Part shown: piece after piece, positions 1-64,000 of the stretch
How positions within the stretch are numbered: position 1 is the stretch's first letter
Layout: the number at the start of each line of letters is the position of its first letter
IMG/VR virus record: IMGVR_UViG_3300017917_003143
Coordinates: 66,095 to 130,094 of that record
Strand: one strand, 5' to 3'
Length of the DNA: 64,000 nucleotides
Source of the DNA: a virus
Translations under genes and position numbers: made by a program
The notes under the pieces: generated by a model
What the model was told of the DNA's origin: nothing
Database searches by the model: none
The model's input: the letters and a program-made list of their open reading frames with translations, nothing else

Positions 1-525
1 TACTACAATGATCAGCGCCAGCGACAGTTGGAACTCAGCTTTAAACTAAAGTGGCGCCATGCTTATTTGGAGAATCTACGCGAAGCCCTGGCCACAGTGA
101 GCCAAAATTCCAATGCTGGTGATTGTATTGGGTTATATGCCCGAGCATGCTCCTATCAAGGCTATGTCACGATCAAAGCTCGCCCAGGACAGCACGGGTG
201 GAGCCGTACTGCGGCGTTTGATGATTCTGTCACCCTAAACATGATACATCAGCATTTGATACAAAGCCGGCCTGCTGTGCTGATCACTATAGATGATCGC
301 CAAGGGCGCAGGATTTGGCAAGGGTGTCAACGCTGGAGCGAACTGGATAACGAAATGTCAGGGTGGGTACCAAACGAGCGATTGCTACAGCCTACCCGTG
401 ATGGGATCCAAATAAATGGGTATCTTGCCCTGGATGCCCGGGTACCTTTTAATCTAACAGACTCTACACCGGTGTTAGACACCGTAAAAATGGAGGTTGT
501 CCGCAACGCCCAATGCCCGAATTAA
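1..525 (+). CDS. hypothetical protein, 5' end outside window
   Basis: The reading frame is open from the first base of the window to the stop at 523-525, so the gene almost certainly starts upstream. At least 174 codons are visible; an internal TTG at 28 is not a convincing start. I do not recognise a family. The visible part is soluble-looking, with many Trp and Arg residues, no membrane segment and no obvious catalytic motif. It ends 95 bases before clpP1, and that gap carries a promoter. Confidence 0.6.
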   Translation, partial: YYNDQRQRQLELSFKLKWRHAYLENLREALATVSQNSNAGDCIGLYARACSYQGYVTIKARPGQHGWSRTAAFDDSVTLNMIHQHLIQSRPAVLITIDDRQGRRIWQGCQRWSELDNEMSGWVPNERLLQPTRDGIQINGYLALDARVPFNLTDSTPVLDTVKMEVVRNAQCPN

Positions 526-575
526 CTGAGCCGATTTTGAATTTGCTCATAAGTAAGTGAGTTGTTCAAAATCTA

Positions 576-584
576 TGTTATAAT
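576..584 (+). promoter_or_regulatory. extended -10 promoter for clpP1
   Basis: A perfect TATAAT at 579-584 is preceded by TGT, an extended -10 element. No good -35 hexamer lies 16-18 bases upstream. It would start transcription near 591, about 29 bases before the clpP1 start. Confidence 0.55.
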
Positions 585-619
585 ATACATACTTTACAAA
601 CAGCACTATTTTCTAGACT

Positions 620-1201
620 ATGACTGCGATGATCCAAGAAAAAGACGATCTTACATACTCTCCTGGTGACGATCTTAAAAAGAGTGGCATCTACACATTT
701 ATGGGTGATGTAGACAGTGACAGTATGTTGCCCATCATCGAATGGATCCTACATGAAAACTACATAGTCAAGAAAAAGAAAAAAGAACTCATCCTGATGA
801 TTTGCAGTCGCGGCGGGGATATGGAAGAAGCCTTTGCCTTGATTGACGTGATGAAGAGCAGTAATATACCCATCAAGACTGTGGGCTTGGGGCAGATTGC
901 CAGCTGTGGATTGTTGATATTCCTAGCAGGTACTCTCGGTCGTAGAGTTCTTACACCCAACACATCTATTTTAAGTCATCAATATTCATGGGGCAGTGAT
1001 GGCAAGCATCACGAGCTCTTTGCTATAACCAAAGAGTTTGGTCTAGCCCAACAAAGAATGTTGGATCACTATTGCGAGACCACTGGGCTTGATGAAGAAA
1101 CAGTCAAAGCAAAACTATTGCCGGCCAATGATGTATGGCTCAGTGCGCTAGAAGCCAAAGAACTAGGCATCTGCGATCATATCGCACACATCGTGCGTTA
1201 A
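620..1201 (+). CDS. ClpP-like serine peptidase (divergent copy)
   Basis: This 193-aa protein has the size and fold pattern of the ClpP peptidase, the chamber-forming subunit of Clp proteases. The catalytic triad is intact: Ser95 in IASCG (canonical AASMG), His120 in LSHQ and Asp171 in NDVWLSALEA. The surrounding residues are far from consensus: the usual PGG loop reads SRGGD at 63-67 and a lysine run sits at 51-55. It is clearly different from the second ClpP at 2823. The start ATG has no visible Shine-Dalgarno sequence; a second ATG lies at 629. The gene is convergent with, and overlaps by four bases, the minus-strand gene behind it. It may form its own ring or a mixed ring with the second ClpP, as ClpP/ClpR do in cyanobacteria; this is inference. 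Confidence 0.88.
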   Translation: MTAMIQEKDDLTYSPGDDLKKSGIYTFMGDVDSDSMLPIIEWILHENYIVKKKKKELILMICSRGGDMEEAFALIDVMKSSNIPIKTVGLGQIASCGLLIFLAGTLGRRVLTPNTSILSHQYSWGSDGKHHELFAITKEFGLAQQRMLDHYCETTGLDEETVKAKLLPANDVWLSALEAKELGICDHIAHIVR

Positions 1202-2760
1202 AAACTTTTACGGCGTTTACGTCCCAAAGCCTCAGCATCGCCTGGGGCTTTTGCTTTTGTGTCCGCGGCTTTGATAGAACTACGTTGTTGAGCGATCTTG
1301 TCTAGCTTGGCGTCAACAGGTTCTGTTTCTAAACTGTCCACAGGATCCACAGGATTGACGTCTGATGGTTTAGCACCATTCTTCAAAATAGTGAATGTAT
1401 AGTTGCCTTTGCCGCCTGTGGAGAAGTAGACTTTGCTGGCATCTAACAGCACACCTGTAACCGCTTCTGATGGATACTTGGCTTCCAGGGCAGTGATAGT
1501 AATGGTATCGCCGCTGACTCCGGTATAGGTGTACATCTGTACCAAGGCCGCATTGTTCAATATCGATGATGCGGCTTCACCAAAGTTGGTATTTTTGTTG
1601 ACATAGTCAGCCACAGGATAAGCGATAGCGGCAATCATGTGTTCAATGGGGATGATCCTACTGGGGTCCTTGCTCTTGCGTCCCTCGTACATTTTTTCAA
1701 GTCGCGGACTCAATAAGCCAGAGCCGATGATCTTGTCATTGGGGCCCATGGACTTGAGTTTCATGACTTGATCAGCTTCTTCGGGCGTGATCATTTTATA
1801 TTGTACAGCCAAAGCCAAGGGAGCACCAAAGTGTCCTTGGCGTTCAATGGTGTTTAGTAATTCGATAGAATCTGCATACTTGTCCAAGAGTTTTTGTCCG
1901 GCAGGAACTGCTTCTAATTCTTTGACAGATTTTTGCAAGTTGGTCACTGATGCTGAAGCACCGTCTTTGCCTTTGCTGGACAGCTTGATCTGTTTACCAT
2001 CTGGATTGACCAACAAGCTGTCGTAAAGACCGCCAATGGTATTGGTATTGAAACTGATAGTACAATCGCTGTACCCGCCGCCACCAAAGAAAATATCAGC
2101 GGCTTCGTTGGCATTACCTTTGACTTTTTTGCCTAACACCAATGCGATAGGTTGCAGAACTTCAGCAAAGTAATCGCGGAAGGCTTCGGGATTCATGTTA
2201 CCTCGGGGTATTTGGCAAGGAATGTCTGACTCGATGAAAATCTGCAGTGCTCGAGTTTCGTCGCTGTCAGGACCAAACTTAGCGATACATTGTTGTAGAA
2301 TCGTGTCTGGTGTGTTGTTTTGATACTGTGTGAGCCACTCGCTGGGTTTGAGTCCAGAGTTTTCTTTTTGTCCCACTTTGCTCTGATACTTGAACCCGCC
2401 GGGTATGGCATCGTGTGGGAAATTGTTCTGTGTGCGATTGGGGCTGATTTCTTTGTAGTATCTCCCCAGATAGTAAGGTGTTTCGTCTTCACCAGTGAAA
2501 GTGGCAATAGCAAAGGCTCCAGAACCAGCTGTGGGCTGGTTGGTCCAGTGTATGTTTATGCCATTTTTTGCGAGACTTGCAATGGCCGCACTCATTTCAT
2601 CAGTTGATGCATAACGGCCGTTTTCGGGATAGAAATCCAAGCCCTGGAAAGTGATGATGTCATCTACATTATTTTTGAATTTTTCCCCGGGTTTGCGATT
2701 GGCCAAACCCACACCTTCGTCCAGGGCAGGATATTTGATGATATTTATTAAGTCTCTCAT
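1198..2760 (-). CDS. hypothetical 520-aa phage protein
   Basis: This is the only long minus-strand gene in the left part of the window. I do not recognise it. It lacks membrane segments and a signal peptide. The middle has a glycine-rich FFGGGG stretch (around 225-230) and an SSKGKDGASAS segment (around 261-271) that looks like a phosphate- or nucleic-acid-binding loop. The last 60 residues are charged and end in a basic GRKRRKS tail. It is divergent from clpP2, sharing a 62-base promoter region, and convergent with clpP1. A DNA- or nucleotide-binding enzyme is possible but unsupported by any family motif I can name. Confidence 0.75.
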   Translation of the reverse strand: MRDLINIIKYPALDEGVGLANRKPGEKFKNNVDDIITFQGLDFYPENGRYASTDEMSAAIASLAKNGINIHWTNQPTAGSGAFAIATFTGEDETPYYLGRYYKEISPNRTQNNFPHDAIPGGFKYQSKVGQKENSGLKPSEWLTQYQNNTPDTILQQCIAKFGPDSDETRALQIFIESDIPCQIPRGNMNPEAFRDYFAEVLQPIALVLGKKVKGNANEAADIFFGGGGYSDCTISFNTNTIGGLYDSLLVNPDGKQIKLSSKGKDGASASVTNLQKSVKELEAVPAGQKLLDKYADSIELLNTIERQGHFGAPLALAVQYKMITPEEADQVMKLKSMGPNDKIIGSGLLSPRLEKMYEGRKSKDPSRIIPIEHMIAAIAYPVADYVNKNTNFGEAASSILNNAALVQMYTYTGVSGDTITITALEAKYPSEAVTGVLLDASKVYFSTGGKGNYTFTILKNGAKPSDVNPVDPVDSLETEPVDAKLDKIAQQRSSIKAADTKAKAPGDAEALGRKRRKSF

Positions 2761-2779
2761 TGCGATTCTTTTCTGTGTA

Positions 2780-2788
2780 TGCTATACT
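2780..2788 (+). promoter_or_regulatory. extended -10 promoter for clpP2
   Basis: TATACT at 2783-2788 is preceded by TGC, giving an extended -10 element like that of clpP1. The -35 region is weak. The AGGAG ribosome-binding site follows at 2813-2817. Confidence 0.5.
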
Positions 2789-2822
2789 TATCTAGGATAC
2801 TTACATTACAACAGGAGAATTC

Positions 2823-3419
2823 ATGCCCAATTTAGTGCCCATTGTGCTGGAACAAACCAGCCGCGGAGAACGCAGTTACGACATTTATAGCCGATTACTG
2901 AAAGATCGCATCGTCATGCTAGACACAGATGTAAACAGCCATAGTGCTAGTTTGATAGTGGCGCAGATGCTGTTCTTAGAAGCTGAAGATCCAGACAAAG
3001 ACATCTTGTTTTACATCAATTCGCCCGGCGGGTCGGTTACCGCAGGAATGAGCATTTACGACACAATGAATTACATCAAATGTGATGTCACTACCATCGT
3101 TATGGGGCAAGCCGCGAGCATGGGTTCTTGTCTAGCTCAGGCTGGCGCACCCGGTAAGCGTTACATCTTGCCCAACGCACGACACATGATCCACCAGCCC
3201 TTGGGCGGAGCAGAAGGTCAAGCCACAGACATTGAGATCCATGCTCGTGAGATCTTGCGCTGGAAAGATGTGTTGACCAACATTTATGTCAAGCATAATT
3301 CAGCAGGCAAAACTTTTGAAGATTTGCGCAATGATATGGAACGAGATAATTTCATGACCGCAGAACAAAGTGTCGCATACGGATTAGCAGACAAGGTTAT
3401 CAACAAGAGAGATGCCTAA
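2823..3419 (+). CDS. clpP: ATP-dependent Clp protease proteolytic subunit ClpP
   Basis: A 198-aa, full-length and nearly canonical ClpP. The catalytic triad is Ser99 (GQAASMGS), His124 (MIHQPLGG) and Asp175 (ERDNFMT). The oxyanion-loop motif NSPGGSV is at 66-72. The protein should assemble as a tetradecameric chamber that cuts unfolded polypeptides fed in by a Clp ATPase. The start is set by AGGAG six bases upstream. The gene overlaps the following radical-SAM gene by eight bases, so the two are translationally coupled. A matching ClpA with an IGF docking loop is encoded at 55024, so this is likely half of a phage-encoded ClpAP. There is no propeptide-like extension. Confidence 0.96.
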
Positions 3420-4722
3420 ACAAGAAGTTTTCTGCAACAGTCCGTGGTATGAACTGCATGTATACTGGGATGGGTCTTTAGCATTTTGTTGCCATGCCAC
3501 TCCCAGAGTTCCTTATGATTCCAAAGAGAAATCAACGTATAACATAAAGAACATGACCATTCGAGAATGGTATGATTCTGAACCTATGCGAAAATCACGA
3601 ATGTGGATGCTGGGTGACCAACGTTGGAATCACTGTGATCGTTGTTGGCATGAGGAATCTGTTTCAGACACCAGTCGCCGTCATCGTAGTAATCAGAAAT
3701 CAGTTATCTTTCGACAAAACTTTAATGAAAGTCTACAGCAGAGTCCAGGGTGGTCAAAATTTAAGCACAGCCTAGATAATCAAGGGGCCTATAGTGGATT
3801 GCCTATAGACTTACACATTGATCTTGGAAACTATTGCAACTTGGCCTGCAAGATGTGCAATCCTTATGCTTCCAGTCGCATCGCTAGCCAGCACAAACAA
3901 TGGGGCATATTGGATCGTAGTACACAAGATTGGACTCAAGACCAAACTGTATGGAACAGATTCCTCCAGGAACTATTAGATACTCCTCAGTTAAAAAATA
4001 TACACTTCATGGGTGGAGAGACTCTGATACAACCAAGATTTCGAGAGCTCATTGAATTTCTACATTTACATGATCGCACGGATCTATGCGTGAGTTTTGT
4101 CACCAATGGTACTGTGTATGATCAAGACCTTGTTGGTAAATTAAAATCTTTTGAGCGGGTAGGGATAGAAGTCAGTATCGAAGCATTAGATGAGGTCAAT
4201 GCTTATGTCCGTCAAGGAACAGACACTGATCTAGTGATCAAGAATATAGAAAAATATCTTGCAGAGTGCAATGGATCCTCGATCACTGTGACTCTGCGTC
4301 CTGCTCCAGGATTATTGACTGTAAAAAGCTATTGGCAAGTCATTGAGTATGCGTTACAAAATTCTCTGTTGATCAAAAGCAACCTGTGTACTGATCCTGC
4401 ATTTTTACACATCAATGTTCTGCCAGAAGAATTAAAACTCAAATACAAACAGTTTTATGTAGATCTCGTGCAACGATGGAATTTAAGAGATCAAAATCTT
4501 GATCCAGATTCCAATGAAAGCGACCCTAATAACTATCTATCAGTGGCAGTAAATCAGATATTGCAAATTATAAATCTATTAGAATCGCCGCCTCCCGCTG
4601 ATCAAGAAGATTTGCTTAGGCAGTTAGTTGATCATCTGCAAAGATGGGATCCTGTCTACGGCCTTGATGCCAGACTGGTCTACCCAGAATTGATTCCTAC
4701 GTTAGATAGATATGGATACTAG
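3412..4722 (+). CDS. twitch-domain radical SAM enzyme (copy 1)
   Basis: A 436-aa radical SAM protein. The [4Fe-4S] motif CxxxCxxC is at Cys142, Cys146 and Cys149 ([10 protein letters not shown]), followed by a GGET-like SAM-binding segment (FMGGETL). Ahead of it is a cysteine-rich SPASM/twitch-like module with Cys8, Cys26, Cys27, Cys75 and Cys78, which would hold an auxiliary Fe-S cluster. Radical SAM enzymes of this layout usually modify peptides or other macromolecules; the substrate here is unknown. The start overlaps the clpP stop (ATGCCTAA) and the end overlaps the next gene by 11 bases, so all three are coupled. A second enzyme of the same type is at 50583. Confidence 0.9.
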
Positions 4723-5179
4723 ATATTTTGATACCAAGGTAGAGTTATCGATTACTCCAATATATCACGACGAGCCACCGTTGATCAAAGTCATTGGATT
4801 TGATCAACCATGGAACAGTTATCTAGAGCAACCTCAAGTGTTTACTTTCAATCAGCGTTGCAGAGCAGGTTTGTACACTTTTGAAATACAACTGCTCAAC
4901 AAAAAAGACAGTGATACTATTGCTGATCAAGGATTAGACAAAGCCGTGACCATAGACTGGATAGCAATCAACGGAATACGAGATCAGAAGTTCATCTGGA
5001 AAGGCCAATACAGTCCGGAATATCCTGAACCTTGGTATGGCCAGCAGGACCCCAAGCCGCCTAAGGTGATGTCAGGACATACTTACTTGGGATGGAATGG
5101 TCGGTGGACTTTAGACGTCACTGTGCCAGCATTTGTTTGGGTGCATCAAACGCTGGACTTGGGCTGGATATATGATTGA
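4712..5179 (+). CDS. hypothetical protein coupled to radical SAM enzyme
   Basis: A 155-aa protein rich in Trp, Tyr and Pro with a predicted all-beta pattern; no family recognised. The start lies inside the end of the radical SAM gene (11-base overlap), so the two are likely co-translated. It has no signal peptide or membrane segment. It may be a partner or substrate of the radical SAM enzyme, or a carbohydrate-binding-like virion protein; both are guesses from context. Confidence 0.75.
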   Translation: MDTRYFDTKVELSITPIYHDEPPLIKVIGFDQPWNSYLEQPQVFTFNQRCRAGLYTFEIQLLNKKDSDTIADQGLDKAVTIDWIAINGIRDQKFIWKGQYSPEYPEPWYGQQDPKPPKVMSGHTYLGWNGRWTLDVTVPAFVWVHQTLDLGWIYD

Positions 5180-5709
5180 ATTCTTTTTAACCAATTCTGT
5201 CTAGCAGTCAACCAAAAATCCACCACGCGGTTGACCTGCTCGCGCTGCCAATCTTGACATTCGGGTTCGGGAACTGCAAAACGTGCTTCGGCCGGTTTTG
5301 ACAGCATCAAGGGCAACAGGTTGTGCTTTTTCAAGATCTTGGGTATGATGTTGTTGTCGGGCAAACAAAACATCATAAGATCTTGGATGCTGTGTGTCTT
5401 ACACCAGGTCACAGCACGTTCAACCAAGGCATGTGCTATGCCTCGCTGACGATGATTGCGTGATACTGCCACGCTGAGTTCGGCATGATTTTCTCGATGG
5501 GCGACTTGGCACACGCCAATAATGTTACAGGCCAGCTCGACTACAAAGAATTGATGCTCTTGTATATGGAAACGATCCCATGTCTGTTCAATCACTAGAT
5601 CTGAAGCATGAAAACCGAAGTACATGTATCGGCTTTCTTGATCCAGCGATTTAAAGAATCTTTGTATAGCCGGCCAATCACTGACCTCGGCGCTTCTTAC
5701 AGGCCACAT
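5146..5709 (-). CDS. GNAT-family N-acetyltransferase
   Basis: A 187-aa protein with the GNAT fold signature. The acetyl-CoA-binding motif A reads VAVSRNHRQRGIAHALVE (R-x-x-G-x-A type), preceded by the beta-strand segment that ends in HAELSVAV. GNAT enzymes transfer acetyl groups from acetyl-CoA to amines on proteins or small molecules; the target is unknown. The gene overlaps the convergent plus-strand gene by 34 bases. Its ATG directly abuts the stop of the 38-aa gene upstream, so the two form a minus-strand operon behind a late-type promoter. Confidence 0.85.
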   Translation of the reverse strand: MWPVRSAEVSDWPAIQRFFKSLDQESRYMYFGFHASDLVIEQTWDRFHIQEHQFFVVELACNIIGVCQVAHRENHAELSVAVSRNHRQRGIAHALVERAVTWCKTHSIQDLMMFCLPDNNIIPKILKKHNLLPLMLSKPAEARFAVPEPECQDWQREQVNRVVDFWLTARQNWLKRIQSYIQPKSSV

Positions 5710-5826
5710 TTATTTGTAAAGATTTTGTGCGTCTTGCCATTTGCCGTTGCGGGCCAAGTCGGCGGCGTATTTGGCTTGGCCAAGGTCGCATAAAAATTCC
5801 CAGATGCTTGATAGTATTGATTTCAT
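5710..5826 (-). CDS. 38-aa small protein upstream of GNAT gene
   Basis: A short gene with ATG at 5826, an AAGGA ribosome-binding site eight bases before it, and a stop that touches the GNAT start. The peptide begins MKSILSSIWEFLCDLG and continues as an amphipathic helix with Ala-Ala-Asp-Leu-Ala-Arg. The good translation signals and operon position make it credible. Function unknown. Confidence 0.6.
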   Translation of the reverse strand: MKSILSSIWEFLCDLGQAKYAADLARNGKWQDAQNLYK

Positions 5827-5856
5827 AATGGTTTTCCTTATTAGTGTTTCTACTGA

Positions 5857-5864
5857 TATTTATA
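5857..5864 (-). promoter_or_regulatory. T4-type late promoter TATAAATA (minus strand)
   Basis: On the minus strand the sequence reads TATAAATA, an exact match to the T4 late promoter -10 element. It is 31 bases upstream of the 38-aa gene and would drive it together with the GNAT gene. Confidence 0.6.
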
Positions 5865-5908
5865 TGTTGCACCACCACAAAATATTAAAGTTTTATGACA
5901 CCGCAAGG

Positions 5909-5937
5909 TTGACCAGAAATCGCCATTTTGCTACAAT
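5909..5937 (+). promoter_or_regulatory. sigma70-type early promoter
   Basis: TTGACC (5909-5914), 17-bp spacer, TACAAT (5932-5937). The spacer carries the AGAAAT...CATTT sequence shared by the early promoters of this region. Confidence 0.75.
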
Positions 5938-5962
5938 ATGGATTCAACAGTTGGAGCAGACT

Positions 5963-6166
5963 ATGGCCTACACCGTTTTCAAACACAATCAAAACTATGG
6001 TCCTCGTGCAGGACTAGAAGGTCCGTTCCACTATCCCAATGGGCAGGTCTTGTACTACGATCCCAAGCAGGGCGAGTACTATGACCCACGCACAGACTTC
6101 TATGTAGACCGAGAAGATGTGGCTCTTTTACAACAGAGCATTTTTGACCGGGTTAGTGGGCACTAA
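5963..6166 (+). CDS. hypothetical 67-aa protein
   Basis: The ATG at 5963 is chosen because it follows the promoter at 5909 and a GGAG site; upstream in-frame ATGs lie before the promoter. The protein is tyrosine-, proline- and aspartate-rich (FHYPNGQVLYYDP, GEYYDPRTDFYVD) and soluble. The family is not recognised. The stop codon lies inside a GGTTAGTG...CACTAACC palindrome. Confidence 0.7.
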   Translation: MAYTVFKHNQNYGPRAGLEGPFHYPNGQVLYYDPKQGEYYDPRTDFYVDREDVALLQQSIFDRVSGH

Positions 6167-6168
6167 CC
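6151..6168. promoter_or_regulatory. GTTAGT-N4-ACTAAC palindrome, copy 1
   Basis: GGTTAGTG, two bases, CACTAACC: a perfect 8-bp dyad with the upstream gene's TAA stop in its right arm. Its centre is 17.5 bases before the -35 hexamer of the next promoter. No U-tract follows, so it is more like a protein-binding operator or a processing hairpin than a terminator. Confidence 0.6.
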
Positions 6169-6176
6169 TGCGCTGG

Positions 6177-6206
6177 TTGACCAGAAATATCCATTTCGGT
6201 TATAAT
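6177..6206 (+). promoter_or_regulatory. sigma70-type early promoter
   Basis: TTGACC (6177-6182), 18-bp spacer, TATAAT (6201-6206). The spacer is nearly identical to those at 7071 and 21182. The ribosome-binding site TTAGGAG follows before the ATG at 6237. Confidence 0.85.
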
Positions 6207-6236
6207 ATGGGTATAGTAAGAAATTAGGAGAGCTAG

Positions 6237-6569
6237 ATGAAGCTGATGATCACGACCCAAGTGCAAGAAAACTACGGTGCCCACGATTGGGACGGCACGG
6301 GCGATTGCCCCCAGTACTGGAAGTTCAAAGGTGGCAACGACTACTCGTATGCCCTGGGCAGTCATGTTCGCAATACCGAAGCTCTTGCAGAGTTGGTCCA
6401 AGCTCTCCGTGGCCAGATCGAGTGCGATGACATTGGTTATCGCGAATACATCATAGGTTGGTCTGTGGAGTCGGACGACTATCTCACAGATTTTGAGCAA
6501 AGCCAGCTCGAATACGAAGGTAAGATCACTTACCGTACTCAAGAACTCACTCTCCTGGAGGCCGCATAA
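6237..6569 (+). CDS. hypothetical 110-aa protein
   Basis: An acidic soluble protein beginning MKLMITTQVQENYGAHDWDG. It is the first gene of a short operon of three overlapping genes. The start follows TTAGGAG, nine bases away. No domain recognised. Confidence 0.75.
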   Translation: MKLMITTQVQENYGAHDWDGTGDCPQYWKFKGGNDYSYALGSHVRNTEALAELVQALRGQIECDDIGYREYIIGWSVESDDYLTDFEQSQLEYEGKITYRTQELTLLEAA

Positions 6570-6844
6570 TGCCCACGATTTCCGAAATCAATCACGCCAT
6601 CATGCAAGGCGATCTTACCAACGATCAACTGGACAGCATCATTGCCGCGATCAAGTTCCGTCGCACACAGATCGCTCGCGAAATCAAACGCGAAGTCCGT
6701 GTAGGAGTGGCTGTAAAGTTCTACCATCCCAAATTGGGCATGGACGTCCATGGTACTGTGAATCGGGTGAAGCAGAAGTTCATCCTGGTGGATACCTCCA
6801 AAGGTCGTTACAATGTTCCAGCCAACCTGCTTGAGGTAGCATGA
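6569..6844 (+). CDS. hypothetical 91-aa protein with KOW/SH3-like tail
   Basis: The start overlaps the preceding stop (TAATG). The N-terminal half is a helical segment with basic residues (KFRRTQIAREIKREVR). The C-terminal half (about 45-90) alternates beta-strand residues and glycine in the way of small SH3/KOW barrels (GVAVKFYHPKLG...GTVNRV...FILVD). A nucleic-acid-binding role is possible but not shown. Confidence 0.7.
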   Translation: MPTISEINHAIMQGDLTNDQLDSIIAAIKFRRTQIAREIKREVRVGVAVKFYHPKLGMDVHGTVNRVKQKFILVDTSKGRYNVPANLLEVA

Positions 6845-7074
6845 GGTTAGATCTCAACGAAACCTTGCAATGGATTGGTGCCTTGTTTATCATAGCAGGG
6901 CACAGTCTAAACGCCATTGGTCCAGCGGCCTATCCTTACAATATCGTTACATTTTTCATAGGAACAATAATGTTTCTAATTTGGACCATCCGTGTTGCAA
7001 ATAAGCCACAGATGGTTGTAAACCTTGTGGCAGTAGGCATTGGGCTCACAGGACTGGTAAAAGCATTTGGTTGA
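6841..7074 (+). CDS. small membrane protein, about 3 TM segments
   Basis: A 77-aa hydrophobic protein linked to the previous gene by an ATGA overlap. Hydrophobic segments run at about 9-28, 33-50 and 57-75. Its TGA stop is embedded in the -35 hexamer of the next promoter. An inner-membrane location is likely; function unknown. Confidence 0.7.
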   Translation: MRLDLNETLQWIGALFIIAGHSLNAIGPAAYPYNIVTFFIGTIMFLIWTIRVANKPQMVVNLVAVGIGLTGLVKAFG

Positions 7075-7100
7075 CCAAAAATACCCATTTCGGTTATAAT
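7071..7100 (+). promoter_or_regulatory. sigma70-type early promoter
   Basis: TTGACC (7071-7076), 18-bp spacer, TATAAT (7095-7100). The stop codon of the upstream gene lies within the -35 element. Confidence 0.85.
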
Positions 7101-7129
7101 ATAGGTATAGTGTCAAAAAAGGAGCAGAC

Positions 7130-7393
7130 ATGTACACAGTTGAAGTTTACAAAAAAGACAAGCGCACCAAAACAGGCGAGCGCCTGGTTCGCAAAGTGGA
7201 TCATAGTACCGCGGACCGCGGCGCCTTGGAGCATGTGTATAAACACACCTACTTCCCCAGCCATGGATACCGTTTTGAGATCCATGAGACCTATGTGACT
7301 CGTCGGAACTTGATGGGCGGTGCAGAGTACAAAGAACGCTATGACACTCCTTATTTCTGCTCACCCAGTTCCGAATCCTATTGGAGCATGTGA
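7130..7393 (+). CDS. hypothetical 87-aa protein
   Basis: Starts after AAAAAAGGAGC. Basic N-terminus (VYKKDKRTKTGERLVRK) followed by an aromatic-rich C-terminus. No family recognised. The stop overlaps the next gene's ATG (TGATG). Confidence 0.7.
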   Translation: MYTVEVYKKDKRTKTGERLVRKVDHSTADRGALEHVYKHTYFPSHGYRFEIHETYVTRRNLMGGAEYKERYDTPYFCSPSSESYWSM

Positions 7394-7788
7394 TGGCTTT
7401 GAAAATCTATGAAGAGGTCACAGAATGGACGGGTATCGAATATCGAAAACCTAACCATGTGTACCTCATGGATGGTGACAAGGTCTATGGTTACAGTCCC
7501 TGGGGAACCGAACCTCCACGGTACATGAAGACCTTCTTGCGTATCGACAAGCGCGGTCGCAAGTTCGTTGAGTCCAAACAGAACCAATGGAAATTTGATC
7601 TCTCTATCCGTACCGAAGAACCCGTGAAAGAACCAGAACCACAAGGACAGGTTTGGACAGTAGCAGGATCAAAAGGTAATCAATATTTCGTCAACCTAAA
7701 TGCCGGTCATTGGTCTTGCACTTGCCCTGGGCATGGGTTCCGAGGCCGTTGCCGCCACGTGGACGAGATCGCCAAAACTGTAGCATAA
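7393..7788 (+). CDS. SWIM zinc-finger protein
   Basis: A 131-aa protein ending in a SWIM zinc finger: Cys109-x-Cys111-x8-Cys120-x-His122 (WSCTCPGHGFRGRCRHV). SWIM domains bind DNA or proteins and occur in recombination- and transposition-related factors. The N-terminal two thirds have no recognised domain. The ATG at 7393 is preferred over an upstream TTG because GGAG at 7383-7386 is well spaced and the TGATG overlap couples it to the gene before. Confidence 0.75.
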   Translation: MALKIYEEVTEWTGIEYRKPNHVYLMDGDKVYGYSPWGTEPPRYMKTFLRIDKRGRKFVESKQNQWKFDLSIRTEEPVKEPEPQGQVWTVAGSKGNQYFVNLNAGHWSCTCPGHGFRGRCRHVDEIAKTVA

Positions 7789-7791
7789 GGC

Positions 7792-7882
7792 AAAGTAGAT
7801 CGCCAAAAAAGTAGACCTTGCCCGCAAAGTTTGCTATACTAGTCCTACGCTGAAGCAATTATATTGATCGGCGATTTACTTT
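7792..7882 (+). promoter_or_regulatory. promoter inside a long inverted repeat
   Basis: TAGACC (7812-7817), 17-bp spacer, TATACT (7835-7840, with TGC before it). The promoter lies between the arms AAAGTAGATCGCC (7792-7804) and GGCGATTTACTTT (7870-7882), which pair at 12 of 13 positions. The right arm ends just before the AAAGGA ribosome-binding site of the next gene. Readthrough RNA could form the stem, while RNA from this promoter lacks the left arm. Confidence 0.6.
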
Positions 7883-7898
7883 AAAGGAAAATCATAAA

Positions 7899-8171
7899 AT
7901 GATTACTCGATTCAACGAAGAAACTAAGACTTACAAACTATTCAACGCTCTCCATTCTGGCGACGTTGTGACTCCTGCTCAGGCACAGAAGCGTTTTGGC
8001 ATTAAGAATATTTCTGCCGAAGTTAGCCGCATCCGCCAAGCTGGTTTTGCTGTTTATGCAAACCGTCGTACAGCTGGCAACGGTGTTCAGGTAACTGAAT
8101 ACGTCATGGGCAAACCAAGCCGCAAGATCGTGGCCGCTGGTTACAAAGCTCTTGCAATGGGCTTGGTCTAA
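7899..8171 (+). CDS. helix-turn-helix-like DNA-binding protein
   Basis: A 90-aa basic protein. Residues about 14-50 read as a winged-helix N-terminal half: a helix (YKLFNALHSG), then VVTPAQAQKRFGIKNISAEVSRIRQAGFAVYA, the typical tri-helical pattern with a recognition helix and the start of a wing. It has its own promoter and is followed by a strong terminator, so it is a single-gene unit. This arrangement suits a small abundant regulator. Its target is unknown. Confidence 0.65.
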   Translation: MITRFNEETKTYKLFNALHSGDVVTPAQAQKRFGIKNISAEVSRIRQAGFAVYANRRTAGNGVQVTEYVMGKPSRKIVAAGYKALAMGLV

Positions 8172-8210
8172 TATAGAGTCCGCTGGTCGCATCAAAACGA
8201 CCACCTCTGC

Positions 8211-8236
8211 AAAAAGGCTACTTCGGTAGCCTTTTT
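8211..8236 (+). terminator. rho-independent terminator
   Basis: AAAAAGGCTAC, UUCG tetraloop, GTAGCCTTTTT: an 11-bp stem with a very stable loop and a U-tract. It ends the HTH gene transcript. A 6-bp hairpin (TGGTCG/CGACCA, 8184-8203) precedes it. Confidence 0.92.
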
Positions 8237-8251
8237 CTTTGCCAAAATCAG

Positions 8252-8279
8252 TTGACAAATTTGTTTTGTTATGTAATAA
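8252..8279 (+). promoter_or_regulatory. sigma70-type promoter
   Basis: TTGACA (8252-8257), 16-17-bp spacer, TAATAAT (8274-8280). It lies between the terminator and the ParB-like gene, giving a leader of about 80 bases. Confidence 0.65.
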
Positions 8280-8368
8280 TGTGATTGTGTTTAATACACC
8301 GCCCGATATCTTTTGATAGTCAGGGTGTATCTAGATTTACGCATTCAAACCTTAAAGGAGAAACGAAT

Positions 8369-9292
8369 ATGCGAACAGTAACAAAAAAACCTTCTATTCC
8401 CGCTTCAGTGGAAAAATTTATTGGTATCGAATGGGGCACCTGGGCGCCCGGTGATAGAATCCCTGTTAATACTCCATTGAGTAAATGCCAACGAGATTAC
8501 AAAAAACAAAACGTCTACAAATATATTACCAAAATTGGCGGTCTTGACAAAAATCTATTTGGGTACGCTACTGCTGTTCGTCGCAAAAGTGATGGAAAAC
8601 TAGCACTAATCAATGGTCAGCATCGAATTCAATTAGTTAAAATTGTTAGTCCTACAACCCAAGAAGTTCCGGCACATATCATTGATGTCGAGGATGCTGA
8701 CTTTGAAACATATGGTAGTAAACTATTCCACGAGTTTAATGGAACTGTAAGTAAAGGTTTGAGCAACGAAGAACAATTTTATGCTCAAGTCTTGAGTCAA
8801 GATCCTGAAGCACTTAAAATTAAAAAATTACTTGAGGACTGTGGATTAAGTTGCGGAAAAGTTAATAATGTAAACGGAACGTATCCGGTAGACTATGCTA
8901 CATTTGTTAAATGTAGAAAACTTGGAGAATCGTTTACAATTCGTGCCGCCAAGTTACTTACTACCGGGTTTGATACTTGTAATACTGATGTTCTACACGG
9001 TCTTGTATTTTTGTTTAGCAATCCACACTATTCTGAATTAGCCGACAACACCAAGGCCGTTGGGCAACAATTTGAACACTGGCTCACTGTATTCCTACCT
9101 ACTTTCATTGGGATCAATGATCTTAAATATAAAGACTATCGTCAAGGTGCCTGGCAGAAAGGTGTTGCTTACGGTATTGCCCAGAGCTTTGCTAAACGAC
9201 AACGAAACAATGGCCGGTACGCCCCATCAATTGCTGAAATCAAAGAAATTTGGAAAAAAGGATTTCAAAAGGAAGATAGCGGTATATTATAA
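8369..9292 (+). CDS. ParB/DGQHR-like domain protein (copy 1)
   Basis: A 307-aa protein; the ATG at 8369 follows AAAGGAG. Residues about 30-130 form a ParB/sulfiredoxin-like fold with the motif INGQHR at 81-86, which is the ParB-box or DGQHR signature. Proteins of this class bind DNA and CTP, or act as nucleases or modification-linked proteins; no partition ATPase is nearby, so plasmid-style partition is unlikely. The rest is helical. A related but diverged copy is at 16868 with DGQHR at 101-105. It is a single-gene unit ending at a terminator, and is more AT-rich than its neighbours. Confidence 0.75.
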   Translation: MRTVTKKPSIPASVEKFIGIEWGTWAPGDRIPVNTPLSKCQRDYKKQNVYKYITKIGGLDKNLFGYATAVRRKSDGKLALINGQHRIQLVKIVSPTTQEVPAHIIDVEDADFETYGSKLFHEFNGTVSKGLSNEEQFYAQVLSQDPEALKIKKLLEDCGLSCGKVNNVNGTYPVDYATFVKCRKLGESFTIRAAKLLTTGFDTCNTDVLHGLVFLFSNPHYSELADNTKAVGQQFEHWLTVFLPTFIGINDLKYKDYRQGAWQKGVAYGIAQSFAKRQRNNGRYAPSIAEIKEIWKKGFQKEDSGIL

Positions 9293-9294
9293 AC

Positions 9295-9318
9295 AAAAGG
9301 ACCCTAGGGTCCTTTTTT
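9295..9318 (+). terminator. rho-independent terminator
   Basis: AAAAGGACC, loop CTAG, GGTCCTTTT then more T: a perfect 9-bp stem with a U-tract, starting three bases after the ParB-like stop codon. Confidence 0.9.
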
Positions 9319-9342
9319 CTTTAGAATTAGCAAGGATAACTC

Positions 9343-9777
9343 ATGACACCAAATACACATTTGGTGGATCCAGCTGTAAGATCTTGGTTGATGAAATTCT
9401 CTGACATTGACTACTATGAAGTTAACGAATTTTTAACCGAAGATACAGAACAGCCATTCCACCTACTACTGAACAAAGACATATACGATTATAGATCTCG
9501 GGCCAAGGTGCATCAGATTTTTGAAAAATTTCATGGATCTCCAGTTTACAATGAGCTAGAAACCAAAAAAGGTTTATATGAAGTATTTGTTTTCCCCAAC
9601 TCTTCTTTGTGTTGGCAAGCAAGACTGACAATCGGGGACAAATGGACTTATCATGGAATTTACCAGCACACTGAAGACACCATACCAGTTTACAACCCGT
9701 CTACACGGGAAATAAAACAAGTTCCGGCTAATAAAAGCAAGCTTCATCAGTTACTCAAAAATATCCGTAAGAAGTGA
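9343..9777 (+). CDS. hypothetical 144-aa protein
   Basis: Starts after AAGGATAACTC, 24 bases past a terminator, with no clear own promoter, so it may depend on readthrough. A soluble protein with no recognised domain and a basic C-terminal end (HQLLKNIRKK). Confidence 0.65.
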   Translation: MTPNTHLVDPAVRSWLMKFSDIDYYEVNEFLTEDTEQPFHLLLNKDIYDYRSRAKVHQIFEKFHGSPVYNELETKKGLYEVFVFPNSSLCWQARLTIGDKWTYHGIYQHTEDTIPVYNPSTREIKQVPANKSKLHQLLKNIRKK

Positions 9778-9806
9778 TTGACCAGAAAAGACATTTCCTA
9801 TATAAT
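9778..9806 (+). promoter_or_regulatory. sigma70-type early promoter (leaderless arrangement)
   Basis: TTGACC (9778-9783), 17-bp spacer, TATAAT (9801-9806). The ATG of the next gene is at 9813, just where transcription should begin. Confidence 0.82.
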
Positions 9807-9812
9807 ACTTGT

Positions 9813-10277
9813 ATGCTTAAAAAACTCTTTCAACGCATGGGCCGATATCGTGTTATCATGGATCGGCAAGACAACGAGCCTTATCTGGAGCGGTACTACC
9901 TGTTCCTCAAAGATAGGAAACGGTTCCCGTTCAATGTGTTTTTGCACAAATTCTTAAAAGGAGATCCCGACGATGTACATGATCACCCATGGCCGTATTG
10001 TACTTTCATACTTGCAGGAGGCTACTATGAGTGGGTTCCGCAGTTTGATGCTCAAGGCCGAAAGTCTTGCGAGGTTCGCCATTGGCGTGGGCCCGGACAC
10101 TTTCGCATCTGCGGTGCTAATAGTTATCATCGTATTGAGCTCAAGCCTGGCGTGACTGCCTGGACCTTGTTCATGCCTGGGCCACAGCGCCAAGATTGGG
10201 GATTCATGTATAATAACAACTGGGTCCAACACGAAGAATATTTCAAACTCAAACGACTTCTCAACTCAAAGGAGTAA
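9813..10277 (+). CDS. cupin-fold protein
   Basis: A 154-aa protein with a single cupin barrel. His56 and His58 (DDVHDHPW), Glu73 and His106 (SYHRIELKPG) are in the usual metal-ligand positions, and the two conserved cupin motifs are separated as expected. Cupins bind a divalent metal and catalyse diverse oxygenase, isomerase or binding functions; the reaction here cannot be told. The ATG at 9813 lies seven bases after the -10 hexamer with no ribosome-binding site, so the mRNA looks leaderless. An in-frame ATG at 9837 is an alternative start. Confidence 0.72.
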   Translation: MLKKLFQRMGRYRVIMDRQDNEPYLERYYLFLKDRKRFPFNVFLHKFLKGDPDDVHDHPWPYCTFILAGGYYEWVPQFDAQGRKSCEVRHWRGPGHFRICGANSYHRIELKPGVTAWTLFMPGPQRQDWGFMYNNNWVQHEEYFKLKRLLNSKE

Positions 10278-10279
10278 GC

Positions 10280-10825
10280 ATGCCTAATTGGTGTAGTAAC
10301 ACACTCACACTCGCCCACGGAGATCCTGCTGAGATCGCTCGTGCCGCAGAAGCCTTCCGACGTGGAGAACTGCTCAACGAGTTTGTTCCTTTGCCCGAAG
10401 CTGAAAAAGACAACTGGTACGATTGGCATGTCTCTAACTGGGGTACCAAATGGGACGTGGGAGGAGACGACTACGGTGAGCCCACAGTGTCTGAAGATGG
10501 GCGTAGCATGAGCGTGAACTTTGATTCAGCCTGGGCACCACCTACTCAATGGTATGAGCGCATGGTGGAAATGGGGTTTGATGTTGATGCTATGTATTAC
10601 GAATCGGGCATGGCCTTTGCTGGTAAGTATGTTGACGGCTATGATGATTACTACGAGTTCTCCAACATGACCAGCGCAGAAGTCCGCGACATGTTGCCAG
10701 AGGACCTGGATGAAATGTTTGGCATCACTGAAATGATGGCCGAGTACGAAGACGAAGAACCGCTCACCGAGTGGTATGTGGAAGGTGCCAAGGAAAAAGG
10801 ATTGATCAAAGATGGAAACGACTGA
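10280..10825 (+). CDS. Api92-like ferredoxin-fold protein
   Basis: A 181-aa acidic protein starting MPNWCSNTLTL, with VSNWGTKWDVGG at about 50-61. The MPNWC start and NWGTKWD block are hallmarks of the Api92/YubB-like family (ferredoxin-like fold, no Fe-S cluster despite the name), widespread on phages and plasmids. Function unknown. The C-terminal 50 residues are strongly acidic and overlap the next gene by 14 bases. Confidence 0.8.
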   Translation: MPNWCSNTLTLAHGDPAEIARAAEAFRRGELLNEFVPLPEAEKDNWYDWHVSNWGTKWDVGGDDYGEPTVSEDGRSMSVNFDSAWAPPTQWYERMVEMGFDVDAMYYESGMAFAGKYVDGYDDYYEFSNMTSAEVRDMLPEDLDEMFGITEMMAEYEDEEPLTEWYVEGAKEKGLIKDGND

Positions 10826-11177
10826 CATTTTATTGTATATTGCTCTGGGCATCTGCATTGGTGTCTGGTTGTTTTACTTCACGCTCAAATTGATCATACG
10901 CAGGCTCTTAGCAAGGATCGAAAATGATCTTGAAGAGGCCTTGGAAAAACACCAGGAAGAAAAGACGATCCCTTGCCGGGTGGAATTGCACAATGCGATG
11001 TTTTTCGTGTATAATAACGAAACCAACGAATTCATGGCACAGGGCAAGGATCTAAAAGAATTGCGTGAGCATATCAAATTTCGGTGGGCCGACAAAAAAG
11101 TCAGCGTGGTCGCTGGCGAAGAAAATGTATTAGACCAACTAAGGGCACAACTAAATGAAAGTAGCAGTAGCCAGTGA
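10812..11177 (+). CDS. single-pass membrane protein
   Basis: A 121-aa protein with one N-terminal membrane segment (about 6-28), a charged helix with coiled-coil character (30-50), and a small beta-rich soluble domain. It overlaps the genes on both sides, so it is translated as part of an operon. Function unknown. Confidence 0.7.
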   Translation: METTDILLYIALGICIGVWLFYFTLKLIIRRLLARIENDLEEALEKHQEEKTIPCRVELHNAMFFVYNNETNEFMAQGKDLKELREHIKFRWADKKVSVVAGEENVLDQLRAQLNESSSSQ

Positions 11178-12024
11178 CATACACTTGGAGTTTGGAGATC
11201 TTGATCTACCCAATACCGACAGTGCTGATGTCTTGATCCTAAGTGGAGATATCTGTGTGGCCCGTGATATCGGTCGCCCGGATCCCAACAACATCATAGA
11301 AGGCGCCCGTAGCCAACGAGTACGAGACTTCTTCCAGCGTGTGAGTTCTGCGTTCCCGCATGTGGTTTTTGTCATGGGCAATCATGAACATTATCATGGT
11401 GACTTTGCCAAGAGCTACAGCACGATCAAGAACATGCTGGCCGATCATCATCTCCATAATGTGTATCTCTTGGAAAAAGAAACCAAGGAGATTGACGGGT
11501 GGATGTTTATCGGTGGCACACTATGGACCGACTTCAATGGTGGTGATTTACAGACCATGCAACATGCGTCTTGGGGCATGAACGACTACAACGGCATCAA
11601 GAACAGCGACTCTGGTCACGCTCACGGTATCTGGAAATTGATCCCTGAAGCCACACTGAAAGATCACTACAAGATGAAAAGTTATATCCAAACAGTGTTG
11701 GCCAATCGACGAGCACAAGGTCTGCGTGATCGCCGTGTGGTAGTGGTAGGACATCATGCGCCTAGCAGAGCCAGCACACATCCCAGATATCAACACGATA
11801 TCCTGATGAATGGTTGCTATAGCAGTGCTTTGGACAACATCATGTTGGACAATCCGGAAATCGTGTTATGGACACATGGCCACACTCACGAAGATTTTGA
11901 CTACATGATTGGATCCACTCGTGTGGTCTGTAACCCACGTGGCTATATTGGCTACGAAGACAAGGCAGATCGATGGCAGGCAAAATACATAGATTTGGAC
12001 AGTATCTCCGCTATAGCGGAGTAA
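11155..12024 (+). CDS. metallophosphoesterase
   Basis: A 289-aa calcineurin-like phosphoesterase with the full set of metal motifs: Asp8 and His10 (SDIH), Asp32 (GDI), Asn76-His77 (GNHE), His200 (GHH) and His243/His245 (GHTH). Such enzymes hydrolyse phosphomonoesters or phosphodiesters using two metal ions. T4-type phages often encode a member with unknown substrate (nucleotides, nucleic acid ends or signalling nucleotides). The start overlaps the preceding gene by 23 bases. Confidence 0.9.
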   Translation: MKVAVASDIHLEFGDLDLPNTDSADVLILSGDICVARDIGRPDPNNIIEGARSQRVRDFFQRVSSAFPHVVFVMGNHEHYHGDFAKSYSTIKNMLADHHLHNVYLLEKETKEIDGWMFIGGTLWTDFNGGDLQTMQHASWGMNDYNGIKNSDSGHAHGIWKLIPEATLKDHYKMKSYIQTVLANRRAQGLRDRRVVVVGHHAPSRASTHPRYQHDILMNGCYSSALDNIMLDNPEIVLWTHGHTHEDFDYMIGSTRVVCNPRGYIGYEDKADRWQAKYIDLDSISAIAE

Positions 12025-12038
12025 GCATCATCATCTCC

Positions 12039-12176
12039 TTGAATCCACTTTGGTGGAAAGTGTTGCCTTGGTTTCGAGAAGAAACCACAGCAGAATGGGG
12101 ATCAGCTGAACGTACCTATGCCGCTGGATTCTTAGGACTGACTGTCCGGGTTTGGATCGACTCGGGAGATTGGTGA
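12039..12176 (+). CDS. possible small protein, start uncertain
   Basis: An open frame reads NPLWWKVLPWFREETTAEWG...YAAGFLGLTVRVWI, with Trp-rich composition and a glycine/valine-rich end that looks like a real small phage protein. The start is unclear: TTG at 12039 lacks a ribosome-binding site, and an in-frame ATG at 11973 lies inside the phosphoesterase gene. GGAG at 12018-12021 is suitably placed for translational coupling. Confidence 0.4.
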   Translation: MNPLWWKVLPWFREETTAEWGSAERTYAAGFLGLTVRVWIDSGDW

Positions 12177-12179
12177 TCG

Positions 12180-12208
12180 TTGACCAGAAATCAATAATAA
12201 AGTATAAT
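12180..12208 (+). promoter_or_regulatory. sigma70-type early promoter (leaderless arrangement)
   Basis: TTGACC (12180-12185), 17-bp spacer, TATAAT (12203-12208). The next ATG is at 12214, six bases downstream, so the transcript should begin at or within a base or two of the start codon. Confidence 0.82.
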
Positions 12209-12213
12209 ACATA

Positions 12214-12384
12214 ATGAATCAAAAAATCAAAGACCTAATGGCGCAGGCTGGAACAGATGTCAGCGGCAAATGGATGAGTGTTGACCATGCTGAGCGATTT
12301 GTTGACTTGATGATCAAAGAGTGTTTTGAATATCTTGACGATGATACAGAGCAAAAGATTCGACAACATTTTGGAGTTTATTGA
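12214..12384 (+). CDS. 56-aa small protein, paralogue A
   Basis: Begins MNQKIKDLMAQAG and contains a helix ending FVDLMIKECFEYLDD. There is no ribosome-binding site; the ATG coincides with the expected transcription start, suggesting a leaderless mRNA. The next gene (12384) has the same layout (MNERFKQLSLLAGG then FGELIVQECARIAD), so the two look like tandem paralogues. Small proteins of this type are common in T4-like phages; function unknown. Confidence 0.72.
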   Translation: MNQKIKDLMAQAGTDVSGKWMSVDHAERFVDLMIKECFEYLDDDTEQKIRQHFGVY

Positions 12385-12593
12385 TGAATGAACGTTTTAA
12401 ACAACTGAGTTTGTTGGCTGGTGGTAGTCATTATCCTTCAATCAATCCTGACATGCAACAGAAATTTGGCGAGTTGATCGTCCAGGAATGTGCTAGGATC
12501 GCTGATACTGAACGAGACAATTCTGTAGGTTGCGGGTATATCACCAAGACCAAGGGCATGCTGATCAAAGAATATTTTGGAATCGATCAATGA
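12384..12593 (+). CDS. 69-aa small protein, paralogue B
   Basis: Linked to the previous gene by ATGA. It shares the MN-x4-L-x3-G N-terminus and the FxxLIVQEC helix with its upstream neighbour but has an extra C-terminal tail (GYITKTKGMLIKEYFGI). Function unknown. Confidence 0.72.
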   Translation: MNERFKQLSLLAGGSHYPSINPDMQQKFGELIVQECARIADTERDNSVGCGYITKTKGMLIKEYFGIDQ

Positions 12594-13315
12594 AAGTTTA
12601 TATTTCTAACTATCGCAATCACTGGATCTCGCCTTACAAGATCCTGGAGTATGCTTTTTTCTGGACTGACTGGTCAAAGTGTGGTCGTTGGACCTTGACT
12701 CAGAGCCTGGAAGATGAAAAGAGAGAAAAGAGTCAATATGTAGATCATCCTGAGTGGGTTGATCGCTGGGCCGATAGGCTGATGCCAATATCCACTGCAA
12801 TACAGTGGGTGCTGGATCGTGTGCATCCTCAGGCGAGATATGTGAAAATCGATCGCTGGGACACATGGAGCATGGATCATACACTGTCATACATCGTGTT
12901 GCCCATGCTGAAACAACTCAAAGCGACCAAACACGGTGCTCCCAACGTCGACGATGAGGATGTACCCGAACATCTGCGTAGCACAGCCGCACCTGCCAAG
13001 GAAAATGAGTGGGATACCGATGGCAATCACTTCCTGCGTTGGGATTGGGCACTGGACGAAATGATCTTTGCCTTTGAGAAAAAAGCACAGGATGATTGGG
13101 CTGAGGAATTCCACTCTGGCGAAATTGATTGGCTGTGGGTGCCCGTGGACCGAGACGGCAACGAAGTACCCAAGGGTGAACACAAATACTATGAGATGAA
13201 GCACGGTCCTAATCATACCCACGAACTTGACATGGATGGTATGAAGAAGGTGCAGGATCGTATTTCAAATGGTTTCCGACTTTTTGGCAAATACTACGAG
13301 GCGTTATGGGACTAA
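12590..13315 (+). CDS. conserved T4-like phage protein, unknown function
   Basis: A 241-aa protein starting MKVYISNYRNHWISPY. I recognise the layout of a family common in T4-like phages of aquatic bacteria, with the blocks HPQARYVKIDRWDTWSMDHT, DEDVPEHLRST and WDWALDEMIFAFE. Its function has not been established. The start overlaps the previous stop by ATGA; an in-frame ATG-like start further upstream at 12530 is inside the previous gene and rejected. Confidence 0.85.
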   Translation: MKVYISNYRNHWISPYKILEYAFFWTDWSKCGRWTLTQSLEDEKREKSQYVDHPEWVDRWADRLMPISTAIQWVLDRVHPQARYVKIDRWDTWSMDHTLSYIVLPMLKQLKATKHGAPNVDDEDVPEHLRSTAAPAKENEWDTDGNHFLRWDWALDEMIFAFEKKAQDDWAEEFHSGEIDWLWVPVDRDGNEVPKGEHKYYEMKHGPNHTHELDMDGMKKVQDRISNGFRLFGKYYEALWD

Positions 13316-14013
13316 CAAACACAGCAACTATCAATCTCAAGGAACTGTTCGAAGATTGGGAAACAGACATCATACGCAAGAATAAAACTGCCCAAGAAGT
13401 GGCCTTTGCTGATGATCCCATCGCCCTGAGTTGGGCCAGCTACGGAGTTTGGATTCGTAGAGGAACTCGCTGGGTTGGTCTCAATGAAGTTGAAGCTCAT
13501 GCACATGATCGTGAGATCGCCGCAGAAACTCGCAGGTACTATCGCGACAAGCTCATGCTACAGACTTTGAAAGGTCGTCCACTCAGTGAATTCCAGACTG
13601 TGTTGTATGGTATCGTGTCAGGCGAGGCTCCTATCATGAGTGACCAGATTGGCGTCATCATGAAACTGCCTTACTTCTACACAGAAGACAGGACCTTGGC
13701 TGAAGTGTTTGATCGGACACAGCCTCTGGACAAACACGAGTTCATGGCCGAAGCTCGTGAGGACACTATCACTCCTGTGAGCATGGTATTCTCCAGCAGG
13801 AAGAACAACGAAACCTATCAGTATTGGTTCGCAGACAGTGTTGGCCGTGCCACGCTGTGGGCAGTCAACGCCCAGAATCCCTTGCGCAGTTTGGTAGACA
13901 GCTTGTTCAAACAGCAACGGCCGATGAAGATACGTGCCAACTGGCATTACAAAAAACATTTCCCTTCCGACAGGGTATCCTGGAATCTCGGAAATGTGGA
14001 GTTGGTATCTTGA
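13306..14013 (+). CDS. hypothetical protein, possible C-terminal OB-fold
   Basis: A 235-aa protein that appears distantly related to the one at 21244. Both have a DRE-rich helix followed by LKTLKG/LQTLKG-x-SEF, then about 80 helical residues and a beta-rich C-terminus. The C-terminus here (VSMVFSSRKNNETYQYWFAD...KIRANWHYKKH) resembles small OB-fold domains. A nucleic-acid-binding role is possible. It overlaps the upstream gene by ten bases. Confidence 0.72.
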   Translation: MGLTNTATINLKELFEDWETDIIRKNKTAQEVAFADDPIALSWASYGVWIRRGTRWVGLNEVEAHAHDREIAAETRRYYRDKLMLQTLKGRPLSEFQTVLYGIVSGEAPIMSDQIGVIMKLPYFYTEDRTLAEVFDRTQPLDKHEFMAEAREDTITPVSMVFSSRKNNETYQYWFADSVGRATLWAVNAQNPLRSLVDSLFKQQRPMKIRANWHYKKHFPSDRVSWNLGNVELVS

Positions 14014-14015
14014 GC

Positions 14016-14249
14016 ATGAAACACCTGGTTGAAGAGCTCATGTTAGCCCAACACGGTAGGACAGCACAAGAAGAACTCACAGCAGAAAGTTATGAACGCT
14101 GGTGTAGGGGTTATATATTTGATGCCATCAAGGATCAAAGATTTGGTCAAGCATTCTGCAATCACTTTGGTGTCACAGACAATCTGTTGTTCTATGAGAG
14201 GAACACAGAAAAGGCCCAGCAGTATGTAAAAAAGCATTATTTAAAATGA
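14016..14249 (+). CDS. hypothetical 77-aa protein
   Basis: The start ATG at 14016 is chosen because it follows the previous stop by two bases; in-frame sequence further upstream is inside that gene. A helical, basic C-terminus ends QQYVKKHYLK. Not recognised. Confidence 0.65.
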   Translation: MKHLVEELMLAQHGRTAQEELTAESYERWCRGYIFDAIKDQRFGQAFCNHFGVTDNLLFYERNTEKAQQYVKKHYLK

Positions 14250-14443
14250 AATGGCTCGTGAGTTTTAGACAAGAACAACGCAACTGTTGTCCTCCGGGCA
14301 AATATTGGATAGCAAGGAAAGAAGTAGTAGAAGCACCATCGGCCGACCAGGCCAAACAACAAGTAGAAAACGGATGGCGTTATAACCATCGCATAGTGAT
14401 CAAAGACGTGACAAGGATAGATGATGAACAACAAGGAAAATGA
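14246..14443 (+). CDS. hypothetical 65-aa protein
   Basis: ATGA overlap with the upstream gene. It starts MKWLVSFRQEQRNCCPPGKYW and continues with a helix-strand pattern (APSADQAKQQVENGW). Not recognised. Confidence 0.6.
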   Translation: MKWLVSFRQEQRNCCPPGKYWIARKEVVEAPSADQAKQQVENGWRYNHRIVIKDVTRIDDEQQGK

Positions 14444-14603
14444 TATGATTTGTACAGGTAATGTCCCCCCGCAGTTGATTATGGGCATGGAACTGTATCA
14501 GCTTTATATGCAAGGCATGATGAATTACTGGCAACTATGGGCTACAATGACCGGGGTCAATCAGTGGACGGCTTACATGAACAAACATCAGGACAGTGAA
14601 TGA
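14421..14603 (+). CDS. hypothetical 60-aa protein, Met/Trp/Tyr-rich
   Basis: Overlaps the preceding gene by 23 bases and the next by four. It is unusually rich in Met, Tyr and Trp (MGMELYQLYMQGMMNYWQLW), suggesting a membrane-associated or oligomerising helix. The start may be either ATG of the ATGATG at 14421. Confidence 0.55.
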   Translation: MMNNKENDMICTGNVPPQLIMGMELYQLYMQGMMNYWQLWATMTGVNQWTAYMNKHQDSE

Positions 14604-15046
14604 AACTGTACTTTGCCTACGGCGCAAATCTCAGCAGAGACAGCATGTCACACCGTTGTCCTCAAGCCAGACCCTTCCAGAGTTTCTATTTGCGGGGATG
14701 GGAACTGGGTTTTGCTACCCATGCCACTATCCGACCCAATCCAGGAAAAGTCGTTCCCGGGGCCTTGTGGCGCATCACTGACGACTGCGAGTGGAACCTT
14801 GACTCATTCGAAGGCTATCCCAAATACTACGGTAAACGCATACTTGAACAAGACGGTTATGAGTTCATGGTCTATGTCATGAACAATCCTCAATATGGGA
14901 CCACTTACGAATCCTATGTTGACCTAATACATGCCGGGTATCAGGATTGGAACCTTGATTCGGCTCCTCTTTGGGACGCGGTTGACCAGATACAACTTCC
15001 TGTGTATAATGATAAAGAATGGCAATACTCCACAGCAATCTCCTAG
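14600..15046 (+). CDS. gamma-glutamylcyclotransferase-like (AIG2) protein
   Basis: A 148-aa protein with the GGCT/AIG2 fold pattern: the N-terminal nucleotide-loop-like motif YFAYGANLS (canonical YGSNL) and the glutamate-bearing block LDSFEGYPKYY, where the Glu is in the catalytic position. Family members release 5-oxoproline from gamma-glutamyl amino acids or peptides, or cleave gamma-glutamylamines. In a phage it could act on glutathione-like thiols or on gamma-glutamyl-modified molecules; that is inference. It starts by ATGA overlap. Confidence 0.8.
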   Translation: MKLYFAYGANLSRDSMSHRCPQARPFQSFYLRGWELGFATHATIRPNPGKVVPGALWRITDDCEWNLDSFEGYPKYYGKRILEQDGYEFMVYVMNNPQYGTTYESYVDLIHAGYQDWNLDSAPLWDAVDQIQLPVYNDKEWQYSTAIS

Positions 15047-15282
15047 ACGAAGCTTTTAAAAAGCAGATAAACTGGAGAGACAAAGACAGTTTTGCTTATG
15101 CCTTGGAGATTCGCAAACCATTTGGTGCGTTGGACGAAGTACTGAAATGGTGCAAAGGCGAACTGCAAAATGATTGGCGGTGGCAGATGGTGGAGATGGC
15201 CAACGATAGGAATCCTGGAAGGTACATTTTTTACTTTGATTCTGAACAGGATTATTTTGCGTGTTTTTTGAAATGGAGTTAA
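15019..15282 (+). CDS. hypothetical 87-aa protein
   Basis: Overlaps the GGCT-like gene by 28 bases. Its body (INWRDKDSFAYALEIRKPFGALDEVLKWCKGEL) is a helical, Trp-rich pattern that I have the impression of in other T4-like phages, function unknown. Confidence 0.7.
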   Translation: MAILHSNLLDEAFKKQINWRDKDSFAYALEIRKPFGALDEVLKWCKGELQNDWRWQMVEMANDRNPGRYIFYFDSEQDYFACFLKWS

Positions 15283-15284
15283 AG

Positions 15285-15551
15285 ATGAGCGTATCAAATA
15301 TCAAAGGATTTTTGTCTTGGCAGTTCCAAGGAACTTTCAAGAATCCAAGTTTTTACGGCATGATGATCAGTGTCTTGGGTCTTGTGGCCGCCGCGGCAGG
15401 ATGCCCGGCACCGTGGCCTATGATCATGAACATCGGTGGTGTGGTCATTGTCATGGCTGACTTGACTTACTCCTGGATCAAGTGGAGTTATCAACTGTAT
15501 CGCATGGAACAAGATCGCATCGTGCGTGAACTGGCAAGAAAAGAACAATGA
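15285..15551 (+). CDS. membrane protein, about 2 TM segments
   Basis: An 88-aa protein beginning MSVSNIKGFLSWQFQGTF. Hydrophobic segments lie at about 23-42 and 46-66, followed by a charged C-terminal helix (YRMEQDRIVRELARKEQ). An inner-membrane protein of unknown role. Confidence 0.68.
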   Translation: MSVSNIKGFLSWQFQGTFKNPSFYGMMISVLGLVAAAAGCPAPWPMIMNIGGVVIVMADLTYSWIKWSYQLYRMEQDRIVRELARKEQ

Positions 15552-15694
15552 AGTATCTACAGTACATCTTAGTGGCCACTATCACCCTCAACATATTCTT
15601 GTTCTGGGGAACTGATGCAGTGTATGGTTGGGTGGTAGCATTGGCAGGTTGGGTACCACACTTATTTGACAGGAAAGCGAATCATGGCAACTAA
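15548..15694 (+). CDS. 48-aa membrane protein
   Basis: ATGA overlap with the upstream gene. Two hydrophobic stretches (LQYILVATITLNIFLFW and VYGWVVALAGWVPHLF) make a small membrane protein. It ends 11 bases inside the next gene. It is probably a partner of the membrane protein encoded just before. Confidence 0.6.
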   Translation: MKYLQYILVATITLNIFLFWGTDAVYGWVVALAGWVPHLFDRKANHGN

Positions 15695-16718
15695 AAAAGA
15701 AAAACAAGACCTCATCAACACATTGAAGTTTACACCACGTACCTATCGTGTTGAGTTGGGTGCTTATGGCGGAGAAGTTTATTGCGGTCGTGTGGATCGT
15801 AAAATTTATGACTACTTCAAAAGTCGTAGCATCGACTTGGATGAGTTCGCATCTGACTGGGACAACGAATTAGAAGTTCCTGACGACATGCAACCATTTC
15901 CACCAGGTAGTCCCTATGAATGCGATGGCTTGCTACATGCCAGTGGTGCTACCATGGACAGTGGTAACTATATCACTGTGTACGATGAAAATGGCGAAGA
16001 AGTTTGGCAACACAGTTTAGATCTTGATGCTCTTGATGACAGTGAAATCCCTGTCAACGAATGGGAAGTATTCACGCTGGATGAGCTTAAAGAAGGTGAA
16101 GTAGCTTACTGGGGAGCCCAAGGCGAGAAAGGTCTGTGCTACGGTGGCGAGTTTGAACTCAAAGAACCTTTTGATCCCAAGAAGTTTTGTCTAAACTTTA
16201 GTAATGCCGATGGCTGGTATATCTGCAATGGCGTGAGCTACGACGGCGAAGATATCGACAACAACGATTTAAGTACCACAGGCAAGTGGGGCGAGAATAA
16301 GTGGCTTATCGGCGGTGACGAAGAACCATATGATCCAGCAGATGCTGTGCCCGAGGGCGAGGAAAATGGCGGTGCCGGATGGCCTGCTAGTTACTACCCT
16401 GATGAAAGCGAAGAAGTAGAGTTCAAGTTCAAAAAACACAAGCCCGTGCATGTGGGTTGGTACACTGTGAACTGGGGATACGGCAGTACCTATGGCAAAC
16501 TGTACTGGAACGGCACAGAGTTTGTGGACTTTGAGTACAACAAAGAACAGAGCATTGACCAAGAAGGTGTCGTGACCTGGAAGGGTCTCAACTGGGACAC
16601 ATCAGATTGGGCCAACTGCCCACAGCCCAAAGAAGTAGAGGAAGACTGGGATCCAGCGGCCGAGCTGGAAAAGATCTCTGTGCCTGAATCAGACACTAAA
16701 AAATCCTGGCCCTTTTAA
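15684..16718 (+). CDS. hypothetical 344-aa acidic protein
   Basis: Starts MATKKEKQDLINTLKF. Strongly acidic, with many Trp, Tyr and Gly residues and several GxYxVNWGYG-like beta repeats in the C-terminal half. No membrane segment, no recognised family. Start chosen at 15684 rather than an upstream in-frame ATG at 15666, which lies inside the small membrane gene. The TAA stop is followed directly by a GTTAGT palindrome. Confidence 0.7.
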   Translation: MATKKEKQDLINTLKFTPRTYRVELGAYGGEVYCGRVDRKIYDYFKSRSIDLDEFASDWDNELEVPDDMQPFPPGSPYECDGLLHASGATMDSGNYITVYDENGEEVWQHSLDLDALDDSEIPVNEWEVFTLDELKEGEVAYWGAQGEKGLCYGGEFELKEPFDPKKFCLNFSNADGWYICNGVSYDGEDIDNNDLSTTGKWGENKWLIGGDEEPYDPADAVPEGEENGGAGWPASYYPDESEEVEFKFKKHKPVHVGWYTVNWGYGSTYGKLYWNGTEFVDFEYNKEQSIDQEGVVTWKGLNWDTSDWANCPQPKEVEEDWDPAAELEKISVPESDTKKSWPF

Positions 16719-16736
16719 GTTAGTACCCACTAACTT
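16717..16736. promoter_or_regulatory. GTTAGT-N4-ACTAAC palindrome, copy 2
   Basis: AAGTTAGT, ACCC, ACTAACTT: a perfect 8-bp dyad starting within the stop codon of the upstream gene. Its centre is 17.5 bases before the -35 element at 16744. Confidence 0.6.
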
Positions 16737-16743
16737 AGTGGGG

Positions 16744-16772
16744 TTGACAGAAAATCTTTTTTCTGTTATACT
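16744..16772 (+). promoter_or_regulatory. sigma70-type promoter
   Basis: TTGACA (16744-16749), 17-bp spacer, TATACT (16767-16772). The spacer region holds a perfect dyad, ACAGAAAA...TTTTCTGT (16747-16754 and 16759-16766). Confidence 0.82.
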
Positions 16773-16782
16773 GTAGGAACTT

Positions 16783-16845
16783 GATAAAATTCTAACTCGA
16801 GCATGGTGCTCATAGAGAGTTTTATCGGTAGATGCATGGTGCATC
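16783..16845 (+). promoter_or_regulatory. structured 5' leader with two matching hairpins
   Basis: In the leader of the ParB-like gene, GATAAAATTCT (16783-16793) pairs with AGAGTTTTATC (16816-16826), enclosing GAGCA-TGG-TGCTC. A second hairpin GATGCA-TGG-TGCATC follows at 16831-16845. Both hairpins carry the same GCATGGTGC apex. The ribosome-binding site AAGGAG comes about ten bases later. Confidence 0.6.
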
Positions 16846-16867
16846 GTTACAACCCAAGGAGAATCAA

Positions 16868-17911
16868 ATGGCAAAACGCCTCACACGTAAACTCACGGAT
16901 GTTGCTCGTGAAGTTGAATCCACACTCAAAACCCACTACGGGGTAACTCAAAAAGAACTCAATGCTTGGCGGCAGGCCGCACAGAGTTCCCCGCATTCGT
17001 TTCCTGCGAGCCACATGGTCACGATCGACGATCTATACATCGACTATGAGGTCCAGCGTGATGTCATCCATGATCACGTCAAAAACATCATGAAGAAATG
17101 GGATCCACGTATTTGTAGTCCTGTTTCTGCTTGCCAGTTGGTTGGCAAATCTACTATTGATACCTATGATGGACAGCACCGTACCATCGCCGCTACCATT
17201 CTTGGGTACACAGAACTTCCCGGTGCAGTGGTAACGACCACAGATCCTCAATTTGCCAGCCTGGCATTTGAAATGCTCAATGATACTGGTGTCCGTCATT
17301 TGACACCTGGTGATAAACATCGCAACGCATTGGTTCGCTACAAACTTGGCAGTCGTGATATCAAGAACGTTCGTGCCCGTACCATGCAAGATCAATTTGA
17401 TGCACTAGAAATTGACTTGCAAGACAAAGGCTCTCGCAACAGTCCTACTCTGCGTGGTGACCATGACTACTTCTTTAGTCATTTTAAGTATGCACAAAAA
17501 GGCATCGACCTTGATCCCAAAGGACAGGTATTGTTTGACATCCTCAAAGCCATCAAAGAAACGTTTCCCATTCAAGAAGAAATTGATCAAGGTGTGTTTA
17601 TTGGACTGTATGAGTTACAACGCCTAGCAGGTGAATACAATGTCAAGCTACCGCAGGGCTGGATGAAAACATTGTTGGAAAGCATCAAACCTATTTTCAA
17701 AGGATCCAAGCTCATCCACGACAAAGCCAAGACACAGTGGGAACACAAGAATCCGGGTGCCACCTGGAGTGCGCCCAGTGCTATGAGCAATTTCATGCGT
17801 GAGTTGCATATCTTGTCTGGTGGCAGTCTACAGTTACCAACTCACGGTCCTGGTGCCAGCATGGGCATCACTGCTGGAAATGTAGTACCTGGCCTGTTTC
17901 CGGAGGCTTGA
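16868..17911 (+). CDS. ParB/DGQHR-like domain protein (copy 2)
   Basis: A 347-aa protein starting after AAGGAG. Residues about 50-140 match a ParB-type fold with the motif DGQHR at 101-105 (DTYDGQHRTIAATIL) and an upstream VQRD segment. The remainder is helical and basic. It is the second such protein in the window (see 8369), and both have their own promoter. Possible roles are DNA binding or nuclease activity. The structured leader suggests its synthesis is controlled at translation. Confidence 0.78.
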   Translation: MAKRLTRKLTDVAREVESTLKTHYGVTQKELNAWRQAAQSSPHSFPASHMVTIDDLYIDYEVQRDVIHDHVKNIMKKWDPRICSPVSACQLVGKSTIDTYDGQHRTIAATILGYTELPGAVVTTTDPQFASLAFEMLNDTGVRHLTPGDKHRNALVRYKLGSRDIKNVRARTMQDQFDALEIDLQDKGSRNSPTLRGDHDYFFSHFKYAQKGIDLDPKGQVLFDILKAIKETFPIQEEIDQGVFIGLYELQRLAGEYNVKLPQGWMKTLLESIKPIFKGSKLIHDKAKTQWEHKNPGATWSAPSAMSNFMRELHILSGGSLQLPTHGPGASMGITAGNVVPGLFPEA

Positions 17912-17912
17912 T

Positions 17913-18470
17913 ATGTTGAAAGAAAGTTTAGAAAAATTCACACCTCCGGTGTATGGTCGGACCAAGCGAAACGCCAACACCTACAAGACAGTGGCAAATC
18001 GTTGCACTCGCAATCTTAAACGATTGGTGGAGGAATACAATACCACACACAATGACGCTCAGGAGTTGCGTGAAATACGCAACGAAATTGATGACTTCTT
18101 GCGCCGGTATCATGAATACTGCATCAAGCAACGAGACAACATGGATGCTCACTATCACGAGCAAGGTTCAGAAGAAGACACTGACTTTGAACATTTGATT
18201 CCGGCCGCTCGTATCCGTGATCTATTGTTGGCTGGAGTGATCACGGTTGAGCAGGCACTGAATGCACCTACGGTGAAGCTGAGTCGTAGCAAACACATGG
18301 CACTCAAAGACGCCGGGTGGGCCAGCCACACACCTGACATGTGGTTGCCATTCCGTAGATATAGCCAAGTGTTTGATGCTGACTTTACCACGTTTGATGG
18401 TACTGTGATAGATCCTGAAACGTGGACTCTGGAACGGCATTTTGACTATTTTAAGCATCTTGTGCTGTAA
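17913..18470 (+). CDS. hypothetical 185-aa protein
   Basis: Starts one base after the ParB-like stop, so the two are co-transcribed. The N-terminal half is a basic helical region (KRNANTYKTVANRCTRNLKRL...LRRYHEYCIKQRDN), the C-terminal half is mixed. No recognised domain. The stop touches the third GTTAGT palindrome. Confidence 0.68.
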   Translation: MLKESLEKFTPPVYGRTKRNANTYKTVANRCTRNLKRLVEEYNTTHNDAQELREIRNEIDDFLRRYHEYCIKQRDNMDAHYHEQGSEEDTDFEHLIPAARIRDLLLAGVITVEQALNAPTVKLSRSKHMALKDAGWASHTPDMWLPFRRYSQVFDADFTTFDGTVIDPETWTLERHFDYFKHLVL

Positions 18471-18502
18471 GTTAGTGGATACTAACCTAGTAAAATACTA
18501 GG
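18471..18502. promoter_or_regulatory. GTTAGT-N4-ACTAAC palindrome, copy 3, plus a second dyad
   Basis: GTTAGT, GGAT, ACTAAC (18471-18486) immediately follows the stop codon; a second dyad CCTAGTA, AAA, TACTAGG (18486-18502) adjoins it. The first centre is 26.5 bases before the -35 element, about one helical turn further than copies 1, 2 and 5. Confidence 0.6.
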
Positions 18503-18504
18503 GG

Positions 18505-18533
18505 TTGACCAGAAAACCCATTTTGGTTATAAT
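18505..18533 (+). promoter_or_regulatory. sigma70-type early promoter
   Basis: TTGACC (18505-18510), 17-bp spacer, TATAAT (18528-18533). Confidence 0.85.
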
Positions 18534-18566
18534 ACTTGTATTGAAACTGCAAAAAGGACTCGCAAC

Positions 18567-19022
18567 ATGGCTACTCGTTCTGTAATTGGTGTGATGCATG
18601 GTGATGTGTGCAAGGCTGTTTACTGCCACTGGGATGGTTACATTGATCACAATGGTACGATTCTTCAAGAGCACTACGATTCGGTCAAAGCCAATCATCT
18701 TGTTAGCCTAGGAGACATTTCCAGCCTAGGACCCGAAATTGGCGAGAAGCATGCCTTCAGCCAGTTTGATACTAAGATGTCCTCAGAGGAATACGACAAG
18801 CTCTACGGCAACATGACCACATTCTACGGTCGTGATCGTGGCGAAGAAGGCACTGACTACAAGGTGTTTCATTCCTATGATGCTTTCGTGGACTTCTTCA
18901 ACGGATGTGGTGCAGAGTATGCTTACATCATGAATCAAGGCGTATGGTATGTCAAGCAATACAGCGGCGATCTTGAGATTCTTGCCGACGTGCTGGCAAA
19001 ACAGCAGGTTAGTGCGGACTAA
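18567..19022 (+). CDS. conserved phage protein, unknown function
   Basis: A 151-aa protein starting MATRSVIGVMHGDVCKAVYCHWDGY. The ATRS-x-IG N-terminus, the YCHWDGY block and the following HY resemble a family seen in many phages whose function is not known. It starts after AAAGGACTCGCAAC. The stop codon lies in the right arm of the fourth GTTAGT palindrome. Confidence 0.8.
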   Translation: MATRSVIGVMHGDVCKAVYCHWDGYIDHNGTILQEHYDSVKANHLVSLGDISSLGPEIGEKHAFSQFDTKMSSEEYDKLYGNMTTFYGRDRGEEGTDYKVFHSYDAFVDFFNGCGAEYAYIMNQGVWYVKQYSGDLEILADVLAKQQVSAD

Positions 19023-19024
19023 CT
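19007..19024. promoter_or_regulatory. GTTAGT-N4-ACTAAC palindrome, copy 4
   Basis: GTTAGT, GCGG, ACTAAC with the upstream gene's TAA in the right arm. Centre 26.5 bases before the -35 element at 19042. Confidence 0.6.
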
Positions 19025-19041
19025 TAGTGCAAAATAAGAGG

Positions 19042-19071
19042 TTGACCGAAAACCCCATTTTCGGCTATAAT
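19042..19071 (+). promoter_or_regulatory. sigma70-type early promoter
   Basis: TTGACC (19042-19047), 18-bp spacer, TATAAT (19066-19071). The spacer holds a perfect dyad CCGAAAA...TTTTCGG (19046-19064). Confidence 0.85.
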
Positions 19072-19102
19072 ATTACAAATAGTTAAGAAAAAGGAGTTAG
19101 AA

Positions 19103-19369
19103 ATGGAAGTTCAAGTCAAAGACATCATTCGTGCGTATGATTTCAAACCAATGGTAGGTCGCGAAGACTGCTACCTTGAAGGTGAAGTTTTGGACCGCAA
19201 TGACAATACCATGGGCTTCCAGGCTTACCGGGTTCGCGTGACCAAAGACGTTTGGGGTGGCGAAAACCTCAAAGGCGGTCAAGGTGTGCGTGTGGGTCAG
19301 ATCATGTTTGTTCCTTGGAGAACTAGTTTTGGTGATTTCCAAGGCCGTGTCATCAATCTTTCTAGATAA
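19103..19369 (+). CDS. hypothetical 88-aa beta-rich protein
   Basis: Starts after AAAAAGGAG. Alternating beta-strand pattern with conserved-looking VRAYDFKPMVGREDCYLEG and VRVGQIMFVPWRTSFGDF blocks, suggesting a small barrel. Family not recognised. Confidence 0.7.
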   Translation: MEVQVKDIIRAYDFKPMVGREDCYLEGEVLDRNDNTMGFQAYRVRVTKDVWGGENLKGGQGVRVGQIMFVPWRTSFGDFQGRVINLSR

Positions 19370-19379
19370 GGAGCAGAAG

Positions 19380-19724
19380 ATGGAATTCACTCAAGATCAA
19401 ATCAATGCTATCGTGGCCGAAGCCAAACAAGAAGCTCGCGAAGCCGCAGACAAATTTTTCCAAGAGAAACTTGGTGGGCAAGATCAGTTTGCCTGTGGCT
19501 TTGCCTGGGTTGACATCTACGGTGTCAAAGGCAATACCAAGTTGGGCAAAATGCTCAAGGCCGCTGGTGTTGATCGCAGTGACTACAAGAAGTGTTTCTC
19601 AATCTGGAATCCCAGCGAGCATGGTGCCCAGAACGTTGACACCAAAGAAGCTGGTGCTTACGCGGCCCAGAAGGTGTTTGAGAAATATGGTTTCCGTGCA
19701 TACGCAGGTAGCCGACTCGATTAA
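19380..19724 (+). CDS. hypothetical 114-aa protein
   Basis: Starts MEFTQDQINAIVAEAKQEAREAADKFF after GGAGCAGAAG. A charged helix is followed by a compact domain (CGFAWVDIYGVKGNTKLGKMLKAAG). Phages often carry similar proteins, function unknown. An upstream in-frame ATG at 19257 is inside the previous gene and rejected. Confidence 0.72.
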   Translation: MEFTQDQINAIVAEAKQEAREAADKFFQEKLGGQDQFACGFAWVDIYGVKGNTKLGKMLKAAGVDRSDYKKCFSIWNPSEHGAQNVDTKEAGAYAAQKVFEKYGFRAYAGSRLD

Positions 19725-19778
19725 GGCTGTAATGGGCAGGTGCCTGCCTTGGGGAGCCTTGATACCCCAGAAACTTGC

Positions 19779-19820
19779 AGTCTATTTTTACTGGTTATAG
19801 ACTCTAAAGAAAAACCAGTA
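19779..19820 (+). ncRNA. H-type RNA pseudoknot in 5' leader
   Basis: AGTCTAT (19779-19785) pairs with ATAGACT (19797-19803). TACTGGTT (19789-19796), lying in that loop, pairs with AACCAGTA (19813-19820). The two stems abut with no gap, and the last loop (CTAAAGAAA) is A-rich: the classical H-type pseudoknot layout. It lies 20 bases before the start of the 63-aa gene, next to its AAGGAG site. Upstream are two more hairpins (GGCAGG/CCTGCC and GGGG/CCCC, 19735-19770). Confidence 0.6.
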
Positions 19821-19840
19821 ATTTTTAACAAGGAGCAGGT

Positions 19841-20032
19841 ATGAAATTAGATGACATCAAATCTGACATCGCTAAGAGCGAAACCTCTGTACTCAAACAG
19901 CGTTTTGAACTGTATCGCGATCTCCGTAGCATGGGTATCACTGACATCATTGTCCGAGACTTGCTGGAACTTGAACTAGCACGTCGTGGCGTGTTTGAAG
20001 ATCTTGGCCCTTATAGCACCATTAACAGTTAA
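19841..20032 (+). CDS. hypothetical 63-aa protein
   Basis: Starts after AAGGAG and just downstream of the pseudoknot. Charged and helical (MKLDDIKSDIAKSETSVLKQ...), with a leucine-rich segment DIIVRDLLELELARRG. Function unknown; the leader suggests regulated translation. Confidence 0.68.
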   Translation: MKLDDIKSDIAKSETSVLKQRFELYRDLRSMGITDIIVRDLLELELARRGVFEDLGPYSTINS

Positions 20033-20041
20033 GGAATTTCC

Positions 20042-20473
20042 ATGCCTTGCAGACACTACGAAAGCGATGATTGGGGAGTCAGTAGCTCTGCTCCTAAAAT
20101 CAAAGCAGAACTAGATAAGATGGCTCGCATCGCGTGTGCGGCCATGGAAGAACTCGTTGAACAAGGTCGAGCAGATTTTCTAGTTATTAAAAACGAAGAA
20201 GTTCGAGAATGGTGGGAAGCCCATGTGGCCGCTGATCGAGCAGAAAAAGCTCGTGTCGCTGAACAAGAACGCCGAGAGCGAATCAAAGCCGATGCACTTG
20301 CACGTCTAAGCGACGAAGAAAAAGAATTGCTCGGGTTGGCCAAACCCAAGGCCAAGAAGCATTCTAAAAAAATCGGCACTCCAGTTCCTGTAACGGTGGT
20401 GGTTAACGAAGAAGTAGATGCTCTGGAAGAGTTATTCCACGAAGCAATTAAGTTTGGAAAACATCGTGAGTGA
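20042..20473 (+). CDS. hypothetical 143-aa protein
   Basis: Starts MPCRHYESDDWGVSS. A highly charged helical protein with Ala/Glu/Arg repeats in the middle (about 60-95) and a lysine-rich linker (KPKAKKHSKK). Not recognised. Possible coiled coil. Confidence 0.7.
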   Translation: MPCRHYESDDWGVSSSAPKIKAELDKMARIACAAMEELVEQGRADFLVIKNEEVREWWEAHVAADRAEKARVAEQERRERIKADALARLSDEEKELLGLAKPKAKKHSKKIGTPVPVTVVVNEEVDALEELFHEAIKFGKHRE

Positions 20474-20801
20474 TCATCAGTTTGTTGCTGTGTGGGATTG
20501 CTATGGGCTGGAGTATATTGGCGATGTTACCATGGCCGAGCAAGACCGTACCTGGGCGGCACTCCAAGGCAAGGCGCCCACATTGACTATTCCAAATCTC
20601 TTGCATCTTGAGCTAAGAGCACGTTATAATAGTCAACGGCATTATGAGATATATATTTTTAATGCCCAGGAAGGCATCACTGCCGATGACATCCGAGAGA
20701 TGTTCGAAGCAGATCCGCAGGTGGCCGCTGACACTATCCGGCGTATCGGACACAAGTTCTACAGCGACCGTAGAGAGGAACATTCGATAAAAATCAGATA
20801 A
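20466..20801 (+). CDS. hypothetical 111-aa protein, GTG start
   Basis: GTG at 20466 overlaps the previous stop (GTGAGTGA) and follows GGAAAACATC; upstream frame is inside the previous gene. Sequence begins with SDHQFVAVWDCYGLEYIGDV. A mixed alpha/beta soluble protein, not recognised. Confidence 0.65.
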   Translation: MSDHQFVAVWDCYGLEYIGDVTMAEQDRTWAALQGKAPTLTIPNLLHLELRARYNSQRHYEIYIFNAQEGITADDIREMFEADPQVAADTIRRIGHKFYSDRREEHSIKIR

Positions 20802-20813
20802 GGAAGGAGAATT

Positions 20814-21008
20814 ATGCAAGTCAAAGAAGGCACCCGTTGGTCCAGTAGTGATGGTAATGTATTTCATGTCATGAACGTGGTTGAAGTCGATGGCCACACT
20901 TGGGTACACTACGAGCAGGACAATGTGCCCGAATCTCGGACCTTTTCTTGTTGGGTTGAAAGTTTTGTTGGCCGTTTTTCTCCTATCCTAAATGAAAGTC
21001 GTAAATGA
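20814..21008 (+). CDS. hypothetical 64-aa beta-rich protein
   Basis: Starts after AAGGAGAATT. A short beta-rich sequence (GTRWSSSDGNVFHVMNVVEVDGHTWV) that looks like a small barrel. Not recognised. Confidence 0.62.
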   Translation: MQVKEGTRWSSSDGNVFHVMNVVEVDGHTWVHYEQDNVPESRTFSCWVESFVGRFSPILNESRK

Positions 21009-21172
21009 AACGCACTGATTTCCGACGTTGGTTGCACGAGCTCTGGCTCCGCAACTGTGATGAACGCACAGAGTATCACGAACTGCCTTATACCCAGCAG
21101 GAGTATTTCCGGCAGTACAAATACTGGCTCAAACGTGAATTTCGCCACCAAAACAAGGTTAGTAAGCACTAA
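21005..21172 (+). CDS. 55-aa small basic protein
   Basis: ATGA overlap with the previous gene. It begins MKRTDFRRWLHELWLRNCDER and contains QEYFRQYKYWLKREFRHQNK, a basic aromatic helix. Its TAA stop sits in the right arm of the fifth GTTAGT palindrome. Function unknown. Confidence 0.65.
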   Translation: MKRTDFRRWLHELWLRNCDERTEYHELPYTQQEYFRQYKYWLKREFRHQNKVSKH

Positions 21173-21174
21173 CC
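21157..21174. promoter_or_regulatory. GTTAGT-N4-ACTAAC palindrome, copy 5
   Basis: GGTTAGT, AAGC, ACTAACC with the stop codon of the 55-aa gene in its right arm. Centre 16.5 bases before the -35 element at 21182. Confidence 0.6.
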
Positions 21175-21181
21175 CAAACGG

Positions 21182-21211
21182 TTGACCAGAAATACCCATT
21201 TCTGCTATAAT
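21182..21211 (+). promoter_or_regulatory. sigma70-type early promoter
   Basis: TTGACC (21182-21187), 18-bp spacer, TATAAT (21206-21211), with a perfect spacer dyad CAGAAAT, ACCC, ATTTCTG. Confidence 0.85.
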
Positions 21212-21243
21212 ATAGGTATAGTAAGAAATTAGGAGCCAGATTC

Positions 21244-21936
21244 ATGTACTATTATCGTCCGTATGTCCGCAAGACCAGCACCGTGAAAAACACCAAAACT
21301 GAAACCGTGTCTTACACCGCAGAAGTGGTCTGGGGCGCCGCGGCTCATGCACATCGTGTCAATGGTGGCTACTTCAAGACCGCCGCCTATGACGAGACTG
21401 GTACTAAAATCGTCAAGCCCATGAATCGCGACATAATGAAAGTGGCCTTGGCCGACAACACCATGATCACAGATGCTGATCGTGAGATGGGTACCCAAGC
21501 TCGTGAGTTCTTGGCCCAGCAACTTACCCTTAAGACCTTGAAAGGTCAAGTCAGCGAGTTTGAGAAGACCATGGGACGTGTGGTTGGGATAGACAATTTT
21601 ACCAGTGCCGATCGTCTTGAGATCGCCATGGTAGCCAGTCAGATTGGTGCCTACGAACGTGCCCAAAAAGAGCTGGCTGTGGCCGAGCGCATTGATCGTA
21701 GTCTGGGTCATCTTGCAGATGTAGGTGCCAAGGTGCGAGCCACAGTAGAGGTTACTCGTGCAGTATGGAGCAACAACTACGGAGTCAACTTTATCAGCGG
21801 TATCACTGATACCAATCAGGCAGTGTTCTTTTCCTATCGCGATCGTCTTGCAGTAGGCTCTAAGATCTCAATCCAGGGTACCGTGAAAGCACACCGCACG
21901 GATGCTACCCAACTCAGCCGTGTGCGTGTCATCTAA
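21244..21936 (+). CDS. hypothetical protein with possible C-terminal OB-fold
   Basis: A 230-aa protein apparently related to the one at 13306: DREMGTQAREFLAQQLTLKTLKGQVSEFEK here matches the DRE...LQTLKG...SEF segment there. The C-terminal part (about 165-230) has the pattern of a small OB-fold barrel: GVNFISGITDTNQAVFFSYRD, then LAVGSKISIQGTVKAHR. A role in nucleic acid binding is plausible. It starts after TTAGGAGCC. Confidence 0.72.
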   Translation: MYYYRPYVRKTSTVKNTKTETVSYTAEVVWGAAAHAHRVNGGYFKTAAYDETGTKIVKPMNRDIMKVALADNTMITDADREMGTQAREFLAQQLTLKTLKGQVSEFEKTMGRVVGIDNFTSADRLEIAMVASQIGAYERAQKELAVAERIDRSLGHLADVGAKVRATVEVTRAVWSNNYGVNFISGITDTNQAVFFSYRDRLAVGSKISIQGTVKAHRTDATQLSRVRVI

Positions 21937-21945
21937 GGAGACGGT

Positions 21946-22071
21946 ATGCAATTCATCATAGGCGTACTGGTCGGTATCGTGATCGCTTCAGCAGGATTTT
22001 CTGGTGTGGCCAAGATACTGGATCGTGGAGTTGAAGCAGTCAAAACCCAAACACAGGAATTATCTAAATGA
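21946..22071 (+). CDS. 41-aa membrane peptide
   Basis: MQFIIGVLVGIVIASAGFSGVAKILDRG then a charged tail: one membrane segment at about 3-22. Starts after AAGGAGACGGT and ends with an ATGA overlap into the next gene. Similar small membrane peptides are frequent in T4-like phages. Confidence 0.65.
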   Translation: MQFIIGVLVGIVIASAGFSGVAKILDRGVEAVKTQTQELSK

Positions 22072-22403
22072 CCGAACGTATTTCAGACAAAGAACTCATT
22101 GATACCAATTTTGAATTGGAACAAGATATTCTGAAATGTTGGAACATGGTAGACGACGTCAAAGACGTGTTAAGTGATCTGCGTCATGGTGCCTTGAGTG
22201 CCGAAGATGCAATCACAGCCCTAGAAGCCTATGCGGCTGTTTACCAAAATCGATTTGATCGTACTTGGCGTAGGTACGAACGGGTGTGTCAAGGCTTGCA
22301 CGAGCTTCGTCATACTGTCAAGGACTTTGAACTTGCCCAAATTGCTGGCCCAAAATCCGGCAAAATGAGCAAATCAAAGAAGCAGAAACCGGTTGACCAA
22401 TAA
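22068..22403 (+). CDS. hypothetical 111-aa helical protein
   Basis: ATGA-linked to the membrane peptide. Predicted helical/coiled-coil (ELIDTNFELEQDILKCWNMVDDVKDVLSDL...), with a Lys-rich C-terminal tail. Its last codons overlap the -35 element of the next promoter. Not recognised. Confidence 0.68.
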   Translation: MTERISDKELIDTNFELEQDILKCWNMVDDVKDVLSDLRHGALSAEDAITALEAYAAVYQNRFDRTWRRYERVCQGLHELRHTVKDFELAQIAGPKSGKMSKSKKQKPVDQ

Positions 22404-22421
22404 TCCGGGATTTGCTATAAT
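22393..22421 (+). promoter_or_regulatory. sigma70-type early promoter
   Basis: TTGACC (22393-22398), 17-bp spacer, TATAAT (22416-22421). Confidence 0.85.
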
Positions 22422-22487
22422 AATGGTATGCTGTTAAAAAGGCATGCAGTTGAAACTTCTCGTAAATCACTTTTGAAAGGCAATATT

Positions 22488-22820
22488 ATGGCTACTGATA
22501 AACTGTTTACCGTTGCTGGTACCGCTACACAAAATGGTGTTACCAAAGCTCGTTTCGCGAACGACATGGTTGCTCGCGTCAAGATCTTGACCAAGGCAGG
22601 TTGCACCAACATCAATCTCATCGAACTTCCACGTCCGATGACCAAGCTCGAGGCTTTGCAGTATCTGCAAGAGCAAGGTCAAACTGGTGACGCAGGCTAT
22701 GCTGTGGCATCCAAGTTGGCTGAAAAAGTCAAGGAAGCCAAGCGTGGCGAAGTCAAGGTGGCTACCAAGGCCCCCAAGGCTGTTGCCAAAAAAGCAGATC
22801 GCGTAGCCGACGAAGCATAA
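22488..22820 (+). CDS. hypothetical 110-aa protein
   Basis: Starts MATDKLFTVAGTATQNG after GAAAGG. A compact N-terminal domain (LFTVAGTATQNGVTKARFANDMVARVKILTKAG) is followed by a long Lys/Ala-rich tail like those of DNA-binding proteins. The same reading frame has an ATG at 22428, at the expected transcription start, but no ribosome-binding site precedes it. It is a single-gene unit ending at a terminator, which suggests high expression. Confidence 0.7.
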   Translation: MATDKLFTVAGTATQNGVTKARFANDMVARVKILTKAGCTNINLIELPRPMTKLEALQYLQEQGQTGDAGYAVASKLAEKVKEAKRGEVKVATKAPKAVAKKADRVADEA

Positions 22821-22838
22821 TCGTTGTCAACGATCTGT

Positions 22839-22869
22839 AAAAGCGGCTCCAAGCGGGCCGCTTTTTTTT
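22839..22869 (+). terminator. rho-independent terminator
   Basis: AAAAGCGGC pairs with GCCGCTTTT around a 9-base loop and is followed by more T. It closes the early region. Confidence 0.92.
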
Positions 22870-22883
22870 GGCCATAAAAGGAT

Positions 22884-22889
22884 TAAATA
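22884..22889 (+). promoter_or_regulatory. late-type promoter TAAATA
   Basis: TAAATA nine bases before the ATG at 22899, first of the series on the plus strand. Confidence 0.5.
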
Positions 22890-22898
22890 ACTATTACA

Positions 22899-23162
22899 AT
22901 GGAACAAGATTTCGTTATAGACATACTAAACGAAGAATCAGTAAAAGATTTAGTAGTCAATATCTGTTTGGTGCTCGCAGACTTTGGGATTACCGAAGTA
23001 CATGTGGGGGGACTCATGCGTCTGGTTGGTATCGATGAAGAGTTGGCCGCAGAACATGACGACGAGCTCATGGTCATTACAGACATACAGCAACTACAAA
23101 AGACTTCTGGCGAGACATCAGAGATAATGGAAGTTATGCCCCCGGGCACCACTTTACACTAA
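22899..23162 (+). CDS. hypothetical 87-aa acidic protein
   Basis: MEQDFVIDILNEESVKDLVVN...; acidic and helical, with a conserved-looking ADFGITEVHVGGLMRLVGI block. No close ribosome-binding site. Not recognised. Confidence 0.7.
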   Translation: MEQDFVIDILNEESVKDLVVNICLVLADFGITEVHVGGLMRLVGIDEELAAEHDDELMVITDIQQLQKTSGETSEIMEVMPPGTTLH

Positions 23163-23165
23163 ACA

Positions 23166-23411
23166 ATGCAACACAATTCAAACACGGGCCACGAGCCCTT
23201 ATTCATAGTGATCTTTCGAGACTCACAGGCCGGCAACTTGCTCCGAGACTGGGCAAAGAAAAACGGAATAGATCAGAAACATATCGACGACAATCGTCTC
23301 CGACTATATAATCAACATGCCTGGGACAAATTTAGAACCACGTGGTCCAAATCTTGGGACCGTGTGACAGTATGGGACTGTTGGAACCGGCGACATATCG
23401 ATATAGGATAA
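23166..23411 (+). CDS. hypothetical 81-aa protein
   Basis: Trp- and charge-rich soluble protein (RDWAKKNGIDQKHIDDNRLRLYNQHAWDKF). Starts three bases after the previous stop. Not recognised. Confidence 0.65.
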   Translation: MQHNSNTGHEPLFIVIFRDSQAGNLLRDWAKKNGIDQKHIDDNRLRLYNQHAWDKFRTTWSKSWDRVTVWDCWNRRHIDIG

Positions 23412-23413
23412 TT

Positions 23414-23695
23414 TTGCAAAAGATCAAAGATTTCTGGAGTGCCAGTTTCCATTCAGATCGTACTGCTTTTTGGTTTGACCTTGTCAGCTTTGTTTTTACC
23501 GTGGGTGCCAGTTTGACCTTAGCCTTCACTGCCCAAAATCCAAACATGGCCTGGATCTATCCAGGTTTTTTTATCGGAAGTCTTGCTGGTGTTTACGCAT
23601 ACTGGCGCCGAGAACTCATGTGGCCTTTGTTGCTCACAGGATACTTTGCTTGTGTCAATGTATTCGGATTTGGGCGAGCTATAGGCTGGTGGTAA
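23414..23695 (+). CDS. conserved phage membrane protein, TTG start
   Basis: A 93-aa protein whose likely start is TTG at 23414, six bases after AGGA. It contains DRTAFWFDLVSFVFTVGASLTLAFTAQNPNMAWIYPGFFIGSL, with three hydrophobic segments. I believe similar membrane proteins occur in aquatic T4-like phages; function unknown. A shadow extension to 23342 lies inside the previous gene. Confidence 0.68.
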   Translation: MQKIKDFWSASFHSDRTAFWFDLVSFVFTVGASLTLAFTAQNPNMAWIYPGFFIGSLAGVYAYWRRELMWPLLLTGYFACVNVFGFGRAIGWW

Positions 23696-23702
23696 AAACC
23701 TC

Positions 23703-23731
23703 TTGACAAAGTACAAGCATTCATACATAAT
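23703..23731 (+). promoter_or_regulatory. sigma70-type promoter
   Basis: TTGACA (23703-23708), 17-bp spacer, CATAAT (23726-23731). The GAGGAAA site of the next gene follows. Confidence 0.68.
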
Positions 23732-23752
23732 ACGTTATCACGAGGAAATTGT

Positions 23753-23923
23753 ATGGATCAAAACGAATTCAATACCCAGATGAAAATCTTGCTCGATGAA
23801 TATCGTTCATTGAGCCGACAACTGGACACAGCACCTGATCGCAAAGCAGTGATGCAACAGATGCAGGACTGTGTACGTCGACAGAACGCCCTGCGCGAAC
23901 AAATTAAACTTAAAGGAGAATAA
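23753..23923 (+). CDS. 56-aa helical protein
   Basis: MDQNEFNTQMKILLDEYRSLSRQLDT...: a charged helix, probably coiled coil. Starts after GAGGAAATTGT. Function unknown. The next gene begins two bases after its stop, so the two are co-expressed. Confidence 0.65.
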   Translation: MDQNEFNTQMKILLDEYRSLSRQLDTAPDRKAVMQQMQDCVRRQNALREQIKLKGE

Positions 23924-23924
23924 A

Positions 23925-24113
23925 ATGTCAGCAAATCATGACGCAATCAAAACAGCATTCGAAACATACATCGCCGAGAACGAAAAGTTCACAGGCAAAG
24001 GTGTCAAGGCCGCGGCCGCTCGTGCTCGCAAAGCCCTACAAGAAATGAGCAAGGCCATCAAAGAGCGCCGTAAAGAAATCACAGCCGAGAAAGAAGCCTT
24101 GGCTGCCAAATAA
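23925..24113 (+). CDS. histone H1-like (Hc1-type) small basic protein
   Basis: A 62-aa lysine- and alanine-rich helical protein: MSANHDAIKTAFETYIAEN, then GVKAAAARARKALQEMSKAIKERRKEI. The KG-V-KAAAARARKAL and KxxRKEIxxEK blocks are reminiscent of the bacterial/chlamydial Hc1 H1-like family, which binds DNA; phages carry similar proteins. It could compact DNA or bind RNA. The assignment is by pattern only. Starts after AAAGGAGAATAAA. Confidence 0.6.
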   Translation: MSANHDAIKTAFETYIAENEKFTGKGVKAAAARARKALQEMSKAIKERRKEITAEKEALAAK

Positions 24114-24124
24114 GGAGAACATCA

Positions 24125-24793
24125 ATGTCAACATTGTCAGCGGCATCCGCACTCAATACTGCCATAGCAGGTGTACTGGCTCGCATGGCCGGTGGTATCT
24201 TAGCCACACTGGTCTTTGCTGGTCTTATCAACAGCCTGGGCCTTGTGCCTGTGTTGTTCTCAGGTATCCTGGGTTACATAATCATTTTCGCACCCTTGGT
24301 CATGAGTTTGTACTTGGCCTGGAAAGGTGACAGCATGTCCGAGAGTGCCATCAAAGCCTGGTATTTTGCCTTTGCGGCAGCCATGGGCTTGAGCCTCAGC
24401 GTGATCTTTGCTGTGTACACATCAGCATCAATTGCCCAGGCCTTGATTGGTACCACAGTATCATTTGGTGCCTTGGCCGGATGGGGATACTTTACCAAGC
24501 GTGATATTTCTGGATGGGGCCCATTCCTGTTCGCGGGCGTGATTGGTCTCATCGTGGCCGGAATCGTCAACATGTTTGTTGCCAGCACAGCTCTACAAAT
24601 GACTTTAAATGTGCTGACCATCCTGATCTTTCTAGGCCTCACTGCCTATGATATGAATCGTATCAGAGACATGTTCTGGTCAGCTTCAGAATCCGAAGTG
24701 GGTCGTATGCAGTGGTTTGCCGCGCTGAGCCTGTATATCAACTTTATCAATATCTTTGTTTCATTGCTACAACTCATCGGAGATAGACGTTGA
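24125..24793 (+). CDS. Bax inhibitor-1/YccA-family membrane protein
   Basis: A 222-aa, about seven-TM protein. The family signature is present: TAYDMNRIR with Asp176 and the last-helix block LSLYINFINIFVSLL. BI-1 proteins are ion- and Ca2+-leak or regulatory membrane proteins; bacterial members also interact with FtsH-type proteolysis. Here Asn206 stands where members with a two-aspartate pH sensor have the second Asp. A phage copy could modulate host membrane ion balance or membrane proteolysis; the role is inference. Starts after AAGGAGAACATCA. Confidence 0.88.
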   Translation: MSTLSAASALNTAIAGVLARMAGGILATLVFAGLINSLGLVPVLFSGILGYIIIFAPLVMSLYLAWKGDSMSESAIKAWYFAFAAAMGLSLSVIFAVYTSASIAQALIGTTVSFGALAGWGYFTKRDISGWGPFLFAGVIGLIVAGIVNMFVASTALQMTLNVLTILIFLGLTAYDMNRIRDMFWSASESEVGRMQWFAALSLYINFINIFVSLLQLIGDRR

Positions 24794-24996
24794 TGTGGTT
24801 TACTCCTGAGGAGTGGAAAGCGATCAAAGAAAAGCTGACCAAAGCTTCGCCCAAGCTATTGCTGGTATTATCTTGCTTGGTCGCAGGATACAGTTTTGGC
24901 TGGCACATGAAAGGGCAGGATGTGGTATGGGACTGTAAGTATGCCAATGCTTTCCGTTTCCACACTGACAGTTTCACTTGCCAAAGAAAAATATGA
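24793..24996 (+). CDS. 67-aa single-TM protein
   Basis: TGATG overlap with the BI-1 gene. A charged N-terminus is followed by a membrane segment (LLLVLSCLVAGYSFGW) and a short tail with two cysteines. Function unknown. Confidence 0.62.
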   Translation: MWFTPEEWKAIKEKLTKASPKLLLVLSCLVAGYSFGWHMKGQDVVWDCKYANAFRFHTDSFTCQRKI

Positions 24997-25175
24997 GATA
25001 CGACTTTGCTAGGATGATCGTGGAAGATCCTGATCATCCAGGTGAACTCTTATTGGATCTTGGCACTGAGTTATGTGAACATCTTGGATGGAAGCCTGGC
25101 GACGAGATCGAATGGATAGACAACAAGGACGGAACATGGACTATACGCAAGAAGATCTCTTCGCAGTCGATTTAA
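24993..25175 (+). CDS. AbrB/SpoVT-like small protein
   Basis: A 60-aa protein linked by ATGA. The core DLGTELCEHLGWKPGDEIEWIDNKDGTWTIRK has the swapped-hairpin AbrB pattern (beta-strand, L-G-W-K-P-G-D turn, strands), as in small transition regulators and antitoxins. No toxin is adjacent. Probably DNA-binding; the target is unknown. Confidence 0.6.
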   Translation: MRYDFARMIVEDPDHPGELLLDLGTELCEHLGWKPGDEIEWIDNKDGTWTIRKKISSQSI

Positions 25176-25585
25176 GCCAAGCTAACGTAGACTTTGCCAA
25201 TGTCACCATTGGCAGTGGAATCAACACCACATACAGTCTCAGTAATCTTGACTTGACTACCAGCAGTATCACACTTTCACAACCTTGGTTAGTCTCTAAT
25301 GGAGTTACTGGAGCTACCTGGGCTAATCTTGCTGAACCACCATCGGGCAAGCTCACTCTGCAAGGCCCCAATGCTGACATCGAGGTCAACGGCGAAAGCC
25401 TAATGAGTGCGATACGCAAGATTGAAGAACGTCTTAACATACTGAAGCCCAATGAAAAGCTCGAAGCCGAATGGGATCAACTGCGAGAACTCGGTGAGCA
25501 ATATCGAGCATTGGAAAAGAAACTACAAGAACAGAGCGATATGTGGACTGCACTCAAAAAAATGCCACCACCAGAAATCAAATGA
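25136..25585 (+). CDS. conserved phage protein with helical tail
   Basis: A 149-aa protein starting MDYTQEDLFAVDLSQANVDF. The N-terminus is beta-rich; the C-terminal part (GKLTLQGPNADIEVNGESL...IRKIEERLNIL...) ends in a long charged helix. The layout resembles a family known from marine T4-like phages, function unknown, possibly virion-associated. It overlaps the AbrB-like gene by 40 bases. Confidence 0.68.
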   Translation: MDYTQEDLFAVDLSQANVDFANVTIGSGINTTYSLSNLDLTTSSITLSQPWLVSNGVTGATWANLAEPPSGKLTLQGPNADIEVNGESLMSAIRKIEERLNILKPNEKLEAEWDQLRELGEQYRALEKKLQEQSDMWTALKKMPPPEIK

Positions 25586-26382
25586 CACCAAAACAACGAA
25601 TCAACTACATTACAAAGTGGATTAAAAACTACGCCACCAAGAACAAAATCAAGACCTTGGTTGTAGGAGTATCGGGCGGTATCGATTCCGCAGTGGTATC
25701 TACCTTGTGTGCTCGCACTGGCATCTATACCATGGCAGTGAGCATGCCTATCCGTCAGAGCAAACACACTCACGAGCTCAGTGTGAAACACGCTTATTGG
25801 TTGACAACGCAGTTTGACAACGCTGAAAATTATACCGTAGATTTGACACCTACTTTCAAGCAGTTTGAAAAAGCCATGGGTGATCTATGGGACAATGAGC
25901 TGGCTTTTGCCAACAGCCGCAGTCGCTTGCGCATGATGACCTTGTATCAGATTGCCCAGGCCACAGGTGGTATTGTTGTAGGCACAGGCAACAAGGTCGA
26001 AGACTTTGGCGTGGGCTTCTTTACCAAATATGGTGACGGTGGTGTGGACATCAGCCCCATTGGCGACTGCTTGAAAACTGAAGTGTGGGATATGGGTCGT
26101 GAGCTGGGTATCATGCAGGAAATCATTGATGCCGCGCCCACTGATGGACTCTGGGCAGATGGACGCACAGATGAAGATCAGATTGGCATGAGCTATCCTG
26201 AACTGGAACGCATGATGGCTTTGGATTTTCTCAAACGTGCCAAAGCAGTGGATTCAGACATGCCCGGTAGCGCCAAACTCTCGGCCGAAGATCGCATAAA
26301 CCTAAAACGTTATCAAGAACTAAGAACTCGTAATTTACATAAGATGCAGGCCATTCCGGTCTGTGTCATCCCCAAGGAATAA
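25582..26382 (+). CDS. nadE: ammonia-dependent NAD+ synthetase
   Basis: A 266-aa NadE. The PP-loop SGGIDS is at 31-36 ([13 protein letters not shown]), and the family blocks GTGNKVED and [14 protein letters not shown] are present, all diagnostic. The enzyme converts deamido-NAD+ to NAD+ with ATP and ammonia. It has no glutaminase domain, so it uses free ammonia. ATGA-coupled to the previous gene and directly followed by a ferredoxin gene. A phage copy would sustain the NAD pool; the NMNAT-like gene at 58943 may be the partner step. Confidence 0.94.
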
Positions 26383-26383
26383 T

Positions 26384-26710
26384 ATGACTTATGTCGTTAC
26401 CGAATCTTGCATCCGATGCAAGTACACAGATTGTGTTGATGTTTGCCCAGTGGACTGTTTCAAGGCTGGCCCTAATTTCCTTGTCATTGATCCTGATGAG
26501 TGCATCGACTGTGCAGTGTGTGTTCCTGAATGTCCAGTGAATGCGATCTACGCCGATCAGGATGTACCTGCGGATCAACAAGAGTTCATTGCTATCAATC
26601 GTGAACTCAGTCAATCTTGGCCAAATCTAACCAAAAAAACAGATCCATTGCCTGATGCCGATTCCTGGGCCAAAATCCTGCCCAAAAAGCAGTTTTTGGA
26701 TAGAGGTTGA
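26384..26710 (+). CDS. fdxA: 7Fe ferredoxin (FdxA type)
   Basis: A 108-aa, full-length ferredoxin. The first cluster set is Cys9-x2-Cys12-x4-Cys17-x3-Cys21-Pro, plus Cys25; the second is Cys40-x2-Cys43-x2-Cys46-x3-Cys50-Pro. This arrangement, the [18 protein letters not shown] and DECIDCAVC blocks and the extended C-terminus match the Azotobacter FdI/FdxA type with one [3Fe-4S] and one [4Fe-4S] cluster. It is a low-potential electron carrier, possibly for the phage radical SAM enzymes. Starts after AAGGAATAAT, one base after nadE. Confidence 0.93.
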
Positions 26711-26735
26711 CCACTTAACCGTTTCTTGCTATAAT
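26707..26735 (+). promoter_or_regulatory. sigma70-type early promoter (leaderless arrangement)
   Basis: TTGACC (26707-26712), 17-bp spacer, TATAAT (26730-26735). The next ATG is at 26742, about where transcription should begin. It overlaps the ferredoxin stop codon. Confidence 0.82.
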
Positions 26736-26741
26736 AGAAAC

Positions 26742-26933
26742 ATGTTTAAAAAAATGCGTGATGCACTCTTGGTAGCAGGTATCATACTTTTGGCCATTGC
26801 CATGTTTGCCTTTATTGTTTGGTCTAGTACCTTACAACCTCGCGAGCAACGTATTGACTGTACCTGGAGCGAGATCTCTCCTGATTTTTCACCCGCCATG
26901 CGTGAAGCATGCAGAAAGGCAAGAAGTAAATGA
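26742..26933 (+). CDS. 63-aa membrane/periplasmic phage protein
   Basis: MFKKMRDALLVAGIILLAIAMF: a signal-anchor followed by a periplasmic tail with a Cys and the block ISPDFSPAMREACRK, which I know from similar small phage proteins of unknown function. There is no ribosome-binding site and the ATG sits at the predicted transcription start. A second ATG at 26754 is an alternative. Confidence 0.72.
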   Translation: MFKKMRDALLVAGIILLAIAMFAFIVWSSTLQPREQRIDCTWSEISPDFSPAMREACRKARSK

Positions 26934-27316
26934 CCATGCATCTCGAAGGCCCTTGGCTGTCAACCACAGGTAAGAAAAAAGGTAAGAAAAAATGGGCATC
27001 AGCTGAAGCCAAGCGCAAGGCTGAACAACTAGACGAGTCCTGGAAAGAAATGCTCAAGCGCCACGGCATAGAGCAAGAAAAGAAGCGAAAGAATCGCGCC
27101 ATGACTGCAGAAACATGGAAGCCTGCCCCTTCTGTTTTTCGCAGAGAAACACCGCGCATCAACAGTTTACCTTTCACTGGTGGTCCTTGTACCAAGCCTG
27201 CTGAAAAAGTCTATACCGGTACCAAGATCAAAGGCATCGGTACCATGCACAAATCCAATGCGGTGCCTATCTTCAGCGATGAAGAAGCAGTGGCCATCGC
27301 GACTATGAGACGATGA
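26930..27316 (+). CDS. conserved T4-like phage protein
   Basis: A 128-aa basic protein, ATGA-linked to the upstream gene. It reads LEGPWLSTTGKKKGKKKWASAEA, then INSLPFTGGPCTKP and GIGTMHKSNAVPIFSDEEAV. These blocks occur, as far as I know, in a widespread phage family of unknown function. No membrane segment. Confidence 0.8.
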   Translation: MTMHLEGPWLSTTGKKKGKKKWASAEAKRKAEQLDESWKEMLKRHGIEQEKKRKNRAMTAETWKPAPSVFRRETPRINSLPFTGGPCTKPAEKVYTGTKIKGIGTMHKSNAVPIFSDEEAVAIATMRR

Positions 27317-27317
27317 T

Positions 27318-27548
27318 ATGGAACAAATTTGGCAAGCAACTCTAGACGATCGTTATGACTGCCGCGTCGAGCGCATCAACGAAGCACATGGAAACCTTAC
27401 AGTCACTGATACAACAGACAAAAAAATACTTCTTTCGCGAGAAGTCACACTCGCCTACGGAGCAAGATTCGGCCCCGATGTGGACGATGTGGCTGATTGG
27501 GAAGTATGGTGCGTCCAAGCAGTCGACGGCATACCAGATACCCAATGA
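27318..27548 (+). CDS. hypothetical 76-aa protein
   Basis: Starts two bases after the previous stop. Beta-rich (MEQIWQATLDDRYDCRVERI, GNLTVTDTTD), acidic. Similar short proteins appear in other phages, function unknown. Confidence 0.68.
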   Translation: MEQIWQATLDDRYDCRVERINEAHGNLTVTDTTDKKILLSREVTLAYGARFGPDVDDVADWEVWCVQAVDGIPDTQ

Positions 27549-27595
27549 TTACCATCCAGGAAATCTCAGGCGCCAATGGCAGGGTAGTAGAGTGA
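27545..27595 (+). CDS. possible 16-aa micro-ORF joining two genes
   Basis: ATG at 27545 overlaps the previous stop (ATGA), and the 16-codon frame MITIQEISGANGRVVE ends in a TGA that overlaps the GTG start of the next gene (GTGA). It would carry ribosomes across an otherwise untranslated 43-base gap. It may be a coupling device rather than a functional peptide. Confidence 0.4.
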   Translation: MITIQEISGANGRVVE

Positions 27596-27840
27596 CTGTA
27601 AAAAGCGAATATCGCGCAGATGTAGACTACACCTATCCAGTGCGCCTTGACTGGGAAAACAACCCTCACATGGAACACTGGAACGAAGTTTGTGCTTGGG
27701 CAGTAGAACATTTTGGACTACCGGGGCACAGATATCGCACAGAAATAACCAAAGACTACATGACGTGGTACTTTATTGAATCTGAAGATCAACTCATTAT
27801 GACATTAGCATGGGGAAACGACAATGGCATTGACATTTGA
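27592..27840 (+). CDS. hypothetical 82-aa protein, GTG start
   Basis: GTG at 27592 overlaps the end of the micro-ORF. The protein (YRADVDYTYPVRLDWENNPHMEHWNEVCAWAVEHFG) is Trp-rich and acidic. It overlaps the next gene by 17 bases. Not recognised. Confidence 0.65.
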   Translation: MTVKSEYRADVDYTYPVRLDWENNPHMEHWNEVCAWAVEHFGLPGHRYRTEITKDYMTWYFIESEDQLIMTLAWGNDNGIDI

Positions 27841-28192
27841 ACAGCAATCAGTATGGAATCGTTTAAACGATCAACCAGGAAACTACTACGAACATAGCGC
27901 AGAGCCCGAGCGCGAAGAGTTTCGACGTTTCATGAAGGGCATCTTGCAAGACGGACCTGTTTTGGTAGAATTCACCAAGGCCGATGGATCCACACGGGTG
28001 ATGAATTGTACACTCAGTGAGGACCATGGTGCTAAGTACATCGTGAAAGAAAACAAAGAAGTGCCCGTAGAAAAAGCACACCTTCCTGCCAAAGTAAACA
28101 ACGATGTCTGCAAGATCTGGGATATCGAGCAAGGCGCCTGGCGCAGTTTCCGTTGGGATCGGCTACAAAGGATCGAGTTTAAAATTGGCTAA
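27824..28192 (+). CDS. WYL_2-type Sm/SH3-fold protein
   Basis: A 122-aa protein. The segment [23 protein letters not shown] and, at the end, [21 protein letters not shown] match the layout of the short phage family annotated as WYL_2 (Sm-like SH3 beta-barrel). The N-terminal 40 residues are helical. Such proteins are thought to bind nucleic acid or ligands; function unknown. Ends eight bases inside the IF-1 gene. Confidence 0.68.
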
Positions 28193-28403
28193 AGAAGAAG
28201 GTATCAAAATGGAAGGCACAGTCACGGATGTGCTTCCCAATGCTATGTTCCGTGTAAAAGTGGACAACATTGAAAAAGAAGTCATGGGTATTATTTCTGG
28301 TAAGATGCGCATGAACAACATCAAAATTCTATTAGGTGATCGTGTAGAAATTGAATTTTCAGCATACGATCTAACCAAAGGACGTATCACACGACGCCGG
28401 TAA
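28185..28403 (+). CDS. infA: translation initiation factor IF-1
   Basis: A 72-aa protein, exactly the length of bacterial IF-1, starting at TTG 28185. It reads (M)[19 protein letters not shown], collinear with the start of E. coli IF-1, then HISGKMRK-like [19 protein letters not shown] and YDLTKGRI. This is the single S1-like OB-fold that occupies the ribosomal A site and works with IF2 and IF3 in start selection. AAGGATCGAG lies upstream. It overlaps the previous gene by eight bases, so it is translationally coupled. Host-derived copies in phages are uncommon; a phage factor could bias initiation toward its own mRNAs. Confidence 0.93.
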
Positions 28404-28406
28404 ATA
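28401..28406 (+). promoter_or_regulatory. late-type promoter TAAATA
   Basis: TAAATA overlapping the infA stop; five bases separate it from the ATG of the next gene, so that mRNA should be leaderless. No ribosome-binding site is present. Confidence 0.6.
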
Positions 28407-28411
28407 GTAGT

Positions 28412-28984
28412 ATGGATACCGCCGCATCAATAGCAGAATTTATCAATTTAGTAGAAGCAACTACTCGTCCAGCCAAGCTGGAAACCACTCCTTTGCCTTA
28501 TGGCGTCAAGGACCTTGATCCTGTGATGAGTGAAAAAACGCTGGATTACCATTACGAACATCTGGCCCGAGGTTACGCCAAACGCTACAATGCAGGAGAA
28601 GGCAATGCGGATTTTAATCGTGCTGGCAGTTTTTTACACAATATGTTCTTCCCTCAGCTTAGGGCTCCTAAAAGCCCAAACCGCCCACGGGGTTCCAGCC
28701 TACAACTCATTGAAATGAAGTTCAAGGACTTTGATGCTTTCAAAGATGCTGTAAAAGAAACAGCGATGAAAATACAAGGATCGGGCTGGGTGTATCTTTC
28801 CACTACCGGCGAAATCAAGACCATAAAGAATCATGCTGTGCGCACTGATATAGCCCTACTTATTGATTGGTGGGAACATGCCTGGGCCCTGGATTATCAA
28901 AGCGACAAAGAATCCTACTTAAACAATATCTGGAAGATCATCAACTGGGACGTGGTCAACGAACGCATTGGTGTGATAGGATAA
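28412..28984 (+). CDS. Fe/Mn-family superoxide dismutase-like protein
   Basis: A 190-aa protein with all four metal ligands of Fe/Mn SOD: His47 (DYHYEHL), His76 (FLHNMFF), Asp152 and His156 (IDWWEHA), plus the active-site tyrosine equivalent Tyr55. The N-terminus has about 26 extra residues before LPYGVKDLDP. Gly72 (Mn-type) and His141 (where MnSOD has Gln) form an unusual outer sphere. The protein should convert superoxide to peroxide; a structural role in the virion is an alternative for phage members. Starts five bases after a TAAATA promoter without a ribosome-binding site. Confidence 0.86.
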   Translation: MDTAASIAEFINLVEATTRPAKLETTPLPYGVKDLDPVMSEKTLDYHYEHLARGYAKRYNAGEGNADFNRAGSFLHNMFFPQLRAPKSPNRPRGSSLQLIEMKFKDFDAFKDAVKETAMKIQGSGWVYLSTTGEIKTIKNHAVRTDIALLIDWWEHAWALDYQSDKESYLNNIWKIINWDVVNERIGVIG

Positions 28985-28987
28985 AGT

Positions 28988-29311
28988 ATGCAGTTAACGG
29001 AATCGGCGCAGACCAAAATCAAAGACATTTTCGCAGAAGAAAACAACCCCAATCTCAAGCTCAGGGTGTTTGTACAAGGTGGTGGATGTTCGGGTTTCCA
29101 ATACGGTTTTACCTTTGACGAAGAAAAAAACGACGACGATTTCAGCCAGGATTATGACGGTGTAGAAGTCCTGATCGATTCCATGAGCTGGCAATATCTA
29201 CACGGTGCCACCGTGGACTACAAAGACGATGTCATGGGTAGCAGTTTTGTCATAGAAAATCCCAACGCACAAAGCACTTGCGGTTGCGGTAGCAGTTTCT
29301 CACCATATTGA
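28988..29311 (+). CDS. A-type Fe-S carrier (IscA/ErpA family)
   Basis: A 107-aa protein with the three conserved cysteines of A-type carriers: Cys34 ([11 protein letters not shown]), Cys98 and Cys100 (STCGCGSSF). These proteins hold and deliver Fe-S clusters to apo-enzymes. The phage itself encodes Fe-S clients: a 7Fe ferredoxin and two radical SAM enzymes. It lies three bases behind the SOD gene, so the two are co-expressed. ErpA and IscA cannot be told apart from this sequence. Confidence 0.93.
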
Positions 29312-29318
29312 TCCAATC

Positions 29319-29353
29319 AGCCTATTCCGGTAAATATACAAAAGGAATAGGCT
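29319..29353 (+). promoter_or_regulatory. late promoter inside an RBS-sequestering hairpin
   Basis: AGCCTATTCC (29319-29328) and GGAATAGGCT (29344-29353) are perfect 10-bp arms. The right arm contains the GGAA ribosome-binding site of the fibre gene (ATG 29357). TAAATA (29331-29336) lies in the loop, so RNA from it starts near 29342 and lacks the left arm. Confidence 0.7.
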
Positions 29354-29356
29354 ACA

Positions 29357-32300
29357 ATGACCCAACAAATCATCAACATTGGTGCGACTCCGGATGATGG
29401 AGATGGCGATAATCTACGCACCGCATTTAACAAAGTAAACGAAAATTTTTCCAATGTTTGGGCACAAGGACCCGTTGATTCCAACATCCGTATACAAGGT
29501 AATATTATTTCTACCTTGCAGGTCAACCAAGATCTTGCACTCAGCCCCAATGGTGTGGGCAATGTACGCTTAAACAACAACACTATTCCTGGCGCAAATA
29601 ACACATGGTTTTTAGGATCAACTACTAATCGCTGGCGCGGTCTTTTCGTAGGCAATGTCACAGCCGGTAATGTGACCATAAATGATGGACTGACAGTACC
29701 CGGTGATGCCTACATTGGTGGCAATCTTACTGTGGTGGGCAACACCATACAGATTGGTAATATCACCACAGACACCAAAACTATACAGTTGGCCAACACA
29801 GCACTGACAGACGGTGCTGCCAACGGTGCCGGCATCACAGTAGGTGCTAACGATGACATAGCCACGTTCCTTTACGAGTCTGGTAACAATGTTTGGACCA
29901 CAAACATTGGCCTACAAGTGGGCGGACCAATCACAGGTACCTCCATTGCAGTCAGCGATGCCACAATCTACGGTAATGTAGACGCTGTCAATGGCAACTT
30001 TACAGGCAATGTCACTGCCAACTATTTCATTGGTGATGGTAGCCAACTTACAGGTATTGAAACTGGTGTAACTATATCTAACACAGCACCTGCATTGGGC
30101 AATGGTGGTGTTTGGTGGAACTCAGTGGACGGTCGTGCCTATGTAAAATACAATAGCCAGTTCATTGATCTTAGCCCCAGTTTGATACCAGATCCCACAA
30201 CTTATGTAGGCAACGTGGTATTTGACGACTTGACCATAGAGAACGTGGGCAACATCTTGCCTGCTACGACCAATGCTTATAGTTTGGGCAGTGCCGGTTT
30301 CCAGTGGAAAGACCTCTGGGTATCAAACTCCACCATCTACATGAATTCTGTACCTATTGGGTTGACATCGGCTAATGTTCTCACTGTTAATGGCGAACCC
30401 ATACTGTCTAACAACAGCACCACTTCGATCACTACCACAGGCAACATCACAGCTGATTACTTGTTTGGCAACGGTAGCCAACTCACTGGACTCAATACCA
30501 ACCGAATACTCAATGGCACTAGCAATGTAGAGATAGCCACCGCCGATGGCAATGTCACGGTCACAGCCAACGGTTCTTCGACTTGGACTTTTGATACCAC
30601 AGGTAACCTGATCACCCCAGCCAATCTGGTGATTGGTCCTTCTCCTGCTGGCGGTTCGAGCATTCTTCAATATGATTCTGCTCTCCAAGTGGTTGGCGAA
30701 GGTGCTAATGCCATAATGGTCATGGGTTGGGCCGCAAATACCAATGCTCCAGACAGTATAGCGGTAGTTGGATTCAATACTCCATATACCAACGGTGCCA
30801 GCAATGTGCTGATCGCAGTGGGCAACAATGCAACCACTGTCAACTACTGGAACTTTGATGACACTGGCAACTTGTCATTGCCTGCCAATGGCATCATCAG
30901 TGATACAGCCAACGGCATTGGATTAACTGTTGAAAATCCACCAACCACGATAGATATCATTGGTGCAGATTTTGTTGCAGTGAATTTAACTTACACCAGA
31001 GACTTAGGCGAAGCGACTCCAACCTGGATTCCGGCCGGTTATACTCCGGGTGTTGATCCTTACATAGAGTTCAGTGGCGGCGAATATGGAATCTTTGTTC
31101 CAGGATTCGGCCAAGCACTCTATGTCAACACTGGAACTATCACGGCTCCGTTGGCACAGTGGAATATCAACCCTCCACTGGGCAGTGTTCCGCCCACAGG
31201 TGTGTATACCTACAGCAATCCTGAGTGGACCTTTGATGCCACCGGTAATCTAACCATACCTGGAACTCTGATTGTTACCACGGGCATTGTTGGATCTGGG
31301 GCTAGCCCAGCACCCAGCATCAACGGTTTCCTAGATGCGTCATTCATTGGTAATGTTACCGCTGACTATTTCATTGGTGATGGATCACAACTCACGGGCC
31401 TGCCTGCAGGATACACCGACTCAGATGTTGCCAACTTGCTGGCTAACTTTGGCAGCAACTCTATCTCAACTACAGGCAACATTGACTCGGGTAATATCAG
31501 CACCACATATATCTATGGCGATACCACTGAAGCCAATGTGTTCCAAGGTGGATCAGCCAACATCGCAGGCAACATCATAGCCGGTAACTTCGTAGGGTCT
31601 GGAGCCAACGTAGACATCGTTGCTGGTAGCTATGACTGGACTTTCGTCAATGATGGCAACTTGGTACTGCCCGGCAACACTTTTGCTGTAAAATACGCCA
31701 ATGGTGTAGCAGTGAGCTTGGGCGGCAACTACAGTGATTCAAATGTAGTGTCATTGTTGGGTGCTTTTGGTTCTAATACCATAACAACCACGGGTAATAT
31801 TAGTGCAGGTTACTTTGTAGGTAACGGCAGTTTGCTCACCGGCGTGGCTAACTCAGCATTTACTACAGTATCAGCCAATGGTACATCATTGGTAGCAGAC
31901 AGTGCCTCGGACACAGTGACATTCACTCCGGGCAACAACTTGGTCATAACAGGCACAGCTGGCACAGACACAGTGACTTTTGCTGTAAACGATGCTCCGA
32001 CATTTACCGGCAACGTCACAGCGCAGAACTTTATTGGTAATATCACTATCACAGGCAATGTCACAGGCACCAGTGCCAACGTTGATATTGTAGCTGGCTC
32101 TTATCAGTGGACATTTAATAATGCAGGTAATCTTGTGTTGCCAGGCAACACATTCACAGTAAACTATGCCAATGGTACAGCAGTATCGTTGGGTGGAGGT
32201 GGTGGCGGCACACCTGGTGGGTCTGATACACAAGTACAGTTCAATGACGGTGGCTCGTTTGGAGGAGATTCTGGATTTACATATAACAAGACTACCGATG

Positions 32301-33802
32301 CCTTGTCAGTGACTGGTAACATCACTGGTGCCAACTTGACCACTGCTGGTAATGTTGCATTTACAGCTAACAGTGGTGCTATAGCATTTAACACTGGTGC
32401 TTATATCAGTGGCAATGGTGCCCCAATCTCTAGAGAAGGCAGTATTGTTCTATCACCTTACACAGGTGCAGGATCTACATTCCCAGGCGTTGTGATTGGC
32501 GGTGCTGGTAGATTGATTGCTCCAAACGGTGGCGTATTCCAGATATTCAATGCGGCAGATGTTACTTTCCAAGTAGCAACTAAAATAACAGCGGGAACGG
32601 CCGCAACATCAACTACATCAGGTGCATTACAAGTCACAGGCGGCGCTGGTATAACTGGTAATATCTATGCAGGCGGTAACATCAGCGCAGTCGGCAATAC
32701 CACAACAGGTATTGGTGCTGTGGTAGCTGGTCCTACAAATACCTTGCTGGCCAATACTGTGGCAGGATTCACAGGCAACGTCAACAACTATACACAAGTC
32801 ACGTTCCAGAATAAGAACACAGGTGCAGACGCCACTGCTGACTTTATCCTTACAGCAGACAACGGCAACGACTCAACCAACTACGGTGACTTTGGGATCA
32901 TCAACTCGGGTTATGATCCCAACACACCTACCAACAGCTTGGGTAACATCGTCTACGCCGCAGATACTTACGTCTACGCACAGGGCAATATCTCTAACAC
33001 CAGCCAGGCAGGTGGTAACCTTGTGATAGGTGTGACAACACCAACTAAGGCAGTGAAGATCTTTGCGGGCGGTGTTGATAATAACTATCTTGTGGCCAAC
33101 ATCAGCAACACTGGTGTTGCTGTCACAGGTGCTGTCAGTGCCACAGGCAACGTCACAGGCAACTATTTCTTAGGCAATATCAGCCAAGCCACAGGCGGTT
33201 ATGGCAATGCCAACGTAGTAGCCAACCTGGCTGCCTTGGGCACTAACCCAATCGTTAGCAACGCTAACATCAGTGGTGCTACCTTGTACTCAACCAATGC
33301 TTCAGGCGACGAAGGTGGTGAAATACAACTGACCAAACCGCCCAATGGTACACTTTCGGGCGGTATAACCATTGATGCTTATCAGAATCGATTCAGAGTA
33401 TTCGAGCAGGGCGGAACTGCTAGAGGTATGTATATTGATCTTGCTAATAGCCCTGCTGGTGTAGGAGCAGCCATTGGTTACAGAGACATTCCACAGGTAA
33501 GTTTGGCAGCCAATACCACGATCACTACATCAGATGCTGGCAAACACTACTATTCAACATCAGCATCCGCACTCACACTGACCATAGCCAACAACGCCAG
33601 CCAAGGATTCCAGATTGGTGCTACTCTTAACATCATCAACCAGGGCGCAGGCAACGTGTCAGTGTTGCGTGGCGTGGGCGTTACCATGTATCTTGCAGGT
33701 AACTCAACATCATCAGATCGTACGCTGACATCATATGGTGTAGCATCCATCACAAAGGTCTCAACAGATACTTGGTTCATCAGCGGTGTGGGGTTGATCT
33801 AA
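29357..33802 (+). CDS. large tail-fibre/receptor-binding structural protein
   Basis: A 1481-aa protein. The N-terminus MTQQIINIGATPDDGDGDNLRTAFNK is an attachment-type segment shared with 39360. The body is made of beta-rich repeats: NVTADYFIGDGSQLTGL-like units (about four), and WTFDxxGNLxxP units; a block of about 43 residues (ANVDIVAGSY...AVSLGG) occurs twice. The C-terminus is of the type that folds by trimerisation, with no recognised chaperone or protease motif. It likely forms a long fibre or spike. Translation is set by the hairpin just upstream. Length suits a myovirus long tail fibre or an adhesin. Confidence 0.85.
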   Translation: MTQQIINIGATPDDGDGDNLRTAFNKVNENFSNVWAQGPVDSNIRIQGNIISTLQVNQDLALSPNGVGNVRLNNNTIPGANNTWFLGSTTNRWRGLFVGNVTAGNVTINDGLTVPGDAYIGGNLTVVGNTIQIGNITTDTKTIQLANTALTDGAANGAGITVGANDDIATFLYESGNNVWTTNIGLQVGGPITGTSIAVSDATIYGNVDAVNGNFTGNVTANYFIGDGSQLTGIETGVTISNTAPALGNGGVWWNSVDGRAYVKYNSQFIDLSPSLIPDPTTYVGNVVFDDLTIENVGNILPATTNAYSLGSAGFQWKDLWVSNSTIYMNSVPIGLTSANVLTVNGEPILSNNSTTSITTTGNITADYLFGNGSQLTGLNTNRILNGTSNVEIATADGNVTVTANGSSTWTFDTTGNLITPANLVIGPSPAGGSSILQYDSALQVVGEGANAIMVMGWAANTNAPDSIAVVGFNTPYTNGASNVLIAVGNNATTVNYWNFDDTGNLSLPANGIISDTANGIGLTVENPPTTIDIIGADFVAVNLTYTRDLGEATPTWIPAGYTPGVDPYIEFSGGEYGIFVPGFGQALYVNTGTITAPLAQWNINPPLGSVPPTGVYTYSNPEWTFDATGNLTIPGTLIVTTGIVGSGASPAPSINGFLDASFIGNVTADYFIGDGSQLTGLPAGYTDSDVANLLANFGSNSISTTGNIDSGNISTTYIYGDTTEANVFQGGSANIAGNIIAGNFVGSGANVDIVAGSYDWTFVNDGNLVLPGNTFAVKYANGVAVSLGGNYSDSNVVSLLGAFGSNTITTTGNISAGYFVGNGSLLTGVANSAFTTVSANGTSLVADSASDTVTFTPGNNLVITGTAGTDTVTFAVNDAPTFTGNVTAQNFIGNITITGNVTGTSANVDIVAGSYQWTFNNAGNLVLPGNTFTVNYANGTAVSLGGGGGGTPGGSDTQVQFNDGGSFGGDSGFTYNKTTDALSVTGNITGANLTTAGNVAFTANSGAIAFNTGAYISGNGAPISREGSIVLSPYTGAGSTFPGVVIGGAGRLIAPNGGVFQIFNAADVTFQVATKITAGTAATSTTSGALQVTGGAGITGNIYAGGNISAVGNTTTGIGAVVAGPTNTLLANTVAGFTGNVNNYTQVTFQNKNTGADATADFILTADNGNDSTNYGDFGIINSGYDPNTPTNSLGNIVYAADTYVYAQGNISNTSQAGGNLVIGVTTPTKAVKIFAGGVDNNYLVANISNTGVAVTGAVSATGNVTGNYFLGNISQATGGYGNANVVANLAALGTNPIVSNANISGATLYSTNASGDEGGEIQLTKPPNGTLSGGITIDAYQNRFRVFEQGGTARGMYIDLANSPAGVGAAIGYRDIPQVSLAANTTITTSDAGKHYYSTSASALTLTIANNASQGFQIGATLNIINQGAGNVSVLRGVGVTMYLAGNSTSSDRTLTSYGVASITKVSTDTWFISGVGLI

Positions 33803-33803
33803 C

Positions 33804-34595
33804 ATGAGTGGTATCTTGATGCCTTACATGTCTGTGTCGGGACAGCAGAGTGTTGTCCTACCCAGCCAGATTCCATCTTTGAACCTATGGTATGACGCCA
33901 GTGAAAGCAACGCGGCTTTTATACAGACCACTGGTGGCGGAGCACCAGCCAACGGCAATCCTGTAAACTCTTGGATTGACAAGCAGGGTGCAGGCCGCAA
34001 CGCCAACCAAACTTCGGGCACACGGCAGCCTTCGTGGCAAGCCAACCAAAAGAACGGCCTGGGCACTATCTTGTTTGATGGTACCAGTGATGTTCTCACG
34101 CTGAACCCCGTTGGTTCGTGGGCGTTGAGTCTGCCAGGACAGACCACATACATCGTGCTCAAGGCCAATGCTCTCACAGGTATACCTCGGGCCACAATGA
34201 CCAACACCAATGGTTATCAGTTCTTCTGGGATTCTACTTGGGGTATTGAAACAGCAGGTGGCCGTGCCAAAAGCACCTTTGCTGGTGATACTACAAACTA
34301 CTATTACATGGCTCAGATCTTGGACGGCACACAGACCAACGGTGATATCACCGCACAAAACAACGCTCGTCTCAAGATGCGCATCAATGGTGTGCAACAA
34401 AGTTTAACATTTAGTTCTAACGTTGGCACAGCTACTTCGGGATCGGCCACAGGCTTGTTTGTAGGCGCAGATTCACAACCTGTTACAAATCCCTTCTCAG
34501 GGTATATTGGTGAGTTATTGATCTGGACCAGGACCTTGAGTCTTTCAGAAATCTTGGCTGTAGAGACGTACCTGTCAGACAAGTGGGGTATATGA
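33804..34595 (+). CDS. lectin-fold (LamG/ConA-like) tail protein 1
   Basis: A 263-aa protein one base after the giant fibre gene. Blocks LNLWYDASESNAAFIQ, GTILFDGTSDVLTLN, RLKMRINGVQ and GYIGELLIWTRTLSLSEI have the concanavalin-A-like jelly-roll pattern of laminin-G domains, often ligand-binding tips in phage tails. It is the first of three similar genes in tandem, linked to the next by ATGA. Confidence 0.8.
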   Translation: MSGILMPYMSVSGQQSVVLPSQIPSLNLWYDASESNAAFIQTTGGGAPANGNPVNSWIDKQGAGRNANQTSGTRQPSWQANQKNGLGTILFDGTSDVLTLNPVGSWALSLPGQTTYIVLKANALTGIPRATMTNTNGYQFFWDSTWGIETAGGRAKSTFAGDTTNYYYMAQILDGTQTNGDITAQNNARLKMRINGVQQSLTFSSNVGTATSGSATGLFVGADSQPVTNPFSGYIGELLIWTRTLSLSEILAVETYLSDKWGI

Positions 34596-35317
34596 TGAAG
34601 ATCCAAGGTGTAACACTCAAAGGTGTAAAAGTAGTCGATGCTCAAGTTGTAACATCTGGCCTGTCTTACTATATTGACGCTGGAAAAACCACCAGCTATT
34701 CAGGATCTGGCACGACAGTCAACAACATAGCAGGTACAGCACCTGGCGCCAGTTCCTTGATCAACAGTCCTACATTTACCAACGCTGGTAGCAGTAGTTA
34801 TTTCACTTTCAATGGCAGTAACCAATACGTGTACACTCCAGACTTAATCAGTCAAAGTTTGACTGGCAATGTCACCCTGGAATGTTGGGTCAATACTGCC
34901 AGCGACAATGGTGTAGTGGTTGTTGAGCAAGGATCTGCTTCACCCAACACATTCTGGTACGACTCTAATATTGAAATAGTCTCAGGAAATCTTGAAGTAG
35001 CAATATGGCCATATTCACTTGGTTCTGGATTAGTAGTAGGCCCTGTCACTCGCAACACCTGGCAACAATATACCTTGGTCTATTCTGCTGGAACTGCCAG
35101 AGGATACATCAACGGTGCCACAACAAACTCATATTCAGTCACAAGAAGCTTTGGAGCCAGCGCACTCTATTATGGAATAATGTTGGGAACTCCCACTAGC
35201 CTAGGAGACGGCAGTTATTTGGCTGGTCGCTGGAGCATATTCCGTGTTTATAATCGTGCGCTATCAGCCGCAGAAGTGCTACAGAACTATCGGTCCGACA
35301 GTGGGAGATATCAATGA
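34592..35317 (+). CDS. lectin-fold (LamG-like) tail protein 2
   Basis: A 241-aa LamG-type protein: LSYYIDAGKTTSYSGSGTT, YFTFNGSNQYVYTPD, RGYINGATTNSYSVT and FRVYNRALSAAEVLQNYR are typical jelly-roll blocks. The start is the ATG of ATGATGAAG. Paralogous to the genes on either side; the C-terminal LQNY-x4-GRY motif is shared with the next gene. Probably binds a surface glycan. Confidence 0.82.
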   Translation: MMKIQGVTLKGVKVVDAQVVTSGLSYYIDAGKTTSYSGSGTTVNNIAGTAPGASSLINSPTFTNAGSSSYFTFNGSNQYVYTPDLISQSLTGNVTLECWVNTASDNGVVVVEQGSASPNTFWYDSNIEIVSGNLEVAIWPYSLGSGLVVGPVTRNTWQQYTLVYSAGTARGYINGATTNSYSVTRSFGASALYYGIMLGTPTSLGDGSYLAGRWSIFRVYNRALSAAEVLQNYRSDSGRYQ

Positions 35318-36015
35318 TCATCTCGGGAACAAGATTAACGGGTGGAACTTATAAGACACTGGGCTTGGTCACCAACAGTCTCACAATGTGGCTGGACGCC
35401 AACAATCCTGCCAGCTACTCTGGATCAGGCACAACCTGGGCAGACTTGTCAGGCAACGGTGCTGATCAGACCCTGTATGGTTCGCCAACCTACATATCAG
35501 GCGCACCCAGCTTTTTCACCTTCAACGGATTATCCCAATACTCAGTGGGCTCCACACCTTTTGTGTTGCCACCCAACCAGTATACCAAGATGGTGTGGTT
35601 CCAGATCAATGCGCCGGGAGACAACAACCTTGTGAGTAGCGACACAGGCGGGCACTACATGTATTTTGCCAGCACACCCACACTCTGGGCTGGCAATGCC
35701 AACGTTCCGCCTTATTCTGGCGGAGGTGCATTTGGATCATCTACCAGCTTCGACACAGGTACTTGGTATTGTGCCACAGTGGTGTTCACAGACCCGCAGA
35801 TATATCTTTATGTCAATGGTGTGCAGGACGCATTTGATCCTACGTATTCTGTCTCAGGTCACTCAGGAGATGGCTCTGTAAACTTGGCTTGTTTTGGCCC
35901 GGGCGGGAACTTGCTCAACGGCAACATAGCTGAAGTCTATTGCTATGGCCGGGCGCTCACTGCCACAGAAGTGCTACAGAACTACAACGCCACTCGGGGC
36001 AGATACGGGTTATAA
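35314..36015 (+). CDS. lectin-fold (LamG-like) tail protein 3
   Basis: A 233-aa paralogue: SLTMWLDANNPASYSGSGTT, FFTFNGLSQYSV, YLYVNGVQDAFDP and AEVYCYGRALTATEVLQNYN. ATGA overlap with gene 2. Three consecutive diverged copies suggest recent duplication and selection for variety at the tail tip. Confidence 0.82.
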   Translation: MIISGTRLTGGTYKTLGLVTNSLTMWLDANNPASYSGSGTTWADLSGNGADQTLYGSPTYISGAPSFFTFNGLSQYSVGSTPFVLPPNQYTKMVWFQINAPGDNNLVSSDTGGHYMYFASTPTLWAGNANVPPYSGGGAFGSSTSFDTGTWYCATVVFTDPQIYLYVNGVQDAFDPTYSVSGHSGDGSVNLACFGPGGNLLNGNIAEVYCYGRALTATEVLQNYNATRGRYGL

Positions 36016-36018
36016 CGG

Positions 36019-36024
36019 TAAATA
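36019..36024 (+). promoter_or_regulatory. late-type promoter TAAATA
   Basis: TAAATA 20 bases before the ATG at 36044; the AGGGA ribosome-binding site lies between. Confidence 0.5.
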
Positions 36025-36043
36025 TGAAATAGGGACTAGAAAA

Positions 36044-36250
36044 ATGAGAATACTAGAAATGCCAGCAAACCCCACTGTAGGGCAGGTTTACATACCCACA
36101 AACGATGTGATCTACACCTGGACCGGTGATCGCTGGAGTTCAAAAATAGCCATAGAAAACGGCACAGCACAGTATGTTGCCGACAATCAGTTCGCGGATT
36201 TTGAGTATGATCCCGACTTTGACAACATATTAAACGGAGGCACAGCCTAA
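36044..36250 (+). CDS. 68-aa fibre-associated adaptor
   Basis: MRILEMPANPTVGQVYIPTNDVIYTWTGDRWSS is the PTxGQxYxxPTNDVxxWTGxxW module that starts or ends many phage tail-fibre proteins. Here it is a separate gene with an acidic tail (FADFEYDPDFDN). It ends one base before the next fibre gene. Start chosen by AGGGA. Confidence 0.7.
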   Translation: MRILEMPANPTVGQVYIPTNDVIYTWTGDRWSSKIAIENGTAQYVADNQFADFEYDPDFDNILNGGTA

Positions 36251-39200
36251 ATGTCAACACTAATCAAACTAAGAAGAGATACATCAACTAATTGGACTGC
36301 CGCTAATCCAGTGTTAGCCTTGGGCGAAGCCGGCATTGTAACCGACACACTGACCTGGAAAGTAGGCGACGGTGTCACTGCCTGGAACGACCTGCCATAC
36401 ATGACCGGCGGCGAAGGTGGAGGAAACGTATTTTCAGCAATAACAATGACTGCCACACCCAGTGGTGCTTCCGACCAGATCAACTACGGTCTAGGGAACT
36501 TGGTTGCTTATCTTGACGGTGGTTGGACTATTGGCGAATATGATGCAAGCACTGATACATACGGTGCTACAGGTATTCGCATCAATCCCGGCATCGAAGG
36601 TTCAGCTGACATTGTTTTGCCAGCAGATCCAGCCAATGTTCCAGTTCAGATCAACAACTATAGTGGCAATGTTCGAATTCAAACTGGTGAAGGTTTTAAC
36701 TGGACTTTTGACAGCGATGGGCAAATCAACATTCCACCTGAATCTAACTCATTTAATGAAGGTCGTATTCAAAGTGCTAACGGTTATCCAACATTGTTAG
36801 CATATGGTTCAAGTGGTGAACACGGTGGTCCTGAATTAGATTGGATGGACAGTGATGATCCTGCTAATGCATTTGGCAATAGCAGTGTTCTACGCAACAC
36901 AATGTATATCAACGACAACGGTCTTTATGTTGGTATCAACGAAAACGGGGTGGCCAACGTGGCCGTGGCAAGTTGGAGACTTGCACCCGATGGTAACTTG
37001 GTATTACCCGGTGGCGGTGTGATACAAAACCCAGAAAACAGTTCATTGGATCCTGTGTTGGCCAACGTCAGTACCATGGTGCTTACACCCGACGAGAACT
37101 ACAGCTCACAGGCCTTGGTGCTAGATCCAACTTCGCCAGGGCATATTCATTTACGTGCTCCAGCCAGCGGCAACATTGACCTACCACTTGCAAATATATT
37201 CTTAGGTGGCGAACAATCAAGTTTTGAAGTGGGCGCCAGCTACGGTGATGTGCCCAATGTGTTTGTCCACAGCGGTGGCAACACCTGGACATTTGGCACC
37301 AATGGTAGCTTGACAGTGCCTGGTACTATCGATGCTAAAACAGTTGGATTCCCATTTACCAGCGCAATCACCAACATCACAACAGGCAATCCAACAGTAA
37401 TAGTTGATATCGCTGACAATCTCTTTGGTGCTCCAGTAACCGGACAAGTAACAATCGTTGGTGTCGTGGGCACCACTGAAGCCAATGATTTTTGGTACTA
37501 TCAAGCCGTTGAATCAAATCAATTCCAATTGTTTGTGGATGCTGCCTGCACTGTAGCAGTTGATGGAACCTCATGGACTCCTTATGTCAGCGGCGGTAAT
37601 GCGTATGCTCCTGCATATGATACCCTGGCCTTAAACACTGGTGGTCTTCAAGTCATCGCTGGTCCAAGCTCTTGGTACTTTGGTGTTGATGGCAACATTT
37701 CATTGCCAAGCAACAGCGCCAGCATTAACTACGCCAATGGCGCTCCTTACGGTGGTGGAGGTGGTGGTAACACTGGACAATGGGCTTTCAATAACGACAC
37801 GGCCTATAACTCTACCAACAATGGATTGTATATTCAAGCAAGTCAGGGCACCGACGATGGCGGCGCTTATTTCCCTTATGAGAATGAAGGCTCGACCACA
37901 AGACTGTATAACCTCAGTGGTGCTGGCATTGAACTCAGTGCTGGTGCCAATACCTGGATTTTAAATCCAGATGCCAGCGTCCAGTTTCCACAGATCAACG
38001 TAGCACGTGGCGATACTTCCAGCGGCAGCGTATACGGCTATACCTTGGTTATTGGCGATGGCGAAAACGAAGCTGTTATAACCACACCCAATGGTGATCC
38101 TACAGGATTCAACAGCAGCCAACGCTTGGTGATCAATCCAGGTAAAGGTGCTGACGGTACCTCAGGAGAAGGCGGCGACATTTATCTATGGGCCGGTCGT
38201 GGCGGTGACACTGGCGGCTCCGGCGGCGACATCAAGATACGTGGTGGTCAAGGCATGGGCGAAGGCGGTGCTGGTGGTTACATCCGTATGGAAGCCGGCG
38301 ATGGAGATAATGCTGGCGGCGGTTACCCTGGATACATTGAAATCACTGGCGGTCAAGGTGGTAATAGTCAGCCAGGCGGATATGTACGTATTCAAGGTGG
38401 CACCGGCCAAACTGTTGGTGGCGATGCTAATATTACTGGTGGATATGGCAGCAACGGCTCTGGCGGTAACGTTAATATTCTTGGAGGTAGTTCAGGGCTT
38501 GGAGCAGGATCTTACGGCAACGTAAATATCTATACTGGCAACACTGGCAATACTTGGACTTTTGATCAAGCTGGTAACTTGACCGTGCCTGCAAACAGTT
38601 TTATTCAAACAGCACCTGGCAGCGGTGGTGATATTCACATACATCCCGATGATGGTGGGCGATTTGTTGTACGAGGGGCAACCGATACTTTGGTACTCAT
38701 CACCAGCGATCTCCCTGATGTAGAAAATAGGATAGAGCTTGATACCTACGGCGCGAATCTTGGATCAGTTGGCGGAGGAGTTTTTGTTGGCCAGTACCTC
38801 AGGACAAATGGTGCGACCCAACTTGATGACCGCCTGGCAAGTTTTGCAGGCAAAGGTACCGAAAACGGGTCCACAGTATCAGGTAATGTGGCCGCAAAAA
38901 TCACTATTGATGCCGCCAACAACTGGGGCATAGGAAATACTCCTACTCATATCAGTTTCTGGACTACTCCAAATGGGACCGATGTGCCTGTGGAACAAGT
39001 AAGAATTGGGCCTGTTGGCAACCTCATGGTCTACAATGGCAACATCGTGGCTTCCGCCGGCAGAGTTATTTCTCCACTGGCAACAACGGTCAGCAGATTG
39101 GTTTCTGCTTTGCCAGCGGCAGCCAACACAGATCCTGGCACCAGAGCTTTTGTATCTGATGCTGACACTAGAACCTTTGGTAATCTAGTGGTAGGCGGTG

Positions 39201-39253
39201 CTGGCAATGCTATGCCTGTATGGTCAGACGGTGTAAACTGGTACATAGGCTAA
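36251..39253 (+). CDS. large tail-fibre protein with glycine-rich domain
   Basis: A 1000-aa protein. The N-terminus STLIKLRRDTSTNWTAANPVLALGE...TWKVGDGVTAWNDLPY is the major-tropism-determinant-type N-terminal domain that attaches fibres. It carries WTFDxxGNLxVP repeats as in 29357. Residues about 635-760 are strongly glycine-rich with GGxG and GGNV steps, probably a beta-helix or polyglycine-like rod. The C-terminus (PVWSDGVNWYIG) is a compact end module. A terminator follows. Confidence 0.86.
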   Translation: MSTLIKLRRDTSTNWTAANPVLALGEAGIVTDTLTWKVGDGVTAWNDLPYMTGGEGGGNVFSAITMTATPSGASDQINYGLGNLVAYLDGGWTIGEYDASTDTYGATGIRINPGIEGSADIVLPADPANVPVQINNYSGNVRIQTGEGFNWTFDSDGQINIPPESNSFNEGRIQSANGYPTLLAYGSSGEHGGPELDWMDSDDPANAFGNSSVLRNTMYINDNGLYVGINENGVANVAVASWRLAPDGNLVLPGGGVIQNPENSSLDPVLANVSTMVLTPDENYSSQALVLDPTSPGHIHLRAPASGNIDLPLANIFLGGEQSSFEVGASYGDVPNVFVHSGGNTWTFGTNGSLTVPGTIDAKTVGFPFTSAITNITTGNPTVIVDIADNLFGAPVTGQVTIVGVVGTTEANDFWYYQAVESNQFQLFVDAACTVAVDGTSWTPYVSGGNAYAPAYDTLALNTGGLQVIAGPSSWYFGVDGNISLPSNSASINYANGAPYGGGGGGNTGQWAFNNDTAYNSTNNGLYIQASQGTDDGGAYFPYENEGSTTRLYNLSGAGIELSAGANTWILNPDASVQFPQINVARGDTSSGSVYGYTLVIGDGENEAVITTPNGDPTGFNSSQRLVINPGKGADGTSGEGGDIYLWAGRGGDTGGSGGDIKIRGGQGMGEGGAGGYIRMEAGDGDNAGGGYPGYIEITGGQGGNSQPGGYVRIQGGTGQTVGGDANITGGYGSNGSGGNVNILGGSSGLGAGSYGNVNIYTGNTGNTWTFDQAGNLTVPANSFIQTAPGSGGDIHIHPDDGGRFVVRGATDTLVLITSDLPDVENRIELDTYGANLGSVGGGVFVGQYLRTNGATQLDDRLASFAGKGTENGSTVSGNVAAKITIDAANNWGIGNTPTHISFWTTPNGTDVPVEQVRIGPVGNLMVYNGNIVASAGRVISPLATTVSRLVSALPAAANTDPGTRAFVSDADTRTFGNLVVGGAGNAMPVWSDGVNWYIG

Positions 39254-39269
39254 GTATTTTGTCCTAATA

Positions 39270-39296
39270 AAACCCGTACAATGTGCGGGTTTTTTT
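39270..39296 (+). terminator. rho-independent terminator
   Basis: AAACCCG, about nine loop bases, CGGGTTT and a long T-tract: ends the fibre transcript. Confidence 0.88.
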
Positions 39297-39332
39297 ATGA
39301 TCTTGGCCGAATCGTCATCACAGCAAAAGCCA

Positions 39333-39338
39333 TAAATA
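39333..39338 (+). promoter_or_regulatory. late-type promoter TAAATA
   Basis: ATAAATA upstream of the GCGAGG ribosome-binding site and ATG at 39360. Confidence 0.55.
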
Positions 39339-39359
39339 TCATAAAGCGAGGTATAAACA

Positions 39360-39623
39360 ATGGCGATAGAAGTAATCAACGTAGGCACAACACCCAACGA
39401 TGGCACAGGCGACGGGCTAAGGACTGCCTATATAAAGTGTAACAATAATTTTGCTTATTTGAACACTTTTATCAGCAACAATGCCCCTAGTTTTAGCACT
39501 GGATCTGTGGGCGATGCAGAAGGACAGTTGGCATACGATTCTGGCTATCTGTATGTGTGTTTTCAAAATTATGATGGGTCCTCAGTCATCTGGGGCAGAA
39601 TCGCGCTTGATACAAGTTGGTAA
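39360..39623 (+). CDS. short fibre-attachment protein
   Basis: An 87-aa protein beginning with VINVGTTPNDGTGDGLRTAY, the same segment as the N-terminus of the 29357 fibre, then a compact C-terminal module. It is probably an adaptor or short tail protein. Followed three bases later by the next structural gene. Confidence 0.75.
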   Translation: MAIEVINVGTTPNDGTGDGLRTAYIKCNNNFAYLNTFISNNAPSFSTGSVGDAEGQLAYDSGYLYVCFQNYDGSSVIWGRIALDTSW

Positions 39624-39626
39624 AAC

Positions 39627-42488
39627 ATGGCACAACCAGTATGGATTTCTCCACCAGGTGACCTAGGCACGGTAGCCGAGGGTTTGTTTTTTTCTACACC
39701 TGTTGTAGCAGTAGATCCTGACGGAGGCATAGTCAAGTACAAGCTCATAGCCGGCAGTCTACCCGAAGGCATACAGGTCAAAACCAATGGCACTGTTGAG
39801 GGCGTCCCACAGGCATTTGCCAAAATACAGGGTGTTCCTACTGAAGTAGCAGAAAATGTCACCAGTAGATTTGCCATTAGAGCCTATGTTGAAATACCCG
39901 GCGGTACCATCAGACTGGCAGATCGTACTTTTCAAATCACTGTCACCGGACAAGATTTACCACAGTTTGTCACACCAGCTGGCAGTATAGGACTGTTCTA
40001 TGATGGGGATACTGTTGACTACCAGATCGAAATATCAGATGATGACCCGGGTGACAAAGTAGTGGTCACTCTTGAATCTGGTGAATTACCACCAGGTATT
40101 TCAGTGCTTCCAAACGGATTGCTCACAGGATACATCACACCAGTGGCTCCCTTGCCCGACACTGCTATCTCTGGATATGATCGGATCGGAACCAGCTATG
40201 ATCAATATCCTTTTGATTTTAGTTCAAGATCGATCAGTAAAAATTATGAATTTACTTTGCAAATTTCCGACGGCAAAGATCGAGCACAGCGCACTTTCAC
40301 TATGTTTGTGGTATCTCGCGACAGTCTCACAGCAGACACTACAGATTTTACCGCAGACAACAACCAGATAACAGCAGACGTTTTACCACAGCGTACTCCT
40401 TTTATTTCAAACTATCCTCCTAATGGATTCATTGGAACATTTAGACATTCAAACTTTTTTGCTTATCAGTTCCAAAGTTTAGATCTTGATGGAGATCCTG
40501 TAGAATATGAAATCGCTCTAGGAGATTCTACAGATCTTCCACCAGGGCTGTTGTTGAATCAAGACACAGGATGGTTGTATGGATATCTGCCCAATCAAGG
40601 TGCCACAGAAACTACGTTTAATTTTTCGATCTACGTTTACAAAAAAGACAATCCTCAACTGATATCTCCGGCTTATCCTTATTCTATAACCACAGTGGGC
40701 GATATCGAAACAGCAGTGACATGGATCACTCCTGCCAATGTTGGAACTATAAACAACGGTGACATCAGTCTTTTCCAGATACAAGCAGTCAACGCCAGTA
40801 ACCGTGTGCTGTTTTATAGACTATATCAGGTCGCTGGACCGTCCGACAACTATGTGCCCGGGGTGTACAATAAATTACCTCAAGGTCTACAACTATTACC
40901 ATCAGGTAACATAGCCGGACGTGTGAGTTTCAATACCTTTGCCATAGATGGTGGAACTACAACATTTGATGTGGCTAGAGCGACAAGACTGGATGCTAAT
41001 CCTACTACATTTGACAGCACCTTTACATTCACTGTCAACGCTTACAGCCAGGATGAGGTGATATCTGTTACCAAGACATTCACGATAACCGTGAACAGGG
41101 CTTACAATGAGCCTTACGAAAGTTTGTATATACAGGCCATGCCTGGTCAAGAGGACAGAGATTTAGTCGACAGCTTGTTACAAAATCAAGATATCATCCA
41201 GCCTAGCTTTATCTACAGATCTGATGATCCATATTTTGGGGTAGCTCGTAACATAATTTATACTCATGCGTATGGACTGACTAGTTCTACCTTGGAAGAC
41301 TATGTGAGCGCATTGGACCTCAATCACTTCCGCAAGCAATTGGTATTGGGCGAGTTTAAAGTAGCTCAAGCAAGATTTGGCAATACCGGAAATGTGGCCT
41401 ATGAAGTAGTTTACAGCGAAGTACAAGACTCTGGCGTGAACGAAAAAGGTGAAAGTCCACCTCAGACTGTGCCCACAGCATTTCCTATACCTAATCCCGA
41501 CGGGCCAGGAACCATTGATAAAGTGTATCCAAACAGTCTCATTGAGATGAGAAATCAAGTTATAGATACTGTGGGTCAGTATGCCAATGTGTTGCCACTG
41601 TGGATGACATCCAAGCAAGCCAATGGTCGTGTGTTAGGATTCACTCGCGCAGTGGTCATCGCCTATTGCCAGCCTGGCAAAGGTGAACAGCTCGCATACA
41701 ACATACGCACCCAATGGGGCGAGCGTCTCAATCAAGTTGACTTCATTGCTGATCGTTATATATTGGATCGACAGTACAGCAAGAACTGGGATCCAGTGAC
41801 TGATTCTTGGATACCTTCTCCTGCTCAGTCAACCACATTTGATCGAGTGCAAAGACCTTCAAATCTGGTGTACAAAGGAACAGTGGATTATGCCACTCAA
41901 CACGCATTCAAAGATGTCAACAATCAAACCTTACAGCGCATCGCGGCCCTGGGCGGTATCGATGGAGCCAATGGTCGTGACCTTGATGGCAGGACTGTGA
42001 TATTCCAAAAGCAAGAAGATTTTCCTGGTTTGACCAACAACGAAGCTTTTTCAGACTATCCAGCTACGTATTCACAACAGCCCTATGATGAGGCCACATT
42101 TGACACCTCGCCCACTGTATTGACTACTCCACAGAGATTGGGCAAATATCGCATGGATTTGATAGATGACAATTACATCACATTCGTGCTGATAGAAGAA
42201 TTTGATACCTATGATTACTTGCTGGTCACTCGCGGAGATCAGTTTAAAAATACCGAGCTGTATCTACCCTTGACTCCCACAGTGGGCTTGAGTCGTGTCA
42301 CCTGGAGCTTGATCCCTGAACCGGCTGGACAGGAAACTATATTTGACGGCGGCGGTACAGTGTTCATTGTTCCTGAGGACAATTATGGACTCACAGACCA
42401 GTACAACAAGTATCTGCTGTATCCAAAATACGATATATTAGAAGGTCCGCCTGTGCCACCCCCTCCGCCCCCGATTACGCTGGTGTAG
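39627..42488 (+). CDS. structural protein with cadherin-like repeats
   Basis: A 953-aa protein. At least four cadherin/He_PIG-like modules are visible through the LPxGLxLxxxGxLxG signature (SLPEGIQVKTNGTVEG, ELPPGISVLPNGLLTG, DLPPGLLLNQDTGWLYG, KLPQGLQLLPSGNIAG). The second half lacks these repeats. It ends in a proline-rich tail (PPVPPPPPPITLV). Likely a baseplate or tail-fibre component. No protease or sugar-hydrolase motif seen. Confidence 0.8.
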   Translation: MAQPVWISPPGDLGTVAEGLFFSTPVVAVDPDGGIVKYKLIAGSLPEGIQVKTNGTVEGVPQAFAKIQGVPTEVAENVTSRFAIRAYVEIPGGTIRLADRTFQITVTGQDLPQFVTPAGSIGLFYDGDTVDYQIEISDDDPGDKVVVTLESGELPPGISVLPNGLLTGYITPVAPLPDTAISGYDRIGTSYDQYPFDFSSRSISKNYEFTLQISDGKDRAQRTFTMFVVSRDSLTADTTDFTADNNQITADVLPQRTPFISNYPPNGFIGTFRHSNFFAYQFQSLDLDGDPVEYEIALGDSTDLPPGLLLNQDTGWLYGYLPNQGATETTFNFSIYVYKKDNPQLISPAYPYSITTVGDIETAVTWITPANVGTINNGDISLFQIQAVNASNRVLFYRLYQVAGPSDNYVPGVYNKLPQGLQLLPSGNIAGRVSFNTFAIDGGTTTFDVARATRLDANPTTFDSTFTFTVNAYSQDEVISVTKTFTITVNRAYNEPYESLYIQAMPGQEDRDLVDSLLQNQDIIQPSFIYRSDDPYFGVARNIIYTHAYGLTSSTLEDYVSALDLNHFRKQLVLGEFKVAQARFGNTGNVAYEVVYSEVQDSGVNEKGESPPQTVPTAFPIPNPDGPGTIDKVYPNSLIEMRNQVIDTVGQYANVLPLWMTSKQANGRVLGFTRAVVIAYCQPGKGEQLAYNIRTQWGERLNQVDFIADRYILDRQYSKNWDPVTDSWIPSPAQSTTFDRVQRPSNLVYKGTVDYATQHAFKDVNNQTLQRIAALGGIDGANGRDLDGRTVIFQKQEDFPGLTNNEAFSDYPATYSQQPYDEATFDTSPTVLTTPQRLGKYRMDLIDDNYITFVLIEEFDTYDYLLVTRGDQFKNTELYLPLTPTVGLSRVTWSLIPEPAGQETIFDGGGTVFIVPEDNYGLTDQYNKYLLYPKYDILEGPPVPPPPPPITLV

Positions 42489-42499
42489 ATATCGTAGTA

Positions 42500-42523
42500 T
42501 ATAAATATCAAACACCATAAATA
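42500..42523 (+). promoter_or_regulatory. two late-type promoters (TATAAATA and ATAAATA)
   Basis: A perfect TATAAATA at 42500-42507 and a second TAAATA at 42518-42523, in tandem ahead of the gene at 42548, with an AGGA ribosome-binding site. Confidence 0.65.
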
Positions 42524-42547
42524 TATTGAACTTAACAGGACTTGACA

Positions 42548-43459
42548 ATGTCATCAAATATTAACCCAAACAACATAGATACCGCTTATCCAGTAGCGGG
42601 CCAGGATAACGATTCCCAAGGATTTCGTGATAATTTCACGAATATCAAAACCAACTTTGAATTCGCTGCCGAAGAAATCGATGATTTGCAATCCAAAGTA
42701 TTGCTGAAAGCCGCGCTGACAGGAACCACCCTGGACAACGACATGGGCGGTGCAGTGATTGAAAATGCTAAATTGCAGGGTACACGTTATACTCGTATCG
42801 CTCCTACTGCTACATCAGGATCTATCAACATAGATTTTGCCGCTGGTAGCTATTATAAAATCAGCCAGCTCACAGGAAACGTAAGTCTTGCGTTTGTCAA
42901 CATACCCAGCGCCGGAAACTATGCTGAGTGGACAGTACAATTGACACAACCATCGTCGCCCTATACTGTGACATTGCCAGCATCAGTCAGCGTTGGCAAT
43001 ACAACTTTACAAGGGTGTGATGCTAATAATGTGGTAAGTTACAGTAGTTCAGGAACCTACAGCCTTAAGTTTTCGACCAGCGATGGCGGTACTACCGTAG
43101 CTGTGCAAGATCTCAGCAGAAATACCACTGGATTATCATTCCAGAGTACAGTAGACACTCTTGTAGCCAATGCTAATTTAAGTTTGGCAACCTCTACATC
43201 AGTTATCGACAAAAATGGTTCTTGGGCCGGAAACTTAAACGCCGGATCAACAGGACAAACTAAAATAGTAGTATGTGGTAATGCCAGCCCTGGAACCCAA
43301 GTTCTAACAGTTCCATCAGCTGGTTGGAAAAATTCTGCCGCTGGCAACGTGACTTTTACAGCACAAGGCCAGTCAGTGACCTTGATATATGTTGGTGGAA
43401 GTTGGTGGTGTACCGCCAAAGGTACTGACGTAGGCGATACTTTCCCTCCGTTAGCTTAA
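42548..43459 (+). CDS. short tail-fibre-like structural protein
   Basis: A 303-aa protein. The N-terminus NIDTAYPVAGQDNDSQGFRDNFTNIKTNFEFAAEEI is a phage fibre-attachment helix. The body has alternating strands with Ala/Ser/Gly-rich repeats (NVSLAFVNIPSAGNYAEWTVQL, VTLIYVGGSWWCTAKG). Start at ATG 42548 rather than an upstream TTG at 42542. Likely virion-associated. Confidence 0.75.
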   Translation: MSSNINPNNIDTAYPVAGQDNDSQGFRDNFTNIKTNFEFAAEEIDDLQSKVLLKAALTGTTLDNDMGGAVIENAKLQGTRYTRIAPTATSGSINIDFAAGSYYKISQLTGNVSLAFVNIPSAGNYAEWTVQLTQPSSPYTVTLPASVSVGNTTLQGCDANNVVSYSSSGTYSLKFSTSDGGTTVAVQDLSRNTTGLSFQSTVDTLVANANLSLATSTSVIDKNGSWAGNLNAGSTGQTKIVVCGNASPGTQVLTVPSAGWKNSAAGNVTFTAQGQSVTLIYVGGSWWCTAKGTDVGDTFPPLA

Positions 43460-43468
43460 CCAAAAGAA

Positions 43469-43509
43469 TTGACATCAAGGCTCCTCTATGCTAATATAGT
43501 GTAGAGGAG
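43469..43509 (+). promoter_or_regulatory. promoter overlapping an RBS-sequestering hairpin
   Basis: TTGACA (43469-43474), 17-bp spacer, TAATAT (43492-43497, after TGC). CTCCTCTA (43481-43488) pairs with TAGAGGAG (43502-43509), which contains the ribosome-binding site. RNA from this promoter begins near 43504 and lacks the left arm. The hairpin plus TTTT might also terminate the upstream transcript. Confidence 0.65.
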
Positions 43510-43518
43510 TTTTCATTT

Positions 43519-43959
43519 ATGCAAATCGATTTAACACGATATACCGAATTCGTAGAAAAGGTCACAAGTCAGCCCAGCAACGACCTTACCACTTTCATGG
43601 ATACCTTGGACCGTTTAGATGCCAACTATGAATTGTTTGATGGGGAGATGAAGCACGGTCCAGACGTTAATGTTCCACTGTTGCTCACCGGTGCCTTGGG
43701 CATGGCAGCTGAAACAGGCGAGTTCTGTGAGATACCAAAAAAGATTTTCTTCCAAGGCAAAGCACTCAACGAAGAAGCTGTGTTCCACATGAAACGTGAA
43801 CTGGGCGATATCATGTGGTACTGGATCAACGCTTGTCGTGCGCTGAATCTTGACCCCAATGACGTCATAGCTGAGAATGTGCGTAAACTTGAAAGCCGTT
43901 ACCCAGGCGGAAGTTTTGATCCCTATTATTCAGAAAATAGGAAACAAGGAGATCTATAA
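43519..43959 (+). CDS. MazG-like nucleotide pyrophosphohydrolase
   Basis: A 146-aa protein of the all-alpha NTP pyrophosphohydrolase group. The metal-binding pattern is Glu65, Glu68 (AAETGEF), Glu94 and Asp97 (KRELGDIMWY). MazG-type enzymes cut nucleoside triphosphates to monophosphates and can lower ppGpp; phage copies are thought to manage host nucleotide and starvation signals. It shares an operon with the two following genes by overlap. The ribosome-binding site is in a hairpin (see 43469). Confidence 0.86.
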   Translation: MQIDLTRYTEFVEKVTSQPSNDLTTFMDTLDRLDANYELFDGEMKHGPDVNVPLLLTGALGMAAETGEFCEIPKKIFFQGKALNEEAVFHMKRELGDIMWYWINACRALNLDPNDVIAENVRKLESRYPGGSFDPYYSENRKQGDL

Positions 43960-44189
43960 TGGAACATCCTCTGATTGGCAACATTGATGATCTTACCTCT
44001 GAGCAATTGGTTGAAAAGATCAACGAATTGAACAGCAAGCTCAACATAGCATATCGCACAGGCAACGGACATCTTTGCAATCAGATACGCATGGCCATCG
44101 AAAGTTTCAGCAACAAGTTGAGAGAAAAGCAACAAAAGCAATACGATGAAGCCGCCCAAAATTTCAATGACAAGATCAAAATATCATGA
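43959..44189 (+). CDS. hypothetical 76-aa helical protein
   Basis: TAATG overlap with the MazG-like gene. A charged helix (LTSEQLVEKINELNSKLNIAY...) probably coiled coil, ending with a Gln-rich part. Not recognised. Confidence 0.68.
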   Translation: MEHPLIGNIDDLTSEQLVEKINELNSKLNIAYRTGNGHLCNQIRMAIESFSNKLREKQQKQYDEAAQNFNDKIKIS

Positions 44190-44779
44190 ATGTAAAAATA
44201 GAATACCCAGCAGAATTCTTGTCAGCGGTTTATTGGAATGAACAAGTCATGTTCAATCGATACACTGCCAGATGTGAGATGATCACTGGTACCAAAGACA
44301 ACATAGAACAGAATATCGCCCTGGAGCGTCTCAAGTACATACTGTTCGTGCAAATGCAGAACTCTGTGTTTGTGGATTCAAAAGAAAAAGCCGCTATCAA
44401 AAGATTAGAAGCCGCAGGACTCCGTACAGTGGTACTACCAGAACAGCCGGTTGACCAAATCATTGGTATGATGTTATACTCAAAGTTAGATGCTGTGATG
44501 GAAGGACGCATCGTAATGAGTCAACTCAGACTGAGTTCCGACCTGGGAGAAAACATCGTTTACAGTCACAATGAAATAGAGACCATTGGGCCTTTCCAGC
44601 AAAAGGGTTGGTGGAATTCACCTGAGCCTGCTTGTTTTGATTCTAAATCGCCCGGAGGAAAAGTGGTCAGTATCTCGACCAAGACCGTGAGCTGGCAGAG
44701 TCTTGATTTGCATTGGAGCCAAGACCAAGAACAAACAGAAAACACCGTGGTAGTATTCCGCAAAGATGATAAAGAATAA
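44186..44779 (+). CDS. hypothetical 197-aa protein
   Basis: ATGA overlap upstream, 14-base overlap downstream. Soluble, mixed alpha/beta; no membrane segment or recognised domain. A promoter-like TTGACC-18-TATACT is embedded in it at 44451-44480 but may be chance. Confidence 0.68.
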   Translation: MNVKIEYPAEFLSAVYWNEQVMFNRYTARCEMITGTKDNIEQNIALERLKYILFVQMQNSVFVDSKEKAAIKRLEAAGLRTVVLPEQPVDQIIGMMLYSKLDAVMEGRIVMSQLRLSSDLGENIVYSHNEIETIGPFQQKGWWNSPEPACFDSKSPGGKVVSISTKTVSWQSLDLHWSQDQEQTENTVVVFRKDDKE

Positions 44780-45284
44780 ATTCGGAGAGCAGATTTACAA
44801 CGATGAGGATGTGTGCGATCTTTTGATGCAAGGTCGCGACTTTTCAGTGTTCAACGGCATGCTCGTGGATCGTATCAATGTAGAAGAAATGGCACATATA
44901 TTAGAAAATGTGCCCGAGTTCGTTGAGTATGATAAAGTGTGCCAAGAAGATCTCACGCAAGAACAGTATGATCATCGCTGTCAAAACACATGGTTCATGC
45001 CTGAGCAATACAAAAACTTAGATATCGCGGCGCATGTTTTAAATCTCTGCAAGACCGATGCTGAGCTACAAAGGGTAGGAGAAGAGTTGTTGCTGTACCA
45101 AGAGCGTGATCTTTTTAATCTACTACGGTATTTGAAATATCTGGTAGATGTCATGACTGAAAATCATGTGATCTGGGGAGTTGGGCGAGGATCCAGCGTG
45201 GCCAGTTATGTGCTGTATCTCTTGGGGGTTCACCGGATTGACAGCATGTACTATGATTTAGATCCTCGCGAATTCTTGCGTTAA
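44766..45284 (+). CDS. DnaE-motif protein (partial polymerase III alpha-like)
   Basis: A 172-aa protein whose C-terminus (VIWGVGRGSSVASYVLYLLG, then IDSMYYDLDPREFL) resembles the GRGSAAGSLVAYLLxITxxDPL segment of the DNA polymerase III alpha subunit, part of the nucleotide-binding site. The rest of DnaE, including the PHP domain and thumb, is absent. It might be a scaffold, inhibitor or relic. The N-terminal half is acidic and helical. Overlaps the previous gene by 14 bases. Confidence 0.7.
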   Translation: MIKNKFGEQIYNDEDVCDLLMQGRDFSVFNGMLVDRINVEEMAHILENVPEFVEYDKVCQEDLTQEQYDHRCQNTWFMPEQYKNLDIAAHVLNLCKTDAELQRVGEELLLYQERDLFNLLRYLKYLVDVMTENHVIWGVGRGSSVASYVLYLLGVHRIDSMYYDLDPREFLR

Positions 45285-45287
45285 ATA
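45282..45287 (+). promoter_or_regulatory. late-type promoter TAAATA
   Basis: TAAATA overlapping the stop codon of the preceding gene; the CAAGGAG ribosome-binding site and ATG at 45309 follow. Confidence 0.5.
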
Positions 45288-45308
45288 CACAAAACAAGGA
45301 GTTATCAA

Positions 45309-45767
45309 ATGACCAGAAAACAATACCGTACAGCACAAGGTAAGATCGTAGACTTGGGTGCTATACAGTTACAAAACGAGCATGTACGTGCTGTGGGCAA
45401 CATGAACGTCAATGCTCGAGGAGATACTATTGACAGCAAAGGAAATAGTATCGATTCTAGAAACAAGCAACTGTCAAGACAATACAACAGACAAGTGGCA
45501 GCCCCTGTGTCTGACGCACCGTTGCCATCCAGCCGACGCCGCCAGCGAGCTGAAGCAGATCCGGTAGAAAATGAGCAGGTGCAATCAGTGGCTGAACCTG
45601 AACTCGAACTTGAACCCGAGTCAGCACCACAGGAAGCATCTCCAGCATCCAGCGATACTGGTGGCGGGTTGGCGGCAGCCATAGCCAAAGCTCGTGCTAT
45701 CAAGCAAGAACCTCTGAAATCTGCCAGACAGCAAGCACAAGAAACTCCTGGAGTAAGGAAGATCTAA
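45309..45767 (+). CDS. conserved phage protein, unknown function
   Basis: A 152-aa protein starting MTRKQYRTAQGKIVDLGAIQ. The N-terminal 65 residues (ENAxRAVGNMNVNARGDTIDSKGN) resemble a family of aquatic T4-like phages, function unknown. The C-terminal part is a low-complexity Glu/Pro/Ala-rich linker. It is translationally linked to the GroES-like gene by TAATG. Confidence 0.75.
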   Translation: MTRKQYRTAQGKIVDLGAIQLQNEHVRAVGNMNVNARGDTIDSKGNSIDSRNKQLSRQYNRQVAAPVSDAPLPSSRRRQRAEADPVENEQVQSVAEPELELEPESAPQEASPASSDTGGGLAAAIAKARAIKQEPLKSARQQAQETPGVRKI

Positions 45768-46141
45768 TGGACATCAAAGCCGCATTCGCACCACATCGTG
45801 TATCAAAACTCAAAGTTTTACGAGATAACGTTCTCGTTTCTGACATGGAGTTCAAAGGGCGACAGCTGAGTTCGGGCATCATACTTCCGTCTGACAACGG
45901 AAAATCTGCTGGCATACGACCACGTTGGGGCCAGGTGTATGAAGTTGGACCCGAACAGCGAGACGTACGACCAGGCCAATGGATCTGTGTGGCACACGGT
46001 CGTTGGACACGTGGGCTGGAGATCGAAGATGAAACTGGCCCAAAGACCATACGCAAAGTTGATCCAAAAGATATCCTATTGGTCAGCGATGAACATCCTG
46101 GATCCGATGATACCATTTCCGAAGCCGTGAGTGGTTCATGA
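45767..46141 (+). CDS. GroES-like co-chaperonin (gp31 type)
   Basis: A 124-aa protein with the GroES fold pattern: LKVLRDNVLVSDMEFKGRQLSSGIILP, the mobile-loop region with GIRPRWGQVYEVGPEQRDVRPGQWIC, then a tail. In T4, gp31 replaces host GroES so that GroEL can fold the large capsid protein; this is the natural reading here. It starts by overlap with the preceding gene. Confidence 0.88.
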   Translation: MDIKAAFAPHRVSKLKVLRDNVLVSDMEFKGRQLSSGIILPSDNGKSAGIRPRWGQVYEVGPEQRDVRPGQWICVAHGRWTRGLEIEDETGPKTIRKVDPKDILLVSDEHPGSDDTISEAVSGS

Positions 46142-46293
46142 ACGATCGTTGTCAGCACTGCGGGCAACATTATACTCCTGATTGCGACTGGATGCAAGGT
46201 CGTTGTCCACATCATCCATCTTATCTTGACATTTACCAAGCAAGATACTATAATCTACTACAAGCCATCAAAAACTTTTTTCGTTCGAAATGA
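46138..46293 (+). CDS. 51-aa small zinc-ribbon-like protein
   Basis: ATGA overlap with the co-chaperonin gene. Four cysteines at 5, 8, 16 and 23 (CQHC, then DCDWMQGRCPHHP) suggest a metal site. Similar small proteins occur in other T4-like phages, function unknown. Confidence 0.65.
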   Translation: MNDRCQHCGQHYTPDCDWMQGRCPHHPSYLDIYQARYYNLLQAIKNFFRSK

Positions 46294-46478
46294 AATCGAA
46301 AAAAATCAATGTGGAAGCACTTGAGATCGAACAACGCTGGGCCAATGTGATTGGTTCAGACAATCGAGAAACGTTACGCAATCTCAAGCGCATCCAGCGC
46401 GAAGAGGGCGAGCGTCAAGCTCGTGCTTGGCTCAAGAATGAATACTATGACTTAGAGGATGATGAAGATGCAGATTAG
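46290..46478 (+). CDS. hypothetical 62-aa charged protein
   Basis: ATGA overlap. A charged helix (NVEALEIEQRWANVIG, ETLRNLKRIQREEGERQARAW) and an acidic tail. Not recognised. Confidence 0.65.
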   Translation: MKSKKINVEALEIEQRWANVIGSDNRETLRNLKRIQREEGERQARAWLKNEYYDLEDDEDAD

Positions 46479-46668
46479 AGCAGAACAGATCAAAGAAGGT
46501 GGCGCGGCCTGCGGATGTGGGCGTAGTCCCAATGGTAAATGTTGTGGTTGGCATGCCTTGACAGAAGAGGCATATCGTGCTAAACTCAACGAATGGGAAC
46601 TGGAACAATACAAGAAGCAAGCACAAGAGCTGTGGAGCGACAGTTGCACCACCGGACGGTCTGAATGA
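46468..46668 (+). CDS. 66-aa Cys-rich protein, CDGSH-like motif
   Basis: Starts at ATG 46468, about nine bases after GAGG. A Cys-x-Cys, Ser, Cys-Cys, His run (ACGCGRSPNGKCCGWH, about 17-32) resembles the CDGSH [2Fe-2S] 3-Cys/1-His motif, but the spacing differs by one residue. The rest is a charged helix. It might bind zinc or Fe-S. Ends in an ATGA overlap with the next gene. Confidence 0.6.
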   Translation: MQIRAEQIKEGGAACGCGRSPNGKCCGWHALTEEAYRAKLNEWELEQYKKQAQELWSDSCTTGRSE

Positions 46669-46784
46669 ATCGACTAAGGATCGCTCTGGCGAGATGGATA
46701 TTAGGGCGCCACTGTGCTTGTTATAAGATGGGCTACCATAAAATGTGTGATTATAGAAAACATCGTATCGGGAATAAAAGATGA
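46665..46784 (+). CDS. 39-aa basic Cys/His-rich peptide
   Basis: ATGA-linked on both sides, filling the space up to the clamp loader. MNRLRIALARWILGRHCACYKMGYHKMC is basic, with four Cys/His in a CxC and MC pattern. Function unknown; the exact overlaps argue that it is translated. Confidence 0.6.
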   Translation: MNRLRIALARWILGRHCACYKMGYHKMCDYRKHRIGNKR

Positions 46785-47701
46785 AAGAACTCTGGACAGA
46801 AAAATATCGCCCACGTGATCTTGACGGTTATGTGTTTCGAGACAATGAGCAACGACAACAAGTAGAAGGATGGATCAAGTCAGGCGCTATTCCTCACTTG
46901 TTGTTTTCAGGAGCACCTGGGGTTGGTAAAACTACCTTGGCCAAGATCTTGATCGCCCAATTGGGCATCGACGAGTATGATGTGTTGGAGATCAACGCCA
47001 GTCGCGAAAACTCTGTTGATACCATCAGAGACAAGATCACAGGTTTTGTGCAGACCATGCCGTTTGGCCAATTCAAAGTAGTGTTATTGGACGAGGCTGA
47101 CTATATCTCACCCAATGGTCAGGCCGCTCTTCGTGGGGTGATGGAGACCTATCATGCTTCGGCTCGTTTTATACTTACCTGCAACTATCCTAATCGCGTT
47201 ATCCCTGCTCTTCATTCACGTTGTCAAGGTTTTCATATTGAGCGTGTTGATGTTACTGAGTTTACCGCTCGTATGGCAACAGTACTGGTCACGGAAGCAG
47301 TAGAGTTTGATCTTGACACACTAGACACTTATGTCAAGGCCACGTATCCAGACATGCGCAAGTGTTTGAACATGTGCCAGATGAACAGCCAAGAAGGTCG
47401 GTTGGTCGCACCACATGGTGACGAGGGCGGAGTGCGTGATTGGAAAATTGATGCTGTAAACTTGTTCAAAGCTGGCAAGATATTGGAAGCCAGGAAGTTG
47501 ATCTGTAGTACCGTGCGTCCAGAAGAAATGGAAGATGTGTTCCGCTGGATGTATGATAATCTGGATCTTTGGACCAAAGACATACACAAACAAGACCAGG
47601 CCATCGTAATCATCCGCAATGGCTATGTCAACATACCCATGGTAGCTGATCAAGAAATTAACTTATCGGCCACACTGGTAGAACTGGCAGGACTACAATG
47701 A
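46781..47701 (+). CDS. sliding clamp loader subunit (gp44-type)
   Basis: A 306-aa AAA+ protein with Walker A GAPGVGKT (44-51), Walker B LLDEAD (102-107) and the SRC motif (146-148) of clamp loaders. WTEKYRPRDL at the N-terminus is typical of RFC/gp44 proteins. With a gp62-type partner (not visible here) it would load the DNA polymerase clamp on primer-template. It is the core replication gene in this window. ATGA overlap upstream. Confidence 0.94.
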   Translation: MKELWTEKYRPRDLDGYVFRDNEQRQQVEGWIKSGAIPHLLFSGAPGVGKTTLAKILIAQLGIDEYDVLEINASRENSVDTIRDKITGFVQTMPFGQFKVVLLDEADYISPNGQAALRGVMETYHASARFILTCNYPNRVIPALHSRCQGFHIERVDVTEFTARMATVLVTEAVEFDLDTLDTYVKATYPDMRKCLNMCQMNSQEGRLVAPHGDEGGVRDWKIDAVNLFKAGKILEARKLICSTVRPEEMEDVFRWMYDNLDLWTKDIHKQDQAIVIIRNGYVNIPMVADQEINLSATLVELAGLQ

Positions 47702-47988
47702 GATATTTCATAGTTACATATTATACCAAACCTAATGGCAAAGTGGATGAAGCTACCACACTGGCCAACCGAGTAAGGCCGCGTGACCTACAGACGGCAT
47801 CCGTTATACTTGACTTCAAAGATTGTTCTGTGTTAAAATCAAGCATGGGCGGTGTTGTGGTTCCCAAAGACTTCCAGAAAATCGTGAGTTTTTATCATCA
47901 ACATTACCCAAACGTCATCGAACGATTATTTAAAGAAAACGGGTATGAAATCAAAGTGGAAGAATCTAAACCGTCTGATCCTAGTTGA
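47698..47988 (+). CDS. hypothetical 96-aa protein
   Basis: ATGA overlap with the clamp loader gene. MRYFIVTYYTKPNGKVDEA... beta-rich N-terminus and a helical C-terminus; similar small proteins follow gp44-type genes in related phages as far as I know. Overlaps the next gene by 44 bases. Confidence 0.68.
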   Translation: MRYFIVTYYTKPNGKVDEATTLANRVRPRDLQTASVILDFKDCSVLKSSMGGVVVPKDFQKIVSFYHQHYPNVIERLFKENGYEIKVEESKPSDPS

Positions 47989-48562
47989 TTGCGACGGTGT
48001 GCTACTCGATTGGGAGTGGGCATTCAACGTCTGGATGCAAGAACATGGATTCCAAGAAGTTCCTGGATCCAAGCTCAACTATGACATGGCCATACGCTAT
48101 GACATACCCAAAGAACAAGTACGCAAACTAATCAAACTGTTCAATGAGTCAGCGGCCATCGGCTTCTTGCCAGCTTTGCGAGACAGTGTGTATTACGTCA
48201 AACGATTGCACGAGGAATTTGGATACAGGTTCCACTGTATCACCAGTCTCAGCATGGATCCCAATGCCCAGAAGCTGAGAGAGATGAACCTGCACAAGAT
48301 CTATGGCGCTACTGCGTTCGAGCGCATAGTCTGTCTTGACACCGGGGCCCACAAAGACGAAGCCCTGGAAGAATATGAAGGCACAGGGTGCTGGTGGATC
48401 GAAGATAAATCCGAAAATGCCCTGGCTGGCTACAAGGCTGGCCTGCGTCCGATCTTGTTAGAACATGGTCATAACATGAATTATGACCATGATCATATCA
48501 TCATATGTAAAAACTGGGCAGAAATATTCCGCCAGATTACTGGTTCCTCCTATTCTGCATAA
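47945..48562 (+). CDS. HAD-superfamily phosphatase-like protein
   Basis: A 205-aa protein with the first HAD motif DCDGVLLDWE (Asp15 and Asp17) and a later helical cap region. The C-terminal half contains CWWIEDKSENALAGYKAG, a DxxxD-like motif-IV equivalent. It may act as a nucleotide or polynucleotide phosphatase. The gene overlaps the previous one by 44 bases and the convergent phoH by 13. Confidence 0.75.
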   Translation: MKSKWKNLNRLILVDCDGVLLDWEWAFNVWMQEHGFQEVPGSKLNYDMAIRYDIPKEQVRKLIKLFNESAAIGFLPALRDSVYYVKRLHEEFGYRFHCITSLSMDPNAQKLREMNLHKIYGATAFERIVCLDTGAHKDEALEEYEGTGCWWIEDKSENALAGYKAGLRPILLEHGHNMNYDHDHIIICKNWAEIFRQITGSSYSA

Positions 48563-49302
48563 AGTCCTAACACAGTATCAATGATTGGGTGACGTTGGAT
48601 ATCCCGTTTTCCAAGTGTGTTGACACATAGGCCATTTGCGTTTTGCGCTTTCAGTCTCTCACAGAGATCTAGTAGGCCGTTCTCTTTCGCGGTGCGATCG
48701 GTTTGTTCAACGTCTCCCGTAACTACGATTTTTGAGCCGCTTCCAATACGACTCAAAAGCATTTTCATCTGTCCCGGAGTAGCATTTTGCATCTCGTCGG
48801 CAATGATCCAAGCAGATTTGAAAGTACGTCCCCTCATGTAGGCCAAGGGGGAGATTTCTATGATCTGATCATCCATCATTTTGACGATGTCTCGAGGGTT
48901 GTAGTATTCGCGTAACACATCCAACAGTGGTCTGGTCCAAGGCTCCATCTTTGAGATAAGATCTCCGGGCAGGAATCCATGACGTTCATCTTCTACACCC
49001 ACCGCAGGACGGGTAAGAACTATCCTTTCACAATGACCTGTCTTGAGAGCCTTGATGGCCGCTTGCATGGCCAAATAGGTCTTGCCCGTTCCAGCAGGAC
49101 CCACAGCCACCACTATGTGTTGGTTGGGATCTAACAGGTTTAATATGAGATGTTCTTGATTGCGGGTTTTTGGTACGAGCTCTATCTGTCTGAGCTGTGT
49201 TTTTAGTGCTTGATTGAAGTTGATGGTGTTTTCTTGTGTGTGAATGCGTTTTTGGGCTTTGGCCCCTCTTGCTCTACTCAATGTCAATTCTCCTTTGAAC
49301 AT
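48550..49302 (-). CDS. phoH: PhoH-like ATPase
   Basis: A 250-aa PhoH-family protein: Walker A GPAGTGKT (68-75), Walker B IIADE (166-170), the TRP block and TGDxEQTD. The family is a P-loop ATPase with RNA helicase/nuclease-related roles, common in T4-like phages. It is the only minus-strand gene of the middle region and has its own late-type promoter. Convergent with, and overlapping, the HAD gene. Confidence 0.93.
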   Translation of the reverse strand: MFKGELTLSRARGAKAQKRIHTQENTINFNQALKTQLRQIELVPKTRNQEHLILNLLDPNQHIVVAVGPAGTGKTYLAMQAAIKALKTGHCERIVLTRPAVGVEDERHGFLPGDLISKMEPWTRPLLDVLREYYNPRDIVKMMDDQIIEISPLAYMRGRTFKSAWIIADEMQNATPGQMKMLLSRIGSGSKIVVTGDVEQTDRTAKENGLLDLCERLKAQNANGLCVNTLGKRDIQRHPIIDTVLGLYAE

Positions 49303-49324
49303 ATTGTGCGCTACCTCACATAGA

Positions 49325-49330
49325 TATTTA
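49325..49330 (-). promoter_or_regulatory. late-type promoter for phoH (minus strand)
   Basis: Read on the minus strand this is TAAATA, 22 bases before the phoH start, with a GAGGT ribosome-binding site. An extended -10 TGTTATAAT (about 49346-49354, minus strand) lies just upstream. Confidence 0.5.
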
Positions 49331-49438
49331 GGTCTCGCAATTTCATTATAACAGACGACAGAATAGTGAAATCTACGTGCTAAGTATTAGGCTCCACTGA
49401 TCACAAAACATCAAAAAAACACAAACAGTCAACACGGC

Positions 49439-49444
49439 TAAATA
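49439..49444 (+). promoter_or_regulatory. late-type promoter TAAATA
   Basis: TAAATA five bases before the ATG at 49450, no ribosome-binding site: a leaderless layout. Confidence 0.6.
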
Positions 49445-49449
49445 CTGCT

Positions 49450-50055
49450 ATGGAACTCAAAGACGAAAAACTCTTCAAGAACGACCAGGATTATTGGATG
49501 GTCGCAGACAACATCAAAGACCTGTACTTGTCCGATGGTAGTTTGACCACGCTGTTGGATTTTGAGCGTGTGCTTGATGAAATGGATATCTACGCATTTA
49601 AAAATTGGGATCTGGGCGAGCTTGTAGCAGGTCCAGACATTGGCAAGTACAAAGTGGGCTGTATATTCATGTGGCCTGCAGAACTTATGCCCGATCCACG
49701 TGGTGCCCGCAGATTGCTACCTTTTGATTGCGATGTGCGATTTAAAAAGACCAAAATCAAAGTTCCTGTAAAATTACGCACACCTGACGATTTCCGTCCA
49801 GGTACACACAAAGCCAAGCTCACAGAAAAACCTGTGTGGTTGGTTGAAATCATCATGCCCAAGCACTTGATGAATGACATCAAGACTGGTAGCATAGAAC
49901 TCGAAGATCAGACCATAGATCTCGAAGAGCTGGATCAAGCCTATCAGGAAGATCTGGATCAAGAACAATATCAGGACGCCGGTAACGCCCAAAGCGCACA
50001 AGCTCAGTTGCAGGCACCTTCTCCAGGAGGACTGCCCGGTGCGCCAGCTATCTGA
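49450..50055 (+). CDS. conserved phage protein, unknown function
   Basis: A 201-aa protein beginning MELKDEKLFKNDQDYWMVAD, acidic, with a Gln/Pro-rich tail. The pair with the next gene resembles two adjacent T4-like phage genes likely tied to the virion. It has no ribosome-binding site; the ATG is five bases after TAAATA. Confidence 0.75.
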   Translation: MELKDEKLFKNDQDYWMVADNIKDLYLSDGSLTTLLDFERVLDEMDIYAFKNWDLGELVAGPDIGKYKVGCIFMWPAELMPDPRGARRLLPFDCDVRFKKTKIKVPVKLRTPDDFRPGTHKAKLTEKPVWLVEIIMPKHLMNDIKTGSIELEDQTIDLEELDQAYQEDLDQEQYQDAGNAQSAQAQLQAPSPGGLPGAPAI

Positions 50056-50575
50056 AGGACTTAATTACAAAGATCTCGTGGGCATGATGAAGCCCACTAT
50101 CCACATCGACGAATTTTCGTCAAAAATGGGTGACGACGACGAAATCGTTGTTGCTTCTTTCTTTGTGCGCGATCGACAGGCAGCCAAGGATCTTGTCAAT
50201 TGGTTTGAAAAGGGCTATGACTTTGTGATAGATTCAGACATGAGTCCTGGTGAAATCAAGCCCAATCGCTATCTTGTGTATGTAGAAATGAAACGCAGAT
50301 CTACCACCGGCGAGCGCCTGAACGAGATCATTGAAGATTTCAGCACTCTCACGGAGTACGAAGGATCAAACTGGGTCATGCACTATCGTGGTAAAGACAT
50401 TCCTTGGTCAGTAGAAGCGTTCAACAGCCAAGTGCCAACCAGCCCCAACGAATATCGTAAAAAAGTCGAAAGCGAACTCAATGAAATGCGTCATGCGTCA
50501 GGCATTCCTGTCAAGCAGATCTATGAGCGCGAATCAGACATCAAAAGTTTACAGAGCGCCGCTGGACTGCTGTAA
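50039..50575 (+). CDS. conserved phage protein, GTG start
   Basis: A 178-aa protein starting GTG at 50039, overlapping the upstream gene. (M)RQLSEGLNYKDLVGMMKP then IHIDEFSSKMGDDDEIVVASFFV and SPGEIKPNRYLVYVEMKRRST match a family of T4-like phages of unknown role, possibly virion-related. Its stop overlaps the TAAATA of the next promoter. Confidence 0.78.
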   Translation: MRQLSEGLNYKDLVGMMKPTIHIDEFSSKMGDDDEIVVASFFVRDRQAAKDLVNWFEKGYDFVIDSDMSPGEIKPNRYLVYVEMKRRSTTGERLNEIIEDFSTLTEYEGSNWVMHYRGKDIPWSVEAFNSQVPTSPNEYRKKVESELNEMRHASGIPVKQIYERESDIKSLQSAAGLL

Positions 50576-50578
50576 ATA
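50573..50578 (+). promoter_or_regulatory. late-type promoter TAAATA
   Basis: TAAATA overlapping the previous stop, four bases before the GTG start at 50583: leaderless layout. Confidence 0.58.
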
Positions 50579-50582
50579 GTAG

Positions 50583-51707
50583 GTGACTGACACCTACTGC
50601 CCACTACCATTCCGACATGTTTTTATCGAGCCCAGGGGAATCAAACCCTGTTGCTCCTACACCAAAATGTTCAACGGCTCAGTTGAACAATGGTTGTCCA
50701 GTGCTGAACTCGCAGAATTACAATCAAACATAAACAGTGGTCAAGTAGACCCAGGCTGCCGTTATTGCATCAATGGTGAAAAACAGGATGGATCCAGCAC
50801 ACGCCTGGGTGCTATCAGTGACTATGGCGATATTGAAAAGGTCACCGAGATCGATTATGTCGACTATCGATCCATCAATATTTGTAATTTCCGTTGTCGT
50901 TCATGCGATCCTTTTTACAGCAATGGCATAGCTCAGGAAGCTAGGCGCTATCCTGAGCTACAGAAATTCTATCCCATTCCTGAGTACAAAACAGCATCCA
51001 CACAAACACAAGACAAGCAATGGGTGCTGGCCAACATCAACAAGATAAAAAAATTGATGTTTACCGGTGGTGAACCCACACGCATACCAGAAGTCCGAGA
51101 AATAATCGAACATGTCAGGAACACTGGAAACAGAGATATCTCTATAATGATAACCAGTAATGCCAGCTTTACTGATCCTTACTGGTTTGAAATCACCGAG
51201 AGCATGCCCAACATACATTGGACACTGAGTGTTGATTCTGTGGGCACTGCCGCAGAAATAATAAGAGATGGTACAGACTGGTCAGTGGTCAGCTACAACG
51301 TAGAACGTATGTTTGACATCTCCCCCAGCGTGAACGTGGGCACTGTGGTCACTAATTTAAACTTGACACAGTTAGATCTATTGTTTGCTTGGGTCAATGA
51401 TCTCAAAGAAAAATACGATCACCGAGCCAACGGCCGGACACAGCTGATTGAAATATGCAATTGGCCCCAGTTCCTTAGTCCCTACAACTGGCCCGAAGAT
51501 CGCAGATCAAGCATCGTCACGTTTTTAGAAACTCTTTGCGAGCAAGAGAATCTCCAGGAAAAACAAAAACACATCGCTGAAACACTGCTGTCAAATATAA
51601 AAAATTCCATCCCTGATCCCAAGCTATGGGCCGAGTTTGAATCCTACAATAAAACCCTGGATAATGTAAGAAATCAAGATCACACCCTGCTACTGGAAAC
51701 ACACTGA
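50583..51707 (+). CDS. twitch-domain radical SAM enzyme (copy 2)
   Basis: A 374-aa radical SAM protein. The CxxxCxxC cluster is Cys101, Cys105 and Cys108 (NICNFRCRSC), followed by FTGGEPTRI (the GGE motif). Ahead of it is a twitch module with Cys6, Cys23, Cys24, Cys59 and Cys62. It shares the layout of the enzyme at 3412. The start is GTG, four bases after TAAATA, so it should be translated from a leaderless mRNA. Substrate unknown; likely a peptide or virion component. Confidence 0.88.
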   Translation: MTDTYCPLPFRHVFIEPRGIKPCCSYTKMFNGSVEQWLSSAELAELQSNINSGQVDPGCRYCINGEKQDGSSTRLGAISDYGDIEKVTEIDYVDYRSINICNFRCRSCDPFYSNGIAQEARRYPELQKFYPIPEYKTASTQTQDKQWVLANINKIKKLMFTGGEPTRIPEVREIIEHVRNTGNRDISIMITSNASFTDPYWFEITESMPNIHWTLSVDSVGTAAEIIRDGTDWSVVSYNVERMFDISPSVNVGTVVTNLNLTQLDLLFAWVNDLKEKYDHRANGRTQLIEICNWPQFLSPYNWPEDRRSSIVTFLETLCEQENLQEKQKHIAETLLSNIKNSIPDPKLWAEFESYNKTLDNVRNQDHTLLLETH

Positions 51708-51715
51708 TTTTTAAC

Positions 51716-51721
51716 TAAATA
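51716..51721 (+). promoter_or_regulatory. late-type promoter TAAATA
   Basis: TAAATA ahead of the lysis cassette; the AAGGAG site of the endolysin follows. Confidence 0.52.
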
Positions 51722-51741
51722 ACGGGCAAGGAGCAAAAATA

Positions 51742-52359
51742 ATGTCCGTTATCACTAGAGAACAATTAGCACAGTTAATTCCAGGAAATCCCTACATAGA
51801 TCATTGGTGCGAAGCACTGAACGAAATATTGCCCGACTATGGCATCGACACACCACAACGTGTGGCTGCTTTCATAGCACAATGCGCACACGAGAGCGGT
51901 GGATTTAAGTTCTTAAAAGAAAACTTAAACTATCGTGCCGTGAGTCTACGCAAGACATTTCCCAAGTATTTCCCCGACGATGCCATCGCGGCAGCCTATG
52001 CCAACAAGCCTCAGATGATCGCTAACAGAGTCTATGCTAACCGCATGGGCAATGGTGACGAAGCATCAGGTGACGGATTCCGTTACTGCGGTCGTGGGTT
52101 GATACAGCTCACAGGACGTGACAACTATGCTTTCTTTGCTGGCAGTCTTGATATCCCCATCGAAGAAGCCGCCGAATACTTGGAAACCTTTGAAGGTGCT
52201 GTACAAAGTGCCTGCTGGTTCTGGGAAACAAACAACCTAAATCAGTGGGCAGACAAAGATGACATCCTTACCTTGACCAAGCGTATCAATGGTGGCACCA
52301 TTGGTCTTGAGGATCGCAAAAAACACTACGAGCATGCCAAGCATGTGCTAGGCGTATAA
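51742..52359 (+). CDS. GH19-family endolysin
   Basis: A 205-aa glycoside hydrolase family 19 (chitinase-type) domain used by phages as muramidase. Catalytic Glu51 lies in AQCAHESGGF and the second acid is Glu60 (KENLNY); GRGLIQLTGRDNY is the conserved substrate block. It cleaves the peptidoglycan sugar backbone. No signal peptide, so it needs the holin. First gene of a lysis cassette with spanins and holin downstream. Starts after AAGGAG. Confidence 0.93.
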   Translation: MSVITREQLAQLIPGNPYIDHWCEALNEILPDYGIDTPQRVAAFIAQCAHESGGFKFLKENLNYRAVSLRKTFPKYFPDDAIAAAYANKPQMIANRVYANRMGNGDEASGDGFRYCGRGLIQLTGRDNYAFFAGSLDIPIEEAAEYLETFEGAVQSACWFWETNNLNQWADKDDILTLTKRINGGTIGLEDRKKHYEHAKHVLGV

Positions 52360-52363
52360 TACC

Positions 52364-52975
52364 ATGTGGCAACTACAATGGATGTTGCAGATGATACCAG
52401 ACAGCATATTTGTCTGGATCACTTATCTGTTGTTCGCTACTGGCCTTGTGCTGTATGTGGCCAGCAAGTTGGTGTCCTGGATACCACTCATGGGCCGTTA
52501 TCGACTACCAGCAGAGTTGGCAGGTGTGGCAGCTCTTGTCGTCGCCGCGTATTTTTATGGTGGTATAGGCTACAGAGAAATGATAGCCGAAATGAAAGAA
52601 AAGGTTCGAATCGCCGAAGAGAAATCACAGCAAGTGAACACCGTGATCGAAACTAAAATAGTTGAAAAGATAAAGGTGGTCAAAGAAAATGTTTACATCA
52701 ACAGAGAAATCGTCAAAGAAGTGGCGGGCAAGCAACTGGATGCTCAGTGCTCTCTGCCTAAGTCTACTATCAGCTTGCACGACAGTGCCAGTCGCAATGA
52801 AGTTCCCGAGCGTTCCGCCGCAACTGATGGAACCCCCTCGGGATTTGAAGCCAGTAGGCTCCTCGACCGAGTCATTGAAAACTACGGAGCCTGTCACGAG
52901 AACGCAGAAAAACTAAAAGCCTGGCAAGAGTGGTACCGGGCACAAAAGAAGATCCACGAAGAGATCTCAAAATGA
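52364..52975 (+). CDS. i-spanin (Rz-like), with two membrane segments
   Basis: A 203-aa protein. It has two N-terminal hydrophobic segments (about 14-38 and 48-67), then a periplasmic coiled coil (about 71-120) and a Pro/charge-rich tail. The embedded o-spanin gene (52689-52916) in another frame and the lysis context identify it as the inner-membrane spanin. One TM is usual, so the second is notable and may reflect a holin-like addition. Starts four bases after the endolysin gene. Confidence 0.82.
   Translation: MWQLQWMLQMIPDSIFVWITYLLFATGLVLYVASKLVSWIPLMGRYRLPAELAGVAALVVAAYFYGGIGYREMIAEMKEKVRIAEEKSQQVNTVIETKIVEKIKVVKENVYINREIVKEVAGKQLDAQCSLPKSTISLHDSASRNEVPERSAATDGTPSGFEASRLLDRVIENYGACHENAEKLKAWQEWYRAQKKIHEEISK
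52689..52916 (+). CDS. o-spanin lipoprotein (Rz1-like), nested gene
   Basis: A 75-aa gene entirely inside the i-spanin gene in a different frame. It has a basic N-terminus, a hydrophobic signal segment and a lipobox LLSAC with Cys30, followed by a proline-rich tail (VPPQLMEPPRDLKP). This is the hallmark of nested Rz1-type outer-membrane lipoproteins. It would pair with the i-spanin to fuse inner and outer membranes in the last step of lysis of a Gram-negative host. Confidence 0.82.
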   Translation: MFTSTEKSSKKWRASNWMLSALCLSLLSACTTVPVAMKFPSVPPQLMEPPRDLKPVGSSTESLKTTEPVTRTQKN

Positions 52976-52994
52976 TTATTAAAGGAGCAAGGCA

Positions 52995-53501
52995 ATGCCA
53001 ACAGCAGAAGAATACGCTAAGATGAGTGATAGCGAAAAGAAAAAAGAAGATTGGATGAATTCAAAATGGCGTCCAATGATGGGCTGGATGTACATGGTAG
53101 TGTGTACAGCAGACTTTGTAGTGTTTCCAGTGCTCTGGGGATTGCTACAGACTATCGGTGGCGGTCGTGTAGAAACACAGTGGATGCCTATAACACTACA
53201 AGGCGCTGGATTATTCCACATCGCCATGGGTGCTATACTGGGTATCGCCGCATACGGTCGTACACAAGAAAAACTTGGCGGTGCCAACAATGGTGGGTTA
53301 AACTTGCCTGCACCAGCCCCAAGTACCCCAGCGCCAAGTTTTGGAGCACCGGCTGTCAGCGCACCAGCCCCCAGCTTTGGAGCTCCAGCAGGAGCACCAG
53401 CACCTGCATTTAAACCAGCACCTAGCTTTGGTGCTGCCGCTCCAGCGATGAGTAGCACAGGCAAACCCATGCCAATGCAACCGGATCATCCAGAAATTTA
53501 A
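52995..53501 (+). CDS. holin-like protein with P/A-rich tail
   Basis: A 168-aa protein. Hydrophobic segments lie at about 29-52 and 65-87, flanked by SKWRPMMGW and AAYGRTQEK. This resembles the GTA-type holin family with three membrane passes; here two are clear. The C-terminal 70 residues contain four PAPSFGAPA-like repeats. In the lysis cassette it is the best holin candidate. Starts after AAAGGAG. Confidence 0.72.
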   Translation: MPTAEEYAKMSDSEKKKEDWMNSKWRPMMGWMYMVVCTADFVVFPVLWGLLQTIGGGRVETQWMPITLQGAGLFHIAMGAILGIAAYGRTQEKLGGANNGGLNLPAPAPSTPAPSFGAPAVSAPAPSFGAPAGAPAPAFKPAPSFGAAAPAMSSTGKPMPMQPDHPEI

Positions 53502-53514
53502 AAAGGAAAACATC

Positions 53515-53733
53515 ATGAAACATATCATATTCGCGGCAGGTTTGGCATTGGCAGTAGCATATCCTGCCCAGGCAGCCGAAGAAAAGAAACCAGAAACCAA
53601 AAAAGTCTGTGTTGACGTCAAAGACAAAGAAGGTAAGCCTGTGAAAAACAAAGACGGTTCACCCAAACAGAACTGTAAAGAAGTAAAACAACACAAAAAA
53701 CACGAAGGCACCAAGGTTCCTGACAAAAAGTAA
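53515..53733 (+). CDS. small secreted lysine-rich protein
   Basis: A 72-aa protein with a signal peptide (MKHIIFAAGLALAVAYPAQA, cut after AQA) and a lysine-rich mature part with two cysteines. Probably periplasmic. Function unknown, but its place after the holin suggests a role at lysis or exclusion. Confidence 0.7.
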   Translation: MKHIIFAAGLALAVAYPAQAAEEKKPETKKVCVDVKDKEGKPVKNKDGSPKQNCKEVKQHKKHEGTKVPDKK

Positions 53734-53735
53734 TC

Positions 53736-53784
53736 TTGCTTTTACCCAGAAAAGGCAGTATAATTAAAAGTATACTGCCTTTTT
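53736..53784 (+). terminator. terminator hairpin carrying an embedded promoter
   Basis: AAAAGGCAGTATA (53750-53762) pairs with TATACTGCCTTTT (53771-53783) and a T-tract follows: a strong terminator. The same sequence holds TTGCTT (53736-53741), a 17-bp spacer and TATAAT (53759-53764), a promoter starting near 53771. Confidence 0.75.
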
Positions 53785-53791
53785 CTTTGAC

Positions 53792-54586
53792 ATGACAGAT
53801 TATTACCAAACGCTGGGAGTACAGCGCAACGCCACTGATGATGAAATAAAACGAGCATACCGTAAAGCGGCTATGAAGCATCATCCTGACCGTGGTGGTG
53901 ATCAAGTCAAGTTCCAGGAGATACAGGAAGCCTATGCTACCTTGGGCGATCCACAAAAACGCCAGCAGTATGACAATCCTCACCCACATGTCCGTATCAA
54001 TGTCAATGGTAATCCATTCCATGGTGGTGCTCCATTTGATTTTGACAGTATATTTGAAATGTTTGGTGCTCGCATGCATCCAAGGCAACAGCAACAGCGC
54101 AATCAGCGCATCAGCATATGGATAACATTGGAAGCGGCGGTGTCAGGTGGTCCTAGGATGATCAGCATCGGGACTCCGCAAGGCAATTCGACCATGGAGA
54201 TAAACATTCCACCGGGCATCAGTGACAACGAAAATGTGCGCTATCCTGGCTTGGCACCAGGAGGACATGATCTCATAATCAACTATCGTGTGCATCCACA
54301 TCCTGAATGGCAACGCAATGGTCTGGATCTTTACTGCGAGCGTACACTGGATTTCTGGCAATTGATCCTGGGCACCACGTTAAAGTTGACCGACTTGCAG
54401 GGAAGAGAATTAGCTCTCACCATTCCACCTCGCTGTCGCCCAGGTACCATCATGCGAGCCCGAGGGCGTGGTGTGGTCAGAGAAGGACACAATCCAGGGG
54501 ATTTGTTGATAAAAATACAGGCGTCCATGCCCGAAGATATATCTCAAGAAGTCATTGATATCTTGCAAAAACAGGTCAATAAATAA
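53792..54586 (+). CDS. DnaJ/CbpA-type co-chaperone
   Basis: A 264-aa J-protein. The N-terminal J domain has the HPD motif at His31-Pro32-Asp33, which activates DnaK. A short G/F-like linker follows and then C-terminal substrate-binding domains (IPPGISDNENVRYPG, RRCRPGTIMRARGRGV). The zinc-finger region of classical DnaJ is missing, so it is a CbpA-like class II protein. The start has no ribosome-binding site. Begins an operon with peptide deformylase and ClpA. Confidence 0.9.
   Translation: MTDYYQTLGVQRNATDDEIKRAYRKAAMKHHPDRGGDQVKFQEIQEAYATLGDPQKRQQYDNPHPHVRINVNGNPFHGGAPFDFDSIFEMFGARMHPRQQQQRNQRISIWITLEAAVSGGPRMISIGTPQGNSTMEINIPPGISDNENVRYPGLAPGGHDLIINYRVHPHPEWQRNGLDLYCERTLDFWQLILGTTLKLTDLQGRELALTIPPRCRPGTIMRARGRGVVREGHNPGDLLIKIQASMPEDISQEVIDILQKQVNK
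54580..54585 (+). promoter_or_regulatory. late-type promoter TAAATA
   Basis: TAAATA overlapping the dnaJ stop, five bases before the deformylase ATG at 54591, no ribosome-binding site: leaderless layout. Confidence 0.55.
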
Positions 54587-54590
54587 TTTT

Positions 54591-55040
54591 ATGAAACTCA
54601 CCAACAAAGTGCTATACCGGCCAGCCAAACCGTTTACAGAGTTTGATCGCCCCACACAAAACCTATTCCTGGCTGACCAAATGTTTTCGTTTATGAGAAA
54701 GAACGATGGTATTGGCCTGGCCGCACCACAGGTAGGAATGAGTAAAAGACTGTTTGTCATGGAGATCGCCGCGGTAAAAAGGATCTGTTTCAATCCTGAA
54801 GTCATTGGACACAGCGACGATTTAACCGAATACCCCGAAGGATGCTTGAGTTTTCCTGGAGAAGAGTGTAAAATAAAGAGACCCAGTGCCGTGACTGTGC
54901 GTTATCAAACCGTCGACGGTACATGGGTAGAAGAAAAACTTGATGGTCTGGCAGCTCGTTGTTTCCAACACGAATTAGATCATCTAGATGGAATAATCAT
55001 GCACGATAGAGCAAAGGAACAGAATGCAACAAAATCCTGA
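54591..55040 (+). CDS. def: peptide deformylase
   Basis: A 149-aa deformylase with all three catalytic motifs: GIGLAAPQ (40-47), EGCLS (83-87, metal ligand Cys85) and HELDH (127-131, the HExxH site). It removes the formyl group from newly made proteins. Phage copies are known from marine phages. It starts five bases after TAAATA with no ribosome-binding site and overlaps the clpA gene by 17 bases. An upstream in-frame ATG at 54555 lies before the promoter and is rejected. Confidence 0.95.
   Translation: MKLTNKVLYRPAKPFTEFDRPTQNLFLADQMFSFMRKNDGIGLAAPQVGMSKRLFVMEIAAVKRICFNPEVIGHSDDLTEYPEGCLSFPGEECKIKRPSAVTVRYQTVDGTWVEEKLDGLAARCFQHELDHLDGIIMHDRAKEQNATKS

Positions 55041-64000: not shown

Follow-up and report, generated by a model that had tools for sequence, protein, structure and literature searches.

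The 64,000-nt window analyzed here is part of a phage record of 343,632 bases (genome label G000). On its + strand, a gene for an Fe/Mn superoxide dismutase (SOD; 28412..28984; PF02777, 3.4e-23) is followed by a gene for an IscA/ErpA-type Fe-S carrier (28988..29311; PF01521, 5.6e-20) and by an ORF of 1481 aa (29357..33802). The ORF is repeat-rich, lies near tail-fibre-type genes and has no confident family assignment, and we refer to it as fibre-like. The SOD gene adjoins the erpA-type gene at 28412-29311, and the order erpA-fibre is kept in several uncultured phages. Between the two latter genes, the stretch 29319-29359 reads AGCCTATTCC-GGTAAATATACAAAA-GGAATAGGCT-ACA-ATG, in which the left arm AGCCTATTCC (29319..29328, +) and the right arm GGAATAGGCT (29344..29353, +) form a perfect inverted repeat of 10 bp around a 15-nt loop, GGTAAATATACAAAA (29329..29343, +). 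Between the erpA stop codon and the left arm lie 7 nt, and the spacer ACA separates the right arm from the ATG at 29357.

The earlier note had proposed that a perfect 10-bp stem carries TAAATA in its loop and hides the Shine-Dalgarno sequence of this gene. The first part proved exact (29319-29328/29344-29353, with TAAATA at 29331-29336), while the second held in part: the Shine-Dalgarno–like AAAAGGA (29340..29346, +), placed 10 nt before the ATG, straddles the border between loop and stem, so that its GGA is paired in the right arm and its run of A residues stays in the loop. The AUG falls outside the stem, 3 nt past the right arm, and no T run was found 3' of the stem. Perfect stems of at least 10 bp that enclose a loop of 8-25 nt are more numerous in the genome (22 distinct) than in Markov-1 simulations (6.5). 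The combination of such a hairpin with TAAATA in its loop occurs once in the 343,632 bases, at the 29319 site, and in 0 of 20 simulated genomes.

RNA folding agreed with this layout. The RNA 29300-29372 folds as the predicted hairpin with an energy of -15.6 kcal/mol (z -4.1), and none of 200 shuffled sequences was as stable. In contrast, the RNA 29341-29372 is essentially without structure (-0.6 kcal/mol). In the computed long RNA, the start region is paired through the GGA in the 10-bp stem, and the calculated cost of opening it was 14.6 kcal/mol, as compared to 5.1 kcal/mol in the predicted late RNA. An identical calculation for T4 gene e gave 15.2 kcal/mol for the long and 1.1 kcal/mol for the late RNA. 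T4 soc showed little difference between the two forms, probably because the TAAATA nearest to the gene was used rather than the mapped promoter. The soc value was left out of the opening-energy comparison, as was the family member L162, which was registered at GCT and not at ATG.

Subsequently, we evaluated TAAATA as the core of a T4-type late promoter. The T4 late-promoter octamer occupies positions -13 to -6 (PMC2988020); thus, TAAATA corresponds to -11 to -6, and an ATG at offset 11 from the motif would lie at +1. The offsets from TAAATA to ATG in the genome form one peak at 11 (28 sites at 10-13) and another at 22-31 (33 sites), with few sites at 15-20, so that the core motif keeps a set spacing from gene starts across the genome. 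Other A/T-rich hexamers used as controls showed no such pair of peaks in this genome. Both peaks were also present in three uncultured large phages (G001, G002, and G004) and in HTVC008M, while the short-offset class was weak in P-SSM2. The TAAATA in the loop (29331..29336, +) has its ATG at offset 26, within the second peak, and the motif is kept in all close relatives. The site does not match the whole T4 octamer, TATAAATA; it reads GGTAAATA, with GG in place of TA at -13/-12. Because the match is limited to the core, we call it a T4-type core. The genome encodes a gp55-type late sigma factor (G000:C1:273442; phrog_12791, 1.6e-77; phrog_234, 7.5e-23). A search of the phage for gp45 with the T4 sequence and PF09116/PF02916 gave no match, a negative of little weight at this evolutionary distance. 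Together, these data give good support to TAAATA acting as a late promoter in a T4-like phage that encodes gp55, in agreement with the late promoter that the earlier note had placed in the loop. Based on T4 spacing and the offset-11 peak, transcription would start at 29342 (+), inside the loop and 3' of the left arm, as expected from the claim that RNA from this promoter lacks that arm. The left arm would then be present only in readthrough RNA, and the predicted late leader of 15 nt begins with AAGGA.

Covariation of the two arms in related phages had been named as a test whose failure would speak against the hairpin. We located relatives by the sequence after erpA or before a matching fibre N terminus and found six further distinct stem sequences (L017/L019, L020, L181-L183, L184, L347, and L352), all of which keep GGTAAATA in the loop; L347 and L352 were found by a pattern that fixed the three innermost pairs and left the outer pairs free. 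The arms do covary, with compensatory changes at three pairs: 29319/29353 (A-U to U-A), 29321/29351 (C-G to U-A), and 29324/29348 (A-U to G-C). Changes on both sides filled five cells in the true stem, as compared to 0 or 1 in slid structures. A single stem mismatch is found in L017 and L019 (T-T in L017). A search with the strict subtype pattern TTCTGG...CCAGAGG returned only a known locus, and isolated phages searched with the fibre region of the window, at both DNA and protein level, gave no match.

Many relatives from fresh water and the sea have a promoter-in-hairpin arrangement at their fibre-like gene as well. In distant members of the family, the arms are wholly different, and hairpins around TAAATA are again found (L053, -21.6 kcal/mol; L185, -23.6; L229, -18.2; L197, -16.9). 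To assess this pairing across the family, we compared the duplex between each sequence's own left flank and its right side with a null in which left flanks were swapped between sequences. Among 62 distinct upstream regions with TAAATA, the mean duplex energy was -9.7 as compared to -6.3 after permutation, perfect stems of at least 6 bp were found in 21 (8.3 expected), and strong duplexes (<= -12) in 15 (3.0 expected), with p<=5e-5 for all three measures. The excess persisted without the clade of the window (n=59) and under stricter dereplication (n=46). In contrast, 40 family members without TAAATA showed no pairing excess. Thus, the hairpin belongs to the unit of promoter plus start rather than to the gene start itself, and because the arms vary from gene to gene, it is the pairing and not the sequence that is conserved. 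Two promoter-in-loop hairpins, in L197 (upstream of 1501) and at G004:C1 24026 (- strand), are followed by a T run and might double as intrinsic terminators.

Taken as a whole, the data very probably reflect a late promoter placed in the loop of a hairpin that occludes the start of the fibre-like gene. RNA reading in from upstream would carry both arms, fold, and keep ribosomes off. A polymerase with the gp55-type factor would start at about 29342 in the loop and produce RNA without the left arm, in which the Shine-Dalgarno sequence would be exposed at the extreme 5' end and allow translation. The fibre-like product would in this way come from its own late promoter alone.

Such a block might serve the timing of fibre synthesis or its insulation from upstream transcription, and insulation from late readthrough may be as possible a purpose as a switch between early and late RNA. 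In the insulation version, which differs from the preferred reading in purpose only, the hairpin would prevent fibre translation from a late polycistronic SOD-ErpA RNA, so that its own promoter alone sets the output or dosage; we consider this a real possibility, if at somewhat less than even chances. The nearest promoter-like site upstream is itself a TAAATA (28401..28406, +) with ATG at offset 11, the predicted +1; thus, the RNA entering the hairpin could itself be late, and this site is the likely source of late readthrough. A scan of 26900-29600 found no convincing sigma-70 promoter (2 matches versus 4.1 expected) and no terminator-like site on the + strand. The missing sigma-70 sites carry little weight, however, and layouts of this kind in T4 are explained by early or middle readthrough (PMC3014915, PMC2988022).

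Alternatively, ribosomes ending at erpA could melt the left arm and thereby make fibre translation depend on that of erpA. With 7 nt between the erpA stop codon and the arm, a ribosome terminating there would only just contact it; however, the gap is about 12-13 nt in close relatives, beyond the reach of such a ribosome, and coupling leaves the conserved promoter in the loop without a role. We regard it as unlikely. Slightly less likely still is that the hairpin, which starts 7 nt past the erpA stop codon, chiefly serves the 3' end of the SOD-ErpA mRNA, as a protective or end-defining structure, and overlaps the fibre start incidentally: it tracks TAAATA and the start of the fibre family in many phages, it is absent where TAAATA is absent, and the distance from stop to stem varies. 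An inverted repeat at a promoter might also be an intrinsic terminator or a DNA operator, that is, a palindrome bound by a regulator, and T runs do follow the hairpins of some relatives (L197 and G004 24026). The terminator was rejected at the window stem for want of a T run, and a shared operator would not be expected to have arms that vary among the genes of a single genome with their pairing intact, which leaves this explanation very improbable. Last, a chance palindrome, for which the 22 perfect stems of such size in the genome might speak, has a negligible probability in view of the covariation, the family-wide permutation test, and the 0 of 20 simulated genomes with the motif in a loop.

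When the pairing scan was run on T4, known cases led the ranking, among them I-TevII, gene 26, and gene e, in agreement with the literature. Late genes of the G000 genome had stems of at least 6 bp at 13 sites as compared to 6.6 expected (p 0.012), with a p of 0.07 for mean energy, a modest excess that concerns some genes; at sites of the leaderless type, there were 6 stems versus 1.7 expected (p 0.005), and in several of these the AUG itself takes part in the pairing. G004 alone showed a strong excess, with energies <= -12 at 10 sites versus 1.5, while HTVC008M had no excess of promoter hairpins. Control starts without TAAATA gave no excess in G000, G002, and G004 and some in G001. Because the excess in G000 is modest and raw energies at its TAAATA sites are not below those at its other starts, we do not claim genome-wide use. 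On these computed pairings, the hairpin device is gene-selective, serving chosen genes and not all late genes.

A few other hairpins are common to G000 and G001. At four sites outside the window (G000:C1 208770, 319907, 337589, and 192385), TAAATA lies in the loop and the start codon itself in the right arm; late RNA starting at the AUG or a few bases before it would lose the stem. By eye, we also noted hairpins in which the left arm and the interval from TAAATA to +1 overlap (window 50573-50600; G000:C1 311439 and 209819; L110, L114, and L062). Here, the Shine-Dalgarno sequence or the start codon is in the loop or right arm, which would be another route for late initiation to remove an arm.

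The short-offset peak includes many sites with the ATG exactly at the predicted +1 (offset 11): 14 in G000, 10 in G001, 9 in G002, 10 in G004, and 12 in HTVC008M, with window examples at 28401, 49439, 54580, and 58932. Such spacing points to a group of late mRNAs that lack a leader. T4 itself has no counterpart, as its late promoters are of the leadered class only (offsets 10-13 at 0 of 32 TATAAATA sites). A search that left most subscription literature outside turned up no account of such leaderless mRNAs for T4-like phages. A 2020 study had found late promoters not predictable in pelagimyophages (PMC7029224); with TAAATA as a candidate late-promoter core for such phages, prediction may now be feasible from the +1-ATG pattern in HTVC008M. 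As a tentative generalization, to which we give rather less than an even chance, the late promoter of non-T-even T4-like phages might be a broad translation switch, with many late genes leaderless and a subset, fibre genes above all, carrying the promoter in hairpins that hide the Shine-Dalgarno sequence or AUG, so that readthrough RNA would be silent by design.

By analogy, the fibre-like gene most likely works like T4 e, soc, 49, and the homing endonuclease genes. In T4 e, soc, 49, and I-TevI, a hairpin sequestering the ribosome binding site (RBS) is relieved by a late promoter (PMC3014915, PMC2988022), and the T4 precedents that the earlier note had invoked for e, soc, and 49 are correct (PMC3014915, PMC2988022). 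The literature searched places this device in T-even-type phages; nothing in it described the device in a fibre gene of a T4-like phage, whether jumbo, pelagic, or freshwater, with most subscription literature outside the search. Thus, the mechanism is already known, while the member, the gene, and the breadth of phages are new within the literature searched.

In T4 gene e, too, the start is hidden by a hairpin whose 5' part holds the late promoter, and the late leader is short (PMC3014915); the computed opening cost for e is also strongly lower in the late RNA. Gene e is, in contrast, a lysis gene (lysozyme) with the full TATAAATA and experimental proof of an about 100-fold effect, whereas the window case is a fibre-like gene with the TAAATA core only, known here from its sequence. 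T4 soc, 49, I-TevI, I-TevII, I-TevIII, and segB and Aeh1 mobE work alike, in that a late promoter frees a sequestered RBS (PMC2988022, PMC3014915); however, these are endonucleases or small head or recombination genes of T-even-type phages, whereas the gene in the window is a large one of structural type in distant jumbo T4-like phages. Genes 25 and 26 of T4 are late baseplate, and hence structural, genes with inhibitory structure in the initiation region (PMC2988022), although they have no sequence or gene relation to the fibre family. The window case thus puts the device on a structural-type gene and makes it findable by sequence in uncultured phages; known mostly from T-even phages, the device would be either old or repeatedly evolved.
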